Shown here one piece after another: positions 1-64,000 of a DNA stretch of 64,000 bases (position 1 is the stretch's first letter; every line of letters starts with the position of its first letter). Position numbers and translations under genes: made by a program. Source of the DNA: Sphingomonas soli NBRC 100801 (GTDB taxonomy: Bacteria > Pseudomonadota > Alphaproteobacteria > Sphingomonadales > Sphingomonadaceae); the NCBI RefSeq assembly GCF_001591025.1, contig NZ_BCTZ01000001.1, positions 248,001-312,000 of the forward strand, written 5' to 3'. The notes below the pieces were generated by a model. That model did no database searches, was not told the origin of the DNA, and saw only the letters and a program-made list of their open reading frames with translations.

Positions 1-1
1 G

Positions 2-2065
2 GGGAACGTCACCGGCCCGCTTAGCGATACGGTCGCGTTCAGCCTGGGCGGCAATTACAACAAGCGCGATGGCTATGTCCGCGACGTGGCGCTCAACAAG
101 GACGTCAACAATCGCAACCGCTGGGGCGTGCGCGGCCAGCTGCTGTTCGAGCCGAATTCGGACTTCAGCATCCGCCTGATCGGCGATTACGACAAGATCG
201 ACGAGAATTGCTGCGCCGTGGCCAACGTGATCAACGGCCCGACCGGCGCGATCATCGCGGCGCTGGGCGGCAATCTCGACCGCGCCAATCCCTTCTCGTA
301 CCGCGTGTACAACAACATCCTGTCGAGCAACAAAATCGACAATTATGGCGGTTCGGGCGAAATCAACTATGCGCTGGGCGACGGGCTGAGCCTCACCTCG
401 ATCACGTCGTACCGCAAGGTGAAGGCGCTGACCGACCAGGATTCGGACTTCACCAGCGCCGACCTGATCGGCCACAACGCCCAGCAGCTCGACATCGGTA
501 CCTTCACCCAGGAATTCCGCGTCGCGTCTGACTTTGACGGCCCGATCAACTTCCTGGTCGGCGGCTTCTTCTTCGACGAGCGGATCAAGCAGGCGAACCA
601 GATCAATTTCGGCGCCCATTTCCGCCCCTATGGCGATCAGCTGATCCGCGCTGCCAGCGGTAACGCGCTCAACGTCGCGCTTCTCGAATCCACCTTTGGC
701 GCGCTTGAAGGTGCGCCGGCCCGCTATACCAACGCGTTCTTCCGCCGCGGTGACGGGCTGAACGAGAATTATCGCATGCACGATCGCTCGTTCTCGCTGT
801 TCGGCACGGTCGATTTCGAAGTCACCGACAAGATCACGCTGACCGGCGGCCTGAACTACACCGACGATCGCAAGCGCTTCTCGACCAACGTGATCAGCAC
901 GGACGCGTTCGCGGGCATCAACCTCGACGCGCCGCAATATGCGCCGTTCCGCAACACGCTGTTGTTCCAGGGCGGACTGGCCGCGCAGATCGGCACGGCG
1001 CTCGGCCTCGGCCGTTCGGCGACCGCTGCGGAAATCGGTGCATTCGCGGGCGCGAACCCGGCAGCCTATGGCGCGATCTCGACCGCGGTGCAGGCCTATG
1101 CGACCGCAAACCAGAACAATGCGGCCGCAAACCCGCTTGCCGGCCTGCGCGCGCTGCAGTTCCTGCCGCCGTTCCTGAACGTGCCGAACTCGGTCGAGCC
1201 CGGCCGTACGCATGACAGCAACCTTTCGTACACGCTGCGTGCCGCGTACAAGGCGAACAACAACCTGAACTTCTACGCAACCTATGCGACGGGCTTCAAG
1301 GCAAGCTCGGTCAATCTCTCGCGCGACAGCCGCCCGACGATTGCCGACCTGGCGCTGATCCGCTCGGCGGGCTTCGCCACGGTCAACCTGGGTTCGGGTT
1401 CGCGCTTCGCGGGTCCGGAAAAGGCCAGCGTCTATGAAGTGGGCATGAAGGCTTCGTATCAGCGCTTCGCGTTCAACGCGGCGGTGTTCAAGCAGTACAT
1501 CCTGGGCTTCCAGAGCAACGTCTTCACCGGCACCGGCTTCTCGCTGCTCAACGCGCCGAAGGAATCGGTGTTCGGCGTCGAGCTCGACACCAGCGTGACC
1601 CCGGTCGATGCGCTGAACCTCACCTTCGCAGTCACCTATCTCGATCCGAAATATGACTCGTTCGCAGGCGGCGGCGCGATCGGCGGCGCGAACCTGAGCG
1701 TCGTTCCGACCAACCTGACGGGCACGCGCCCGGCCGGCATTCCGGAATTCACGCTCTCGAGCGGCATCAACTTCACCCAGTCGCTTGGCGAGAGCGCCAC
1801 GCTGCTGCTGCATGCCGATTTCGACCATAGCAGCCCGGTGCAGATCGCCGAGGGCGTGATCACCACCAAGCGCACGATCAACATGCTCAACCTGTCGGCG
1901 GGCATTCGCCTCGACAACGGGCTGGAGCTGTCGGTCTGGGGCCGCAACGTGACGAACGACAAGTACCTCTCGACGATCTTCTCGTCGGTGGCGCAGGCGG
2001 GCAGCATCTCCGGCTATCCCAGCATGCCGCGTACCTATGGCGTGACCGGCCGCTTCGGCTTCTGA
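2..2065 (+). CDS. TonB-dependent receptor, 3' part (5' end outside window)
   Basis: The reading frame is open from the first bases of the window, so the N-terminus (signal peptide, TonB box, most of the plug) is missing. The visible 687 residues are typical outer-membrane beta-barrel sequence: alternating aromatic/polar strands, a 'YATYATGFKASSVNLSRDSRP' type strand near the middle, and a C-terminal strand ending in Gly-Arg-Phe-Gly-Phe, the terminal aromatic signature used by the BAM machinery. By family these proteins import siderophores, vitamins, glycans or other bulky ligands using TonB energy. The ligand cannot be told from sequence alone. A strong hairpin follows the stop codon, so transcription probably ends here. 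The ATG at 86 lies inside the barrel and is not the real start. Confidence 0.93.
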   Translation, partial: GNVTGPLSDTVAFSLGGNYNKRDGYVRDVALNKDVNNRNRWGVRGQLLFEPNSDFSIRLIGDYDKIDENCCAVANVINGPTGAIIAALGGNLDRANPFSYRVYNNILSSNKIDNYGGSGEINYALGDGLSLTSITSYRKVKALTDQDSDFTSADLIGHNAQQLDIGTFTQEFRVASDFDGPINFLVGGFFFDERIKQANQINFGAHFRPYGDQLIRAASGNALNVALLESTFGALEGAPARYTNAFFRRGDGLNENYRMHDRSFSLFGTVDFEVTDKITLTGGLNYTDDRKRFSTNVISTDAFAGINLDAPQYAPFRNTLLFQGGLAAQIGTALGLGRSATAAEIGAFAGANPAAYGAISTAVQAYATANQNNAAANPLAGLRALQFLPPFLNVPNSVEPGRTHDSNLSYTLRAAYKANNNLNFYATYATGFKASSVNLSRDSRPTIADLALIRSAGFATVNLGSGSRFAGPEKASVYEVGMKASYQRFAFNAAVFKQYILGFQSNVFTGTGFSLLNAPKESVFGVELDTSVTPVDALNLTFAVTYLDPKYDSFAGGGAIGGANLSVVPTNLTGTRPAGIPEFTLSSGINFTQSLGESATLLLHADFDHSSPVQIAEGVITTKRTINMLNLSAGIRLDNGLELSVWGRNVTNDKYLSTIFSSVAQAGSISGYPSMPRTYGVTGRFGF

Positions 2066-2093
2066 TCGGCCGCCCGTCAGGGCACAAAATAAA

Positions 2094-2128
2094 ACGGGCG
2101 CCCCGATTGGGGCGCCCGTTCTCGTTTG
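2094..2128 (+). terminator. Rho-independent terminator after the TonB receptor
   Basis: An 11-bp perfect stem (2094-2104 with 2109-2119) closes a GATT tetraloop and is followed by a T-rich tract. It is preceded by an A-rich stretch, so it could also stop transcription arriving from the right on the minus strand, where the YceI gene ends at 2167. Confidence 0.85.
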
Positions 2129-2166
2129 CGGTCACGTGCTGCCCGGAAGGGCAGCGGGCGAGGCGG

Positions 2167-2808
2167 TCAGCTCTTGTAGAAGCCGACGGCGATCTTGAGC
2201 TTCACTTCGTCTGAAACCAGCGGGATCGCGTAGCCGATGCCGAACTCGCTGCGCTTGATCCTGGCTTCCGCCTCGAAGCCCAGCCCTTCCTTGCCGCCCA
2301 TCTGCGCGGGCATCTTGCCGGCGCCATAGAATTCCACGTCGAGCGTCACCGGCTTGGTGATCCCATTCAGCGTGAGATTACCGGTCACCTTTGCCTCATC
2401 GCCCTTCGCCACGACCGAGGTGGAGACGAAGCGGGCATCGGCAGGCGATGGGCCGAAGAAATCGGGCTTGCCACCGGCTTCCTTGGGCGCGCGGAGAAGG
2501 TGATCGGTCAGCCCGGCACTCGCGGTGGTGACCTTCGAGACGGGGATGGTGATATCGACCTTTGCGGCGTTGGGGTTCTTTGGATCGATCTGGAGCGTGC
2601 CGGTGCTGCTGCCGAAGATGCCGAAATAGGGGGTGAAGCCGAAGTGATCGACTTCCCACGCGATGAGCGTGTGATCGGGATCGACCGTGTAGGTGCCCGC
2701 AGTGACGCGTGCAGCGTCCTTCGCGCCGGGCGTCTGCATCGCCTGCTGAGCGATGAGGGGCGTGGCGACGAGCAGGCCGGCGGCGAGGACGATCGAGCGA
2801 ATGCGCAT
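2167..2808 (-). CDS. YceI family periplasmic protein
   Basis: 213 residues. A signal peptide (Met-Arg-Ile-Arg, then a hydrophobic run ending Ile-Ala-Gln-Gln) is followed by a YceI lipocalin-like barrel. It is recognised by 'YTVDPDHTLIAWEVDHFGF' near the N-terminus, 'GNLTLNGITKPVTLDVEF' in the middle and 'RSEFGIGYAIPLVSDEVKL' at the end. Family members bind isoprenoid or amphiphilic lipids in the periplasm; the physiological role is often unknown. The start at 2808 is chosen because AGGAG lies just upstream and because the signal peptide begins there; the longer frame to 2871 has no such support. The gene stands alone, with ilvC upstream on the same strand beyond a 150-bp gap. Confidence 0.9.
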   Translation of the reverse strand: MRIRSIVLAAGLLVATPLIAQQAMQTPGAKDAARVTAGTYTVDPDHTLIAWEVDHFGFTPYFGIFGSSTGTLQIDPKNPNAAKVDITIPVSKVTTASAGLTDHLLRAPKEAGGKPDFFGPSPADARFVSTSVVAKGDEAKVTGNLTLNGITKPVTLDVEFYGAGKMPAQMGGKEGLGFEAEARIKRSEFGIGYAIPLVSDEVKLKIAVGFYKS

Positions 2809-2965
2809 GTTGGTCTCCTGTTGAATCTCGCGGCCATGGTCGGGCGCTCTGCGCGCGGGGTCAAAGGCCAAGTTGGAAACGCTTGGTTTCGGCCGTCCGT
2901 TGCAGACGCAAAGGGGGCCGCAAGCGCGAACGCCCGCGGCCCCCTTGTTCCCGGTAACGCGAAGG

Positions 2966-4083
<1,118 letters not shown>

Positions 4084-4102
4084 GTGGTGGGTGGTAGAAA
4101 AA

Positions 4103-4618
4103 CTAGGCCGCTTCGGCTCCGCGCGAAATTGCGACGATGCCGGTGCGGGCGACTTCGACCAGGCCGACTTCGCCCATCAGCTCGACGAACTTGTCGATCT
4201 TTTCGGAACCCCCGGTGACTTCGAACACGAAGCTGGCGATCGTCGCATCAACGACGCGGGCGCGATAGACTTCGGCGAGGCGAAGCGCCTCGATCCGGTG
4301 ATCGCCGGTGCCGGCGACCTTCACCAGCGCAAGCTCGCGCTCGACATGGGGGCCGAGCACGGTGAGGTCCTTGACCTTGTGCACCGGCACCAGCCGCTCA
4401 AGCTGCGAATGGATCTGCTCCATCACATGCTCCGACGCGGAGGTGACGATCGTGATACGGCTGACTGATTTGTCCTCGGTGATCTCGCTCACCGTCAGGC
4501 TCTCGATATTATAGCCGCGCGCGGTGAACAGGCCGGCGATCCGGGCGAGGATGCCGGGCTCGTTGTCGACGATCACGGCGAGCGTGTGCCGCTGCCGGGT
4601 TTCTTCCTTGATATGCAT
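4103..4618 (-). CDS. ilvN: Acetolactate synthase small (regulatory) subunit
   Basis: 171 residues. An N-terminal ACT domain (TLAVIVDNEPGILARIAGLF, then RGYNIESLTVSEI) binds valine and gives feedback inhibition. The C-terminal half matches the ALS_ss_C domain that activates the catalytic subunit. Its ATG lies 3 bases after the ilvB stop, so the two subunits are very probably translated from one message. It works with the large subunit encoded just upstream. Confidence 0.96.
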   Translation of the reverse strand: MHIKEETRQRHTLAVIVDNEPGILARIAGLFTARGYNIESLTVSEITEDKSVSRITIVTSASEHVMEQIHSQLERLVPVHKVKDLTVLGPHVERELALVKVAGTGDHRIEALRLAEVYRARVVDATIASFVFEVTGGSEKIDKFVELMGEVGLVEVARTGIVAISRGAEAA

Positions 4619-4621
4619 GGT

Positions 4622-6367
4622 TCAGACCAGCGCCTTGGCTTCGTCGTCCATTTCGCCGGAAACTTCGGCGGCCTGGAGGAGCATTTCGGTGTGGGCGGCG
4701 CCCGACGGGATCATCGGGAAGCAGTTTGCGAGCTTGGCGACGCGGCAGTCGACAACCACGGGGCCGTCATAGTCGAGCATCGCCTGAATGCCGTCTTCCA
4801 GCTCGCCGCGCGTCTCGATGCGGATGCCCTTCCAGCCATAGGCTTCGGCCAGCTTCACGAAATCGGGCAGGGCGTCGCTATAGCTCTCCGAATAGCGGCT
4901 CTGGTAGGTCAGTTCCTGCCACTGGCGGACCATGCCCATATATTCGTTGTTGAGGATGAAGATCTTCACCGGGAGGCGATATTGCGTTGCGGTCCCCAGT
5001 TCCTGGATATTCATCTGGATCGATGCCTCGCCGGCAATGTCGATGACCAGATCGTCGGGATTGCCGAGCTGCGCGCCGATCGCGGCGGGCAGGCCATAGC
5101 CCATCGTGCCGAGGCCGCCCGAGGTCAGCCACTTGTTCGGCGCTTCGAAATCGAAATGCTGTGCTGCCCACATCTGGTGCTGGCCCACTTCGGTGGTGAT
5201 GATCGGCGCACGGCTCTTCGTCGCCTCATAGAGCGAGCAGATCGCCTGTTGCGGCATGATGACGTCGGCCTTGTCCTCATATTTGAGGCAGCCGACCTGA
5301 CGCCAGCCCTCGATCCGGCCGAACCATTCGGTAAGGTCGGGCTTGGGATGCTGGCGCTCTTTCCAGCAATCGACCATCGCCGCGAGCGCGCGGCCCACAT
5401 CGGCGATGATCGGCAGATCGACGCGAACGATCTTGTTCACGCTCGACCGATCGATATCGATGTGCACCTTGCGCGAATTGGGGGCGAAGGCGTCCAGCCG
5501 GCCGGTGACGCGATCGTCGAACCGCGCGCCGAGCGCGATGATCAGATCGGCCTTGTTCATCGCCCAATTGGCTTCATAGGTGCCGTGCATGCCCAGCATG
5601 CCCAGCCACTGATCGGACGACGCCGGGAAGGCGCCGAGGCCCATCAGCGTGGAGGTGACCGGCGCGCCGGTAAGCTCCGCGAGCTCACGCAGCAGGCGTG
5701 AGGCCTCCGGCCCCGAGTTGATGATGCCGCCGCCGGTGTAGAAGACCGGGCGCTCCGCCGCCGCGATCATATCTACGGCTTCCTGGATCTTTGCCTTGTC
5801 CGGGTCGGTTTGCGGACGGTAGGTCTTGTGCTGGATCGCCGCAGGCTTCGCATAGGTCGCAGACGCCACCTGCACGTCCTTCGGGATATCGATGACCACG
5901 GGACCCGGACGGCCCGAGGTGGCGATATAAAAGGCTTCGTGGATCACCGAGCAGAGGCTGGCAGGATCCTTCACCAGATAATTGTGCTTGGTGCAGTGCC
6001 GCGTGATGCCGACGGTATCGGCTTCCTGGAACGCATCGGTGCCGATCAGCCCGGTGGGGACCTGGCCGGTGATGACGATCATCGGGATCGAATCCATCAG
6101 CGCATCGGTGATCCCGGTGACGGCGTTGGTCGCGCCCGGGCCGGAGGTGACGAGCACCACGCCGGGCTTGCCGGTCGAGCGCGCATAGCCCTCTGCGGCA
6201 TGGGTCGCTGCCTGCTCGTGGCGGACGAGGATGTGCTTGATGCGATCCTGCTTGAACAGCGCATCATAGATGGGGAGCACCGCGCCACCCGGATAGCCGA
6301 AGACGACCTCCACGCCGAGGTCGGTCAACGCCTCGATCAGAATGTCTGCTCCGCTTTTCTCGGCCAC
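4622..6367 (-). CDS. ilvB: Acetolactate synthase large (catalytic) subunit
   Basis: 581 residues with the assumed GTG start at 6367. AGGAG sits 7 bases before this GTG; the in-frame ATG at 6442 adds 25 residues with no family resemblance and overlaps the predicted promoter. It is a ThDP-dependent enzyme that condenses pyruvate with pyruvate or 2-ketobutyrate. The catalytic Glu is in VRHEQAATHAAEGYARSTG. The ThDP/Mg motif reads DIAGEASIQMN...ILNN, so the canonical Gly-Asp-Gly is Gly-Glu-Ala, a variant I believe is common in alphaproteobacterial AHAS. It is the first gene of the ilvB-ilvN-ilvC block. Confidence 0.96.
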   Translation of the reverse strand: MAEKSGADILIEALTDLGVEVVFGYPGGAVLPIYDALFKQDRIKHILVRHEQAATHAAEGYARSTGKPGVVLVTSGPGATNAVTGITDALMDSIPMIVITGQVPTGLIGTDAFQEADTVGITRHCTKHNYLVKDPASLCSVIHEAFYIATSGRPGPVVIDIPKDVQVASATYAKPAAIQHKTYRPQTDPDKAKIQEAVDMIAAAERPVFYTGGGIINSGPEASRLLRELAELTGAPVTSTLMGLGAFPASSDQWLGMLGMHGTYEANWAMNKADLIIALGARFDDRVTGRLDAFAPNSRKVHIDIDRSSVNKIVRVDLPIIADVGRALAAMVDCWKERQHPKPDLTEWFGRIEGWRQVGCLKYEDKADVIMPQQAICSLYEATKSRAPIITTEVGQHQMWAAQHFDFEAPNKWLTSGGLGTMGYGLPAAIGAQLGNPDDLVIDIAGEASIQMNIQELGTATQYRLPVKIFILNNEYMGMVRQWQELTYQSRYSESYSDALPDFVKLAEAYGWKGIRIETRGELEDGIQAMLDYDGPVVVDCRVAKLANCFPMIPSGAAHTEMLLQAAEVSGEMDDEAKALV

Positions 6368-6413
6368 TGGTCTGCTCCTTGTTGCGGTGCGCCATAGCAC
6401 CGCCCGAAGGGTG

Positions 6414-6442
6414 CTGCTAGTCGCACGAATATGTTGCGTCAA
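6414..6442 (-). promoter_or_regulatory. Likely sigma-70 type promoter of ilvBN
   Basis: On the minus strand TTGACG (6442-6437), a 17-base spacer and TAGCAG (6419-6414) match a -35/-10 pair. They lie about 50 bases before the chosen GTG of ilvB. A 6-bp hairpin follows in the short leader. The leader seems too short for a classical peptide attenuator. Confidence 0.5.
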
Positions 6443-6445
6443 GAC

Positions 6446-7378
6446 CTATAGAAGACATTTAATTTCAAAATAGCCTATCAGATCGTTTGTTTCCGTCTCT
6501 TCGCTGCGGTGCCATGTCGGCGGTGGCTGGCGGCGAAACCAGGTGTACTGACGCTTGGCATATTGGCGGGTGGCGAGGGCGCCTGCGGCCTCTGCTTCTT
6601 CGAGGTCGATCTCTCCGCGCAGAACCTGTCCGATCTCCGCGACGCCGATCGCGCGCAGCACCGGCGCATCGGGGGGAACATCGGTGCGGCCAAGCAAAGC
6701 CGCGACTTCGGTGCGGCCGGTATCGACCATTTCGCGGAAGCGCCGGTCTATCCGTTCGCCCAGCCATTGCCGATCGGGAAGCAGGACCAGCGCCGCAAGC
6801 GCGATCTCGCCGCCGATCCCGCCGATCCGCTCGGACTGCCACTCGTGGAGCGCACGGCCGGTGGAGCGGATCACTTCAAGCGCGCGGGCGACACGGGTGC
6901 TGTCGGTCGAGCGCAGGCGGGCTGCGCCATGCGGATCGAGATGCGCCAACTGGGCATGGGCATCGGCAACCGGGGTGGCGCGCACCTCGGCGCGGATTGC
7001 TTGGTCGATCTCCGGCACGGGCGCGATGCCATCGAGCAGCGTCCGCATATAAAGGCCGGTGCCGCCGACAAGGATCGGCAATCGACCCTCTTCATGCGCC
7101 TCATGGATCGCGGCGCGGGCCTCGGCCGCCCAGCGCGCGGCGGAATAGGCATCTGCGCCATCGACATGGCCGAACAGCCGGTGCGGCGCGCGAGCCTCTT
7201 CGTCGGGGCTGGGGCGCGCGCTGAGCACGCGGAGATCGGCATAGACCTGCATCGAATCCGCGTTGATGATCGTGCCCCGATGCTTTTCGGCAAGCGCAAG
7301 CGCGAGCGCGGACTTGCCGCTCGCGGTCGGCCCTGCGATGAGCGCCACCTTCGGAAGATCAGGGGAAGCCATGTTCAT
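6446..7378 (-). CDS. miaA: tRNA dimethylallyltransferase
   Basis: 310 residues. It transfers dimethylallyl to A37 of tRNAs reading UNN codons. The P-loop GPTASGKS is at residues 16-23, the substrate motif [12 protein letters not shown] follows, then [12 protein letters not shown], and the C-terminus carries the characteristic KRQYTWFR. Starts at 7378 (Met-Asn-Met-Ala) or 7372 are possible; neither has a strong ribosome site. The longer frame to 7648 is only the complement of serB. Its 5' end overlaps the 5' end of serB on the other strand. Confidence 0.94.
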
Positions 7379-8249
7379 CGCCACGCTCATAGCAGAGACG
7401 CTTCGTTCGGGGCAGCTTTCGGATGCGGCGGACCGGCTGGCGGCGGCTGGCTGCGCACCGGGGGAGTGGCGCTGGCTCGACGAGGGCAAGGCGGCGGACG
7501 TCGCATTCGACGAAAATCCGAATCTTGCTCGCGAAACACTGGAAAGGGCGTTTGGTGGGACTGACGTAATCGTCCAGCCGCTCGCGAACCGCGAGAAGAA
7601 GCTGCTGGTCGCGGACATGGATTCGACCATGATCACCGTCGAGTGCATCGACGAGCTTGCGGACTATGCCGGGATCAAGGCGCAGATCGCCGAAGTGACC
7701 GAGCGGGCGATGCGCGGTGAGCTGGATTTCGGCGCTGCGCTCGATGCACGGGTGGCGCTGCTCAAGGACCTTGACGAAGCAGCGATCGATCAATGCCTGG
7801 CCGAGCGCGTTCGCGATTCAGTGGGCGCCGAGACGCTGGTCAAGACGATGGCGGCGCGCGGCGCGAGGACCGTGCTGGTGTCGGGCGGGTTCACCCGCTT
7901 CGCGGAGCCGGTGGGTGCGCGGCTGGGCTTCCAGCGCGTGATCGCCAACGTGCTAGAGATCGGTGACGGCAAGCTGATGGGCACGGTGGCCAAGCCGATC
8001 GTGGACAGCGCGACGAAGGAGACCACGCTTCTCTCCGTCCGCGCCGAACTTGGCCTGAGCCCGGATCAGACGCTGGCGGTAGGCGACGGTGCCAATGATC
8101 TGGCAATGATCCGCCAGGCTGGCCTGGGCGTCGCCTATCGCGCCAAGCCGATCGTTGCCGCCGCCGCAGGTGCGCGCATCGATCATGGCGACCTGACCGC
8201 CTTGCTCTATGCTCAAGGCATATCGCGCAGCGAATGGGTGACGGGCTGA
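7371..8249 (+). CDS. serB: Phosphoserine phosphatase
   Basis: 292 residues. HAD-family enzyme that makes L-serine from phosphoserine. The nucleophile motif is DMDSTMI (Asp82, Asp84), motif II is LVSGGFT and motif III is [10 protein letters not shown] near residue 240. The ATG at 7371 has AGGGGA directly upstream; the earlier in-frame start at 7263 is antisense to miaA and lacks family similarity. An N-terminal domain of about 75 residues precedes the HAD core, as in other SerB proteins. Confidence 0.95.
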
Positions 8250-8265
8250 CCGGACGGCTGCCGGT

Positions 8266-9069
8266 CTAGCGGGCGATCCGCCCGAAAGTGTAGGTCAGCC
8301 CGACGCCGCCCGAGAACTGATCGCGCTTGCCATAAGCGGCGATCAGCGGCGAGCGTTCGGCGTCGCGGACGAGCCGGTCATATTTGACATAGCCGATCAG
8401 CCCCCAGCGCTCGTCGAGCGCATAGGTCGCGCCGCTGGCGACGCCGACCGAGTGGACGCCGCCGCCGGGACGATAGATGGGCAGGCCGGTGCGGGCGGAG
8501 GCGCCGGGGCTGACGCCGAAATAGGCCTGCTGATAGGTCCGATCGGAAAGCCCGAGGCGCGGACCGACCGAGACGACATATTTGTCGCCGTCGCGCACGA
8601 CATAATCGGCGCTGAGCGAGCCGGTAATTCCGCCGTGGCCGTTAACGCCCTTGCGGCCCTCGGCACGGATTCGGAAGGAGCCCGTCAGCCAATATTGGAC
8701 GAAGGCACCGGCTTCGAAGGTGGTGCCCACCTCATCGATCGGGGCACCGGCATGCTTGCGGCGGCGGCTGCTTTCCAGCGCCAGCGCGGGGCCGGCTTCC
8801 AACCCCGAGGCGCGCAGGATCGGAAAACCGAAGCTTTCGTCGGGCGCTTCATAATCGAAGGGCTTGGCCCCGCGCGTGACGGCGAAGTCCCAGAAGGGCT
8901 TTACCGACATATCCTCCGCGCCGGGGAATTTGGGGACCACCTGCGCGCCCAGCCCGACGCGTACGCGAACCGGCTCGCTGGTGCGCGGAGCGTTGTCGGT
9001 TTGGGCCAGGGCAGGGGAGGAAAGCAGAGCGCAGGAGACGAGCGCTACGGACAATATGGCTTTGATCAT
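8266..9069 (-). CDS. MipA/OmpV family outer-membrane protein
   Basis: 267 residues. A signal peptide ending in SPALAQ is followed by an outer-membrane barrel. Features of the MipA/OmpV family are visible: 'VRVGLGAQVVPKFPGAED' at the start of the mature protein, 'VSVGPRLGLSDRTYQQAYFG' in the second half, and a terminal strand GGVGLTYTFGRIAR. Members serve as scaffolds for murein synthesis/hydrolysis in E. coli (MipA) or as stress-linked porin-like proteins elsewhere, so the exact role is open. It converges with serB with only 16 bases between the two stop codons. Confidence 0.88.
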   Translation of the reverse strand: MIKAILSVALVSCALLSSPALAQTDNAPRTSEPVRVRVGLGAQVVPKFPGAEDMSVKPFWDFAVTRGAKPFDYEAPDESFGFPILRASGLEAGPALALESSRRRKHAGAPIDEVGTTFEAGAFVQYWLTGSFRIRAEGRKGVNGHGGITGSLSADYVVRDGDKYVVSVGPRLGLSDRTYQQAYFGVSPGASARTGLPIYRPGGGVHSVGVASGATYALDERWGLIGYVKYDRLVRDAERSPLIAAYGKRDQFSGGVGLTYTFGRIAR

Positions 9070-9182
9070 TGCGCCCTAACGAAGGCAGAAGGCATTTGTT
9101 GCGCAGTCGTACCGCATTATTCTCAATCATTACGGCGGCTTATTCGCGCCTGGTGTAGCGTTCCCGGCTTGCTTGCCCTGCT

Positions 9183-10118
9183 CTATTTGGAGACCGGCAC
9201 GCAGGGGCTCACGCCGCCGCATGCTCCTGCCGCCTCGCCGCGGCTGGCATAGGGGCCGACGAGCACCCGGGTGAGGTTACCCTGCTTCACATAGCTGACC
9301 GAGCGGCCGGGGAAGCGGGCACCGACCTGTCCCCAGAGCTTGCGGGCGTTGTTCGGATCGCCGAACGCGCCGAGCTGGAGGCGCCAGCCGCCATCGCGGA
9401 CCACCGGAGGCGCGACCGGCGGCTTGGGCGTCGCGGCCACGACCGGGCCGGGCTGCGCGGGGCGCGGGGTTGGGCGCGTTGCAGGTACGGCGGGTTCGTT
9501 CGACGCGACGCGCACGGGCGGCGGCAGATCGATATTGGGAGCGCGGTTGAACTCTTCCTCATATTTGCGCGCGAGGGTCAGGCCCTGCTGGCGTTCCTGC
9601 AACGACATATATTTGTCCATCTGCGCCAGCGCGGTGGAGGCTTCGTTCAGGCCGGTCTGCGACGAGCGGGTGACGAGCGCATAGGCGCGAACCCAATCCT
9701 TCGCGACCACATCGCCGTTGAAGTACATGGTGCCGAGAACATATTGCGCGCGGGGATCGTTGCGCTGGACGGCGCGCTGGAGCCAGGTGAGCGCTTCGCT
9801 GCGCTTGCCGTTCGCGAAGAGGGCGAGGCCATAGCTCGCCTCGGCTTGTTCGTGGCCCTGCCACGCGGCCTTCCCGTACCAGGTTTCTGCCTGTTTCAGG
9901 TCGGAGGGCACGCCGCGGCCCAGCTTATAGGCCTGGCCCAGATTGAACTGGGCATCGGCATTGCCCTTGTTCGCCGAGGCGCGCCAGAGATCAACGGCGG
10001 CCTTGTAATCGCCCTTGTCCCATGCATCGACGCCCGCCTTGACGGTCATATCCTGCGCGAGCGCGGGGGATACCAGCAGCGCGGCGCTCGCCACCACAGC
10101 CAACCAACAAGCCTTCAT
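9183..10118 (-). CDS. Secreted Sel1/TPR-repeat protein with C-terminal SPOR domain
   Basis: 311 residues from the ATG at 10118, which has GGGAG 9 bases upstream and begins a clear signal peptide ending in SPALAQ. Residues about 25-170 are Sel1-like repeats (DAQFNLGQAYKLGRGVP; AQYVLGTMYFNGDVVAKD). A Pro/Ala linker follows, then a SPOR domain (WRLQLGAFGDPNNARKLW ... TRVLVGPYASRGEA). SPOR domains bind denuded septal peptidoglycan, so a periplasmic role at the division site is likely. It is divergent from the parA-like operon at 10296, whose last gene also carries a SPOR domain. Confidence 0.88.
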   Translation of the reverse strand: MKACWLAVVASAALLVSPALAQDMTVKAGVDAWDKGDYKAAVDLWRASANKGNADAQFNLGQAYKLGRGVPSDLKQAETWYGKAAWQGHEQAEASYGLALFANGKRSEALTWLQRAVQRNDPRAQYVLGTMYFNGDVVAKDWVRAYALVTRSSQTGLNEASTALAQMDKYMSLQERQQGLTLARKYEEEFNRAPNIDLPPPVRVASNEPAVPATRPTPRPAQPGPVVAATPKPPVAPPVVRDGGWRLQLGAFGDPNNARKLWGQVGARFPGRSVSYVKQGNLTRVLVGPYASRGEAAGACGGVSPCVPVSK

Positions 10119-10295
10119 TCGATCTAACTCCCGCGCCCCCGCAACAATGGATAAGTGCCAGTTAACCATCGAAAGGGAAAGAAACCCTTACTTCACGCGT
10201 CCACAAGGTTCGTCCCGCAGCGGTACGCGTTAACGTATTCTTGAGAGAGCGCGTGGCATCCCATGATCGGTTTCGAGTAAATTCCGAGGGGGTAC

Positions 10296-11012
10296 ATGCG
10301 GGTTCTAGCGATGGCATCGCAGAAGGGTGGGTCTGGCAAGACGACCTTGTCCGGGCATCTCGCCGTGCAGGCGGAGCGCGCGGGCTGCGGCCCCGTCGTC
10401 CTTATCGACATCGATCCGCAGGGTTCGCTCTCGGACTGGTGGAACGAGCGCGAGACCGAGTTCCCGGCCTTTGCCCAGACCACCGTCGCGCGGCTCGCCG
10501 CCGATCTGGAGATCCTGCGCCAGCAGGGCTTCAAGCTCGCGGTGATCGATACGCCTCCCGCCATCACCATGGCGATCCAGAGCGTGATCCAGGTCGCCGA
10601 GCTGATCGTCATTCCGACCCGCCCGAGCCCGCACGACCTGCGCGCCGTGGGTGCCACCGTCGATCTTTGCGACCGCGCGGGCAAGCCGCTGCTCTTCGTG
10701 GTCAACTCCGCCACCCCCAAGGCGCGGATCACCGCCGAAGCTGCCGTGGCGCTTTCGCAGCATGGCACCGTCGCCCCGGTCACCATCCACCACCGCACCG
10801 ACTTCGCATCGTCGATGATCGACGGGCGCACCGTGATGGAGATCGACGCGAACAGCCGTTCGGCCGGCGAGATTGTGGCGCTCTGGTCATACATCGCCGA
10901 CCGGCTCGAGAAGAACTTCCGCCGCACCGTGTTTGCAGCGCCGGCCGCGATCCATAATCACTTCGGCGCGGCGCGCCCTGCAGGCGGGTTTGGCCGCCGG
11001 GTGGTGAGCTGA
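10296..11012 (+). CDS. ParA/ParF-type partition ATPase
   Basis: 238 residues. Deviant Walker A KGGSGKTT at residues 10-17 with the signature lysine, then DIDPQGSLSDWW (Walker A' region) and VIDTPP (Walker B). No N-terminal DNA-binding domain is present, as in the small ParF or MipZ type rather than plasmid P1 ParA. Such ATPases form ATP-dependent dimers on the nucleoid and position cargo. GAGGGGG lies 4 bases before the ATG. The next gene starts inside its stop codon (TGATG), and that gene encodes a ribbon-helix-helix protein, the partner type used by ParF. A palindrome CGTTAACG at 10228-10235 lies in the upstream gap. Confidence 0.88.
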   Translation: MRVLAMASQKGGSGKTTLSGHLAVQAERAGCGPVVLIDIDPQGSLSDWWNERETEFPAFAQTTVARLAADLEILRQQGFKLAVIDTPPAITMAIQSVIQVAELIVIPTRPSPHDLRAVGATVDLCDRAGKPLLFVVNSATPKARITAEAAVALSQHGTVAPVTIHHRTDFASSMIDGRTVMEIDANSRSAGEIVALWSYIADRLEKNFRRTVFAAPAAIHNHFGAARPAGGFGRRVVS

Positions 11013-11533
11013 TGATCGGTAGCTCCAAGCCGATGGCTTCGCTTTCGTCGAACCTTCTCGCCCGCAAGGGCACCGCCAAGCCGGCGATGCGCCCGCAGGG
11101 GTTCGTCGACCTTTCCGCGCACAATCCGCACGACGATCTGGGCTGGAACGACATGGGCGAAGTGCCCGCCGGCCAGCCGGTCCCGAAGCCGGTGGTGCTC
11201 CGGCAGATCGAGGCGATCGAGGAGAAGATCGCGCAGCCACCGGTTCCGGTTGCGGCACCTGCACCTGCACCCGCGCCCGCGCCTGTTCCGGTTGCTCGCG
11301 CGCCGAAGCCCGCTGCGGCGTCGCGCGTCGCGCGGGCGGCTGCTGCCAAGAGCAAGGCCGCGTTCACGCTGCGGCTCGATGCCGATCGCCATCTCCGGCT
11401 GCGCCTCGCGTCGGCCGTGACCAATCGTTCGGCGCAACAGATCGTGACCCAGGCGCTCGACGCCTTTCTGGATGCACAAACCGAGGTCGAGGCGCTCGCG
11501 CGCCAGATCGGCCCGGCAAAGGATCATGGGTGA
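11012..11533 (+). CDS. Disordered protein with C-terminal ribbon-helix-helix-like domain (putative ParG-like partner)
   Basis: 173 residues. Residues 1-115 are low in predicted structure, with a Pro/Ala tract (VPVAAPAPAPAPAPVPVA). Residues about 118-160 fit one ribbon-helix-helix unit: strand AFTLRLD, helix ADRHLRLRLASAVTN, turn RSA, helix QQIVTQALDAFLDA. The gene overlaps the ATPase gene by one base (TGATG), so they are translationally coupled. Known ParG proteins have the same plan: a flexible N-terminal tail that stimulates the ATPase and an RHH that binds the centromere. The DNA-binding assignment is by pattern only, and I do not recognise a named family for the full protein. Confidence 0.75.
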   Translation: MIGSSKPMASLSSNLLARKGTAKPAMRPQGFVDLSAHNPHDDLGWNDMGEVPAGQPVPKPVVLRQIEAIEEKIAQPPVPVAAPAPAPAPAPVPVARAPKPAAASRVARAAAAKSKAAFTLRLDADRHLRLRLASAVTNRSAQQIVTQALDAFLDAQTEVEALARQIGPAKDHG

Positions 11534-11546
11534 GGGGGATCAAGCC

Positions 11547-12893
11547 ATGAATACCCGTAGCAAATTCCTGTTCGGCCTTTCGGCGCTCGCGCTTGGCGGC
11601 GTGCTGGCCGGCGGGGCGATGACCCAGGGCTTCGCGCTCCCGGCCTTCGCAACCGAGGCACCGAACGCCAAGAAGGCAGTCTCCGAGGCGGCCCAGGCCC
11701 GCAAGGCGATCGCCAAGCGCAAGGCCGCGCAGGCCGTGAAGCACGCCGAAGCAGCGGTGGCGAACGACCCGCACAATGCGGATTACCGCGCGCTGCTGGG
11801 CCAGGCCTATCTGCTTTCGGGCCGCTTCACCTCTGCGGCGCAGGCGCTCAGCGACGCGCTGACGCTCAACCCCGAGGATGGCCGCGTTGCGCTCAACCTC
11901 GCGCTCGCCAAGATCGCCGGGGGCGATTGGGCCGGTGCGCGCTCGACGATCGAGACGCATGCCGATCATATCCCCGCAAGCGACCGTGGCCTTGCCCTCG
12001 CGCTGGCCGGGGACCCGGTTTCGGCGGTGGAAATACTGATGTCGGCTGCCCGCGCGGCCGATGCGACTTCGAAGACCCGCCAGAACCTTGCGCTGAGCCT
12101 TGCGCTCGCCGGGCGCTGGCAGGAAGCGCGCGCGCTGGCGGCGGTCGATGTGGCCCCCGATCAGCTCGATGCGCGGATCATGGAATGGGCCAAATTCTCG
12201 CGGCCGACCAATGCCTATGACCAGGTGGCTTCGCTGCTGGGCGTAAGCGCGGTGCAGGATGCCGGGCAGCCGGTGCGGCTCGCGCTGGCGCAGCAGCCGG
12301 GCGTGATGCTGGCGGCGGTCGCTCCGGCCACCCCGGCGGTGGACCCGATCGATCAATATATGCCGAGCGCACCCGCGCCGGCGGTGGTGGCCGAGAGCGA
12401 CGTTCGCGTGGCGAGCGCCGATCCGATCGCCGTGGAAGAGCCGGTCTCGCAGCAGGTTGCGAGCGTGGTGTTCGGCCCGCGCGAGGAAATCGTGCAGCCG
12501 CTTCCGGCGGTGCGATACCGCGCGGCGGCTCCGGCTCCGGTCGCGGCGCCCGTGCGGTCCGCAAGGGTTTCGACGCCAGCGCCGGTGGCGCGCGGCGGCA
12601 AATTCTATGTCCAACTGGGCGCCTATACCAATGCCGCCGTCGCGCGCGACGCATGGGGACGCTATTCCCGCCGGGTTCCGGGGCTCTCATCCAGCGCGCC
12701 GCAGGGGGCGAAGGTCGCCACCCGCGCCGGCACCTTCTATCGCCTCTCGGTCGGTGGCTTCGCGCGGAACGATGCGGATACGCTCTGCCGCCAGGTGCGC
12801 CAGACCGGCGGATCGTGCTTCGTGCGCGTGCAGGCAGGCGACGCGGTGGCGAGCTGGGCCCGCCCCCGCGAGGGGCAGATGGCCTCGCGCTAA
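11547..12893 (+). CDS. TPR-repeat protein with C-terminal SPOR domain
   Basis: 448 residues from the ATG at 11547, which has GAGGGGG upstream; the 75 bases before it are antisense-like and Arg-rich. An N-terminal signal or anchor (FLFGLSALALGGVLAGGAM) is followed by TPR repeats (about 45-230; ANDPHNADYRALLGQAYLLSGR, LNPEDGRVALNLALAK). A long Ala/Pro/Val linker leads to a SPOR domain at about 345-430 (GKFYVQLGAYTNAAVARDAW ... FYRLSVGGFARNDADTLC). It lies 13 bases after the RHH gene and is probably in the same operon. A periplasmic septal peptidoglycan-binding role is inferred from the SPOR family. Confidence 0.88.
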   Translation: MNTRSKFLFGLSALALGGVLAGGAMTQGFALPAFATEAPNAKKAVSEAAQARKAIAKRKAAQAVKHAEAAVANDPHNADYRALLGQAYLLSGRFTSAAQALSDALTLNPEDGRVALNLALAKIAGGDWAGARSTIETHADHIPASDRGLALALAGDPVSAVEILMSAARAADATSKTRQNLALSLALAGRWQEARALAAVDVAPDQLDARIMEWAKFSRPTNAYDQVASLLGVSAVQDAGQPVRLALAQQPGVMLAAVAPATPAVDPIDQYMPSAPAPAVVAESDVRVASADPIAVEEPVSQQVASVVFGPREEIVQPLPAVRYRAAAPAPVAAPVRSARVSTPAPVARGGKFYVQLGAYTNAAVARDAWGRYSRRVPGLSSSAPQGAKVATRAGTFYRLSVGGFARNDADTLCRQVRQTGGSCFVRVQAGDAVASWARPREGQMASR

Positions 12894-12921
12894 AGATTTC
12901 CCTCTCATCGGGGCAGGGAAG

Positions 12922-12950
12922 GGCGGGCGAAAGTCCGCCCCTTTCGTTTG
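12922..12950 (+). terminator. Terminator after the parA/SPOR operon
   Basis: Stem 12922-12929 with 12934-12941 (8 bp, one G-T pair), GAAA loop, then CCTTTCGTTT. It lies 28 bases after the stop codon. Confidence 0.75.
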
Positions 12951-13201
12951 GGGAAGCGGCGGATCGCGGCGGCGGCGTTTGCGGAAGGTGACACTAAGGT
13001 GACACCAAGAACGGTGTTTTGGCTGGGTGCGAATGTTCCCAATGTACGCACTGCCACGGGTGCTTTGACGACGATTTCAAAGAGCGGGCCGGCGTGCCGA
13101 CCGGCTTAGCCCAAGCAGACGAAATCCTACATTACAAGGGGTTAGTTGGGCGAGAAGCGGGAGGCCGGGGTGACGGGGGGAGGTTTGTGCCTGGCCTCTT
13201 T

Positions 13202-13283
13202 CGTCATCCCCGCGGAGGCGGGGAGCCAGGGTTATGAAGGACGCCGCTTTTGGCTCTGGGTCCCCCCTTTCGCGGGGATGACG
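13202..13283. repeat. Palindromic intergenic repeat, family A
   Basis: CGTCATCCCCGCGGAGGCGGGG and the arm CGCGGGGATGACG flank a variable centre, with CCAGGG and CTGGGTCCCC as inner arms. Other copies are at 14706, 16798, 23747 and 56656. Confidence 0.85.
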
Positions 13284-13360
13284 ATTCGAGGTTTTCGGGA
13301 TCTCGCGGGTAGCTTTTGGGTGGCGCGGGAGGAGCGAGGCTATCCGGGCCATCGCGCTAG

Positions 13361-13399
13361 GAGAAGAAGCGGGACCCCGGGTCGGAGCCCGGGGTGACG
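13361..13399. repeat. Half-copy of repeat family B
   Basis: GAAGAAGCGGGACCCCGGGTC...CCCGGGGTGACGG matches only the right arm of the family B palindrome seen at 4001-4083 and 49717-49853. Confidence 0.75.
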
Positions 13400-13449
13400 G
13401 GGGGAGGCTGGTGTTTCTTTTGCGGGGATGACGGAAAGGAGCGGGCTGC

Positions 13450-14682
13450 TTAGCGGTCCGCGCCGATTTCGGTGCCGCCCTTGAAGAGGCGGAGCGCCTT
13501 GCCCTGGACTGGGAGCTTGTCGAACGGGGTGTTGCCCGCGCGGGCGGTCATGCGGTCGGCGTCGATGATCCACGGGGTTTCGGGATCGAGGACGATCAGA
13601 TCGGCGGGCATGCAGGGGGCGAGCGTGCCCGCTTCGATGTCGAGCACCCGTGCCGGATTGGCGGCGAGCAGGGCGAACAGGCGCTCGATCGGGAGCAGGC
13701 CGTCGCGGACCAGTCCGAGCGACAGCGCGAGCAAAGTTTCCGCGCCGGACATGCCGGGTTCGGAATCAGCGAAGGGCAGGCGCTTGGCCTCGGGGCCGCG
13801 CGGGTCGTGGCCGGACGCAATCACGTCGATCGTGCCGTCGCGGATCGCGGCGAGCGCGGCCTGACGATCGCTTTCGTCGCGCAGGGGCGGCGAGAGATGG
13901 GCGAAGGTGCGGAAGTCGCTCATCGCGATATCCGAAAGCAGCAGATGCGCGGGCGTGATGCCGCAGGTGACGGCGACGCCGCGACGCTTGGCGGCGCGGA
14001 TCAGATCGAAGCCGGCGGCGGTGGTGACCTGGCGGAAATGGATGCGCGCGCCGGTCTCTTCGGCGAGCACCAGATCGCGCGCAATGGCGAGCGCTTCGGC
14101 GATGGCAGGGGCGGCGGGGAGGCCAAGGCGGGTCGCGGTCTCGCCTTCGGTGGCGGCGGCACCCTGGGTGAGGCCGCCATCTTCGGCATGCGCGATCACC
14201 GCGAGGCCGCAATCCTTCGCATAGGCCAGAACCCGGCGCATCACGCCCGCATTGGCGATCCAGCTACGCCCAGTGGCGACGGCGCGCGCACCGGCAGAGG
14301 CGTTGATCGCCATTTCGCCGATATCCTCGCCCGCAAGGCCCCGTGTGGCGGCGGCGATGGGATGGACCCACAGATCGGGCTTGCCCGAGGTCGCGGCGCG
14401 GCGGACGATGCCGGGATCGTCGAGCACAGGCGATTGATCGGGCATAAGCCCGACCCGCGCGATCCCGCCGAAGCGGCAGGCAGATGGATCGACTGCGAAC
14501 ACGCCCAGATCGATCAAAGCGGGGGCGAGGGTTTTGCCGGCGAGATCGATGACCTGCGCGTCGGCGGGGATCGCGATGTTGCCGCTGGCAGCGATCGCGC
14601 CGTTTTCGACGATGAGGTTGCCGGTGCTGACGCCGCCAAGGGGGCAGACGAGCGTGGCGTTGGTGAAGGCGAGAATGGTCAT
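13450..14682 (-). CDS. Dihydroorotase-like protein lacking metal ligands (PyrC'/pDHO type)
   Basis: 410 residues with the fold of type I dihydroorotase: a beta-sandwich start (VENGAIAASGNI), 'KTLAPALIDLGVFAVD', 'VIAHAEDGGLT', and the C-terminal 'NPARVLDIEAGTLAPCMPADLIVLD'. The usual His-x-His after 'PGLIDxH' is Leu-Gly-Val-Phe here, the usual His before 'ST/TTA' is Gln (HFRQVTTAAG), and the 'SDHAPH' motif reads SGHDPR. The metal-binding set is therefore lost and the protein is probably not catalytic. In Pseudomonas an inactive DHO (PyrC') is needed to assemble aspartate transcarbamoylase. The position directly after pyrB supports that role. A true dihydroorotase must lie elsewhere. Confidence 0.88.
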   Translation of the reverse strand: MTILAFTNATLVCPLGGVSTGNLIVENGAIAASGNIAIPADAQVIDLAGKTLAPALIDLGVFAVDPSACRFGGIARVGLMPDQSPVLDDPGIVRRAATSGKPDLWVHPIAAATRGLAGEDIGEMAINASAGARAVATGRSWIANAGVMRRVLAYAKDCGLAVIAHAEDGGLTQGAAATEGETATRLGLPAAPAIAEALAIARDLVLAEETGARIHFRQVTTAAGFDLIRAAKRRGVAVTCGITPAHLLLSDIAMSDFRTFAHLSPPLRDESDRQAALAAIRDGTIDVIASGHDPRGPEAKRLPFADSEPGMSGAETLLALSLGLVRDGLLPIERLFALLAANPARVLDIEAGTLAPCMPADLIVLDPETPWIIDADRMTARAGNTPFDKLPVQGKALRLFKGGTEIGADR

Positions 14683-14705
14683 GCGGCTGCCCCTCCGACC
14701 AATGC

Positions 14706-14786
14706 CGTCATCCCCGCGAAAGCGGGGTTCCAGAGCCGCGAGCGAGCCGACTGGTACCCTGGGTCCCCGCTTTCGCGGGGATGACG
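14706..14786. repeat. Palindromic intergenic repeat, family A
   Basis: CCGTCATCCCCGCGAAAGCGGGG and GGGTCCCCGCTTTCGCGGGGATGACG arms form a near-perfect palindrome between pyrB and the pyrC-like gene. Confidence 0.9.
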
Positions 14787-14833
14787 AGGGGGAGTGCGGG
14801 GGTGACGATGCGGATTGGGGCGATGCGCGACGA

Positions 14834-15823
14834 TCATGCCCAGCCCTCCACGCCGCGCGAGCGGCGGGTCAGTACGTCGAGACAGGCCATGCGGACCGCG
14901 ACGCCCATCTCGACCTGTTCGGTGATCGCGCTGCGTTGCGGATCATCGGCGACCGAGGAGTCTATCTCCACGCCGCGGTTCATCGGGCCGGGGTGCATCA
15001 CCAGCGCATCTGGCTTGGCAAGGGCAAGGCGCTCGGGGGTCAGGCCATAGCGCATGTGGAATTCGCGGGTGGAGGGGATGAAGCCGCCCGCCATCCGCTC
15101 ATTCTGGACGCGGAGCATCATGACGACATCGGCCCCTTCGAGCGCGGCATCGAAATCGGTGAACGGGGTGACGTACATGCGCTCGATCCCGGCGGGCATC
15201 AGCGTGGAGGGAGCGACGACGCGGACCTCGGCGGCCAATGCGGTGAGCGCCAGCATGTTCGACCGGGCGACGCGGCTGTGGAGGATATCGCCGCAGATCA
15301 CCACGCGTTGCCCCGCGACCGAACCACGGCGGCGGCGGATGGTGAGTGCGTCGAGCAGCGCTTGCGTGGGGTGCTCGTGCCAGCCGTCGCCCGCGTTGAG
15401 AACCGGGCAATCGACCTTTTGCGCGATCAGGTTCACCGCGCCCGAACTGCCATGGCGGATGACGATGACGTCGGCGCGCATCGCGTTGAGCGTGACGGCC
15501 GTATCGATCAGCGTCTCGCCCTTCTTCACGCTCGACTGGCTGACCTGCATGTTGACCACATCGGCACCCAGCCGCTTGCCCGCGATCTCGAACGACAGCA
15601 GCGTTCGGGTGGAGTTTTCGAAGAAGGCGTTGATCTGGGTGATGCCGTCGAGCCGGTGATCGCTCTTGGCGCGATTGCGATTGGCCTCGACCCATTGCTC
15701 GGCTTCGTCGAGCAGGAACATGATCTCATGCGGCTGAAGGCCCGCGATACCGGTGAGGTGCCGGTGCGGGAAAGCTGCGCTGCCGGAAAGCTGGGCAGCG
15801 GGACTGTGATCGGAGGCTTGCAT
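14834..15823 (-). CDS. pyrB: Aspartate carbamoyltransferase catalytic chain
   Basis: 329 residues. It carbamoylates aspartate in the second step of pyrimidine synthesis. The carbamoyl-phosphate motif [13 protein letters not shown] is near residue 70, the HPTQALLD motif near residue 155, and [11 protein letters not shown] near the C-terminus. The N-terminal extension of about 20 residues is typical of class A ATCases, which need a DHO-like partner. That partner is probably the inactive dihydroorotase-like protein downstream. ruvX lies upstream on the same strand, beyond a repeat. Confidence 0.96.
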
Positions 15824-16157
15824 TAAAGGGGCGGGTTAGTCGCGGCGGGCGCTGGAGGCAAGCGGTCGCTTTGGGGAGGCGGACCGACAGCGCCAGTGCA
15901 TATGCGTCAGCATGGCAGGCGTTGGTGGAGCGGGGGTGGGGTAAAAGACTGAGCCGCGAACCTATAGACGATCGCTCTCAGCAATGAGCACCCGTCATCC
16001 CGGACTTGTTCCGGGATCCACATGGCGGCACTCGGTTGAGAAGAGGCTCCAGCCTAAACGCCTGAGGCTTGGTGGACCCCGGAACAAGTCCGGGGTGACA
16101 AAGATCCTAAGGTCTGCAAGGGATGGCCTCAACCCAAGCCGTGTCTGATGGCGGCCG
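15824..16157. other. Gap between ruvX and pyrB
   Basis: No gene seen. It holds one 108-bp palindromic repeat at 15993-16100, and must also hold the pyrB promoter if pyrB is not cotranscribed with ruvX. I could not pick a confident promoter. Confidence 0.6.
15993..16100. repeat. Palindromic intergenic repeat, family B variant
   Basis: CGTCATCCCGGACTTGTTCCGGGATCC on the left and GGACCCCGGAACAAGTCCGGGGTGACA on the right pair across a 50-base centre. The arm core (GACTTGTTCCGG) differs from the other family B copies. Confidence 0.85.
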
Positions 16158-16622
16158 CTAGCCGGCGGCAACCAGCGCGTCGATCGCGGCCTGGAGGATG
16201 TGCGCGGCGGCCATGTTGTCGATACGCTCGGCGCGCTTGGCGCGGCTGAGGTCCTGTTCGATCATCGTGCGCTCGACCGCGACGGTGGACCAGCGCTCGT
16301 CCCACAAGAGGATCGGCAGGCCGATATCGTCCATGTTGCGGGCGAAGGCGCGGGTGGACTGGGTGCGCGGGCTATCGGTGCCGTCGAGGTTGAGCGGCAG
16401 GCCGATGACGAGGCCCTTCACCTGCTGCTGCGCGATCATCTCGAGCAGCGCGGCCTTGTCCTTGCTGAACTTGGTGCGGCGGACAAGCGTGGCGGGGGAG
16501 GCGAAGCTCCAGCCCGCATCGCAGAGAGCCGTGCCGATCGTCTTGGTGCCGACATCGAGGCCGAGCAGGCGGCCGCCGGCGGGGAGGGCGGCGCGGAAAT
16601 CGGCGGCGAAGGGGGTGATCAT
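16158..16622 (-). CDS. ruvX: Holliday junction resolvase-like protein YqgF/RuvX
   Basis: 154 residues, RNase H-like fold. The first catalytic Asp is in [12 protein letters not shown] (Asp23), '[25 protein letters not shown]' is the family core, and '[14 protein letters not shown]' plus '[13 protein letters not shown]' complete it. In E. coli YqgF processes pre-16S rRNA 5' ends; RuvX homologues elsewhere cut Holliday junctions. Linkage to pyrB is frequent in alphaproteobacteria as far as I recall. Confidence 0.93.
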
Positions 16623-16640
16623 GGGGGTGTCCCTAACAAA

Positions 16641-16768
16641 TCCTCCCCCGGAGGGGGAGGGGGACCAGCGAAGCTGGTGGAGGGGTAGTGCCCACAGGCG
16701 ATATCGTCGCGCGGGGAGACTACCCCTCCGTCAGCCTGCGGCTGCCACCTCCCCCGGAGGGGGAGGAT
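16641..16768. repeat. Palindromic intergenic repeat, family C
   Basis: TCCTCCCCCGGAGGGGGAGG, an inner ACCAGCGAAGCTGGTGGAGGGG, and at the far end CCTCCCCCGGAGGGGGAGGA. A related element lies inside the ccm operon at 52523-52640. Confidence 0.85.
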
Positions 16769-16797
16769 TGATTGGTTGGCGATGCCTTCCGCTCTTT

Positions 16798-16879
16798 CGT
16801 CATCCCCGCGGAAGCGGGGACCCAGGGTTACGGGCGAATCGCTGCTTGGCTCTGGGTCCCCGCTTTCGCGGGGATGACG
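16798..16879. repeat. Palindromic intergenic repeat, family A
   Basis: CGTCATCCCCGCGGAAGCGGGGACCCAGGG paired with CTCTGGGTCCCCGCTTTCGCGGGGATGACG. It lies just after a family C element, so the ruvX to DUF3089 gap is nearly all repeat. Confidence 0.9.
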
Positions 16880-16888
16880 GGGATCAGC

Positions 16889-17980
16889 TCATTTGAACGC
16901 GGCCAGCCGCCGTTCGGCATCGGCGCGGATATTGGCCCAGAACAGGCTGTAATCGAACACGTGGTAATTGTTGCCCGGCAGGACATAGGGGCCGAGATCG
17001 GGCGGGTTGGTGCCGATCAGCAGCACGCCGCGGCCGTCGCACCGGGCGGGGACGGCGCGGGGCGCGACGGTTGCGCCGCGCAGATCCTTGTCCTGGATCA
17101 GCGCGCCGAGATTGGCCGTGGCGGGGGCGGCGCCGGGCTTGCCGATGAGCGGATTGGTGCAGACCATCGGGGTTCCGGCGCGGGGAAGGCCGGTGAAACC
17201 GTTGCTCGCATCGAAGGTATCGAGGAGCAGCGCGGGATCGGCGGGCTCGCCGAAGCTTTGCCACGAAAGGATGCAGCCGGCCTGATCGGGCGCGGCGCAG
17301 GCGGGCAGGCCCAATTTGGGCAGATCGGCGGTGATCGAGACCGGCCAGCCGACGACATAGGCCGCGACGATGCGCTTCGCGAGCGGGGTGCCCGCGACGC
17401 GATCGGTGAGCAGGCGGGTGAGATGGAGCGCGCCCTGGCTGTGCCCGGCAAGGACGATCGGACGGTCGCCGGCCTGTTTCAGGAATTCATCGAACGCGGC
17501 GGCGACGTCGCGATAGGCGAAGTCGAGCGCCTGATGTGCCTGTGTCTTGGAAGTGAGGAACGCGCCGAAGGTGGCCTGGCGATAGCGCGGCGCCCATATC
17601 GCGCCGACCGAATTGAACGCGCTCGCCTGTCCGCGCAGGAACAGCTCGGCGCGGTTATTGGCATCGGCATTGTCGAGCGGCGCGTTCCAGGCGCTGCGAT
17701 CGAGGAAGCTGGTCGGGTGGACGAAGAAGACTGCGGCCTTCGCATCATCGGCGGGCTTGAAGCCCTGGGGCGCCCAGAGCGCCGGATTGCCGGGCTTGTC
17801 CGGCCGGGCAAGCCACATATCGACGCGCTCATAGCTGCCGGGAGGCGCCAGCGCGACGATATCGGCGCTGGGCACCATCGCCTGGCGCAGGAGCTGGGCT
17901 CCCCAGAAGCGATAGGCGAAGGCGGCGGCGGTCACGAGCACGAGCAGGACGACGATCGCATAGAGGAACTTACGGGCCAA
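16889..17980 (-). CDS. DUF3089 family alpha/beta hydrolase, membrane-anchored
   Basis: 363 residues with a TTG start at 17980, which has GGAG 7 bases upstream; the frame continues upstream to 18172 but that part is Arg/Pro-rich and antisense to the next gene. An N-terminal membrane segment (FLYAIVVLLVLVTAAAFAY) is followed by an alpha/beta-hydrolase fold. The family marks are 'VFFVHPTSFLDRSAWNAP', 'IWAPRYRQATFGAF', the nucleophile elbow LAGHSQGALHL and 'VAAYVVGWPV'. The substrate is unknown; a lipase/esterase activity in the periplasm is inferred. Confidence 0.85.
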   Translation of the reverse strand: MARKFLYAIVVLLVLVTAAAFAYRFWGAQLLRQAMVPSADIVALAPPGSYERVDMWLARPDKPGNPALWAPQGFKPADDAKAAVFFVHPTSFLDRSAWNAPLDNADANNRAELFLRGQASAFNSVGAIWAPRYRQATFGAFLTSKTQAHQALDFAYRDVAAAFDEFLKQAGDRPIVLAGHSQGALHLTRLLTDRVAGTPLAKRIVAAYVVGWPVSITADLPKLGLPACAAPDQAGCILSWQSFGEPADPALLLDTFDASNGFTGLPRAGTPMVCTNPLIGKPGAAPATANLGALIQDKDLRGATVAPRAVPARCDGRGVLLIGTNPPDLGPYVLPGNNYHVFDYSLFWANIRADAERRLAAFK

Positions 17981-18120
17981 GCGACCACTCCATAGTGCAG
18001 ATGGGGGCCAAAGCGGGCCCCGGCAATCGCGGTTCCCTGAGCCATGGATGCGCCGGATGCAACTGCGAGTTGACGGACATGGCAAAGCGGGCGGATGCTG
18101 CGGGCGAGGGGAGATCCGGG

Positions 18121-19863
18121 ATGAGCGAGTCGCACGAGATCGAAAGCGAGGCCGCTGATTTCTCACCCCCATGGCCGCTGCGCCCGCTGCTGCTGGCGGG
18201 GCTGGGGCTCGCGACGGGGCTGGCGGTCCACCTGCTGATCGGGGATCTTTCCGAAGACAAGTTCAGCGCTGCGCTGCTGGCCGAGCTGGCCTTCATCACC
18301 GTCACCGCCGGGCTGATCGGCTTCACCATCGAGCGGCGTTATTGGCCGGCGGCGCTGATTTTCAGCGTGGTGGCGGGCGCGGTTGCCGCGGGCGTGGTGT
18401 GGTGGAACGGCACGCCCGACCAGTGGAGCGGCGGCGATGGCTGGCGCGGGGTGGCGCTGTTTCTGGCGATCGCGATCGCCGCGCCGCTGTTTCAGGCGGC
18501 GCAGGACCGGGGGCGGCCGAGCTTTCCCTATGCTTCGGTGCACGATCACGCCTGGACCAACATCGTGCTGTGGGGCGCGAGCTGGGCGTTCGTGGGCATC
18601 ACCGCGCTGCTGACATTGCTGCTTTCGGAGCTGTTCCATCTCATCAAGCTCGACTTCCTCAGGGACCTGATGCGCGAAGACTGGTTCTGGCGGGTGCTGA
18701 TCGGCGCGGCGTTCGGCGGCGGGCTGGGGCTGCTGCGCGAGCATGACGTGGTGGTGCGCACGCTGCAGCGCGTGGTGCTGACCGTGCTTTCGGTACTGGC
18801 GCCGGTGCTGGCGGTGGGGCTGATCGTGTTCGTGCTGGCACTGCCCTTCACGGGGCTGGCACCGCTATGGGAGGCAGGGAGCGCCACGGGCATCCTGCTG
18901 GCCTGCATCATCGGATCGCTGATCCTAGCCAATTCGGTGATCGGCAATTCGGCGGAGGAGGAACGCCGCTCGCCCGCGCTGCGCTATGGCGCGATGGGGC
19001 TGGGGCTGGTGATGCTGCCTCTGGGCGTGATCGCGGCAATCGCGATCGGGCTGCGGATCGGCCAATATGGCTTCACGCCCGAGCGGCTGTGGGTGCTGAC
19101 CTTCGTGATCCTCGCCTGTGCCTATGGGCTGGCCTATCTGGTCTCGCTGCTGCTGGGGCGGATGGAATGGGCGGCGAAGGTGCGCCCCGCGAACCTCAAT
19201 CTGGCGTTCGGCACCTGCGCGGTGGCGCTGCTGCTCGCAACGCCGCTGGTGAGCTTCAATGCGATTGCCACGCGGGATCAGGTCGCGCGGCTGGAGTCGG
19301 GCAAGCTGACGCCGGAGCAGTTCGACTGGCGCGCGCTGGCGTTCGAATTTGGCGAGCCGGGGCGGGAGGCGCTCGACAGGTTAAAGACTTCGGCCAATCC
19401 CAAAATTCGCGCGCTGGCGGTGGAGGCGGGCAAGGCGGAAAATCGGTGGGACGTGGCCCAGGAGGTGGCATCGCCAGAGGCTGTGCTGCGCAAGTTACGG
19501 GTTCTGCCCACCGGCACGGCGCTGCCCGATGGTGCGATCGAAGCGTTGAAGAAAGAGCAGTGCGATCAGGATGAGGGCTGCACCGTGCTGGTCGCGGATC
19601 CCGCCACCATCGCCATCTTCAGGAACAACTGCTTCGCGGCGAAGCGTGACTGGCTGTGCAGCAACGTCGATACCTATCGGCTGGCGGACGGGAAATGGGC
19701 CGCGACTTCGCCTCCCGCACCGCTGGCTTTAAAGCCGGAAGACGTCAGGGCAGAGGCCGAGGCGCAACACAAGGCCTATGGCGCGGGCGAGGTCGAGGTG
19801 CGCGAGATCAAGCGGCGGCAAGTGTTCGTGGGCGGAAAGCCGGTGGGCGAGGTCTTCGAATAG
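18121..19863 (+). CDS. DUF4153 domain membrane protein
   Basis: 580 residues. About ten hydrophobic helices lie between residues 20 and 390, followed by a soluble C-terminal region of about 190 residues with several cysteines. The family signature region includes '[32 protein letters not shown]'-type sequence (seen near residue 140) and '[17 protein letters not shown]'. No function is established for the family as far as I know. Start 18121 has GGGAG upstream; an in-frame ATG at 18079 would add 14 residues. It is divergent from the DUF3089 gene. Confidence 0.8.
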
Positions 19864-19901
19864 GTTGCGCTGCGGCAAGCGCGTCTGATAGGCGCGCCTG
19901 C

Positions 19902-20189
19902 ATGTCTGTAGATACCGCAACTGTGAAGAAGGTGGCGAGCCTTGCGCGCATCGCGATCAGCGATAGCGATGCCGAGCGCCTTGCCCCAGAGCTCAACAAT
20001 ATCCTTGGCTGGATCGAGCAGCTGGGTGAGGTCGATACCTCGTCCGTGCAGCCGATGACCGCCGTGATCCCCAACACCCAGCGTCTGCGCGACGATGTGG
20101 TGACCGAGGGCGGCCAGCGCGATGCCGTGCTGGCGAATGCGCCGCAGGGCGAGCATGGGTTTTTCACCGTTCCCAAGGTGGTCGAATAA
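19902..20189 (+). CDS. gatC: Asp-tRNA(Asn)/Glu-tRNA(Gln) amidotransferase subunit C
   Basis: 95 residues. The small subunit that holds GatA and GatB together. Typical '[20 protein letters not shown]', '[19 protein letters not shown]' and 'FFTVPKVVE' at the C-terminus. The ATG at 19902 gives the normal length. The stop overlaps the gatA ATG (TAATG). Confidence 0.96.
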
Positions 20190-21673
20190 TGTCGGATCTT
20201 ACCGAACTCGGCGTCGCGGGCCTTCGCGACGGCATCCGCGCGGGCAAGTTCTCGGCGCGCGAAGTGGCCGATCAGTTTATCGTCAAGGTGAGCAAGGCCA
20301 AGGCGCTCAACGCATTCCTGGTCGAAACCCCCGATCATGCCATCGCCGCCGCGCGCGCAGCCGATGAGGCCGTGGCGAAGGGCGAGACGCTCAAGCCGCT
20401 GGCCGGCGTGCCGATCGGCATGAAGGATCTGTTCTGCACCAAGGGCGTGGAGACCACGGCGGCCAGCCACATCCTGGAAGGCTTCAAGCCGGTCTATGAA
20501 TCGACCGTCTCGCAGAATCTGTGGGACGCGGGCGCGGGCATGCTGGGCAAGCTCAACATGGACCAGTTCGCCATGGGCTCGTCCAACGAGACCAGCTATT
20601 TCGGCAACGTGATCTCGCCCTGGCGGCGCGGCGGCGGCGACAATGCGCCGCTGGCACCCGGCGGCTCTTCGGGCGGCAGCTCGGCGGCGGTTTCGGCCGG
20701 CCTGTGCCCGGGTGCCACCGGCACCGACACCGGCGGCTCGATCCGTCAGCCCGCAGCGTTCACCGGCATCAGCGGCATCAAGCCGACCTATGGCCGCTGC
20801 TCGCGCTGGGGCACGATCGCCTTCGCCTCGTCGCTCGATCAGGCAGGCCCGATGGCGCGCGACGTGAAGGACTGCGCGATCCTGCTGGAGAATATGGCGG
20901 GCTTTGATCCCAAGGATTCGACCTCGCTGAACTTGCCCGTGCCCAAGTGGGAGGACGGCCTTTCCGCCGATCTGCGCGGCAAGAAGATCGGCATCCCCAA
21001 GGATTACAGGCTCGACGGCACGCCCGCCGAGATCCTGAACCTGTGGGATGCGGGCGTCGAATGGCTGAAGGACGCGGGCGCAGAGATCGTCGAGGTCAGC
21101 CTGCCGCACACCAAATATGCGCTGCCGGCCTATTACATCATCGCACCGGCAGAGGCTTCGTCGAACCTCGCTCGCTATGATGGCGTGCGCTACGGGCTGC
21201 GCGACCTGCCCGAGGGCGCAAACTTGCAGGACATGTATGCCGCAACCCGCGCCGCCGGCTTTGGCGACGAGGTGAAGCGCCGCATCCTGATCGGCACCTA
21301 TGTTCTCTCGGCGGGATTCTACGACGCTTATTTCACACAAGCATCGAAGGTCCGCACGCTGATCGCGCGCGATTTCGAGATCGCGTTCAGCCAGTGCGAC
21401 CTGCTGCTGACGCCGACGGCGCCGTCTGCGGCGTTCGCGCTGGGCGAGAAGTCTGCCGATCCGCTGGCGATGTATCTCAACGACGTGTTCACCGTGCCGT
21501 CGAGCCTTGCGGGGCTTCCGGCAATGTCGGTGCCCGGCGGTCTCGACGGCGCGGGTCTGCCGCTGGGTCTCCAGATCATCGGCAAGCCGCTCGATGAGCA
21601 GGGCGTGCTCAACGCGGGGCTGGCGATCGAGCAGCGCGCGGGCTTCGTCGCGCGTCCGGAGGCATGGTGGTGA
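20189..21673 (+). CDS. gatA: Asp-tRNA(Asn)/Glu-tRNA(Gln) amidotransferase subunit A
   Basis: 494 residues. The amidase subunit releases ammonia from glutamine to amidate mischarged tRNA. The Ser-Ser-Lys triad is visible: Lys in [13 protein letters not shown], cis-Ser in [10 protein letters not shown] and the nucleophile in [11 protein letters not shown]. One-base overlap with gatC. The 3' end overlaps the next gene by 10 bases. Presence of GatCAB implies indirect Gln-tRNA and/or Asn-tRNA synthesis, as usual in alphaproteobacteria. Confidence 0.97.
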
Positions 21674-22224
21674 GCGCAGTCTCCTCGGATCCCCTCGAGA
21701 CCCCAGTAAAGCTGCGCCCGCTGCCGCTGCTGATCTTCAGCTCGCGCTGGCTCCAGCTCCCGCTCTATGTCGGCCTGATCGTCGCGCAGTGCGTGTACGT
21801 CTATCTGTTCATCAAGGAGCTTTGGCACCTGATCTTCCATGCCTGGGAGTTTAGCGAGCAGCAGATCATGCTGGTCGTGCTCGGCCTGATCGACGTGGTG
21901 ATGATCTCCAACCTGCTCGTGATGGTGATCGTCGGCGGCTACGAGACGTTCGTCTCGCGGCTGGGCCTCAAGGGCCATCCCGACCAGCCCGAATGGCTCA
22001 GCCATGTGAACGCGGGCGTGCTCAAGGTGAAGCTGGCGATGGCGATCATCGGCATCTCCTCGATCCACCTGCTGCGCACCTTCATCGAAGCAGGCGCCAT
22101 GGGCCAGCCCAATGGCCGCATCACCGAGCAGGCCGTCCTTTGGCAGACGATCATCCACATGGCGTTCATCGCATCGGCGATGGGCATCGCCTATGTCGAC
22201 CGCATGACACAGCAGAAGCATTGA
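21664..22224 (+). CDS. YqhA family (TIGR00645-like) inner-membrane protein
   Basis: 186 residues with three or four transmembrane helices: residues about 30-50, 65-90, 120-140 and 160-180. Family phrases are '[20 protein letters not shown]', '[15 protein letters not shown]' and '[11 protein letters not shown]'. The function is unknown. It starts 10 bases inside gatA and ends one base before gatB, so it is embedded in the gat operon. An alternative GTG start at 21670 is possible. Confidence 0.88.
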
Positions 22225-22225
22225 T

Positions 22226-23728
<1,503 letters not shown>

Positions 23729-23746
23729 GCTCGCACGACCCCTTAT

Positions 23747-23828
23747 CGTCATCCCCGATAAAGCGGGGACCCAGAGCCGTAACCGGTCCCGCGGGTAACC
23801 CTGGGTTCCCGCTTTCGCGGGAATGACG
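23747..23828. repeat. Palindromic intergenic repeat, family A
   Basis: CGTCATCCCCGATAAAGCGGGGACCCAG and CTGGGTTCCCGCTTTCGCGGGAATGACG. The right end is directly followed by GAGG, so GACGGAGG at the repeat border forms the ribosome site of the next gene at 23838. Confidence 0.88.
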
Positions 23829-23837
23829 GAGGTGTGG

Positions 23838-24437
23838 ATGCGCGCGTTTTTTGCTTTCTGGATTTGCCTGTTCGCGCTGCCCGCCGCCGCGCAGACGGCT
23901 CCGGCCAATCCCCGCGTCGCTTTCGAGACGGAGGCGGGGCGCTTCGTGGTCGAGGTCTATGCCGACAAGGCGCCGGTCACAGCGGCCAATTTCCTGCGCT
24001 ATGTCGATGCCAAGCGGCTCGACGGGATCAGCTTCTATCGCGTCGTGAAGGTGCAGGACCGTTTCGGCTTCGTGCAGCTGGGGCTGCAGAACGACGTCAA
24101 GCGCGTCTTCCCGCCGATCAAGCACGAATCGACCGAGCAGACCGGGATCAAGCATCTGGACGGCACGCTTTCGATGCCTCGCCTGAAGCCGGGCAGCGCG
24201 CAGGGCGAGTTTACGATCAGCGTGGGCGATCAGCCTTCGTTCGATGCGGGATCGGGCAGCCCGGAGGATAATCTGGGCTATGCCGCCTTTGCCCGGGTGG
24301 TCGAGGGGATGGACGTGGTGGTGAACATCATGGACGCCCCGATATCGCCCACCGCGACGCTGCGCGGGGGCACGTTCCTGGGGCAGGTGCCGGCCAAGCC
24401 GGTCAAGGTGCTGACGGTACGGCGGGTGGCCGGCTGA
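23838..24437 (+). CDS. Periplasmic cyclophilin-type peptidyl-prolyl isomerase
   Basis: 199 residues from the ATG at 23838 (GGAGG 5 bases upstream). The signal peptide ends in LPAAAQ. The cyclophilin core follows: 'VAFETEAGRFVVEVYADKAPVTAANFLRYVD' then 'DGISFYRVV', 'GTLSMPRL' and 'GEFTISVGDQPSFD', 'GYAAFARVVEGMDVV'. It catalyses cis-trans proline isomerisation in exported proteins. The active-site 'QGGDF' segment of standard cyclophilins is replaced by an insertion, so catalysis may be weak. It converges with the Crp/Fnr gene. Confidence 0.88.
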   Translation: MRAFFAFWICLFALPAAAQTAPANPRVAFETEAGRFVVEVYADKAPVTAANFLRYVDAKRLDGISFYRVVKVQDRFGFVQLGLQNDVKRVFPPIKHESTEQTGIKHLDGTLSMPRLKPGSAQGEFTISVGDQPSFDAGSGSPEDNLGYAAFARVVEGMDVVVNIMDAPISPTATLRGGTFLGQVPAKPVKVLTVRRVAG

Positions 24438-24440
24438 GGC

Positions 24441-25160
24441 TCAGGCCTCGCGCATGCCGAGATAGAGGAACGCCGGGTCGAACTCCGCCACGCGCCGGAG
24501 CCCGGCGAGGTTGAGCAGCACGACGCGGCCGTTGCGAAACTCGACGAGCCCGGCTTCGCGCAACTCGCGCAGTACGCGATTGACGTGGACGGAGGTGAGG
24601 CCGAGGCATTCGGCGAGCTCGGCCTGGGTGAGCGCCAGCGCATAGCCCGTATCATCGGCGAGCCCGACCAGCCCCAGCCGCACATGCAGCTCGCACAGCA
24701 GATGCGCCGTGCGTTCCAGCGCGTTGCGACGGCCGAGCGAGACCTCCCATTCGCGGTGGATGCACGCGTCGAGATTGGTGGAGAACCACAGGATGCGGGC
24801 GACGCGCGGGAAATCCTCGCACAGCTTGCGGATCCGCTCGTGCGGCGCGCGGGCGATGGTGCACGGCGTGAGCGTCATGATGTTGTGATCGAGATGCTTG
24901 AGCGTGAAGCTGTGCAGATCGGCGAAATCGCCGGGCACGTGGATCTCGGTGATCTGGCGCTGGCCGTCGCTCATATCCTTGTACCGGCACATCAAGCCAT
25001 CGAGCAGCAGCGTCGAATGATTGAGTCTCTGGCCCGCGCGGATGAAGCAGTGGTCGGCCGGATAGCGCACGGTATCGGCGATCGATTCGCGAATCGCCGC
25101 TTCTTCCTCCGCGCTGATCGGGTCGCGCGCGCGGAGCTTCATGAGATATTTGCCGATCAC
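24441..25160 (-). CDS. Crp/Fnr family transcriptional regulator
   Basis: 239 residues with a GTG start at 25160 (GGAGG 4 bases upstream); an ATG at 25142 is the alternative. The N-terminal cyclic-nucleotide-type beta-barrel includes 'CFIRAGQRLNHSTLLLDGLMCRYKDM' type sequence and 'EIHVPGDFADLHSFTL'. The C-terminal winged helix is HTH_Crp: 'LTQAELAECLGLTSVHVNRVLRELREAGLV'. No Fnr-like Cys cluster is visible, so it is not an oxygen sensor of the FNR type. The ligand is unknown. The open frame continues far upstream but is antisense to tig. Confidence 0.88.
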   Translation of the reverse strand: MIGKYLMKLRARDPISAEEEAAIRESIADTVRYPADHCFIRAGQRLNHSTLLLDGLMCRYKDMSDGQRQITEIHVPGDFADLHSFTLKHLDHNIMTLTPCTIARAPHERIRKLCEDFPRVARILWFSTNLDACIHREWEVSLGRRNALERTAHLLCELHVRLGLVGLADDTGYALALTQAELAECLGLTSVHVNRVLRELREAGLVEFRNGRVVLLNLAGLRRVAEFDPAFLYLGMREA

Positions 25161-25188
25161 CGGGCCTCCGGCCGCTGCGGTGCCATCC

Positions 25189-25377
25189 TCACCCTGCCTG
25201 CGCCGTTGGCTGCATCGGCGTGGAGGGCGGATCGCCGCCGGGATTGGGCGCGGGCACGTCGATGTCCGGGGCAGGGGGCACAACTTCGGGCGGCGGCGCC
25301 TCGGGCTGGCCGGGTTGCGGCGCGGCGGGCGTTTCGTCCGGCGGAGTGGTCGGCCGGATGGGCGGTTCGACGGGCAT
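25189..25377 (-). CDS. Small proline-rich hypothetical protein
   Basis: 62 residues, about one third proline (PVEPPIRPTTPPDETPAAPQ at the start). GGAGAG lies 5 bases before the ATG. No membrane segment and no domain recognised. It lies 28 bases upstream of the Crp/Fnr gene on the same strand and could be cotranscribed. It may be a real small gene or a compositional frame; the ribosome site and spacing favour a gene. Confidence 0.5.
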   Translation of the reverse strand: MPVEPPIRPTTPPDETPAAPQPGQPEAPPPEVVPPAPDIDVPAPNPGGDPPSTPMQPTAQAG

Positions 25378-25486
25378 AAGGGCTCTCCTCTTGCCTCGCT
25401 CAACGCCGCTATCGCCGCCAAGTTGCCTTGTGCCCTTGCCCCCGCTCGCCTGATTGCTATAGAGCCGCCCGACCGGCGGTGCCCCT

Positions 25487-25571
25487 GCGGGCGTGGCGGA
25501 ACTGGTAGACGCGCCAGATTTAGGTTCTGGTATCGAAAGGTGTGGGGGTTCGAGTCCCTTCGCCCGCACCA
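25487..25571 (+). tRNA. tRNA-Leu (anticodon UAG)
   Basis: 85 bases including the encoded CCA. The acceptor pair is GCGGGCG with CGCCCGC, and the anticodon stem CCAGA/TCTGG closes the loop TTTAGGT with anticodon TAG. The long variable arm of class II tRNAs and the T-arm GGGGGTTCGAGTCCC are present. It lies 60 bases before tig. Confidence 0.95.
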
Positions 25572-25631
25572 GCACCGCCGTTCCAGCAGCGTCCGGACGC
25601 CGCCTATCCAATTCAATTTGAAAGCCGTGAA

Positions 25632-27248
25632 ATGCAGACTGTCGAGACGTTGAACGAGGGCCTCAAGCGCGCCTACACGCTCAAGATCACCGCCAAGGAC
25701 ATCGATTCGAAGGTCGATGCCGAAGTGAAGCGCGTCGCTCCGACGATCCGCATGCCCGGCTTCCGCCCCGGCAAGGTGCCCGCGAACCTGATCCGCAAGA
25801 TGCATGGCGAGGCGCTGGCGCAGGACGCGCTCAACAATTCGATCCAGGAAGGCGTGCAGAAGCTGATCGCCGATCACAAGCTGCGTCCCGCGATGCAGCC
25901 TTCGGTGAGCCTTGAGGGCGAATATGCCCCTGGCGGCGATGCCGAGATCAAGGTCGAGCTGGAAGTGCTCCCCGACGTTCCGACGCCGTCGATCGAAGGC
26001 ATCAAGCTCGAGCGCCTGACCGTTCAGGCCGACGACGCAGCCGTGCAGGCGCAGCTCGAACAGATCGCATCGGGCCAGAAGTCGTGGAACGACGCCCCCG
26101 CGAAGCACAAGGCCGCGACCGGCGACAACGTGACGATGGACTTTGTCGGCAAGACCGCTGACGGCGTCGCATTCGAAGGCGGCACCGGCACCGACATGGC
26201 CGTCGAGATCGGCTCGGGCCGGCTGATCCCGGGCTTCGAGGACCAGCTGGTCGGCGTGAAGGCCGGCGACGAGCTGACGATCAACGTGACCTTCCCCGAG
26301 GATTACGGCTCGAAGGATCTGGCCGGCAAGCCCGCCACCTTCGACCTCAAGATCACCAAGGTGCAGACCGCGGGCGAATCGAAGATCGACGATGATTTCG
26401 CCAAGCAGCTCGGCTTGCAGAGCCTTGAGCAGCTGACCGGGCTCCTCAAGGGCCAGATCGAGCAGCAGCTCAACGGCCTGACCCGCACCCACATGAAGCG
26501 CAAGCTGCTCGATCAGCTCGCCGCCGGCCATGATTTCCCGGTTCCGCCCTCGATGGTGGATGCCGAGTTCCAGCAGATCTGGCATCAGCTCCAGCACGAA
26601 GCCGAGCATGAAGCCGATGTCGAGGCCGCCAAGGCCGAGCTGGAAGCCGAGCGCGACGAATATCGTGCGATCGCCGAGCGCCGCGTGCGCCTGGGCCTGC
26701 TGCTTTCCGAAATCGGCAACGCCAATGGCGTGGAAGTCAGCGCGAACGAGATGAACCAGCTGATTGCGCAGGCCGCGCAGCAGTACAGCCCGCAGGAGCG
26801 TGACCGGTTCATCCAGTATGTGCGCCAGGAACCGATGGCCGCCGCGCAGCTGCGTGCGCCGCTGTTCGAGGACAAGGTCGTCGACTTCCTGTTCGACAAG
26901 GCGGAGATCACCGACCGCGAAGTGACCAAGGAAGAGCTGGAAGCCGCGATCGAGAGCGAAGAAGGCTTCGACACCGGCACGCACCATCACGACCACGACA
27001 ACCACAAGCCCAAGGGCAAGAAGGCTGCGAAGCCCAAGGCTGAAAAGGCAGAGAAGGCCGAGAAGCCCGCCAAGGCCAAGAAGGTCGAGGCCGCCGATAT
27101 CGAGCCCGCAGCGCCCGGCGACGAGCTGGTGCAGGCCGAGCCGGTGAAGAAGGCGGCCACCAAGAAGGCACCTGCCGCGAAGGCGGAGAAGGCCGCTGAC
27201 GAGAAGCCCGCCAAAAAGGCTCCGGCGAAGAAGAAGGCGGCGGAGTAA
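25632..27248 (+). CDS. tig: Trigger factor with long Lys/Ala-rich tail
   Basis: 538 residues, longer than the 430-450 usual in the family. Ribosome-bound chaperone and prolyl isomerase. The N-terminal ribosome-binding signature GFRPGKVP is near residue 45. The FKBP domain contains 'DNVTMDFVGKTADGVAFEGGTGTD' and 'LIPGFEDQLVGVKAGDE'. The C-terminal arms end near residue 445. After this comes a roughly 90-residue tail with a His/Asp cluster (THHHDHDNH) and then histone H1-like Lys/Ala/Pro repeats. The start at 25632 is the first Met of the conserved region; the longer frame runs through the tRNA. Confidence 0.95.
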   Translation: MQTVETLNEGLKRAYTLKITAKDIDSKVDAEVKRVAPTIRMPGFRPGKVPANLIRKMHGEALAQDALNNSIQEGVQKLIADHKLRPAMQPSVSLEGEYAPGGDAEIKVELEVLPDVPTPSIEGIKLERLTVQADDAAVQAQLEQIASGQKSWNDAPAKHKAATGDNVTMDFVGKTADGVAFEGGTGTDMAVEIGSGRLIPGFEDQLVGVKAGDELTINVTFPEDYGSKDLAGKPATFDLKITKVQTAGESKIDDDFAKQLGLQSLEQLTGLLKGQIEQQLNGLTRTHMKRKLLDQLAAGHDFPVPPSMVDAEFQQIWHQLQHEAEHEADVEAAKAELEAERDEYRAIAERRVRLGLLLSEIGNANGVEVSANEMNQLIAQAAQQYSPQERDRFIQYVRQEPMAAAQLRAPLFEDKVVDFLFDKAEITDREVTKEELEAAIESEEGFDTGTHHHDHDNHKPKGKKAAKPKAEKAEKAEKPAKAKKVEAADIEPAAPGDELVQAEPVKKAATKKAPAAKAEKAADEKPAKKAPAKKKAAE

Positions 27249-27257
27249 CTACTTCTT

Positions 27258-27349
27258 CGTCATCCCGGCCCTGAGCCGGGATCCCGCTTCCTTTTTGGGA
27301 GCGGGTAGCCGAAGAAGAAGCGGGATCCCGGCTCAGGGCCGGGATGACG
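27258..27349. repeat. Palindromic intergenic repeat, family B
   Basis: CGTCATCCCGGCCCTGAGCCGGGATCCCGCTTC pairs with GAAGCGGGATCCCGGCTCAGGGCCGGGATGACG almost perfectly. It is the cleanest family B copy in the window. Confidence 0.92.
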
Positions 27350-27361
27350 TTGGGGGTATGA

Positions 27362-28294
27362 ATGGCCACCGCCGAACCGCGCATCGCAGTCCTGCTGCCC
27401 TGCTATAACGAGGAAGCGGCGATCGCGCAGACGGTCGCCGGCTTCCGCGCGGCTCTGCCCGATGCCACGATCTATGTTTACGACAATAACAGCCGCGACC
27501 GCACGATCGAGGTGGCGCGCGCTGCCGGCGCCGTGGTCCGCACCGAGCGGATGCAGGGCAAGGGCAATGTCGTCCGGCGCATGTTCGCCGATGTGGATGC
27601 CGACATCTATGTGATGGCGGATGGCGACGCGACCTATGATCCCGAATCCGCCGCCGCGATGGTCGCGCGCGTGGCCGAAGAGGGCCTGGACATGATCGTC
27701 GGTACCCGCGTGCACGAAGCGGCGGAGGCCTATCGGCGCGGGCATGTGCTGGGCAACCGGATGATGACCGGGATACTTGCCCGCCTGTTCGGGCGCAGCT
27801 TCACCGATATCTTCTCCGGCTACCGCGTCTTTTCGCGGCGTTTCGTGAAGAGCTTCCCGGTGCTTTCCTCCGGCTTCGAGATCGAGACCGAGATCAGCGT
27901 GCACGCGCTGGAGCTCAAGATGCCGGTGGGCGAGGCCGAGACTCGCTATTTCGCGCGGCCGGAGGGTTCGGTTTCCAAGCTCAGCACCTATTCGGACGGG
28001 TTTCGCATCGCGCGCACCATCCTGACGCTCTACCGCGTCGAGCGGCCGATGCTGTTCTTCGGGCTGATCGCGGCGTTGTTCGGTCTGCTCTCGATCGGGC
28101 TGAGCGTGCCGCTGATCCTCACCTTCCTGGAAACGCACACCGTGCCGCGCCTCCCCACCGCGATCCTTTCGACCGGGCTGATGATCCTGGCGTTCCTCAA
28201 CATATTCACCGGGCTGATCCTGGACACGGTGGTGCGTGGACGCCGCGAAGTGCGGCGGCTGGCCTATCTGGGCGTGCCGGGGCCGCTGAAGTAA
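27362..28294 (+). CDS. Glycosyltransferase family 2, dolichol-phosphate-mannose-synthase like
   Basis: 310 residues. The GT2 N-terminal domain has 'IAVLLPCYNEEAAIAQTV', 'VYDNNSRDRTIEVA', the metal-binding DGDATYDPE and 'GNRMMTGILARLFGRSFTDIFSGYRVF'. Two C-terminal membrane helices (about 228-250 and 262-285) match the polyprenyl-phosphate glycosyltransferase subgroup. A role in cell-surface glycan assembly is inferred. GGGGG lies 5 bases before the ATG. It sits between tig and clpP. Confidence 0.88.
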   Translation: MATAEPRIAVLLPCYNEEAAIAQTVAGFRAALPDATIYVYDNNSRDRTIEVARAAGAVVRTERMQGKGNVVRRMFADVDADIYVMADGDATYDPESAAAMVARVAEEGLDMIVGTRVHEAAEAYRRGHVLGNRMMTGILARLFGRSFTDIFSGYRVFSRRFVKSFPVLSSGFEIETEISVHALELKMPVGEAETRYFARPEGSVSKLSTYSDGFRIARTILTLYRVERPMLFFGLIAALFGLLSIGLSVPLILTFLETHTVPRLPTAILSTGLMILAFLNIFTGLILDTVVRGRREVRRLAYLGVPGPLK

Positions 28295-28300
28295 AAGCCG

Positions 28301-29305
28301 TTATACCAGCTTCAGATCCTTGAGGCTCCGCGCGGTCGCGGCGATTGCTTCCTCGTTGCTCCGCGGTGTCCAGCCCAGCGCCAGCGCCTTGGCATTGCTC
28401 GCCCGCCCGCGAATCCCCAGCCGGGGCACGGCCTCGCGCGCCAAGGGATTGACCAATCCGAGCAGGCGAACCAGCCAATTCGGGAGCTGGCGCGGAACCT
28501 TCGCCCCGAAATGATCGTGCAGCACGAGTGCCATCTGGTGCAGCGACATCGGTTCTCCCGCTACGGCCAGGAAGCGCTCGCCAGCAGCGGCGGGATCGGT
28601 CATCGCCAGCACCTGCAGGCTCGCCACGTCGCGGACGTCCACCACGCTGAACCACAGATCGGGGGTGCCCGGCAGCTCGCCCGCCATCATCCGGCGAACC
28701 ACCTCGATCGAGGTGGAAAGATCCCTGCCCAAAGCGGGTCCGAAGATGCCGACAGGGTTGACCACCGACAGTTCCATGCCGCCGCCTTCCGATGCGATGA
28801 AATCCCAGGCGGCGCGCTCGGCAAGCGTCTTGGATTTCATATAGGGCTGCACCGCGGGCCCGTTCACATCGGTCCAGTCCGCTTCGGTGAAGGCTGCCGA
28901 TCGCTCGCCATGGCCATAGCCGATCGCGGCGAAGGATGAGGTGAGCACGACGCGTTTCACCCCGGCGGCGCGCGCGGCACGCAGGACACGCAATGTGCCC
29001 TCCACGGCCGGGCGGATGAGTTCCTGCTCGTCCTTGGGCTGACGGATCGGGAAGGGGGAGGCGACGTGGTGGACAAAGTCGCAATCCGCCGCTGCTTCGG
29101 CCCAGCCCGAATCCCGCTCCAGATCGGCGGCGGCAAAGCCGAGCCGATAGGTGTCGCCCCCGGCGCGCTCCAGCGTCGCGCGCACCTCCGCCTCGCGATC
29201 GAGGCTGCGCACGGTGGTGCGCACCAAATGCCCCGCCGCCAGCAATTGCAGGATTACATGGCTTCCAACGAAGCCCGAACCGCCGGTGACGAGTACCTTG
29301 CTCAT
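28301..29305 (-). CDS. NAD(P)-dependent epimerase/dehydratase (dihydroflavonol reductase-like SDR)
   Basis: 334 residues. The extended SDR N-terminus VLVTGGSGFVGSHVILQLL binds NAD(P). 'VHHVASPFP', 'RVVLTSSFAAIGYG' and the active-site Tyr-Met-Lys-Ser-Lys (YxxxK) follow, as in dihydroflavonol-4-reductase-like proteins. The substrate is unknown. The ATG at 29305 begins the Rossmann fold; an ATG at 29365 would add 20 residues that do not look like family sequence. Confidence 0.88.
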   Translation of the reverse strand: MSKVLVTGGSGFVGSHVILQLLAAGHLVRTTVRSLDREAEVRATLERAGGDTYRLGFAAADLERDSGWAEAAADCDFVHHVASPFPIRQPKDEQELIRPAVEGTLRVLRAARAAGVKRVVLTSSFAAIGYGHGERSAAFTEADWTDVNGPAVQPYMKSKTLAERAAWDFIASEGGGMELSVVNPVGIFGPALGRDLSTSIEVVRRMMAGELPGTPDLWFSVVDVRDVASLQVLAMTDPAAAGERFLAVAGEPMSLHQMALVLHDHFGAKVPRQLPNWLVRLLGLVNPLAREAVPRLGIRGRASNAKALALGWTPRSNEEAIAATARSLKDLKLV

Positions 29306-29473
29306 GCCGAAATCGAATTCCTTGCTGATCCGAAACAATGTGCGCGCTGGTGCACGGATCGGCAAGACTTGGCTGTTAAGGCTGCGCTTTCACCGCGTTC
29401 ACCCCTTGCGCGGCGCTAACCAAGCGCCGATGTAGTTGCCGGGCAAAACCATAACCGAAGAGATTTTCTCCTT

Positions 29474-30133
29474 ATGCATCCGCTTGCAGGTCAGATGACC
29501 ATCGATCCCGTCACCGGCGGGCTGGTTCCCATCGTCATCGAGCAGTCGAGCCGTGGCGAGCGCAGCTTCGACATCTTCTCGCGGCTGCTGCGCGAGCGGA
29601 TCATCTTCGTCACCGGCGGCGTCGAGGACGGCATGGCCTCGCTGATCACCGCCCAGCTGCTCTTCCTCGAATCCGAGAATCCGAAGAAGGATATCTGGAT
29701 GTACATCAACTCGCCGGGCGGCGTCGTGACCGCCGGCATGGCGATCCACGACACGATGCAATATATCCGCCCCAAGGTGGGCACGGTGTGCATCGGCCAG
29801 GCGGCGTCGATGGGCAGCTTCCTGCTCGCGGCCGGCGAACCCGGCATGCGCGTGGCGCTGACCAATTCGCGCATCATGATCCACCAGCCTTCGGGCGGGG
29901 CGCAGGGCATGGCTTCTGACATCCAGATCCAGGCAAAGGAAATCCAGCGCATCAAGGATCGGATGAACGCGCTGTACGTAAAGTATACCGGCCAGCCGCT
30001 GGAGCGCATCGAAGCCGCCATGGATCGCGACACGTTCCTGGAGGCAGACGAGGCCAAGGCGTTCGGTCTGGTCGACGAAGTGTATGACAAGCGGCCGGGC
30101 GTTGCCGAAGACGGCGCGTCAGCAGCTTCTTAA
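29474..30133 (+). CDS. clpP: ATP-dependent Clp protease proteolytic subunit
   Basis: 219 residues. Catalytic Ser112 in [11 protein letters not shown], His137 in [10 protein letters not shown] and Asp184 in [10 protein letters not shown]. '[24 protein letters not shown]' and '[16 protein letters not shown]' are family core. It forms a 14-mer chamber that works with ClpX, encoded next. An in-frame ATG at 29495 is an alternative start. Confidence 0.97.
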
Positions 30134-30229
30134 GCAAGACGGGCTATAGCCGTTTTCGGATTGCCCGAGATTTGCCCGCGTGTAGATTGTGGGCAGCGTA
30201 GCGCGCTACGTGCGCGAAGGATGGATTGA

Positions 30230-31486
<1,257 letters not shown>

Positions 31487-31497
31487 GGCCCCAGCCG

Positions 31498-31575
31498 CCA
31501 TCCCGGCGAAAGCCGGGATCTCTGGCCAGCAATCTAGCCGCGCGGCACGAGACTCCGGCTTCCGCCGGAGTGACG
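31498..31575. repeat. Degenerate palindromic repeat, family A/B related
   Basis: CCATCCCGGCGAAAGCCGGGATCTCTGG on the left and ACTCCGGCTTCCGCCGGAGTGACGG on the right. Each half is its own small hairpin; the halves pair poorly with each other, unlike the other copies. Confidence 0.7.
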
Positions 31576-31585
31576 GCCTGAGCCG

Positions 31586-32242
31586 TTGACCGCTCTCGAT
31601 CCTCTTGGCGAAGCGCATGCGCGCAGGCGCAATGTGCGCTTCTGGCATGCGTTTGTCTGGCTGCTGGTCGGCGCGGTCATCTATGCGATCGCCCTGGCGT
31701 TGGCCTTGCTGCTTTATCCTGATCCCAAGGATGCGCTGGCGCCGGTCGTAGGCCCCAGCCTGTATCTCACGCCGCTGTTCGGGCTGCCCTATCTGCTGGT
31801 CAGTGCCCGGCAGCGCGGGTGGATCCGGCGGGTGATCTACTTCAACGTGCTGCTGCCCGTTGCGCATATCGCCGCCAACGATCTCGCCTGGGCCTATGGC
31901 GCCACGCATTTCCCGCTCGAGCTCGATCCCGGCAACTATCTCCATTATCTTGCGACCGGCGCGCTGGGCGGGTTCGCTGGAAGCGTGCTCGCCTTTGCGC
32001 TGCTGATCTGGACGCGTCTCGCGCCCTTCACACCCGCGACCCGAACAATCGCACTGTTCGGGATCGCGTCGCTCACGTTGCTCGGGGCGCTGGGCATGGC
32101 GCAGGGCCTGGTGATGAGCGATGCGCTGGCGATGCCGTTCAAACCCTCGCGCTTCGTCTTCTGGTTCCTCTGCGTGCATCTGCCCTGGCAGGCGGCGTTC
32201 GCCTTCTTCCTTGCCTGGCTGATGCGGTTGCGACCGGCTTAG
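31586..32242 (+). CDS. Hypothetical multi-pass membrane protein
   Basis: 218 residues with about six hydrophobic segments (residues 22-44, 54-74, 84-100, 118-138, 150-172, 185-212). No domain recognised. The predicted start is TTG at 31586, only weakly supported (GGAG is 13 bases upstream, at the end of the repeat). A GTG in the same frame 16 codons later is an alternative. Its stop TAG interlocks with the stop of the opposite-strand gene (bases TTAG at 32239-32242). Confidence 0.65.
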   Translation: MTALDPLGEAHARRRNVRFWHAFVWLLVGAVIYAIALALALLLYPDPKDALAPVVGPSLYLTPLFGLPYLLVSARQRGWIRRVIYFNVLLPVAHIAANDLAWAYGATHFPLELDPGNYLHYLATGALGGFAGSVLAFALLIWTRLAPFTPATRTIALFGIASLTLLGALGMAQGLVMSDALAMPFKPSRFVFWFLCVHLPWQAAFAFFLAWLMRLRPA

Positions 32243-32817
32243 TCGGCGACCTCCTTTGGCCAGGTGATCGCGCGTAGGAGCATCGCCGTGTCACGGCTCA
32301 GGTCCTGCGATGCGGGCCAGGCAGACCGAACCTTGATGATCCATCGGGATCCCGGCTTGCAATAGACATAAACGTCCGACGTCACCGGGACGGCGGTTTC
32401 GGTCCCGTATTTGGTCGTGAGCGAATAGCTTGCATGCGACGCCGCGCCCTCTTTGCCACCAGGCGAAGCGGCCGCGCCCAATTTGCGCAGCGTGACCGAG
32501 GGGTCAGAAGTGGCGAGAACGGACCGGGAGCTGTCGAATTCCTCCTTGCAGTTCAGCGCGTCGGCATAGCGCAGGAATACGGAGACCGTGTTCGCCCGCT
32601 TTCCCTCCCGCCGAAGCACATAGGTGACGGAATGCCAGCGGGGACCGATTTCGGTGACCCCGGCTCGCTGATAGTCACCGATCGTCTCCGGGAAGATTGC
32701 GGCTATGCCCGGCGGGCTCCAGTTTCCCGGGCCCGGGTTGAGCTTGGTCTGTGCGGTCGCCGCAGCGGGCACGAATATCGACGCCAAGCCAATGGCCATG
32801 AACTTGAGCGGGCGCAT
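32239..32817 (-). CDS. Secreted hypothetical protein
   Basis: 192 residues. A signal peptide (FMAIGLASIFVPAAATAQ) precedes a domain of unknown family, with cysteines near residues 97 and 160 that could form a disulfide. The ATG at 32817 has GGGAGG 6 bases upstream and follows the permease stop by one base (TGACATG), so it is coupled to the NCS1 permease. Function is not recognised; a periplasmic accessory of the permease is only a guess. Confidence 0.72.
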   Translation of the reverse strand: MRPLKFMAIGLASIFVPAAATAQTKLNPGPGNWSPPGIAAIFPETIGDYQRAGVTEIGPRWHSVTYVLRREGKRANTVSVFLRYADALNCKEEFDSSRSVLATSDPSVTLRKLGAAASPGGKEGAASHASYSLTTKYGTETAVPVTSDVYVYCKPGSRWIIKVRSAWPASQDLSRDTAMLLRAITWPKEVAD

Positions 32818-32818
32818 G

Positions 32819-34261
32819 TCATCCTCCCTGATGGGATGCCGTGGCCCGCATGAGCAACATATAGACGACCAGCGCGATGCCAAGCCCCACGAACCAGGCC
32901 CAGGTATAGATGCCCATCCATAGCGGCCCGGCGCTGAATGTGCCCGGCGCGGCAGTGGCGAGGAAGCCGGGCAGATTGGGGAGTACCCCCGCCGCGAAGG
33001 CGATCAGCGCAACCGGGTTCCACGCGCGGTAGCGGCCATCGGCGCGGTAGAGATCATCGGTGTCCAGCTCGGTGCGGCGCAGCAGCCAGTAATCGGCGAT
33101 GAGGATCCCCGCGATCGGCCCGAGCAGCGCCGAATAGCCCGCCAGCCAGACGAAGATATAGCCGCCCGTGGAGGCGAGAAGCTTCCACGGCATGATCAGG
33201 ATCGCGATGATCGCGGTGATCATGCCCCCGGTCTTGTAGCTGATCTTGCCCGGCCGGAGCGACGAGAAGTCATAGGCCGAGGAGACGAGGTTCGCGGCGA
33301 TGTTGCACGAAACGGTGTCGAGGCTGATCACGACGAGCCCGAGCAGCACCAGTGGCCCCGCAAAGCGTCCGGATAGCGCCACAGGATCCCAGATCGCCTC
33401 GCCATAGATGACGACGGTGGCGCTGGTGGTGATGACGCTGGCGAGCGCGATCAGGCCCATCATCGGCGGCAGTCCGATCGACTGCCCGACGATCTGGTCG
33501 CGCTGGGTGCGCGCGAAGCGGGTGAAATCGGGGATGTTGAGCGCGAGCGTTGCCCAATAGCCGATCATCGCGGTGAGCGCGGGCCAGAAGACCAGCCAGA
33601 ACTGCCCCTCCTTCGCCCCGCCCGCCACGAAGGCCGAAGGTGCCGCGAAAATCGGGCCGAGCCCGCCCGCGGCATCGACCGCCCACCACACCAACGCCGC
33701 GCAGACGAGAATCTTGAACGGCGCGGTCCAGGTCTCCAGCCGGCGGATGGTCATCAGCCCCTTGCGCACGAAGAAGAGCTGGATCGCCCAGAAGACGAGG
33801 AACGCGGCCAATTGCCCCGCGCCGATATCGAGCACGGGCAGGGGGCTCCCGCGCAGATCGGCGCCGACCGCGATGCTGAGCAGCGTCAGCAGCGCTTCGC
33901 CGCCGATCCATGTCTGGATGCCGTACCAGCCGCACGCGACCAATGCGCGGGCGACCGCCGGAATCCGCGCGCCGGTGGTGCCGAAAGATGCGCGGGCGAG
34001 CACGGCATAGGGGATGCCATGCTTCGCCCCGGCATGGCCAACCAGCAGCATCGGGATCAGTACGATGGCGTTGCCGAGCAGGACGGTAAACGCCGCCTGG
34101 CCCGCCGACATGCCCTGTTCGATCAGCCCCGCCGCGAGCATCCATGCCGGCACCGCGACGACCATCCCGATCCATAGCGCGGCGTAGTGATACCAGGCCC
34201 AGGTCCGCTGATCCGGCCCGGTCGGCGCGAGATCGGTGTTCCACAGCGTGTCGTCATGCAT
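32819..34261 (-). CDS. NCS1 family nucleobase:cation symporter
   Basis: 480 residues, about 12 membrane helices. NCS1 (Mhp1/allantoin/cytosine permease) signatures are present: 'AWYHYAALWIGMVVAVPAWM' in helix 1, 'WYGIQTWIGGEAL' in helix 3, and 'YWATLALNIPDFTRFARTQR' in helix 6 with the conserved Asn-x-x-Asp-Phe-Thr-Arg. It imports nucleobases, allantoin or hydantoins with Na+ or H+; the substrate is not settled by sequence. No hydantoinase, allantoinase or pyrimidine catabolic gene lies nearby. Confidence 0.92.
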   Translation of the reverse strand: MHDDTLWNTDLAPTGPDQRTWAWYHYAALWIGMVVAVPAWMLAAGLIEQGMSAGQAAFTVLLGNAIVLIPMLLVGHAGAKHGIPYAVLARASFGTTGARIPAVARALVACGWYGIQTWIGGEALLTLLSIAVGADLRGSPLPVLDIGAGQLAAFLVFWAIQLFFVRKGLMTIRRLETWTAPFKILVCAALVWWAVDAAGGLGPIFAAPSAFVAGGAKEGQFWLVFWPALTAMIGYWATLALNIPDFTRFARTQRDQIVGQSIGLPPMMGLIALASVITTSATVVIYGEAIWDPVALSGRFAGPLVLLGLVVISLDTVSCNIAANLVSSAYDFSSLRPGKISYKTGGMITAIIAILIMPWKLLASTGGYIFVWLAGYSALLGPIAGILIADYWLLRRTELDTDDLYRADGRYRAWNPVALIAFAAGVLPNLPGFLATAAPGTFSAGPLWMGIYTWAWFVGLGIALVVYMLLMRATASHQGG

Positions 34262-34443
34262 GGCAAGGCCCCCCCTTCACCCGATGGCGTGAGACTGGAG
34301 CAGATCGGTGCGGCGGCCAAGCGGGAATCCCGGTGCAGCCTGGACATCCCTGAAACTACATTGTTTCGGAAGTGCAATTATGCGTAGGAGCGATAAACTT
34401 GCAGGAAAGTTCGTGGGAACCGGGGAGGTTGCGGGGGGACTTT

Positions 34444-34803
34444 ATGAGAATCATTCCGATGGGAATCGCGCTGTTCATCGCGCTCGCTTTCTCCGCATCT
34501 CCGACCAGCGCCGTGGCGCAGGAGGCGGGACCCGGCGCGGGGTATCTCGATCACCTAACCAACAAGGTCTTCCGCGTCGCGGACGGCAGCAAGGTGAAGA
34601 TCACGCTGACCGAGCAGGGGGAGTGGAAGTTCGGTACCGCGACGACTACCTTCGTCCCGCGCGATCCCGCCGGTGGCTTCAAATTCTGGTTCAGGAGCCC
34701 TCTGGGCATCCGTGCCGACGCCGAAGGGCGGGTCGGCGCAAGGGCGGTGGCTGGCTCAAGGGGCTGGCCAAAGTGGTGCTGTTCCCCGCCAAGGTGGCAT
34801 TGA
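34444..34803 (+). CDS. Small secreted hypothetical protein, probably frameshifted near the 3' end
   Basis: 119 residues as read. GGGGGGA precedes the ATG, and a signal peptide ends at AVAQE. The body 'DHLTNKVFRVADGSKVKITL...FVPRDPAGGFKFWFRSP' is coherent up to about residue 97. After that the frame becomes Arg/Trp/Cys-rich, while the -1 frame reads GGGWLKGLAKVVLFPAKVAL and stops at 34814, four bases before the next ATG. Third-position GC is high in the -1 frame and poor in the annotated one. A one-base change near 34737 in evolution, or a sequencing error, or programmed -1 shifting could explain this. Family unknown. Confidence 0.6.
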   Translation: MRIIPMGIALFIALAFSASPTSAVAQEAGPGAGYLDHLTNKVFRVADGSKVKITLTEQGEWKFGTATTTFVPRDPAGGFKFWFRSPLGIRADAEGRVGARAVAGSRGWPKWCCSPPRWH

Positions 34804-34817
34804 CCATCGGCTAAGCG

Positions 34818-35681
34818 ATGGCCGCCAATCCCGGCGCTTTTACCGAAAGCTACCAGCAGGCGCAGCGGGACAATGCGCATCTCCAGCCCTCTACCCCTAC
34901 CGATTGGGCGAGACGCATCAATTCCAGCCCCGCCGCTATCGGCGATATGGGCGGCAGCTATTTCGTCGCGGCTCCCCGGATGACGCCGGAGGAGCAGCGC
35001 AGGTTTAACGATCTGGAAGCGTTCAAGATGCGCGAGCAGCAGGCGCGCGGCGAGGTGCCGACGACCTTTGCCAGCGATGCCTATGCCAGGAGTGACGCGG
35101 ATGCTGCCCGCATTGCGGCGGACAACCGGCGCCGCGCAGACGAAGCGCGCGGGCGCGATGCGCAGCGGCCTGCGCCGGGTGTGAGAGACAACACCGCCCA
35201 AAACGAGCGCATTGCCGAGGAAAACCGCAAAGCCGAAGCCGCGCGCAAGGCCGAGGAGGTCGCCAAGGCCGAGAAGCTTCGCAAGGAAAAGCTGGCCGCC
35301 GAGGAAGCGGCGCGCAAGAAGGAAGCCGAGCGCATCGCCAACCTTCCCGTCGAGTGGAAAGAGGGGGTGGTGCTGTGCGAACCGGCCAAGGCGCCAAGCC
35401 GCAGCGCCACCTGCCATGGCCCGCTGCAAACGACCTGGGGCACGCTGGGCGAACCGAGCGGAAAGATCGCGCTGCAACAGGCCTGTGGCGGTGACACTCC
35501 GGTGCGCGAACTCGGTCAGGCGGGCGGCTTCCTCGCTTTTGGCTGCGGCTGGGGCATCCATCCGGACAAGACCAGCAGCGATATGGGCCTGCGTCACGAG
35601 GTGAGTTTCATTCCCGGCCGGGGCACTTTCTACTGCTCGCGCAAGCAAACCACGGTGTGCACCAGCAATACAGGGCGTTAA
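34818..35681 (+). CDS. Hypothetical coiled-coil protein with Cys-rich C-terminus
   Basis: 287 residues. No signal peptide at the ATG. Residues 60-180 are charged and Ala-rich with heptad-like repeats (RKAEAARKAEEVAKAEKLRK), a probable coiled coil. Residues 185-287 hold six to seven Cys residues (VVLCEPAK, SATCHGPL, LQQACGG, FAFGCGWG, TFYCSRKQTTVC), which suggests disulfides and export. If the upstream gene is read in its -1 frame, its stop is 3 bases before this ATG, so the two could be coupled. I do not recognise the family. Confidence 0.68.
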   Translation: MAANPGAFTESYQQAQRDNAHLQPSTPTDWARRINSSPAAIGDMGGSYFVAAPRMTPEEQRRFNDLEAFKMREQQARGEVPTTFASDAYARSDADAARIAADNRRRADEARGRDAQRPAPGVRDNTAQNERIAEENRKAEAARKAEEVAKAEKLRKEKLAAEEAARKKEAERIANLPVEWKEGVVLCEPAKAPSRSATCHGPLQTTWGTLGEPSGKIALQQACGGDTPVRELGQAGGFLAFGCGWGIHPDKTSSDMGLRHEVSFIPGRGTFYCSRKQTTVCTSNTGR

Positions 35682-35810
35682 CCGGGGCCGTGGCGGTAAT
35701 GCTGCGGCTCCGCATTGCCTGAGGTCCGCGCGAAGCCCGCCCGACACTTCAGGGCCGTCTGGCACCGTTCCCCCGGCTCTCGCCGGATGAACGGTGGAGC
35801 AGGCTGGCGA

Positions 35811-37526
35811 TCAATTCCGCCGGAAGCGGAAGTTCTGATATTCCTCGACATTGGCCGAGCGCTTGAGGATGCGCGCGGCGGGATCGACGATCACATGCGC
35901 GTTTGCGGGCGCCTTGATCGTCGCGGTGCCGCCCGGCATCTGCACGAGCTGGACGACGCCATCGATCGACACCTCCACCGGCAGCGGGAAGGGCTTGTCG
36001 TTTGTCACCTTCCAGCGGAGCGTGAGCGTATCCGCGCCGCGGCTTTCCACCAGCTCGGGCAAGGGAGCCTGCTTTAGGTACACGTCGAAGAACCAGTTCA
36101 TGTCCTTGCCGGTCACCTGGTTCACAAAGCCGATATATTCGGGCGTCGAGCTGAAGCGCGGCTTGAAATTGCCCGGCTTCGGATCGGTGCGGCCATAAAC
36201 CAGCAGGCGCGTGATCGCATAGAATTGGTCGTCGCCGATCAGGTTGCGCAGCGTGTGGAGCACCCATGCGCCCTTGACGTAGATATCCTGGCCGGGGCCG
36301 CCATTCTCGGCCTCGTAGACCTCTTCCTCGGTCTTGATCTTGCCCGATACGATCGCGCCCTGATTGGTGATCTGCTGGCGGAACTCGTCCATCATGATCG
36401 CATAGCGGGCCTCGCCCTCGCGCCAGCGGCCATAGAGCGGCTGCATGTACTGGGCGTATCCTTCGTGCAGCCAGTAATCGTCCCAGTTCGCGGCCGACAT
36501 CTGGTTGCCGAACCATTCGTGGCCCAGCTCGTGCTGGAAGATCTCGTCAAAGCCGGAAGGGGTCTTGCGATAATTGTTGCCATACGCGTTGACGGTCTGG
36601 TGCTCCATGCCGAGATGCGGCGTCTCGGCGACGCCGACCTTCTCGTCATGCCAGGGATAGGGGCCGATCACGGCTTCGTAGAAGTCGAGGCTCGGCGCGA
36701 ACTCGGCGAAGAGCCCGGCGGCCTTCTTGTCCCGACCGGGCAGATACCAATAGGCCATGGGGATCGTGTTGCCGAAGCGGCTCTGATAGGTTCCGGTCAG
36801 CAGCTTGTATGGCGCGATCTGGAGCGTCACCGAATAGGGATTGGGGCTGCGCGCGCGCCAATGCGCGGTGGTGCGGCCATCGGGAAGCGTATCGGTCTTG
36901 ATCAGCGTGCCGTTGCCTGCGGCGGTGAGCCCGGCGGGTGCGGTGATGTGGAGATCGACGCTGTCGGGCTCGCCCTTGGGGAAATCGAGGCACGGCCAGA
37001 AGAGATCGCAGCCATAGCCTTCGGACGTGGTGGCGATCCACGGCTTGCCGTCGGGCGTCTTGCCCCAGACGATGCCGTCATCCCAGGGGGCGCGCACCGC
37101 GACATGCGGCGTGCCGCCATAGGTGATCTTGACCGACACCGTCTGTCCCGCGCGCAGCGGCCGGGCCAGGGTGATGAACAGGCGGCCTTCGGGGTTGCTC
37201 CATGCGCCCGGCTTCAGCGGCTTGCCCTCGATCGAGATCGCGGAGACCGGCAGGTTCTTGTCGAGATCGATCTGGAGGACGCTTTGCGGGATCGCGGTGG
37301 TAAGGCGCAGCGTCGCGACCCCCGCCAGCTTCTGGCTGTCCGGAAACACCTCGATCGCGAGATCGACATGGTTCAGGTGCAGCGCCTCGCGCTCCGGGGC
37401 GATCGGGCCGCCGGATGCCTCGGTGATCTTGGTGATCGGCGGCTCGCCCGGTTTCACCTGGGCGATCGCGGGCGCAGCCGTGAGGAGCGCGAGCAGCGCT
37501 CCCCCGGCCAGAAGCTGGTGGTTCAA
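35811..37526 (-). CDS. Secreted M1 family aminopeptidase (copy 1)
   Basis: 571 residues. The signal peptide ends in APAIAQ. The zinc motif HELGHEW followed 18 residues later by Glu in LHEGYAQYM is intact. The exopeptidase motif reads GMEHQTVNAYGN instead of GAMEN, as in LTA4-hydrolase/aminopeptidase relatives of bacteria. A C-terminal beta-domain is present. It removes N-terminal residues from peptides in the periplasm. It is 11 bases downstream of a paralogue with which it shares the plan throughout (for example KPGEPPITK after the signal peptide). Confidence 0.93.
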   Translation of the reverse strand: MNHQLLAGGALLALLTAAPAIAQVKPGEPPITKITEASGGPIAPEREALHLNHVDLAIEVFPDSQKLAGVATLRLTTAIPQSVLQIDLDKNLPVSAISIEGKPLKPGAWSNPEGRLFITLARPLRAGQTVSVKITYGGTPHVAVRAPWDDGIVWGKTPDGKPWIATTSEGYGCDLFWPCLDFPKGEPDSVDLHITAPAGLTAAGNGTLIKTDTLPDGRTTAHWRARSPNPYSVTLQIAPYKLLTGTYQSRFGNTIPMAYWYLPGRDKKAAGLFAEFAPSLDFYEAVIGPYPWHDEKVGVAETPHLGMEHQTVNAYGNNYRKTPSGFDEIFQHELGHEWFGNQMSAANWDDYWLHEGYAQYMQPLYGRWREGEARYAIMMDEFRQQITNQGAIVSGKIKTEEEVYEAENGGPGQDIYVKGAWVLHTLRNLIGDDQFYAITRLLVYGRTDPKPGNFKPRFSSTPEYIGFVNQVTGKDMNWFFDVYLKQAPLPELVESRGADTLTLRWKVTNDKPFPLPVEVSIDGVVQLVQMPGGTATIKAPANAHVIVDPAARILKRSANVEEYQNFRFRRN

Positions 37527-37537
37527 GTCGGTTCTCC

Positions 37538-39259
37538 TCAGCGGCGCATCTGGCTGGCGCGATAGGCCTGGAAGGCCTCGATATCGGCCGAGCGGCGCAG
37601 GATCTTGGACCAGGGATCGAGCGTGACATGCGTGCCTGCCGGCACGTCGATCGTCGCGGTGCCGCCCGGCATCTCGACGGTCTGCACCTTGTCACCGATC
37701 TGCACCTCCACCGGCATTGGGAAGGGCTTGTTGCCTTCGGTCTTCCAGGTGAGCGTCAGCTTGTCGCCGCTGCGCGTCTCGACCAGATCGGGCACCGCGC
37801 CCGAATAGAGATAGACGTCGAAGAACCACTGGTAATCCTTGCCGGTCACCTTGTTCACGAAGCCGATATATTCGGGCGTGGTCCGGTAGATCGGCTTGAA
37901 ATTGCCCGGCTTGGGATCGGTGCGGCCATAGATCGCCAGACGCAGCGATTCGAAGAATGCCTTGTCGCCGATCAGGTTGCGCAGCGTGTGGAGGACCCAG
38001 CTGCCCTTGGTGTAGATATCGCCGCCGCGGCCCGAGGGGCTTTCATAGACGTCCTCTGCCGATTGCGGCGTGCCGGTGACGATCGGCGCGAGCGAGCGGA
38101 TGCCCGCGCGCGACTGGATCATCGCCGCGGTATAGGCGCCCTTGCCGCTGCGCCACTCGGTGTAGAGCGGCTGCATATAGGTGCCGGTGCCCTCGTGGAG
38201 CCAGAAATCGTCCCAGTTGCTGACGGTCAGCTGGTTGGCGAACCATTCATGGGCGAATTCGTGCTGGAACAGTTCGTCATAGCCCCAGGGGGTCTTGGCG
38301 TAATTGTTGCCATAGGCGTTGATCGACTGGTGCTCCATGCCCTTGTGCGGCGTTTCCACCACGCCGAGCTTCTGATCGGCAAAGGGATACGGCCCGATCA
38401 TTTCCTCGAAGAAATCGAGGGTAGGGGCGAATTCGGCGAAGAGCGCCTTGGCCTTTGCCTCCAGCCCGGGGCCGGGGAGGTACCAGAAGTGCATCGGGAT
38501 CGTGTTGCCGAAGCGGCTCTTATACGTGTCCGAGATTTCCTCGTAGGGGCCAACGTTGATCGCGACGCCGTACAGCGTCGGGTTGCGTGCCTTCCAGTTC
38601 CAGGTGGTGCGGCCATCGGGCAACTTGTCGACGCCCTGGAACACGCCGTTCGACGGCGCCTTGAGCCCGGCGGGAACAGTGATGTGCAGGTCGATGCTGT
38701 CGGGCTCGTAGGTCGGATAATCGATGCACGGCCAGATCAGGTCGCAGCCTTCCATCTGCACCGAGGTGGCGACCCAGGGCTTGCCGTCGGGCGTCTTGGA
38801 CCAGGTCCAGCCGCCATCCCATGGCGGGCGCACGGCGATGTGCGGCGTGCCGCCATAGGCGATCGTCGCGGTCACGGTCTTGCCCGCGCCGATCGTCTTG
38901 CCGAGGCGAATCGTCATGCGGCCCTCGGGATTGCTCCACGCGCCGGCCTTGAGCGCCTTGCCGTCGATCGAGACGGCGCTGACGGGCAAGTTCTTGTCGA
39001 GATCGATCACCAGCGTATCGGTCGCCGCCTTGGCGGTGAGCTTCAGCGTTGCGACACCCTTGATCGACTGGGTGTCGGGAAGCACTTCGAGTTTCAGGTC
39101 GACGGTGTTGAGCCGGACCTTCTCCTGCGCCGGATCGAGCGGCCCGCCCGAGCTGGTGGTCTGCTTGGTGATCGGTGGCTCGCCGGGCTTGAGCTGGGCG
39201 AATGCAGGCGAAACCGACAGCGCCACGATTGCCGCAGCGGAAAGGAACTTGATACGCAT
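37538..39259 (-). CDS. Secreted M1 family aminopeptidase (copy 2)
   Basis: 573 residues. The signal peptide ends in SPAFAQ. HEFAHEW with a downstream Glu (LHEGTGTYM) forms the zinc site; the substrate motif is GMEHQSINAYGN. It is upstream of copy 1 on the same strand and probably in one operon. The two are tandem duplicates that have diverged substantially, which may mean different peptide preferences. By context these lie between clpX and lon but act outside the cytoplasm. Confidence 0.93.
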   Translation of the reverse strand: MRIKFLSAAAIVALSVSPAFAQLKPGEPPITKQTTSSGGPLDPAQEKVRLNTVDLKLEVLPDTQSIKGVATLKLTAKAATDTLVIDLDKNLPVSAVSIDGKALKAGAWSNPEGRMTIRLGKTIGAGKTVTATIAYGGTPHIAVRPPWDGGWTWSKTPDGKPWVATSVQMEGCDLIWPCIDYPTYEPDSIDLHITVPAGLKAPSNGVFQGVDKLPDGRTTWNWKARNPTLYGVAINVGPYEEISDTYKSRFGNTIPMHFWYLPGPGLEAKAKALFAEFAPTLDFFEEMIGPYPFADQKLGVVETPHKGMEHQSINAYGNNYAKTPWGYDELFQHEFAHEWFANQLTVSNWDDFWLHEGTGTYMQPLYTEWRSGKGAYTAAMIQSRAGIRSLAPIVTGTPQSAEDVYESPSGRGGDIYTKGSWVLHTLRNLIGDKAFFESLRLAIYGRTDPKPGNFKPIYRTTPEYIGFVNKVTGKDYQWFFDVYLYSGAVPDLVETRSGDKLTLTWKTEGNKPFPMPVEVQIGDKVQTVEMPGGTATIDVPAGTHVTLDPWSKILRRSADIEAFQAYRASQMRR

Positions 39260-39431
39260 GTTTGCCTCCCTAGAAGGCGGCCAGTCCTAACGGTAAGCCG
39301 GGCTGGTGTCACGGTGCGACAGCACGCTCGGAAGCGGTAATCCACCACGAATCCCTCGCGCCGATTGATGGATCGCGCGCGCGCACCATATAAGAGGCTA
39401 GCGGGTCCGCCTGGACCCGGCCGGAGTAGAT

Positions 39432-41828
<2,397 letters not shown>

Positions 41829-41866
41829 ACAACCCTGATTTTACGCGGGTTTGGGCCGGAAAGGCT

Positions 41867-41896
41867 TTGACAGCGGCTGCGCTCGCGTGCTGACTG
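41867..41896 (+). promoter_or_regulatory. Candidate promoter of hupB
   Basis: A perfect -35 TTGACA at 41867-41872 is followed 17-18 bases later by TGACTG, a poor -10. It lies about 70 bases before the HU start. The -35 is good and the -10 weak, so this is tentative. Confidence 0.35.
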
Positions 41897-41966
41897 GCGC
41901 TTCGAGTTGCCGACGCGACTCAACGATCTTTTCAGTCATGACCTTTGTCAGGGGGACGCCAGCAAC

Positions 41967-42239
41967 ATGAACAAGCAGGAACTGATCAGTCAGGTCGCCG
42001 AGACCTCGGGCCTGGGAAAGGGCGACGCAAGCAAGGCAGTGGAGGCCGTGTTCGACGCGATCTCCGCCAGCCTCAAGAAGGGCGACGAAGTGCGCCTGGT
42101 CGGCTTCGGCACTTTCTCGGTCAGCAAGCGCAAGGCCTCGACGGGCCGCAATCCGCGCACCGGGGAGGAAATGACGATCAAGGCTTCGAACCAGCCCAAG
42201 TTCAAGGCCGGCAAGGGCCTGAAGGATTCGGTCAACTAA
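41967..42239 (+). CDS. hupB: HU family DNA-binding protein
   Basis: 90 residues, normal HU length. 'MNKQELISQVAETSGLGKGDASKAV' start, 'VRLVGFGTFSVSKRKASTGRNPRTGEEMTI' DNA-binding arm, 'PKFKAGKGLKDSVN' end. It bends and compacts DNA. The start at 41967 is the conserved Met; upstream frame residues are not HU-like. A terminator follows at 42271. Confidence 0.97.
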   Translation: MNKQELISQVAETSGLGKGDASKAVEAVFDAISASLKKGDEVRLVGFGTFSVSKRKASTGRNPRTGEEMTIKASNQPKFKAGKGLKDSVN

Positions 42240-42270
42240 TTGTCTGTGCGGCCAATGCCGCACACCTAAA

Positions 42271-42323
42271 CGGGCCTCTGGACAGCGCACCCCGCTAAGG
42301 CTAGAGGCCCGCTTCCGGTTTTG
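42271..42323 (+). terminator. Terminator after hupB
   Basis: CGGGCCTCT (42271-42279) pairs perfectly with AGAGGCCCG (42303-42311) across a 23-base loop, followed by CTTCCGGTTTTGG. Confidence 0.65.
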
Positions 42324-42338
42324 GCCACATGGCCGATC

Positions 42339-42413
42339 GGGCGCGTAGCTCAGCGGTAGAGCACACCCTTCACACGGGTGGGGTCACAGGTTCAATCCCT
42401 GTCGCGCCCACCA
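42339..42413 (+). tRNA. tRNA-Val (anticodon CAC)
   Basis: 75 bases including CCA. Acceptor GGGCGCG/CGCGCCC, anticodon stem CACCC/GGGTG with loop TTCACAC, T-arm ACAGGTTCAATCCCTGT. The anticodon CAC reads GUG valine codons. Confidence 0.95.
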
Positions 42414-42418
42414 TTTAG

Positions 42419-42450
42419 AGCCCGCCGGTCGAAAAACTGGCGGGCTTTTG
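42419..42450 (+). terminator. Terminator after tRNA-Val
   Basis: AGCCCGCC (42419-42426) pairs with GGCGGGCT (42439-42446), then TTTTGGTTTTG. It may also end transcription of the minus-strand hydrolase-like gene whose stop is at 42469. Confidence 0.8.
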
Positions 42451-42468
42451 GTTTTGATTGTCCCTGCT

Positions 42469-43041
42469 TCAGACGATGACGTCGAACGCCTTGGCCACGC
42501 GCATTTCGCGTTCCACCACACGCGCGGTGAGGCGCAGGATGGCGGCCTGGGCCTGTTGCCAGGCACGCGTATCGCCTTGGCCCTGCCAGCCCTCCTCCAG
42601 CAGCCCGCTGCCCCAGCTTTCGGCCAGTGCGAGCGCGTGGCGCGTCGAGTGGCGCTCGACCACGGCGGAGGGGAAGGGGAGGGGCGTTCGGGGCGATGCG
42701 AACAGATCGCTCTCGCTCTGAGGGCCGCGCGGCGTGAAGAGCAGTGCGCCGGCAACCTTGGACACATAATCGGCGGGCGATAGCCGGGCCCACCAGGCGG
42801 CGGCGACGCAGGTCTCCCCGCTGGCGATCAGCAGCACCGGCTTTTCGGCGCGGCGTACCGCTTCATCGAGCCGGGTGGCCCAGAGGTTGCGCTGGTGCGG
42901 GGTGTCCGCCGCGTAATCGACATGGGTGTCGCCAAAGCGAGGCCAGTTGAGCAGCGACTTCCAAGCGGCAGCGCGTGCGCCGGGGCTGGAGGTGGTGATG
43001 ATCGAAAAAGGATTGGATACCGGCATAGCCAACGACGTCAT
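42469..43041 (-). CDS. RBBP9/YdeN-like alpha/beta hydrolase homologue, catalytic residues apparently lost
   Basis: 190 residues from ATG at 43041 (GGAGA 6 bases upstream). The plan follows the small RBBP9/YdeN hydrolases: 'NPFSIITTSSPGARAAAWKSLL', 'QRNLWATRLDEAV', then 'VAGALLFTPRGP', 'PLPFPSAVVERHS' and 'AESWGSGLLEEGW'. The nucleophile elbow, normally AHSLGC, reads ASGETC; the Asp of 'SxNDPY' is absent (ERHSTR) and the terminal 'GHIN' is QGDTR. By my alignment the whole triad is missing, so this may be a pseudoenzyme. It lies next to the tRNA-Val terminator and is divergent from the lipoprotein gene. Confidence 0.65.
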   Translation of the reverse strand: MTSLAMPVSNPFSIITTSSPGARAAAWKSLLNWPRFGDTHVDYAADTPHQRNLWATRLDEAVRRAEKPVLLIASGETCVAAAWWARLSPADYVSKVAGALLFTPRGPQSESDLFASPRTPLPFPSAVVERHSTRHALALAESWGSGLLEEGWQGQGDTRAWQQAQAAILRLTARVVEREMRVAKAFDVIV

Positions 43042-43151
43042 CGCCCGTCTCCTTTTACCTACCCATTTCGAGCATATGGCTGGCACGATCGCTTGCAATT
43101 GTCTTGCGCCAGGGGGCGGCGCGGCTGCGACGAACGCCGACTTATCCACAG

Positions 43152-43169
43152 GCGTCATATCTCTGTCAC
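43152..43169 (+). promoter_or_regulatory. Candidate PhoB box
   Basis: GCGTCAT, a 4-base spacer ATCT, then CTGTCAC: two direct 7-base half-sites in 11-base register, 11 of 14 matches to the consensus CTGTCAT-N4-CTGTCAT. It lies about 145 bases before the lipoprotein gene and faces it. Single sites of this quality can occur by chance. Confidence 0.45.
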
Positions 43170-43314
43170 GACGGAGTCCCTGAATCGTCTCCGAACTTCC
43201 ACGGACGAGTCACGCAGTCGCCCTAGCGGAGCGCCGGGGCCGAGGGGGAACAAACCGAGTCGGTCCCGCAACCAGTTCACCTCGCTAGCCGGCGTTCGCC
43301 GGAACGGAGAATCT

Positions 43315-44937
43315 ATGCCCAGCCTCAAGCGCCTCAGCCTGATCCTTTTGACCAGCTGCGCGGGATTCGCCGTGGCTGCCTGCGACGGCGCCAGCAGCGT
43401 CGCTTCGCCCGGAGGCGGGACCATCGTGTTCCCGACTCCGACCCCGGCAGCCACGCCTACCCCGACGCCGACCACCACGCCGACCCCAACCGCGAATTTC
43501 GCGGCGACCACAGTCAGCGGCGTGACCGTGACGCAGGACGAGCAGCTCGCGATCTTCAACGCAGGGATCGGCAACACGCTGAACGGATCGAACCCGCTGA
43601 GCGGCTTCGCGCCGCTGGGAGCGGCGGCCACGCTGGCACCGTTCAACGCCGCGACGCTCAATCCCTTCCTCGTTTCGACCGGTTATGTCGGTGCGGTCGC
43701 GAACAGCAGCGACACGTCGTTCCGCGACTGGACGTGCAGCTCGTCGACGCTGAACTTCACCACTTCTTCGAGCATCCCCGCAGCAAATAACTGTGTCACG
43801 TCGCTGGCCCGCAGCGCCGCTGCTCCGGCAGCCAGCGCCTGCATCGCGGGAACCACGGATGCGGGGACGAACAATAATTACCGCCTGTGCCGCCTGCCCG
43901 CGCAGATTTCCGGCACGCTGACGCTCAGCAAGGTCGATGGCGTGGTCTATCAGATCAATGGCCGGGTCGATGTCGGCGTCGACGTCGGCACAACCGGGGC
44001 TGCAGCAGGGGGCGTCGCCGCGACCCTCAATATCGATGCGGGCGTGATCCTGGCGGCCAACCCGAACGACGCGGCGAACGACTTCATGGTCGTCAATCGT
44101 GGATCAAAGATCAACGCTATCGGCACGGTCAACCAGCCGATCATCTTCACCTCGCAGCAGAATCTGAACCCTGCCGGCACCAGCGATGCGACGCAGGGGC
44201 AGTGGGGCGGCGTGATCCTGGCCGGCCGCGCGCCAATCTCGAACTGCATCAGTGGCGCAAATGACGCCGCTGGCAGCAGCACCACCTGCGAAGCGGTTGT
44301 CGAGGGCACGGGCAACGCGCTCTACGGCGGCGCAGTGGCAAACGACAGCAGCGGCACGATGCAATATGTGCAGATCCGCTATTCCGGCACCGAGATTACG
44401 CCGAACAACGAGCTGCAGGGTCTGACGCTGGGCGGTACGGGATCGGGCACGACCCTGGACCATATCCAGATCCACAACAGCTCGGATGACGGGATCGAGA
44501 TCTTCGGCGGCCGCAGCAACCTGAAATATATCGCGATCACCGGTGCCGACGATGACGGCTTCGACGTGGACGTGGGCTGGCGCGGGTTCGTGCAGTTCCT
44601 GATCGTTGCGCAGAAGACGATCGGCGCGACGAGCGACTCCTTCTCCACCGAAATCGATTCGAACGGCAGCGAGGATCTGCTCCCGCGGACCTTCGGCACC
44701 ATCGCCAATTTCACCTTCATTGGCACCACGGCCAGCGTACCCGCCACGATCCGTCTGCGCGGCGGCGCGGACTTCAGCTTCATCAACGGCATCGTGAAGA
44801 CTGTCGGTCCATGCATCAACATGGTCGCAGGCGTCGACAATAGCGGCAAATCGACGATCCGCCCGGCCAACTCGGCGCTGCAGGATGTCGGCCCGCCGGT
44901 GTTCAATTCGATCTACCTGGCCTGCAACGGCGCCTGA
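43315..44937 (+). CDS. Outer-membrane lipoprotein with parallel beta-helix-like domain
   Basis: 540 residues. The signal peptide has a lipobox (VAAC, Cys23), so it is probably lipid-anchored. A Thr/Pro spacer (TPTPAATPTPTPTTTPTPTA) follows. The body has internal Asp/Asn/Gly-rich repeats; 'LDHIQIHNSSDDGIEIFGGR' and 'DDDGFDVDVGWRGFVQF' match the beta-helix proteins often found next to TonB receptors in Bacteroidetes and alphaproteobacteria. Five or so Cys suggest disulfides. The function is unknown; ligand capture at the cell surface for the receptor downstream is inferred. GGAGA precedes the ATG by 4 bases; the frame opens earlier at 42895 but that is antisense sequence. Confidence 0.82.
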   Translation: MPSLKRLSLILLTSCAGFAVAACDGASSVASPGGGTIVFPTPTPAATPTPTPTTTPTPTANFAATTVSGVTVTQDEQLAIFNAGIGNTLNGSNPLSGFAPLGAAATLAPFNAATLNPFLVSTGYVGAVANSSDTSFRDWTCSSSTLNFTTSSSIPAANNCVTSLARSAAAPAASACIAGTTDAGTNNNYRLCRLPAQISGTLTLSKVDGVVYQINGRVDVGVDVGTTGAAAGGVAATLNIDAGVILAANPNDAANDFMVVNRGSKINAIGTVNQPIIFTSQQNLNPAGTSDATQGQWGGVILAGRAPISNCISGANDAAGSSTTCEAVVEGTGNALYGGAVANDSSGTMQYVQIRYSGTEITPNNELQGLTLGGTGSGTTLDHIQIHNSSDDGIEIFGGRSNLKYIAITGADDDGFDVDVGWRGFVQFLIVAQKTIGATSDSFSTEIDSNGSEDLLPRTFGTIANFTFIGTTASVPATIRLRGGADFSFINGIVKTVGPCINMVAGVDNSGKSTIRPANSALQDVGPPVFNSIYLACNGA

Positions 44938-45032
44938 TTGCCGCGCGCAACACACATCGACGGTGCCGGAGCAGCGAAAGGCCCGCTGCTCCGGCACACG
45001 CCCAAGACAGACCCTCGCTCCGGATGGCAGCC

Positions 45033-47711
45033 ATGAAACAGAAAATAGCTTTCGCCTCGCTCTTGATAGGGACCGGCACTCTGGTGAGCCCGGAGGCGCT
45101 TGCGCAGGTGGCGGCGCAGGCCGCGGCCACCGATCCAACGCAGGTTTCCACACAGGACAAGGGGGCCAGCCCGGACGTCTCCGCTCCCGGTTTCGACCCC
45201 GATGCGGGTTCCGAAATCGTGGTTGTCGGGCACAATATTCCGGATGTGGTGCGCGCGACCCCGCAGGTCGTCTCCGTGCTTTCGACCGAAGACATTGCGC
45301 GGACGGGCGAAGGCGATATCGCGGGGGCACTGACCCGGGTGACGGGGATGAGCGTGGTCGGCAACGGCTTCGTTTTCGTGCGCGGCCTCGGGGATCGCTA
45401 TTCTTCTTCCTTGCTCAACGGCTCCCCGCTGCCGAGCCCGGAACCGCTGCGCCGGACCGTTCCGCTCGATATCTTCCCGACGAGCATCGTAGGCAGTGCC
45501 CTGGTGCAGAAGACCTATTCGGCGAATTATCCGGGCGAGTTCGGCGGTGGCGTGATCAACCTGACGACGCGCGCCGTGCCCCAGGAGAGCTTCCTCCAGG
45601 TGGGCGGCAACCTGGCCTATGACAGCGCGACGACCAACCAGTTCGGCTATGTCTATGACGGCGGCCGGCTGGACTCGCTCGGCTATGACACTGGCGAGCG
45701 CAAAGTGCCGGACTTCATTCGCGAAGGTGGCCTGACGACCAACGTGTTCACCTCGCGCCAGGCTGCCCAACTCACCAATGCCGAGACGACCCTGCTCCAG
45801 CAGAACGACAGAATTCCGGTTAACTGGAGTGCGGACATGAGCGCCGGCCACGCCTTCGATCTGGGCGGTGTCCGCCTGGGCCTGATCGCATCGGCCAGCC
45901 TGGGCAACAGCTTCCGCACGCGTGATGCGATCCAGCAGGATACCGCCGATCCCAGCGGCGCGGTGCGCAGCGATTTCCGCACGGTGCTGACCGACAACCG
46001 CATCGTCGCCAACGGCTTGCTCGGGCTGGGCGCGGAATTCGGCGAGCACCGCATCCGCTGGACCAATCTCTATATCCACGACACGCTGAAACAGGCGCGG
46101 TTGGGCGCGGCGACCGTTTATCCCAACAGCAACGGCAATCAGGTGCTGGAGCAGAACACCAACTGGTTCGAGCGCCAGCTGATCGACACGCAGCTGACCG
46201 GCGAATTCAAGTTCAACGACCTCTCGGTCGATCTGCGCGGCAGCTATGCAAATACCAAGCGCAACGCGCCGTATGAGCGCTTCTTTTCCTATCGCCTCGA
46301 CCCGGTGCGAAGCGCCTATGTGAACAGCCTGAACGGCCTGGGCGAATCGGCGACGGTGGCGTTCAGCGAGCTCGACGAGACTTTGTGGAGCGGGCAGGCG
46401 GACCTTCGCTACCGATTCCCCTTCGCGACGCTTTCGGTCGGCTATTTCTACAGTGACGCGCAGCGCAGCTCGACGCGCTTCGATTTCCGATACCGCACCT
46501 TCAACGGCAGCGGGCTGAGCGCGCCGGCAAGCTATCTGCGCCCTGATATGCTGCTCTCGATCGATTCGATCATGGGCGCGTGCCCGAACCCGACGACGGT
46601 GGTCGAGGAACAGGGCTGTATTCGCCTGTTCAACCTTTCCAACGCGCAGGGGGCCGCGCAATATGATGCCAGCCTGACGATCCATGCCGGCTATTTCCAG
46701 ATCGAAAGCGAGATCACGGGGGGCCTGCGCGCGACCGCCGGGGTGCGCTACGAGAAGGGTGACGAGCGCGTTTCGACCAACAGCGCGCTCTTTCAGGGCA
46801 CGCGGCTGAACAACGGCTATTGGCTGCCGGCGGCGACGGTCACCTGGAACTTCGCGAGTGACATGCAGCTTCGCGCGCACGCGTCCAAGACTATCGCCCG
46901 CCCGCAATTCCGCGAGCTCGCCCCGCAGGTCTATCGCGATTTCGAATCAGATCGGCTGTTCTTCGGCAACCCCCAGCTCGTGGATTCCAAGCTGCTCAAT
47001 TTCGAAGGCCGCTACGAATGGTTCTTCGGCCGCAACGAGCGCTTCACCGCGGCGGGATTCTACAAGAAGATCGACAACCCCACCGAGCAGGTCGCGTTCT
47101 TCCCTACGCCGGATTCGAGCCTGCAGACGGGCTTCTCCTACGCGCCCAGCGCTACGCTGTGGGGTGGCGAGGCCGAAGTGCAGAAGTTCGTTTCGCTGGA
47201 AGGGTGGGGCGGATTCTTCACCAGCCGCCGCCTGCTGCTGAACGCGAACTACACGTACACCAAGTCGAGCATCCAGTCCGGATCCCAACTGGTGCCGAGC
47301 CCCATCCAGAATGGAAGCGGCGTCGCCGTGCTGGTCCCCTCCAGCCAGCTTTTCCGCGATGGCGCGCCGCTTACCGGCCAGTCCGACCATCTGGTCAACC
47401 TGCAGGTCGGCATCGAGGATACCGACCGGCTCTCGCAGCTGACGCTTTTGTTCAGCTATGCCAGCGAGCGCGTGACCAATCGTGGGGCCAATCTGCTTCC
47501 CGACATTATCGAGAGGCCGGGCGTCCGGCTCGATTTGGTGGGACGGCAGGGAATCTCGCTGGCGGGCGTCGAGTTCGAGCTCAAGTTGGAGGCACGCAAC
47601 CTGACCGGGACGGGGTATCGCGAATATCAGCAGTTCCAGAAGAATGCCGTGGAGATCAACCGCTACAAGGTTGGCCGGACCTTCTCCGTGGGGCTGGGCG
47701 CCAAGTTCTGA
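45033..47711 (+). CDS. TonB-dependent receptor
   Basis: 892 residues. The signal peptide ends in EALAQ. A plug follows ('DVVRATPQVVSVLSTEDIAR', 'VFVRGLGDRYSSSLLNG', 'SANYPGEFGGGVINLTTR'), then a 22-strand barrel ending in a terminal Phe (SVGLGAKF). The 'RGLGDRYSSSLLNGSPLPSPEP' plug belongs to the subgroup paired with beta-helix proteins. It lies 95 bases after the lipoprotein gene, so a capture-and-import pair is likely. The ligand is unknown; the upstream Pho-like box hints at phosphate compounds. An ATG at 45024 is an alternative start. Confidence 0.92.
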   Translation: MKQKIAFASLLIGTGTLVSPEALAQVAAQAAATDPTQVSTQDKGASPDVSAPGFDPDAGSEIVVVGHNIPDVVRATPQVVSVLSTEDIARTGEGDIAGALTRVTGMSVVGNGFVFVRGLGDRYSSSLLNGSPLPSPEPLRRTVPLDIFPTSIVGSALVQKTYSANYPGEFGGGVINLTTRAVPQESFLQVGGNLAYDSATTNQFGYVYDGGRLDSLGYDTGERKVPDFIREGGLTTNVFTSRQAAQLTNAETTLLQQNDRIPVNWSADMSAGHAFDLGGVRLGLIASASLGNSFRTRDAIQQDTADPSGAVRSDFRTVLTDNRIVANGLLGLGAEFGEHRIRWTNLYIHDTLKQARLGAATVYPNSNGNQVLEQNTNWFERQLIDTQLTGEFKFNDLSVDLRGSYANTKRNAPYERFFSYRLDPVRSAYVNSLNGLGESATVAFSELDETLWSGQADLRYRFPFATLSVGYFYSDAQRSSTRFDFRYRTFNGSGLSAPASYLRPDMLLSIDSIMGACPNPTTVVEEQGCIRLFNLSNAQGAAQYDASLTIHAGYFQIESEITGGLRATAGVRYEKGDERVSTNSALFQGTRLNNGYWLPAATVTWNFASDMQLRAHASKTIARPQFRELAPQVYRDFESDRLFFGNPQLVDSKLLNFEGRYEWFFGRNERFTAAGFYKKIDNPTEQVAFFPTPDSSLQTGFSYAPSATLWGGEAEVQKFVSLEGWGGFFTSRRLLLNANYTYTKSSIQSGSQLVPSPIQNGSGVAVLVPSSQLFRDGAPLTGQSDHLVNLQVGIEDTDRLSQLTLLFSYASERVTNRGANLLPDIIERPGVRLDLVGRQGISLAGVEFELKLEARNLTGTGYREYQQFQKNAVEINRYKVGRTFSVGLGAKF

Positions 47712-47720
47712 TCTTCGGCC

Positions 47721-48386
47721 TCAGCCCCAGGGGCGCTCGCGGAACCACTGGGTAATGACGTATTTCAGCCCCGCCCGTACCTTCATCGCATGGTGGAGCG
47801 TCGACGGGTTGGGCGTACCGTTCACCCGCATATTGTTCCACACGAGCAGCTTACCGGTCTCAGGCTGGACGATCTTGTCGATCGCCTTGAACCGGGTCGC
47901 GCCGCCCGCCTCGACTTCGTTGAGATAGAGCATTGCGGTCCAGGTTCGCTGGCCGGCGACGCTGCAATATTTGGCGAAGTCGGCACCACTTGGCTCGAAA
48001 TAGTCGGTGTGCGCCTTGAACTCCTGGCCCACATCGTAGCGCTGACCCTGCATCGGCTCGCCATTCTCGGACGGCAGGCCAGTGAGCCCGATGATCCGGC
48101 GCTTCAATTCAATCACCAGCGAATCATAGGAGGAGAGATCGCAGGTCTCGCTGGTGCGAAACGCATAGTCGCCGTTCGCATCGGCGAGCGTGGAGGGGCG
48201 CCGCTCGGCATCGATCTTCATCATCAGGAGCTGGCACAGCTCCGGCTCCAGGAAATCCTTGGCAATGAACATCTCGACCTTGGGATTCGGCACGCGCTGC
48301 ACGCCGCCCTGCCGCATGATGTGCTGCGCGACAGGTGAAAGGGCCGGGGCGGGGCTCGAACCGAAGGTCACGGTGATGTTGTGCAT
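47721..48386 (-). CDS. Prolyl 4-hydroxylase-like 2-oxoglutarate/Fe(II) dioxygenase
   Basis: 221 residues. The iron ligands are visible as His-x-Asp in FKAHTDYF and a distal His in STLHHAMKV, and the 2OG-binding Lys in GLKYVITQWFRERPW. 'YDVGQEFKAHTDYFEP' and 'RTWTAMLYLNEVEAGGATRF' are P4H alpha-subunit family text. It may hydroxylate proline or another residue in a protein; the target is unknown. The ATG at 48386 has no clear ribosome site. It converges with the TonB receptor, 9 bases apart. Confidence 0.88.
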   Translation of the reverse strand: MHNITVTFGSSPAPALSPVAQHIMRQGGVQRVPNPKVEMFIAKDFLEPELCQLLMMKIDAERRPSTLADANGDYAFRTSETCDLSSYDSLVIELKRRIIGLTGLPSENGEPMQGQRYDVGQEFKAHTDYFEPSGADFAKYCSVAGQRTWTAMLYLNEVEAGGATRFKAIDKIVQPETGKLLVWNNMRVNGTPNPSTLHHAMKVRAGLKYVITQWFRERPWG

Positions 48387-48480
48387 CACAGTTTTCTGCC
48401 AAAATCGCCGCGACGATGCCAGAGCACTCGCAACTATCTTGCGCAATGCCTCCACCCCCGCTAAGCGGCCAGCCTTCGCG

Positions 48481-48557
48481 GCGACCGTAGTTCAATTGGT
48501 TAGAGCGCCGGCTTGTGATGCCGGAAGTTGCGGGTTCAAGTCCCGTCGGTCGCCCCA
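48481..48557 (+). tRNA. tRNA-His (anticodon GUG)
   Basis: 77 bases with CCA. The acceptor GCGACCG/CGGTCGC is extended by G-1 (48480) opposite C73, the tRNA-His identity pair, which here is encoded in the genome. Anticodon stem CCGGC/GCCGG with loop TTGTGAT. Confidence 0.95.
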
Positions 48558-48582
48558 TTCTTTTGCAGCCTTGGACTGACCC

Positions 48583-49632
48583 ATGCTCACCGACTGGGGA
48601 TTCCCCGATTTCGACGACCATGAGGGCGTCCATCTGTTCAGCGACCGCGATTCGGGGCTGAGCGCGATCATCGCGGTACATTCGTCGAAACTGGGCCCGG
48701 CGGCGGGCGGCGTGCGCTTCTGGCACTACGCCGACCACCGCGCTGCGATCACCGACGCGCTGCGCCTATCGCGCGGCATGAGCTACAAGAACGCGATGGC
48801 CGATCTGCCGCTGGGCGGCGGCAAAGGCGTGATCCTGGCCGACCGGCCGGGCGCCGAAGTCACCACCGCGCAGCTTGAAGCGTTTGGCCGCGCTACCGAG
48901 TCGCTGGGCGGGCGCTATGTGACCGCCGAGGATGTCGGCATGTCCGAGGAGCGGATGAAGGTGGTCGCCAGCCAGACGCGCCACGTCTCGGGCCTGCCCG
49001 TGGCGGCGGGCGGCGCGGGCGGCGATCCGGGCCCGGTGACCGCGCGGGGCGTATATCTGGGTGTCAAGGCAGCGGCGAAGCGCGGGCTGGGCGCGAGCGA
49101 CATGCGCGGCGTGCGCGTGGCGCTGCAGGGCGTCGGCTCGGTGGGCGGCGGCGTGGCCCGGCTGCTCGCGGCGGATGGCGCGAAGCTGACGCTGGCCGAT
49201 GTGAACGTCGAGCGTGCCAGGGCGCTGGCGGTGGAACTGGGCGTGGACGTGGTGGACGCCTCCGCGATCCTGAGCCACGACGCCGATCTGTTCAGCCCTA
49301 ATGCGCTGGGCGCGATCCTGACCGAGCAATCGATCCCGACGCTGAAGGCCAAGGTTGTCGCCGGAGGTGCGAACAACCAGCTCGCCACGCGCGCGGACGG
49401 CCAGCGCCTGCACGATGCGGGCGTGCTCTACGCTCCCGATTATGTGATCAACGCGGGCGGCATCATCAATGTCGGGCTCGAATATCTCGGCCAGGGCGAC
49501 CGCGACGAAGTGATGGCGCGCGTCGACCGCATCCCGCTGCGGCTGGAACAGGTATGGGACGAAAGCGCCCGCACCGGCGACCCCGAGAGCGAAGTGGCGG
49601 ACCGGATCGCGCAGCAGCTGATCGGCCGCTGA
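48583..49632 (+). CDS. Leucine/valine-type amino-acid dehydrogenase (Glu/Leu/Phe/Val family)
   Basis: 349 residues. Oxidative deamination of branched-chain amino acids with NAD+. Substrate Lys69 (SYKNA) and catalytic Lys81 (LGGGKGV) correspond to Lys68/Lys80 of leucine dehydrogenase. The Rossmann motif 'VALQGVGSVGGGVARLLA' and 'VVAGGANNQLAT' follow. The choice between Leu and Val as best substrate cannot be made by eye. It begins 25 bases after tRNA-His. Confidence 0.92.
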   Translation: MLTDWGFPDFDDHEGVHLFSDRDSGLSAIIAVHSSKLGPAAGGVRFWHYADHRAAITDALRLSRGMSYKNAMADLPLGGGKGVILADRPGAEVTTAQLEAFGRATESLGGRYVTAEDVGMSEERMKVVASQTRHVSGLPVAAGGAGGDPGPVTARGVYLGVKAAAKRGLGASDMRGVRVALQGVGSVGGGVARLLAADGAKLTLADVNVERARALAVELGVDVVDASAILSHDADLFSPNALGAILTEQSIPTLKAKVVAGGANNQLATRADGQRLHDAGVLYAPDYVINAGGIINVGLEYLGQGDRDEVMARVDRIPLRLEQVWDESARTGDPESEVADRIAQQLIGR

Positions 49633-49944
49633 TTCGCGGGGGCGCCCGTAGGGGCGGCGGTTCTAGGCATCTCGCTTTTCACGCCACTCGAGCTGGCAGA
49701 GTGCGATGCCCTCATACGTCACCCCGGGCTTGACCCGGGGTCCCGCTTCTTCTCCTTCTTCCTCCTTTGCGAAGGTCACCCGCGTCTTAAGCGCGGTAAA
49801 GCGTCGCGGCTGCGAGAAGACTAGCGGGACCCCGGGCCAAGCCGGGGGTGACGAGGGGTGTCAGTCCTGCGCCCCGAAGCCGCTTGCCACCGTCCTGCCC
49901 GCGCCATAGCGTCCGGCATCCGCCCTCTGATGCCCTGGAGCCTC
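49633..49944. other. Gap before the M28 peptidase gene
   Basis: No gene seen. It holds a family B palindrome at 49717-49853 and the 90 bases before the M28 start. The open frames here come from repeat DNA. Confidence 0.6.
49717..49853. repeat. Palindromic intergenic repeat, family B (long form)
   Basis: CGTCACCCCGGGCTTGACCCGGGGTCCCGCTTC on the left, GCGGGACCCCGGGCCAAGCCGGGGGTGACG on the right, with an enlarged centre of about 75 bases. Confidence 0.88.
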
Positions 49945-51528
49945 ATGCACAAACTTCCATTTTTGCTCGCCCCGCTGTTTCTCGCCGCCAGCCCGATCGC
50001 GGCGCAGACGGTGGAGGGGACGCAACTCGCCACGATCATCGCAGAGGGCACCAGCCATTCCGAGGTGATGCAAATCGCCGAGCATCTGACCGATACGATC
50101 GGGCCGCGCATGACCAATTCGCCGGGGATGCGGCAGGCCGAGCAATGGACGCAGGAGAAGTTCAAGGACTGGGGGCTGAGCAACGTCCACAAGGAAGGGT
50201 TCGATTTCGGGCGCGGCTGGTGGATCGAGCGATCGAGCGTGCGGATGGTGACGCCGCGCATCGCGAGCCTCACCGCGATCCCGATCGCCTGGACGCCCGC
50301 GACCAAGGGCGTGGTGAGCGCGCCGATCGTGGTCGCGCCGATGAGCAGCGCGGGCGATTTCGCAAATTGGCGCGGCAAGCTGGCGGGGAAGATCGTGCTC
50401 GTGTCGAGTCCCGGCACGCCCACGGACAAGACCCAGCCGCCGTTCAAGCGGCTGAGCGATGAGGATATCGCCAAGCTCGACGTGTTCGAGCAGCCGAAAT
50501 GGGACCCGGCGAAGTTCGCGGCGGCGATGGCGGGCGCGCGCTTCGAGAAGGAACTGACCGATTTCCTCGCCGCCGAGGGCGCGCTGGTTTACGTCACGCG
50601 CTCGCGCAACGACGGAAAGCTGGTCCACGGGGAAGGGTATCAGCATTTCGCGGGGGATACGCCGACCGTTCCTGGCGTGGAGCTGGCGACGGAGGATTAC
50701 CGGCGGTTGGTGCGCATGGCCAAGGCGGGCGCGGCCCCGACGCTGGAGATCGAGAGCCTCGTCCATTTCGATGACAGCGATCCGATGGCGTACAATGTCA
50801 TCGCCGACATCAAGGGCAGCGATCCGAAGGCCGGCTATGTGATGGCTGGCGCGCATCTGGATAGCTGGGCGGCAGGAGATGGCGCGGCGGACAATGCCGC
50901 GGGATCGGCCATGGTGATGGAAGCGGCACGGATCATCGCGGCTTCGGGGATCAAGCCGAAACGCACCATTCGCTTCGCCCTCTGGTCGGGCGAGGAGCAG
51001 AGCCTGTATGGCAGCATCGCCTATATCGAGAAGCATCTGGCGACGCGCCCGGCGCCCGATCGCAAACTGACCGACGACGAATTCTATTATAGCTGGGCAA
51101 CGCGTTTCCCGATCACCACGCTGCCCGGGCACAAGGACCTAGTGGCCTATTTCAACCTGGATAACGGGTCGGGGAAGGTTCGCGGCATCTATGCCGAGAA
51201 CAACATGGCCGCAGTGCCGATCCTCCGCGAATGGCTGGCCCCGTTCGCGCCGATGGGGGCCTCTTCGGTGGTGATCCAGAAGACCGGGGGCACCGATCAT
51301 CAGTTCATGCAGAGCGTGGGGATTCCGGCGTTCCAGTTCATCCAGGATCCGCTGGATTACTCGTCACGCGTGCATCATTCGCAGCTCGACACCTATGATC
51401 ACCTGCGCGCGGATGATATGCGGCAGGGCGCAATCATCCTGGCGGCGATGCTGCTGAACGCGGCCAATGCCGACAAGGCGCTACCGCGCATGCCGGTGCC
51501 GAAGCAGCCAAGCCCCACGGTGCAGTAA
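49945..51528 (+). CDS. Secreted M28 family zinc peptidase
   Basis: 527 residues from ATG at 49945 (GGAG 4 bases upstream). The signal peptide ends in SPIAAQ. A PA-like insert (VVAPMSSAGDFANWRGKLAG) precedes the peptidase core. Zinc and catalytic motifs are AGAHLDSW, DGAADNAAGSA, SGEEQ and the late His in VHHSQLDTYDHL. It is probably a co-catalytic two-zinc aminopeptidase in the periplasm. It is unrelated in fold to the two M1 peptidases at 35.8-39.3 kb but may share the task of peptide breakdown. Confidence 0.92.
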   Translation: MHKLPFLLAPLFLAASPIAAQTVEGTQLATIIAEGTSHSEVMQIAEHLTDTIGPRMTNSPGMRQAEQWTQEKFKDWGLSNVHKEGFDFGRGWWIERSSVRMVTPRIASLTAIPIAWTPATKGVVSAPIVVAPMSSAGDFANWRGKLAGKIVLVSSPGTPTDKTQPPFKRLSDEDIAKLDVFEQPKWDPAKFAAAMAGARFEKELTDFLAAEGALVYVTRSRNDGKLVHGEGYQHFAGDTPTVPGVELATEDYRRLVRMAKAGAAPTLEIESLVHFDDSDPMAYNVIADIKGSDPKAGYVMAGAHLDSWAAGDGAADNAAGSAMVMEAARIIAASGIKPKRTIRFALWSGEEQSLYGSIAYIEKHLATRPAPDRKLTDDEFYYSWATRFPITTLPGHKDLVAYFNLDNGSGKVRGIYAENNMAAVPILREWLAPFAPMGASSVVIQKTGGTDHQFMQSVGIPAFQFIQDPLDYSSRVHHSQLDTYDHLRADDMRQGAIILAAMLLNAANADKALPRMPVPKQPSPTVQ

Positions 51529-51652
51529 GCCCCGGGGAATCCGGCATTCTCCGCTCGCTTCGGCGCATTCGTGCAGGGGCGGGCGAGGAATCCGCGATTG
51601 ATATGCTCCATAACCATGGATTCCCGGTGAGAACCCCGCTAGGCCGCAACGC

Positions 51653-52375
51653 GTGCCCGCTCTTCACGCCTTCGCCAACCCCGCGCGCTTCCTGAAGATC
51701 GCCCGTCCGCTGACTCCGGTGCTGTTCTGGGCCGGGGCCGCCCTCGCGCTGTTTGGGGCCTATTCGGGCCTGGTGCTGACGCCCCCCGATTACCTTCAGA
51801 AGGAGACGGTGCGGATCCTCTACATCCATGTACCAAGCGCGTGGCTGGGGATGGGGGCGTGGAGCGGGATCGCGATTTCGAGCCTGATGTATCTCGTCTG
51901 GCGGCATCCGCTGTCGAACCTTGCCGCGCGGGCGATCGCACCGGCGGGGGCGGTGTTCGCGGCGCTCTGTCTGATCACCGGATCGATCTGGGGACGTCCA
52001 ACCTGGGGCACCTGGTGGGAATGGGACGGGCGGCTGACCAGCATGCTGCTGCTGTTCTTCGTCTATATCGCCTATATCGCGCTTGCGCGTGCGGATGCCG
52101 ATCGCGGCGGCGACGGGCGCGTGCCGGCATTGTTCGGCGTGGCGGGCAGCGTGCTGCTGCCGATCATCCGCTATTCGGTGGTGTGGTGGAATACGCTGCA
52201 CCAGGGGCAGAGCATCGGGCTGACCAGCAGCACGATCGACAGGAGCATGATCTGGCCGCTTTTCTTCACGCTGGGCGGCTTCACGCTGTTTTTCGGCGGG
52301 ATCGTGCTGATGCGGATGCGGGCGATGCTGGCGGCGCAGAAGGTGGAAGCGCGGATGCGGCGGATGGCGCAATGA
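51653..52375 (+). CDS. ccmC: Heme exporter/handling protein CcmC
   Basis: 240 residues, six membrane helices. The heme-binding WWD motif 'WGRPTWGTWWEWDGRLTS' lies between helices 3 and 4, with conserved His in ILYIHVPSAW and in WWNTLHQG. It loads heme on CcmE. The start is GTG (51653) with no clear ribosome site; no ATG is available in frame before the upstream stop codon. First gene of the ccm block; ccmA and ccmB are not next to it. Confidence 0.95.
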   Translation: MPALHAFANPARFLKIARPLTPVLFWAGAALALFGAYSGLVLTPPDYLQKETVRILYIHVPSAWLGMGAWSGIAISSLMYLVWRHPLSNLAARAIAPAGAVFAALCLITGSIWGRPTWGTWWEWDGRLTSMLLLFFVYIAYIALARADADRGGDGRVPALFGVAGSVLLPIIRYSVVWWNTLHQGQSIGLTSSTIDRSMIWPLFFTLGGFTLFFGGIVLMRMRAMLAAQKVEARMRRMAQ

Positions 52376-52503
52376 ACCATTGGGCTTTCGTGATTGCCGC
52401 CTATGCGGTGGTGCTGATCGGCGCTGGCGGGCTGGCGGTGGCGAGCTATCTGGCGATGCGGAAGGCGGAAGCCGCCGCAGACGCGATGAAGGGTAAAAAG
52501 TGA
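52372..52503 (+). CDS. ccmD: Heme exporter protein CcmD
   Basis: 43 residues. One membrane helix (FVIAAYAVVLIGAGGLAVASYL) followed by a positively charged Ala-rich tail, the usual CcmD plan. It helps release holo-CcmE from CcmABC. It overlaps the ccmC stop by 4 bases (ATGA). Confidence 0.88.
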   Translation: MNHWAFVIAAYAVVLIGAGGLAVASYLAMRKAEAAADAMKGKK

Positions 52504-52522
52504 AGATCGGAGTGGAAGCAAT

Positions 52523-52640
52523 TCTCCCCCGGGGGGTGAACTGGCAGGCCAGGCCTGACGGAGGAAACTCCGCCTGCGATGCCGCTGGTGGCGACACCCC
52601 CTCCACCGCTCCGCGGTCCCCCTCCCCCTCCGGGGGAGGA
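52523..52640. repeat. Palindromic repeat, family C, inside the ccm operon
   Basis: CTCCCCCGGGGGGTGAACTGG on the left and CCTCCCCCTCCGGGGGAGGA on the right. The terminal GGGGGAGGA sits 5-6 bases before the ccmE ATG and is its only ribosome site. Confidence 0.85.
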
Positions 52641-52645
52641 ATTTA

Positions 52646-53083
52646 ATGGCGATGAAGGCCAAGCATCAACGGCTGGTTCTCGCTGCGCTGGCGCTGGTCG
52701 CGGTGCTGGGCGCGGCGGGGCTGGCGCTTTCGGCGCTGAAGGATCAGGCGGCATTCTTTTACGCGCCGGGCGATCTGGTGGGTAAGCCGGTGCCCGCCGA
52801 CAAGCATGTGCGGCTCGGCGGGATGGTGCAGAAGGGCTCGATCCAGCGCGAGGCGGATGGCGTCTCGATCCGCTTTGTCGTGGAAGATGGTGTCTCGACC
52901 GTGCCCGTCACGTTCCGCGGGGTGACGCCGGACCTGTTCAAGGAGGATTCGGGCGTGGTTGCCGAAGGACGGTTCGCGCCCGATGGCAGCTTCATCGCGG
53001 ACAATCTGCTCGCCAAGCATGACGAGCGCTACATGCCGCCACAGTTGAGCGGCAACCAGCACATCACGCAGTCGCTCGAATGA
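52646..53083 (+). CDS. ccmE: Cytochrome c maturation heme chaperone CcmE
   Basis: 145 residues. N-terminal membrane anchor, then a periplasmic OB-fold. The heme-binding His125 and Tyr129 are in AKHDERYMP. It carries heme from CcmC to CcmF. It follows ccmD after a 142-base gap filled by a repeat, so coupling with ccmD is broken; with ccmF it overlaps by 4 bases. Confidence 0.96.
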   Translation: MAMKAKHQRLVLAALALVAVLGAAGLALSALKDQAAFFYAPGDLVGKPVPADKHVRLGGMVQKGSIQREADGVSIRFVVEDGVSTVPVTFRGVTPDLFKEDSGVVAEGRFAPDGSFIADNLLAKHDERYMPPQLSGNQHITQSLE

Positions 53084-55002
53084 TCGCCGAAGCAGGACTG
53101 GCGGCGCTTTGGATGGCGGCGGCGTTCGCGGTGATCCAGCTTGCGCTGGGCGTGGGTGCGGCGCGTGGCGGCTCGGACGATCTGATGCTGGCGCTGCGCC
53201 GGATCGCGCTGGTGCAGGGCGTGTTGGCGATGCTCGCGTTCGGCCTGCTCGTCATGCTGTTCGTGCAATCCGATATGTCGGTGCTGCTGGTCGCGACCAA
53301 CAGCCATTCGGCCAAGCCGCTGATCTACAAGATCGCCGGCGCATGGGGGAACCATGAGGGCTCGATGCTGCTCTGGGTCACGGTGCTGGCGATGGCCGGT
53401 GCGGGCGTCGCCCTGTTCGAGCGGCGGCTGGCGCTGAAGACGCTCGCAGCCACGCTGGGCGCGCAGGCGTTTATCGGGCTGGGCTTCTACGCCTTCCTGG
53501 CCTTTGCCTCCAATCCGTTCGTGCGGCTCAACCCGGCGGCACCGGAAGGGCAGGGGCTCAACCCGCTGCTGCAGGACCCCGGCCTCGCCTTCCACCCGCC
53601 GACGCTCTATTTCGGCTATGTCGGGCTCTCGATCGCGTTCAGCTTCGCGGTGGGGGCGCTGATCATGCGCGACGTGGGACCTGCATTCGCGCGGGCGATG
53701 CGGCCCTGGGTGCTGGCCGCGTGGATATTCCTGACCATCGGCATCACGGCGGGATCCTATTGGGCCTATTACGAACTGGGCTGGGGCGGCTGGTGGTTCT
53801 GGGACCCGGTTGAGAACGCGTCGCTGATGCCGTGGCTGGCGGCGACCGCCTTGCTCCATTCGGTGACCGTCCTGGCGACGCGCGACGGACTGCGCGCCTG
53901 GACCCTGATGCTGGCGCTGGTGGCGTTCGCCATGTCGATGATCGGGACGTTCCTGGTCCGATCGGGCATATTGGTGAGCGTCCACGCCTTTGCGGTCGAT
54001 CCCACGCGCGGCAGCTTCATCCTGGCCCTGCTCGGTATTTATATCGGCGGCGCGCTGGCATTATTCGGGGCACGGGTGGGGACGGTGACCCAGGGCTCCA
54101 CCTTCCGCATCGTCAGCCGCGAAGGCGCGCTGGTGCTCAACAATCTGCTGCTCACCGTGATCCTGGGCCTGGTCTTTATCGGCACGCTTTATCCGCTGGT
54201 CGCGCAGGCGGTGGGTGTGCAGCTTTCGATCGGTGCGCCTTTCTTCAACAAGACGATCGCGCCGATTGCGCTGGTGCTGGCGCTAGCGACCGCAGTGGGG
54301 CCGCTGCTCAACTGGCGGCGGGACGTGCTGGACACTTTGGCGCGCAAGCTGCTGGTGCCCGCCGCGCTGGGCGGGATCGGGTTCGCCGTGTTCCTGGCGC
54401 TGAATCCACGGGCGCCGGTGATCGCGCTGATCGGGATCGGCGTCGCGATCTTCCTGGGCGTGGCGAGCATGTTGCCGTTGGTCCGGCGCAAGCTGCGGCG
54501 GACGCCGTTGCACATCTGGGGAATGGTGATCGCCCATGTCGGCGTGGCCGTCTGCATCGGCGGGGTGAGCGCGGATGTGGCATATAAGACCGAGCGGCTC
54601 ACCGCGATGGCGGTGGGACAGAAGGCGGCCGTGGGTCCGTTCACGGTCGAGCTGGTCGAAGTGCGTCCGGCGCTGGGGCCTAACTGGTCCGCCGTTGAGG
54701 CGCGGCTGAAGGTGACGCGCGGGAGCAGCAAGCCGTTCGAGATGTTCCCGCAGCAGCGCTTCTTCAGCGCGCCGCCGACCAATACCAGCGAGGCGGCGAT
54801 CACGACCGTGCTCGACGGCCAGCTTTATACTGTGCTGGGCGTGGGCGATGCGGAGGGGCGCTGGCAGCTTCGGCTGTGGTGGAAACCGTTCATCACCTTG
54901 ATCTGGCTGGGCGGCGCGTTGATCGCGCTGGGCGGGTTGCTCGCGCTGATCGGGCGTGTCCTGCGCGAGCGGCGCACGGCGGATCAGGAGAGCTACGCAT
55001 GA
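53080..55002 (+). CDS. ccmF: Cytochrome c heme lyase subunit CcmF
   Basis: 640 residues with about 14 helices. The WWD motif 'WGGWWFWDPVENASLMPWL' is intact near residue 235. It transfers heme from CcmE to apocytochrome with CcmH/CcmI. ATGA overlap with ccmE, and ATGA overlap with the next gene. Confidence 0.97.
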   Translation: MIAEAGLAALWMAAAFAVIQLALGVGAARGGSDDLMLALRRIALVQGVLAMLAFGLLVMLFVQSDMSVLLVATNSHSAKPLIYKIAGAWGNHEGSMLLWVTVLAMAGAGVALFERRLALKTLAATLGAQAFIGLGFYAFLAFASNPFVRLNPAAPEGQGLNPLLQDPGLAFHPPTLYFGYVGLSIAFSFAVGALIMRDVGPAFARAMRPWVLAAWIFLTIGITAGSYWAYYELGWGGWWFWDPVENASLMPWLAATALLHSVTVLATRDGLRAWTLMLALVAFAMSMIGTFLVRSGILVSVHAFAVDPTRGSFILALLGIYIGGALALFGARVGTVTQGSTFRIVSREGALVLNNLLLTVILGLVFIGTLYPLVAQAVGVQLSIGAPFFNKTIAPIALVLALATAVGPLLNWRRDVLDTLARKLLVPAALGGIGFAVFLALNPRAPVIALIGIGVAIFLGVASMLPLVRRKLRRTPLHIWGMVIAHVGVAVCIGGVSADVAYKTERLTAMAVGQKAAVGPFTVELVEVRPALGPNWSAVEARLKVTRGSSKPFEMFPQQRFFSAPPTNTSEAAITTVLDGQLYTVLGVGDAEGRWQLRLWWKPFITLIWLGGALIALGGLLALIGRVLRERRTADQESYA

Positions 55003-55520
55003 AGCGGCTGCTCCTATGGCTGCCACTGGCGTTTTTCGCCGCCGTGCTGGCGCTCGTGGCGAGCGGGCTCATCAAGCCGGCCGACCGCGCGATTCATTCC
55101 GCGCTGATCGACAAGCCGCTGCCCGAGATCGATCTGCCCCCGCTGCTTGCGGACAAGCCTGGGATCAAGGGCGGGTTTGGGGGCAAGCCACGGCTGGTGA
55201 ACGTCTTTGCGAGCTGGTGCCTTCCGTGCATCGCCGAGGCGAAGCAGTTGATGAAGCTCAAGGAGATGGGCGTCGAGATCGACGGCGTGGCGACGGCGGA
55301 CACGACCCCCGCGATGCAGGCATTCCTCGCGCAGAATGGCGATCCCTATGCGCGGATCGGCGATGACCGGAACCGGAAGGTGCAATTCTCGCTGGGTTCG
55401 GCAGGCGTGCCCGAGACCTTTGTGATTGATGGGCGCGGGCGGATCGTGATGCAGCACATTGGCGACGTGCGCGAAGAACATCTGCCCGAATTGCTGGCCG
55501 CGCTGGAGGCGGCGAAGTGA
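54999..55520 (+). CDS. ccmG: Periplasmic thiol:disulfide oxidoreductase CcmG/DsbE
   Basis: 173 residues, N-terminal anchor, thioredoxin fold with Cys74 and Cys77 in SWCLPC. It keeps the apocytochrome CxxCH thiols reduced. The ATG at 54999 overlaps the ccmF stop; the longer frame is not family-like. Confidence 0.95.
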   Translation: MKRLLLWLPLAFFAAVLALVASGLIKPADRAIHSALIDKPLPEIDLPPLLADKPGIKGGFGGKPRLVNVFASWCLPCIAEAKQLMKLKEMGVEIDGVATADTTPAMQAFLAQNGDPYARIGDDRNRKVQFSLGSAGVPETFVIDGRGRIVMQHIGDVREEHLPELLAALEAAK

Positions 55521-55924
55521 GGCGCGCGCTCACCCTGGCGCTCGCGCTGATCGCAGCGCCTGCGATGGCCGATTCGGGCCTGCCCCCGCAGCAGCTTGCC
55601 TATACCCAGCTTGCCGATCCCGCGAAGGAAGCACGGGCCAAGGCGCTGATGGAGAAACTGCGCTGCCTGGTCTGCCAGGGCCAGTCGATCGCGGACAGCG
55701 ATGCGGAGATGGCGGGCGATATGCGCGCGCTGGTCCGCCAGCGGATTCAGGCGGGTGAGACGCCGGATCAGGTCGAGACATGGCTGATCCAGCGCTATGG
55801 CGATTATGTCAGCTATGACCCGCCACTGAGCTGGGTGACCGCGCCGCTGTGGATCGCCCCGCTGGTGCTGCTGGGGCTCGGGCTGTTGCTGAGCGCCCGC
55901 CTGTTCCGGAGGGGCAAGAAATGA
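55517..55924 (+). CDS. ccmH: Cytochrome c maturation protein CcmH (CcmL-type N-terminal domain)
   Basis: 135 residues. Signal peptide, redox motif LRCLVCQ (Cys50, Cys53), and a C-terminal membrane helix (WIAPLVLLGLGLLLSARL). GTG start overlaps the ccmG stop (GTGA). It presents apocytochrome to the CcmF lyase. Only the N-terminal domain of E. coli CcmH is here; the TPR part is the next gene. Confidence 0.94.
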   Translation: MRRALTLALALIAAPAMADSGLPPQQLAYTQLADPAKEARAKALMEKLRCLVCQGQSIADSDAEMAGDMRALVRQRIQAGETPDQVETWLIQRYGDYVSYDPPLSWVTAPLWIAPLVLLGLGLLLSARLFRRGKK

Positions 55925-56610
55925 TGGGCTGGGCGATGCTGGGCCTGGTGGCGCTGGCGGCGGTGATCCTGCTTGCGATCACGCGTTTTCCGAAGCGGTT
56001 GTGGACTATAGCGGCCACAGGTGTGATGCTGGGTGCTGCCGGCTATGCCTGGCAGGGCAGTCCCGGTTTGCCCGGGCGCTCAGCATCGATCGAGAAACAG
56101 GCGGGCGAGGTCGATCCCGGGCTGGTCGCGCTCCGCGAGGCGATCTTCGGCAAATATGGAACCGCGGTCTTTACCTATGCGACTGCGGCGGAATCGATGA
56201 TCCGGACCGGGCGCCCCGATCTGGCGACGGTGGTTTGGCTGGGCGCCGTGCGCAAATACCCCGAGGATTATGCGCTGTGGAGCGGGCTGGGGCTGGCGCT
56301 GGCCGAACAGGATGGCAACCAGATCTCTCCGGCTGCCAAGCTGGCTTTTGACAAGGCGCTGGCGCTGCACCCGTCGCATCCCGGACCGCAATTTTTCTAT
56401 GGGCTGGCATTGGTCCGAGCGGGGCAGTTTGCCGAAGCGCGGCCATATTGGGCGAAGGCGGTGGAACTGACACCGGCAGACATCAGCTACCGCGACGAAC
56501 TGCGCGTGCGTCTGTTCCTGCTCGACCGGTTCCTTGCGGCCCAGGCTGAGCAGGCGAAGCAGAAGGCACCGGGTCCGCAACCGGCACCGGAGGCGCAACC
56601 AGCGCGCTGA
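55921..56610 (+). CDS. ccmI: TPR-containing cytochrome c maturation protein CcmI/CycH-like
   Basis: 229 residues. Two N-terminal helices (MLGLVALAAVILLAITRF and TIAATGVMLGAAGYAW) and a periplasmic TPR region (ALREAIFGKYG ... DYALWSGLGLALAEQ, FDKALALHPSHPGPQFFYGLA). It probably chaperones apocytochrome. ATGA overlap with ccmH. It ends the operon; a repeat follows. Confidence 0.85.
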   Translation: MMGWAMLGLVALAAVILLAITRFPKRLWTIAATGVMLGAAGYAWQGSPGLPGRSASIEKQAGEVDPGLVALREAIFGKYGTAVFTYATAAESMIRTGRPDLATVVWLGAVRKYPEDYALWSGLGLALAEQDGNQISPAAKLAFDKALALHPSHPGPQFFYGLALVRAGQFAEARPYWAKAVELTPADISYRDELRVRLFLLDRFLAAQAEQAKQKAPGPQPAPEAQPAR

Positions 56611-56655
56611 GCCGCTGCGGTGACGACCCCAGAGCGGGATCCGGATATCTTGTTT

Positions 56656-56738
56656 CGTCATCCCCGCGAAAGCGGAGAAGGAGGATTGTCCGGCGACATC
56701 CCGCTTGGCTCTGGGTCCCCGCTTTCGCGGGGATGACG
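56656..56738. repeat. Palindromic intergenic repeat, family A (partly degenerate left arm)
   Basis: CGTCATCCCCGCGAAAGCGGAG on the left and CTCTGGGTCCCCGCTTTCGCGGGGATGACG on the right, after the ccm operon. It may serve as its transcription end. Confidence 0.85.
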
Positions 56739-56864
56739 GCTATTCAACAGGGCGAATCGATCTCGAGGGGGTGCGACGACGCTTGGCTATGCGGCCACGC
56801 AGCCACATTGGCGCGACGTACACCCCCGGGACGGCCCCTCCGCCGAAAGGTAGGGGAGGGTCGC

Positions 56865-57968
56865 TCAGGCCCATGCCTCGTATGGTAGGTCGAGATCGTC
56901 CGCGACGGCCTTGAAGGCGATCTTGCCCTTATAGACGTTGAGGCCGTTGGCGAGGTGCCTGTCCGCCTTCATCGCGGCTTCGGCGCCGAGATTGGCGAGG
57001 CGGAGGACGAAGGGCAGTGTGGCGTTGTTGAGCGCGAAGGCCGAGGTGCGGGCAACTGCGCCGGGCATGTTCGCAACGCAATAATGGATGACGCCGTCGA
57101 CTTCATAGACGGGATCGTCATGCGTGGTGGCGTGGCTGGTTTCGAAGCAGCCGCCCTGATCGATCGCGATATCGACTAGCACCGAGCCGCGCATCATCGT
57201 TCCCAGCATCTCGCGGGTGACGAGCTTCGGAGCTGCCGCACCGGGGACGAGAACCGCACCGATCACGACTTGCGAGCGAGCGACCGCTTCGGCGATCGCC
57301 GCCTTGGAGGCATAGGCAGTCTTGATCTGGCTGCCGAAATGCATGTCGAGCTCGGCCAGACGTTCGTTGCTGATGTCGTAGATCGTGACGTCGGCGCGCT
57401 GGCCGACCGCCATCTGCGCAGCATTGATGCCCGAGACGCCGCCGCCGAGGATCGCGACCTTGCACGGCGCGACGCCGGGGACGCCGCCGAGCAGTTCGCC
57501 GCGGCCGCCCTGTTCCTTCTCGAGATAGTGCGAAGCGACCTGGACCGACATGCGGCCGGCCACTTCGCTCATCGGCTTGAGCAGCGGCAGCGCGCCCGAA
57601 TTGGACGTCACCGTCTCATAGGCGATGCAAGTGGCACCCGACTTCATCAGGCCCTCGGCCTGGGGTTTGTCGGCAGCTAGATGGAGATAGGTGAAAAGCA
57701 GGTGGCGCGGCTCGAGCATCGCGATCTCGCCGGGCTGGGGCTCCTTGACCTTCACGATCATGTCCGAGTCGGCGAATACCGCGGCGGCCTCGGGCGCGAT
57801 CTTTGCGCCGACCTTCGTATAGGCGGTGTCATCGAAATCGATGCCCATGCCGGCCTTGGTCTCGACCAGCACTTCGTGGCCGGCAGCAACGAGTTCCGCG
57901 ACAGACGCGGGGGTAAGACCAACGCGATATTCGTGATTCTTGATTTCCTTGGGGACACCGATCTTCAT
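56865..57968 (-). CDS. ald: Alanine dehydrogenase
   Basis: 367 residues from ATG at 57968 (AGGAG upstream). Reversible NAD+-linked conversion of alanine to pyruvate and ammonia. 'MKIGVPKEIKNHEYRVGLTP' start, 'VKVKEPQPGE', 'LLFTYLHLA' with the catalytic His, and the NAD motif 'KVAILGGGVSGINAAQMA'. Near the end, 'FVLRLANLGAEAAMKAD' fits. It is divergent from an Lrp-type regulator 133 bases away, which is probably its regulator. Confidence 0.96.
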   Translation of the reverse strand: MKIGVPKEIKNHEYRVGLTPASVAELVAAGHEVLVETKAGMGIDFDDTAYTKVGAKIAPEAAAVFADSDMIVKVKEPQPGEIAMLEPRHLLFTYLHLAADKPQAEGLMKSGATCIAYETVTSNSGALPLLKPMSEVAGRMSVQVASHYLEKEQGGRGELLGGVPGVAPCKVAILGGGVSGINAAQMAVGQRADVTIYDISNERLAELDMHFGSQIKTAYASKAAIAEAVARSQVVIGAVLVPGAAAPKLVTREMLGTMMRGSVLVDIAIDQGGCFETSHATTHDDPVYEVDGVIHYCVANMPGAVARTSAFALNNATLPFVLRLANLGAEAAMKADRHLANGLNVYKGKIAFKAVADDLDLPYEAWA

Positions 57969-58101
57969 GGCTGCTCTCCTGGATTTGATGAGAATAACGT
58001 ACCGCGAAGCGATGGGGCGAATCCCTGCAAAGTTGCGCGTTGAAGCTGGCATGGTTGCATGGAACCGCTATATCCGGCGCCATGATCGCAGAATTTCTCT
58101 G

Positions 58102-58569
58102 ATGGACCGGATTTTCACTTCGATCCTGAGATCGCTGGCGGCGGATGCGCGGGCGTCCGTCAGCACGATCGCGGCGCAGGCCGGACTCTCGCAATCGGCC
58201 TGTACGCGGCGCATTCAGGCGCTGGAGGCGTCGGGGCATATCCAGGGCTATGGTGCCCGGCTCGGCCATCGCGAACTGGGCTTCAAGGTGACGGCGCTGG
58301 TGGATATCACGCTGGGAACCCAGGTGGAGGAAGACCTTGCCGCCTTCGAGCGCGCAGTCTCCGAAATCGAGGGGGTGGTGGAATGCGCGCTGGTTTCGGG
58401 CGGGCAGGATTACCGGCTGAAGATCCTGGCGCGTGATCTGGACGATTATGAGCGGCTCCATCGCGAACATCTGGGGCGGCTACCTGGCGTGGTGACGATC
58501 AATTCCAGTTTCGTGCTGCGGGCGGTGCCGACGCGCAGCGAAGCTGACGCTCTGTTCGCCGCGCGCTGA
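58102..58569 (+). CDS. Lrp/AsnC family transcriptional regulator
   Basis: 155 residues. N-terminal HTH (SVSTIAAQAGLSQSACTRRIQALEASGHIQGYGA) and C-terminal RAM/ACT-like effector domain (VSEIEGVVECALVSGGQDYRLKILARDLDDYERLHRE). The start at 58102 aligns with the usual 'D-x-x-x-x-x-I-L' Lrp beginning; the frame opens earlier at 57940, overlapping ald, without support. Divergent from ald, so alanine or leucine responsive control of ald is the simplest reading. Confidence 0.9.
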   Translation: MDRIFTSILRSLAADARASVSTIAAQAGLSQSACTRRIQALEASGHIQGYGARLGHRELGFKVTALVDITLGTQVEEDLAAFERAVSEIEGVVECALVSGGQDYRLKILARDLDDYERLHREHLGRLPGVVTINSSFVLRAVPTRSEADALFAAR

Positions 58570-58679
58570 CAGGGAACCCGGCGGCCCGTGCCGCGTCTGG
58601 CAAATGTGCGCCGTTGCTACGCAATGCTGCAAGTGCTAACTGCGCGCGTTCCAAAGCCAAGCGAGAACTCCAGGTCGCT

Positions 58680-58718
58680 ATGACCATATCAATCTCCGCA
58701 GCGCGACAGCCCCAGTGA
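58680..58718 (+). CDS. Putative 12-codon upstream ORF before kup
   Basis: ATG at 58680, 12 codons, and a TGA that overlaps the kup GTG (bases GTGA at 58715-58718). AGG lies 5 bases before the ATG, while the kup GTG has no ribosome site of its own. It could provide translational coupling for kup. A peptide function is not expected. Confidence 0.4.
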
Positions 58719-60646
58719 CAGCCGCAACAGTCGAACCAGCGCAGGACGCGGTTCACCATGACGATGCTGGCCATGGCCACCATCCGAAGGGGTCTCTTCG
58801 CGCGCTCGCTTTGGGGGCGATCGGCGTCGTCTTTGGCGATATCGGGACTTCGCCGCTTTATGCGATGAAGGAGACCTTTGTCGGGCATCACAAGCTCGCG
58901 GTCGATCTCGTCCATATCTATGGCGTGGTCAGCCTGATGTTCTGGTCGCTGCTGATCATCGTCACTGGCAAATATATCTTCCTGACGATGCGGGCGGACA
59001 ATAAGGGCGAGGGCGGGAGCCTGGCGCTGCTCGCGCTGATCCAGCGCAAGACGGGGCAGGGTCCGGGCCGGTGGAGCCACGGGCTCGTCATGCTGGGCGT
59101 GCTGGCGACGGCATTGTTCTTCGGCGACTGTATGATCACGCCAGCGATCTCGGTGCTCTCGGCCGTCGAAGGGCTCGTCGTCGTGCAAGCGGGGTTCAAG
59201 CCCTATGTGCTGCCGATCGCGGCGGGCATCCTGATCGGGCTGTTCGTGATCCAGGCGCGCGGCACCGACATTCTCGGCAAGTTCTTCGGGCCGATCATGC
59301 TGGTCTATTTCCTGACGCTGGCCGGGCTGGGCCTCAACAGTGTCGTCCAGTCGCCTGAGGTGCTGCAGGCGTTCAATCCGGTCTGGGGCTATCGCTTCTT
59401 TGCGGCCGATCCCTGGCTCGCCTTCCTTGCGCTAGGATCGGTCGTGCTGGCGCTCACCGGGGCCGAGGCGCTCTATGCCGACATGGGGCATTTCGGGCGA
59501 AAGCCGATCCAACTCGCCTGGGTCGGGCTGGTGCTGCCAGCGCTGATGCTCAACTATCTGGGGCAGGGCGGGCTGATGATCCGCGACCCCAGCGCCGCGA
59601 ACAACCCGTTCTTCCTGCTGGCCAGCGAAGGCTGGCGGCTGCCGCTGGTCATCCTGGCGACGATGGCGACGATCATCGCCAGCCAGGCGGTGATCACCGG
59701 CGCGTTTTCGGTGTGCCAGCAGGCGGTGCAGCTTGGGCTGATGCCGCGGCTCAGGATCAACCACACTTCGGCATCGGCGCTGGGGCAGATTTATCTGCCG
59801 ACTGTAAACTGGGCGCTGATGGTGATGGTGCTGCTGCTCGTCCTGAGCTTCCGTGAATCGTCGAACCTTGCTGCGGCTTATGGCATCGCGGTGACCGGCA
59901 CGATGTTCATCACCACCTGCATGCTGATCGTGCTGGTGAGGCGGGTTTGGAACTGGCCGCTACTGATCGCGATCCCGCTCATTACCCTCTTCCTGATCTT
60001 CGACGGTGCCTATTTCGCGTCCAACGTCACCAAGATCCCCGATGGCGGCTGGTTCCCGCTGCTCGTGGGGGTGGTGGCGTTCACGCTGCTGACGACCTGG
60101 GCGAAGGGGCGGCAGCTGATGATCGCGCGGCTGCGCGAGAGCGCGATGCCGATCAAGATTTTCATCGAATCGGCGGCAAGCGCTGCCAGCCGTGTGCCGG
60201 GCACCGCGGTGTTCATGACCTCGACCCCCGATGGCGTCCCGCACGCGCTGCTCCATAATCTCAAGCACAACAAGGTTCTGCACGAGCGCGTGATCCTGTT
60301 GACCGTAAAGATCGCCGACGAACCCTATGTCGAGGACGAGAGCCGGATGAAGGTGGAGGATCTGGGCAAGGGATTCCACCGGATGGTGATCAAATACGGC
60401 TTCATGCAGGACGCCGACGTGCCGAGCGCGCTCAAGCAGGTCAGCGCCTGCGGGGCGCAGTTCAAGATGATGGACACCAGCTTCTTCCTAGCGCGGCAGA
60501 CATTGCTGCCCTCGGCCAAGCCGGGGATGGCGATCTGGCGCGAGAAGCTGTTCGCGTGGATGCTGCGGAATGCCGAAAGCGCGATGGAATTTTTCCGCCT
60601 GCCGACGAATCGCGTGGTGGAGCTGGGCAGCCAGGTGGAGATTTGA
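58715..60646 (+). CDS. kup: Low-affinity potassium uptake protein Kup
   Basis: 643 residues, about 12 helices and a soluble C-terminal domain. The signature '[24 protein letters not shown]' begins near residue 32, and '[14 protein letters not shown]' follows helix 2. It is a K+/H+ symporter of the KUP/HAK/KT family. The start is GTG; an N-terminal His-rich stretch ([12 protein letters not shown]) is unusual. The next gene begins within its stop codon. Confidence 0.96.
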
Positions 60647-61155
60647 GCGGCTCCGCTGCGCCGATCATCGTGACGGCGCTGTTCGGGCGGCAGGATCAGG
60701 CTTGGTTCAACGCGCTGCGCCGCGAGCATTATCCGCCCGAACGCAATGTGATCGACGCGCATCTGACTCTGTTCCACCATCTGCCGCCTTCGGTATCCGA
60801 AGAACTGAAACACCGGCTGACGCAGGAGACGCGGAGCGTTCGTGCGCCCAGGGCGAAGGTGACGGGGCTGATGCATCTCGGACGGGGCGTAGCCTACCGG
60901 ATCGAGGCACCCGAACTGAGCACGATTCGCGAGGGGTTGGCCGCCGCGTTCTCGGGGCTGCTGATCCCGCAGGACGCGATACGCTGGCGTCCGCACGTGA
61001 CGATCCAGAACAAGGTGACGCCCAGCCTCGCCAAGTTCGTGCTCGCCCAGCTCTCGCAGGGATTCGTGCCGCGCGAGCTGGAAATCGCCGGTCTGGCCAC
61101 CTGGCTTTATCGCGGCGGGCCGTGGGAGCCGCTTTCCCGGCATATGTTCGCTTGA
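60643..61155 (+). CDS. 2'-5' RNA ligase family (2H phosphoesterase)
   Basis: 170 residues with a TTG start that overlaps the kup stop (TTGA). The two H-x-T motifs are His40-Leu-Thr42 ([10 protein letters not shown]) and His118-Val-Thr120 (RPHVTIQNK), the active site of 2H phosphoesterases such as LigT/ThpR. The substrate may be a cyclic phosphate on RNA. The reading frame further upstream lies inside kup. Confidence 0.85.
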
Positions 61156-61209
61156 CCGGGGGAAAAGGCCAACCTATGTCGCCCGCTCTTCGAAGCTGAA
61201 GCACCGCAT

Positions 61210-61286
61210 GGCGGAGTAGCTCAGTTGGTTAGAGCACGGGAATCATAATCCTGGGGTCGGGGGTTCAAGTCCCTCCTCCGCTACCA
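61210..61286 (+). tRNA. tRNA-Met (elongator, anticodon CAU)
   Basis: 77 bases with CCA. Acceptor GGCGGAG/CTCCGCT (with a G-T first pair), anticodon loop ATCATAA. Elongator rather than initiator, since the initiator features (C1-A72 mismatch, GGG/CCC anticodon stem) are absent. The lysidine-type tRNA-Ile2 also has CAU; the overall sequence favours Met. Confidence 0.9.
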
Positions 61287-61357
61287 GCTTCGAAGCCTGC
61301 CACTTCCATCATCGGCGCACGGCGTCATGATGCCCGCGAAACGAATCGGGGGCAGTC

Positions 61358-62785
61358 ATGGCGGGTATGAAACGTCGCGAGATCATCGCGATGCTGGCGG
61401 CGATCGGCGCGGGCGGGCCGGCGCTGGCATGGTCCGTGACGGGGCCGGTGCAGGAGCGACTGCCTTGGGCGAAGTTCCGCATGTCTGGCGATTATGCGAA
61501 GCTGGTGAGCGCCGTTCGCACCATGAAGGCGAATCTCGATCCGGCGAGCCCGGATAGCTGGCTGTTCTGGGCGAATATCCACCAGAATCATTGCCCGCAC
61601 GGGAAGGACTATTTCCTCGCCTGGCACCGCGGATATCTGTTCCTGTTCGAGCAGCAGCTACGCAAGGTGGCGAAATCGACCACGCTTCGGCTCCCTTATT
61701 GGGACTATTTCGCCGATGCCAAGGTGCCGGCTGAGCTGATGGCGGGAAACCTCGCCACCAATCCGCTGTTCGAGACGCGCAAGGGCGAGGATGTCAGCAA
61801 GGCGCTGGTATATGGGGCGTTCGGCGACGATGTGACGATCTTCGAGCGGAGTTCGAAGGACTGCTTTGAGACCAGGGTCGAGCAGTTCCACAACAATGTC
61901 CACAACCTGATCGGCGGGCGGATGGCGACGATGCAATCACCGCAGGACCTGATCTTCTGGATGCATCACGCCAATATCGACCGGCTGTGGGCCGCGTGGA
62001 CGCTGGCGGGTCAAGGGCGGCAGATGCCGACGGCGGACAAGCCCTATTGGGGCGGACAACTCGATTATGCGAGCACGCTAAGCGTGCAGCGCGCGGAGAC
62101 CTTTTCGCCCGAGAAGCTGGGATATCGCTACGCCAACCTGAAGATGCCTGCAGCGGGCGCACCTGTGCCTATAGTCGAATCCGCGCCGGTGAAGCATCAG
62201 CCGCCGCGCATGGCGGGTGCCGCGCCTGCTCCGGCTCCGGTGCCCATGCCGGTGCCGGCTCCCGCTCCGCGCCCTGTAATGGCGGAGCCCCCAGCGGCCG
62301 CTGCCCCTGCGCCCGCAGCCCCCATACCATTTCGCGGGATCTGGCTGGGGCGCGAATCGCGTTCGGTGCGAATGCCGCTACGCCGCGAGGAGGCACCTCT
62401 TGCAATGGCCGACCATCATCATGGCGGCATCGATGACGGGCTGAGTGTGGTGCTCGATGCCGTGACGCTCACCAAAATGGGCGAGGGCGGTGGCTTCTTC
62501 TACAAGCTGTACCTTGATCTCGATGACCTCGATTATGACGTCATACCGCCGGAAGACCGGCTGATCGGCACGGTGGGGCCGTTCCAGATCGCTGCGGCGC
62601 TTGCGCATGGCGAGAATGGCAAGGCACGGATCGAACTGCCGGTGGGCGACATGGTGCGGCGGGTCGCGGAGGGGCGCGATCCGGACGATCTGGGCGTGAC
62701 CTTCGTGCGCATCGACGCGGCGCGCGCGCCGGGCGGTTCGGTCATCAATATCGAGAACGTCGCGTTTCGCGGACGTCTAGGCTAA
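61358..62785 (+). CDS. Tyrosinase-family copper oxidase with Pro/Ala linker and C-terminal domain
   Basis: 475 residues. A twin-arginine type leader (KRREIIAMLAAIGAGG) suggests Tat export. CuA ligands are probably His75, His78 or His81 and His90 in IHQNHCPHGKDYFLAWHRGY. CuB ligands lie in FHNNVHNL and FWMHHANIDRLW. After residue 270 an Ala/Pro linker precedes a beta-rich domain of about 130 residues that may act as a lid or a docking domain. Oxidises phenols to quinones; the physiological substrate is unknown. ATG at 61367 is an alternative start. It overlaps the convergent hydrolase gene by 9 bases. Confidence 0.88.
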   Translation: MAGMKRREIIAMLAAIGAGGPALAWSVTGPVQERLPWAKFRMSGDYAKLVSAVRTMKANLDPASPDSWLFWANIHQNHCPHGKDYFLAWHRGYLFLFEQQLRKVAKSTTLRLPYWDYFADAKVPAELMAGNLATNPLFETRKGEDVSKALVYGAFGDDVTIFERSSKDCFETRVEQFHNNVHNLIGGRMATMQSPQDLIFWMHHANIDRLWAAWTLAGQGRQMPTADKPYWGGQLDYASTLSVQRAETFSPEKLGYRYANLKMPAAGAPVPIVESAPVKHQPPRMAGAAPAPAPVPMPVPAPAPRPVMAEPPAAAAPAPAAPIPFRGIWLGRESRSVRMPLRREEAPLAMADHHHGGIDDGLSVVLDAVTLTKMGEGGGFFYKLYLDLDDLDYDVIPPEDRLIGTVGPFQIAAALAHGENGKARIELPVGDMVRRVAEGRDPDDLGVTFVRIDAARAPGGSVINIENVAFRGRLG

Positions 62786-63562
62786 GGCGGCAAGCACCCG
62801 CTCGAACAGCCAGTCCTTGTCCGCGACGCGGGCAAAGCTGTGGCTGTCGCTGTCGAGCGTTTCGATAGAGACACGCGTGCGCGTTGCGTCGAAGGCCGAC
62901 CCTCTATAAGCCTCGGCGAAGGCGATCGCGGTGTTGTCGCCCTTGGCCAGCAATATCCGCGTGGGTGGAGCGCTCGCTAGTGCAGTCCCCAGCCTGGTTG
63001 CCAGACCGTCGGTCACCTGAGACTGTTTCCTCGACACCTTAGCCAGGCCCTTGATTATATTACCGATATTGACGCCTCCTCGAAGCAGGCGCAGCCATTC
63101 CTTCGGATCCTTCAGACGCTGGGCGTAATGCGATCGAATGGCGGCGGCCGGGGGCAAATCGTCCGCCGCTTCGATCGTCCATGGATTGGCGAGGAGCAGC
63201 GAATCAACGCCCGCTGCCCGATGAAAGAAGGCAAGTGCAGTGGCGGCGTCGCAATTGCCGAACGCGACAATCCGGGTGACCCCGGTCTCGCGCAACGCGG
63301 TGGCGGCTGCGGCGATATCCTCGGCCGCGCTCTCGAAGCCGCCATTTGCACCGGTGGAATCGCCGATCCCGCGCCGATCGAAGCGGAGCGCGGGATATCC
63401 CGCTTCGGCGACGCGCTGGCCCAGCAGCGCCATCCCGCGATGCGCGCCACAGCGGATCTCGTTACCGCCGGATACGATCAGCAGGCCGGTCTTGCCCGGC
63501 GCCTCGTCGAGCGTGCCGACCAGCGTTTCGCCCGCGCAAGGGATTTGGATCAGCCTTCGCAT
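62777..63562 (-). CDS. Exosortase A system-associated hydrolase 1
   Basis: 261 residues, alpha/beta hydrolase fold. The text 'LLIVSGGNEIRCGAHRGMALLG', 'YPALRFDRRGIGDSTG', 'FGNCDAATALAF' and 'LLLANPW' matches the hydrolase-1 family (TIGR03100) of exosortase/EPS loci. The role is thought to be in export or modification of PEP-CTERM or polysaccharide material. The nucleophile is a Cys (GNCDA) in place of Ser. Its start is 13 bases inside the next upstream gene on the minus strand, so the two are coupled. Confidence 0.88.
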   Translation of the reverse strand: MRRLIQIPCAGETLVGTLDEAPGKTGLLIVSGGNEIRCGAHRGMALLGQRVAEAGYPALRFDRRGIGDSTGANGGFESAAEDIAAAATALRETGVTRIVAFGNCDAATALAFFHRAAGVDSLLLANPWTIEAADDLPPAAAIRSHYAQRLKDPKEWLRLLRGGVNIGNIIKGLAKVSRKQSQVTDGLATRLGTALASAPPTRILLAKGDNTAIAFAEAYRGSAFDATRTRVSIETLDSDSHSFARVADKDWLFERVLAALA

Positions 63563-64000
63563 GCGCGGATCCAGTCGGCGATATCGTCGGCGAGCCGGGC
63601 AGCAAGCGCGGGATCGTTATCAGGCTCGGCCCGGCGCCAGAGGGGTGCGCCGGGAACCTTGAGGTCGGCCGCCTTCGCGTCAGTCTCGTGGCGTACGGTT
63701 CGGAGGGGAATATCCGGCGCATCCTCTATCGAAAATGCTGACTTCACTTTCAGATCCGTGAGCAGATCCGGTGAGATAAGATTCCCCGCGATCTCGACGA
63801 GAGCATCTTCCTCCCCATCAAAATACCAAAGCTCGCCAAGCTTCCGACTTGATCCAACCTCTACCTGCTTGACGCGGGTAAGTTCGCGTAAGACCTGCGC
63901 GCCATCGACGGGCGCAAAATGCCATCTGCCATAGGCAATTGCGTAGGTATCGAGCAGGGCACCGCTCCGAATGCCCATCGCATAACAATTTCGGCCGGCT
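63550..64000 (-). CDS. Exosortase A system-associated hydrolase 2, C-terminal part
   Basis: At least 149 residues; the frame is open to the window end, so the N-terminus is missing. The C-terminal text 'GIRSGALLDTYA', 'WHFAPVDGAQVLRELTRVKQ', 'VEIAGNLISPDLLTDL' and 'GAPLWRRAEPDNDPAL' fits hydrolase 2 (TIGR03101), the regular partner of hydrolase 1. It suggests that an exosortase (xrtA)/EPS cluster continues beyond the right edge. The Met at 63978 is internal by this alignment. Confidence 0.7.
   Translation of the reverse strand, partial: AGRNCYAMGIRSGALLDTYAIAYGRWHFAPVDGAQVLRELTRVKQVEVGSSRKLGELWYFDGEEDALVEIAGNLISPDLLTDLKVKSAFSIEDAPDIPLRTVRHETDAKAADLKVPGAPLWRRAEPDNDPALAARLADDIADWIRACEG

Follow-up and report, generated by a model that had tools for sequence, protein, structure and literature searches.

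In a 64,000-nucleotide stretch of the Sphingomonas soli NBRC 100801 genome (NZ_BCTZ01000001.1, positions 248,001–312,000; the window), a ParA-type ATPase and its partner probably form a plasmid-type (type Ib) module that has become fixed in the chromosome, in which one ParA accepts different adaptors through one peptide and which is linked here to SPOR genes. The peptide, at the N terminus of the partner, is the new element. We hold this reading with moderate confidence, on the grounds of conservation across the Sphingomonadales (the order), gene linkage, a peptide that is both shared and specific across whole genomes, relatives on plasmids and a predicted ribbon-helix-helix (RHH) fold. There are several implications. 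First, the partner logic of a gene pair carried by most sampled genomes of the order can be tested at once. Second, a set of orthologues that fuses one peptide to DNA-binding, septal-wall and signalling domains would show cargo switching and would connect the nucleoid physically and directly with septal peptidoglycan. Finally, a docking tag of this kind could tie chromosome position to the division site.

Table 1 Features of the four-gene cluster and its intergenic region (window coordinates)
Feature	Position	Strand	Remarks
Sel1-repeat + SPOR protein	9183..10118	-	Divergent from ATPase; predicted exported (signal peptide by eye)
SPOR domain of Sel1 protein	9219..9392	-	Pfam; residues 245-302 of the 313-aa translation from 10124
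TTAACCAT octamer	10162..10169	+	Between divergent starts; on either strand in 8/38 loci of the window's family
Promoter element TTAACGTATTCTTGA	10230..10244	+	Variant of conserved TTAAC-N6-TTAG element; CtrA-box-like
ParF/ParA-type ATPase, 238 aa	10296..11012	+	Deviant Walker A KGGSGKT; conserved C-terminal FGRR-like tail
173-aa adaptor	11012..11533	+	N-terminal peptide, Pro/Ala linker, C-terminal RHH (predicted)
N-terminal peptide ASLSSNLLARKGTAKPAM	11036..11089	+	Residues 9-26; proposed ParA-docking tag
Second conserved element DDLGWNDMG	11132..11158	+	Residues 41-49; window's family only
RHH domain (predicted)	11351..11482	+	Residues 114-157; AlphaFold and structural matches
TPR-repeat + SPOR protein	11547..12893	+	Predicted exported; hydrophobic N terminus ending ALPAFA (by eye)
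SPOR domain of TPR protein	12597..12827	+	Pfam; residues 351-427

An ORF check found all four genes in place, with one base common to the TGA of the ATPase gene and the ATG of the 173-aa gene. The ATPase matches several ParA-superfamily models in Pfam, and its closest solved structures are ParF (4dzz) and ParA (5u1g), at E 1e-22; against the NCBIfam model ParA_partition (NF041546) it scores 163.9 bits, below the curated cut-off of 180. With its Walker A motif starting at residue 10, it belongs to the small ParAs (about 200–250 aa) that have no N-terminal HTH, and KGGSGKTT, invariant across the 24 rows of alignment A1, conforms to the deviant Walker A pattern KGGxGK[T/S]. The protein does not fit the MipZ model over its length: its Pfam MipZ match (27.8 bits, cut-off 20.7) spans only 50 of 262 positions, all 14 of 14 control genomes also give matches above the model's cut-off, and a separate protein of the window's genome matches MipZ at full length with 370 bits. 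Nor is the cluster a chromosomal ParABS locus, as none of the five proteins scanned there matches ParB; a ParA–ParB-like pair lies on another contig of the same genome (C12), beside a gidB-like ORF (named by reading).

The 173-aa protein consists of the conserved N-terminal peptide, a variable linker and a C terminus that is predicted to fold as RHH. Pfam returns a sub-threshold RHH_10 match (17.8 bits versus 27), and the AlphaFold model reaches pLDDT block means of 94–97 across residues 121–160. Every Foldseek E-value for this model exceeds 1, yet RHH proteins, identified in part by their titles, make up 15 of 21 matches; on re-examination, RHH chains account for most of the 50 rows listed (Z 3.5–5.6), and among these matches the PutA RHH superposes with Z 5.6 and rmsd 1.0 over 44 residues. 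The pair thereby has the type Ib arrangement of an adjacent partner with a flexible N terminus and a C-terminal RHH, the fold being a prediction backed by structural matches. The earlier note, which had described a ParF/ParG-type pair overlapping by one base, a C-terminal RHH and no ParB-like gene nearby, was correct on the pair and, for the cluster, on ParB, and its RHH assignment holds as a prediction.

The four-gene order that it pointed out is likewise conserved in the Sphingomonadales. Of 147 genomes of the order, 130 have an orthologue of the ATPase. From these gene-bearing genomes we chose and fetched 60 loci, one or more per genus, and 53 of them keep the four genes together (here, as in all locus counts below, loci share descent and counts are not independent). 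This linkage is a conserved module, not chance. The Sel1-SPOR gene is labelled in 54 and the TPR-SPOR gene in 59 of the 60 loci, and six loci, all from a single family, have the Sel1-SPOR gene between the RHH and TPR-SPOR genes with linkage kept. Counting against our reading, two Novosphingobium loci (L162 and L168) have no RHH gene after an intact ATPase (identity to consensus 0.934 and 0.873), and a profile search of their genomes found no peptide anywhere at E ≤ 0.002. In its favour, another genome without the RHH gene (G103) has the most diverged ATPase among 92 (identity to consensus 0.736; median 0.934).

The peptide has the consensus ASLS..LLARKG.A.PAM, in which A17, K19, G20, A22 and P24 are invariant in 63 proteins, and the same peptide is carried by SPOR proteins with a transmembrane (TM) helix, receiver-domain proteins and plasmid RHH proteins. 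An HMM of the peptide, trained solely on 57 RHH partners of the order and used to search 21,838 ORFs, recovers 13 of 14 TM-SPOR partners, 11 of them with E ≤ 3e-4 and the other two with 0.035 and 0.46. ORFs of neither partner class score at E ≥ 0.44 in this search, save one at 0.0015, which is a ParA-operon protein with a receiver domain. Moreover, 46 whole genomes yield 38 matches to the peptide profile at E ≤ 0.002, every one adjoining an ATPase, in 35 of the 40 ATPase-bearing genomes and in none of the six ATPase-less ones; this profile (A3) was built partly from loci of the genomes searched, so that E-values in the contributing genomes are partly circular. Ten further genomes gave 12 matches at the same threshold, in seven of them, and on reading, each of these loci has an ATPase gene alongside. 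The peptide has diverged in several RHH partners: six of 48 miss a loose pattern, and some score at E up to 5.5. The sharing of the peptide suggests, at the level of sequence, a reusable docking tag, which would dock on the ATPase and stimulate it. A second element, LGW[ND]D, is found in 36 of 37 partners of the window's family and in none of 59 others.

The range of adaptors is widest outside the order, which we take as 72 loci with ATPase scores of 200–400 bits; some of them are labelled ‘same class’ by the source search, named ones are placed by score, and two duplicates are omitted (L142 of L095, L208 of L128). The gene after ParA encodes an RHH-type protein in 47 of these loci and a protein with peptide, TM helix and SPOR domain in 15, with receiver or other domains being rare. 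The RHH count is 47 rather than 48 because L110, scored as RHH through its peptide alone, was placed among the others. Also outside the two classes are L092 and L138 (peptide with another C terminus), L115 (peptide and, by eye, an RHH-like end under the score limit), L140 and L270 (contig ends), L130 (a plasmid whose RHH partner has no peptide in this form), L284 (peptide proteins, one carrying a receiver), and L109 and L264 (no recognised partner). Receiver-domain partners number two (L164 and L284). The pattern for a second peptide form in this set was picked after the sequences had been viewed. All 15 TM-SPOR proteins have a hydrophobic segment (Kyte–Doolittle 1.96–2.71; at most 1.64 among 150 RHH partners), and in a tree of 98 ATPases, with rough bootstrap support, the SPOR-type rows need two changes and are compatible with one origin. 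More broadly, and more tentatively than the modular reading itself, this ParA could be a general cell-cycle positioning hub, with one peptide fused to RHH, TM-SPOR and CheY/DivK-type receiver domains, and probably also to PAS-type proteins and membrane tail anchors; one nucleoid-bound motor would then serve nucleoid position, the septum and cell-cycle signalling alike.

As a family, SPOR domains bind denuded septal peptidoglycan and localise to the septum. Both SPOR proteins of the window pass the Pfam SPOR cut-off of 21 bits, the Sel1 protein with 55.1 (SPOR 1e-14, Sel1 4.5e-11) and the TPR protein with 39.1 (SPOR 9.4e-10, TPR_19 8.4e-13); their preferred starts are 10118 and, for the latter, 11547 rather than 11472, which lies inside the RHH gene. 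The peptide is absent from all 59 TPR-SPOR orthologues and, by reading, from the window's Sel1-SPOR protein. Direct contact between ParA and the SPOR proteins of this order, which we had considered, is disfavoured because their N termini are of export type (by eye), which makes them look periplasmic, and because they have no peptide. A TM-SPOR profile scores the window's TPR-SPOR protein (35.3 bits) and the genome's FtsN-like protein (34.8 bits) equally, so no common origin of the SPOR domains can be claimed.

In the window, we envisage the link to the septum as indirect. An ATP dimer of the ATPase would bind the nucleoid; the partner's N-terminal peptide (ASLS..LLARKG.A.P) would dock on this dimer and trigger ATP hydrolysis, while the remainder of the partner would hold a cargo to be moved or held by the usual ParA gradient. 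For the window's partner, this cargo would be a DNA target, bound by the RHH domain. Other alphaproteobacteria have the peptide on a SPOR protein that spans the membrane, which could tie the ATPase to the septum of the dividing cell. In the order to which the window belongs, the two linked periplasmic SPOR genes, presumably co-expressed with the pair, would instead provide the septal end through a link that would have to cross the inner membrane, and the module would therefore probably coordinate constriction with where a chromosomal region lies or with its release.

Plasmids carry close relatives of the pair. In six (Comamonas pZM22-2, Deefgea, PLAsvaD, Xanthomonas pAG1, Achromobacter and Defluviicoccus), a ParA 57–66% identical to the window's adjoins a partner that has a peptide of this kind (ASLTSGLVAKKGQAAPA and variants) and whose C terminus is RHH-like, and a replication gene follows within 1.3 kb downstream in all six. 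These partners differ from the window's in being plasmid-borne and only 80–114 aa long, and the stretches shown have no annotated SPOR gene. For six plasmid ParAs of lower identity (about 37–45%), the partner lacks this form of the peptide. An ATPase family confined to Alphaproteobacteria, an idea that had held after a phylum search (no match above 161 bits outside the class), was dropped because beta- and gammaproteobacterial plasmids give 59–66% identity. Plasmid rows fall near the base of the ATPase tree without firm placement, which leaves the tree silent on whether the plasmid or the chromosomal form came first.

Such kinship raises the alternative that the pair is a second chromosome-segregation or DNA-positioning system, with the SPOR genes being neighbours that shared expression holds together and having no direct mechanistic link to it. 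The plasmid stretches without an annotated SPOR gene fit this account, as do the RHH-type loci outside the order, in only one of which a SPOR gene was seen (L102, RlpA-like), and a genome (G110) that has kept both SPOR genes and lost ParA and the RHH gene. We nevertheless consider it unlikely, since the ParA partner itself bears the SPOR domain in 15 of the 72 outside loci and a TM-SPOR locus (L139) has an additional, separate Sel1-SPOR gene; linkage also survives rearrangement in family f5, and a TPR-SPOR orthologue was not found in 16 of the 17 genomes without the ATPase, some of which are incomplete. The same observations divide the earlier note's proposal of a nucleoid–septum link: the peptide-bearing TM-SPOR partners lend it indirect support, whereas G110, the near-absence of SPOR genes from outside RHH-type loci and the improbable direct contact by the window's own SPOR proteins count against it.

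Less probable still is a mainly regulatory role, in which the RHH protein would control transcription of the divergent SPOR genes and of its own operon and the ATPase would act as co-regulator, much as ParG represses parFG. Many RHH proteins are repressors or antitoxins (by the titles of structural matches), the pair sits between divergent genes, and TTAACN6TTAG is nearly confined to this promoter, where 28 of its 31 occurrences in 593 kb of these loci lie (reversed-pattern control, 3). The CtrA consensus is TTAA-N7-TTAA. Among 38 loci of the window's family, 30 contain TTAA-N7-TTRR, versus 0.6 in shuffles, while the order's other families have the element at background (1 of 22; shuffles 1.0). 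The window's own copy ends in TTGA, and exact TTAACNNNNNNTTAG occurs once in its genome, elsewhere than here (reversed control, 3 and 5). As an RHH operator, however, the element is disfavoured: three loci that lack the RHH gene (L039, L162 and L168) retain it or the variant with TTGA, so that a promoter or CtrA-type site is more likely. Regulation would also leave the peptide on TM-SPOR and receiver proteins unexplained, and the window's intergenic region contains one imperfect inverted repeat and, in 10120–10300, no direct repeats of 8 or more, a search that degenerate centromere sites would escape. No consensus sigma-70 promoter was found at the cluster's gene starts; one such site lies elsewhere, inside the TPR-SPOR gene. 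The octamer between the divergent starts resembles a CtrA half-site.

The adaptor module that we favour has parallels in several known systems. Like TP228 ParFGH, whose ParF is one of the two nearest structures, it pairs a small ParA that has a deviant Walker A and no N-terminal HTH with a following protein whose N terminus is disordered and whose C terminus is an RHH; ParG also appears in the list of structural matches, with a poor superposition (Z 4.4, rmsd 11.6 over 63). In contrast to TP228, the window's system occurs in most sampled genomes of the order, has a different, strongly conserved N-terminal peptide, a longer linker and linked SPOR genes, shows no repeat array upstream in the search for direct repeats, and shares its peptide with proteins that have no RHH. 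MatP is an RHH DNA-binding protein that links the terminus region to the divisome and is not known to have a ParA partner; it too is among the structural matches, but shows no sequence relation to the window's protein. As a general rule, according to PMC10241942, ParA/MinD ATPases are engaged by a charged peptide at the N terminus of their partner, the remainder of which holds cargo, as in McdAB, PpfA–TlpT (PMC9178275), ParC and MinDE. Our literature search found no member of this group with a SPOR cargo end, nor one in which orthologues of a single ATPase use the same peptide to accept RHH, SPOR and receiver adaptors. Open-licence PubMed Central text, judged by titles and opening lines of abstracts, yielded no paper describing a ParA–SPOR pair, and a term search of a spaceflight fitness paper (PMC10725011) gave no passage on these genes. 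Finally, the TM-SPOR partners share the layout of FtsN and other bitopic SPOR proteins, with a stretch at the N terminus, then a single TM helix, a linker and the SPOR domain, but differ in carrying the ParA peptide and adjoining the ATPase; one of them (L132) matches the Caulobacter FtsN model weakly (57.9 bits versus a cut-off of 300), and an FtsN-like protein (L255, by reading) is encoded separately in the window's genome.

The four genes of the module in the window are listed in the table. A MipA gene (Pfam) lies upstream of them, together with serB-, miaA- and ilvB-like genes, and pyrC- and pyrB-like genes lie downstream, all but the first named by reading. The earlier note began the TPR-SPOR gene at 11472, a position that falls within the gene of the 173-residue protein; we have moved the start to 11547, which begins a hydrophobic, export-type N terminus. 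Because the genome separately carries a ParA-ParB-like pair elsewhere, MipZ and an FtsN-like SPOR protein (the pair and the last of these recognized by reading), the cluster is an additional module; of five SPOR genes detected genome-wide, it contains two.

Genes of the ParF-type module (window positions)
Feature	Position	Strand	Remark
Sel1-repeat SPOR protein	9183-10118	minus	first gene of cluster
ParF-type ATPase	10296-11012		divergent from Sel1-SPOR gene
173-residue protein	11012-11533		one-base overlap with ATPase gene
TPR-SPOR protein	11547-12893		last gene of cluster

The 173-residue protein, the presumed adaptor of the ATPase, belongs to a family built of three parts: a conserved N-terminal peptide, which we propose docks on the ATPase, a variable linker and a C-terminal ribbon-helix-helix (RHH). 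An alignment of 63 relatives shows no variation at A17, K19, G20, A22 and P24 and almost none at A9, L11, L15, L16 and R18. AlphaFold predicts confident C-terminal helices over residues 121-160 (pLDDT block means 94-97) and an additional helix at 61-74 (block mean 91 over residues 61-70), with low confidence (55-62) across residues 1-50. Foldseek matches to this model were weak, every E-value exceeding 1, and 15 of the 21 were to proteins of the RHH type (for example CdbA, AtaR, MatP, Arc and CopG). A second-look aligner returned mostly RHH chains among the 50 matches listed, covering adaptor residues 112-170 with Z-scores of 3.5-5.6; at such low values a common fold is shown, but no function. 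Following the docking peptide, a DDLGWNDMG element is encoded at window 11132-11158; within the window's family 36 of 37 partners have LGW[ND]D, versus none of 59 others. Some RHH partners, such as those of loci L075, L078 and L094, carry a cysteine pair (CxC or CxxC) within their last 45 residues, possibly a metal site; it is found in 18/22 partners from other families of the order, 22/37 outside the order and 1/37 in the window's family.

The module is widely conserved in Sphingomonadales. Taking at least 275 bits, or 77% identity for matches cut by contig ends, as the criterion, an ATPase orthologue is present in 130 of 147 sampled genomes; counting two more that hold only a distant paralogue (79 bits) brings the tally to 132. 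All four families occur in 53 of 60 loci fetched from the order, one or more per genus, with the RHH gene in 59, the TPR-SPOR gene in 59 and the Sel1-SPOR gene in 54. The divergently placed SPOR gene of L074 scores as TPR-SPOR, and six loci, all from one family, have the Sel1-SPOR gene between the RHH and TPR-SPOR genes. Among 17 ATPase-less genomes searched at an E-value of 1e-8, a TPR-SPOR orthologue was found only in G110, where both SPOR genes lie next to each other in their usual neighborhood and the ATPase and RHH genes are missing; three others gave weak matches across the TPR part. Of 92 ATPases, the most diverged is that of genome G103, which lacks the RHH gene (identity to consensus 0.736 versus a median of 0.934). 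The RHH gene is also missing from two Novosphingobium loci, L162 and L168, which retain ordinary ATPases (0.934 and 0.873), and no docking peptide was found elsewhere in their genomes, which is evidence against a strict dependence of the ATPase on the adaptor.

A 24-row peptide profile run over 46 whole genomes, 40 bearing the ATPase and six lacking it, gave 38 matches at E≤0.002 in 35 of the 40 ATPase-bearing genomes, all adjoining the ATPase gene; these E-values are partly circular, as the profile was built in part from loci of the genomes searched. None of the six ATPase-less genomes gave a match at that threshold, and the best matches away from an ATPase were at 0.0135 or worse. The ATPase-bearing genomes without a match were G103 and four (G178, G285, G198 and G402) whose peptides, by reading, are diverged, G402 giving a match in the right place at 0.199. 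Ten further ATPase-bearing genomes yielded 12 matches at E≤0.002 in seven, each beside an ATPase gene when the loci were read; of the three without such a match, two are from Novosphingobium and one is from Kiloniellales.

Beyond the order, the same peptide is joined to unlike C-terminal domains. When the ATPase alignment was run against 337 genomes of the class, the scores formed two peaks, and 43 genomes outside the order exceeded 280 bits. At 72 loci outside the order, 47 partners were RHH-type, 15 combined the peptide with a transmembrane helix and a SPOR domain (TM-SPOR) and the remaining ten were other, cut or unrecognizable; Kyte-Doolittle maxima separate the 15 TM-SPOR proteins (1.96-2.71) from 150 RHH partners (at most 1.64). 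Both types co-occur in genomes G154, G250 and G320. Of the 48 partners scored as RHH outside the order, 42 show the peptide core in a loose form. Moreover, an HMM built solely from the peptides of 57 RHH partners of the order, searched in 21,838 open reading frames (ORFs), recovers 13 of 14 TM-SPOR partners (11 at E≤3e-4, two at 0.035 and 0.46) and misses one; some diverged RHH partners also score poorly, with E-values as high as 5.5. For ORFs of neither class, the best E-value was 0.0015 and the next 0.44. The best, at L164, encodes the peptide plus a response-regulator receiver directly 3' of a TM-SPOR gene in one operon, and L284 holds a second receiver-type partner beside another ATPase copy. 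The partners at L092 and L138 (the latter titled Kiloniellaceae and with no Pfam match) join the peptide to an unrelated C-terminal part, and that at L110 has a non-RHH C terminus that looks by eye like a small HTH.

A second form of the docking peptide is likely, though less certain. The third gene at 13 loci beyond the order comes from a single family, and the one member tested has a short PAS_5 match (24.8 bits versus a cut-off of 22, 44 residues). By a pattern picked after the sequences were seen, ten of the 13 proteins carry an ASLxxIxVRR-like element, where shuffles would give 0.07 and 1.1% of background ORFs have it; the other three have SLTSGMIRRR or SLDASLVRRR. At two further loci the encoded protein has a comparable element and, C-terminally, a hydrophobic segment. 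Other neighbors include a DUF2336-family protein 1-5 kb upstream of the ATPase at 17/72 loci outside the order (BLAST cluster; among them L100, L111, L131, L166 and L269; one member tested, Pfam E-value 4.8e-46) and, by eye, a MucR/Ros-like regulator 1.4-4.8 kb downstream at L097, L103, L111, L124, L193 and L273.

Plasmids carry close relatives of the pair. Against 72,556 plasmids, the window's ATPase matched 521 records at an E-value of 1e-20, eight of them at 60-80% identity (Comamonas, Deefgea, Methylomonas, an uncultured plasmid and others); Xanthomonas plasmid ParAs reach 59-60%, and locus L130 corresponds in length and position to a listed Commensalibacter plasmid. For six close relatives (57-66% identity), every partner has LS/LT..L[IV]A.KG.A.P, or a version with one residue less, ahead of an RHH-like C terminus, and in each case a replication gene is annotated at most 1.3 kb downstream. 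The group thus consists of a plasmid partition type together with its chromosomal relatives; no direction between the two forms was resolved by the tree. For six plasmid ParAs of lower identity (about 37-45%), the partners are small and lack the peptide in that form.

The best-supported model is a ParA ratchet with swappable adaptors. The ATPase would be bound to the nucleoid and the adaptor would dock on it via the N-terminal peptide, leaving a cargo end that would hold DNA in the window and the septal wall in TM-SPOR lineages. As a general rule given in PMC10241942, ParA/MinD partners engage their ATPase by a charged, disordered N terminus and hold cargo with the remainder; known cargos are named there, and looking in it for the term SPOR gave no hit. 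The ATPase and its RHH partner are of the known type Ib kind. A search over open-license full texts, and otherwise titles and abstract starts, found no description of a ParA paired with SPOR; as far as searched, both the SPOR linkage and a conserved peptide common to unlike cargo domains are undescribed.

The ATPase promoter also carries a conserved element. Within the window's family, 26 of 38 loci have TTAA-N7-TTAR 5' of the ATPase gene (shuffles, 0.2); for other families of the order the count is 1 of 22 (shuffles, 1.0). The 593 kb of sequence from the family's loci contain 31 copies of TTAACN6TTAG, and 28 lie at the ATPase promoter; the reversed pattern occurs three times. Among named loci, 43 of 54 have TTAACN6TTAG. 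The element resembles a CtrA box. The CckA-ChpT-CtrA relay is kept in Sphingomonadales, according to PMC2877005. An RHH operator is an unlikely role, because the element persists in loci that have lost the RHH gene. Between the divergent starts, at window 10162-10169, lies the octamer TTAACCAT, found on either strand in 8 of 38 family loci, which may serve the Sel1-SPOR promoter.
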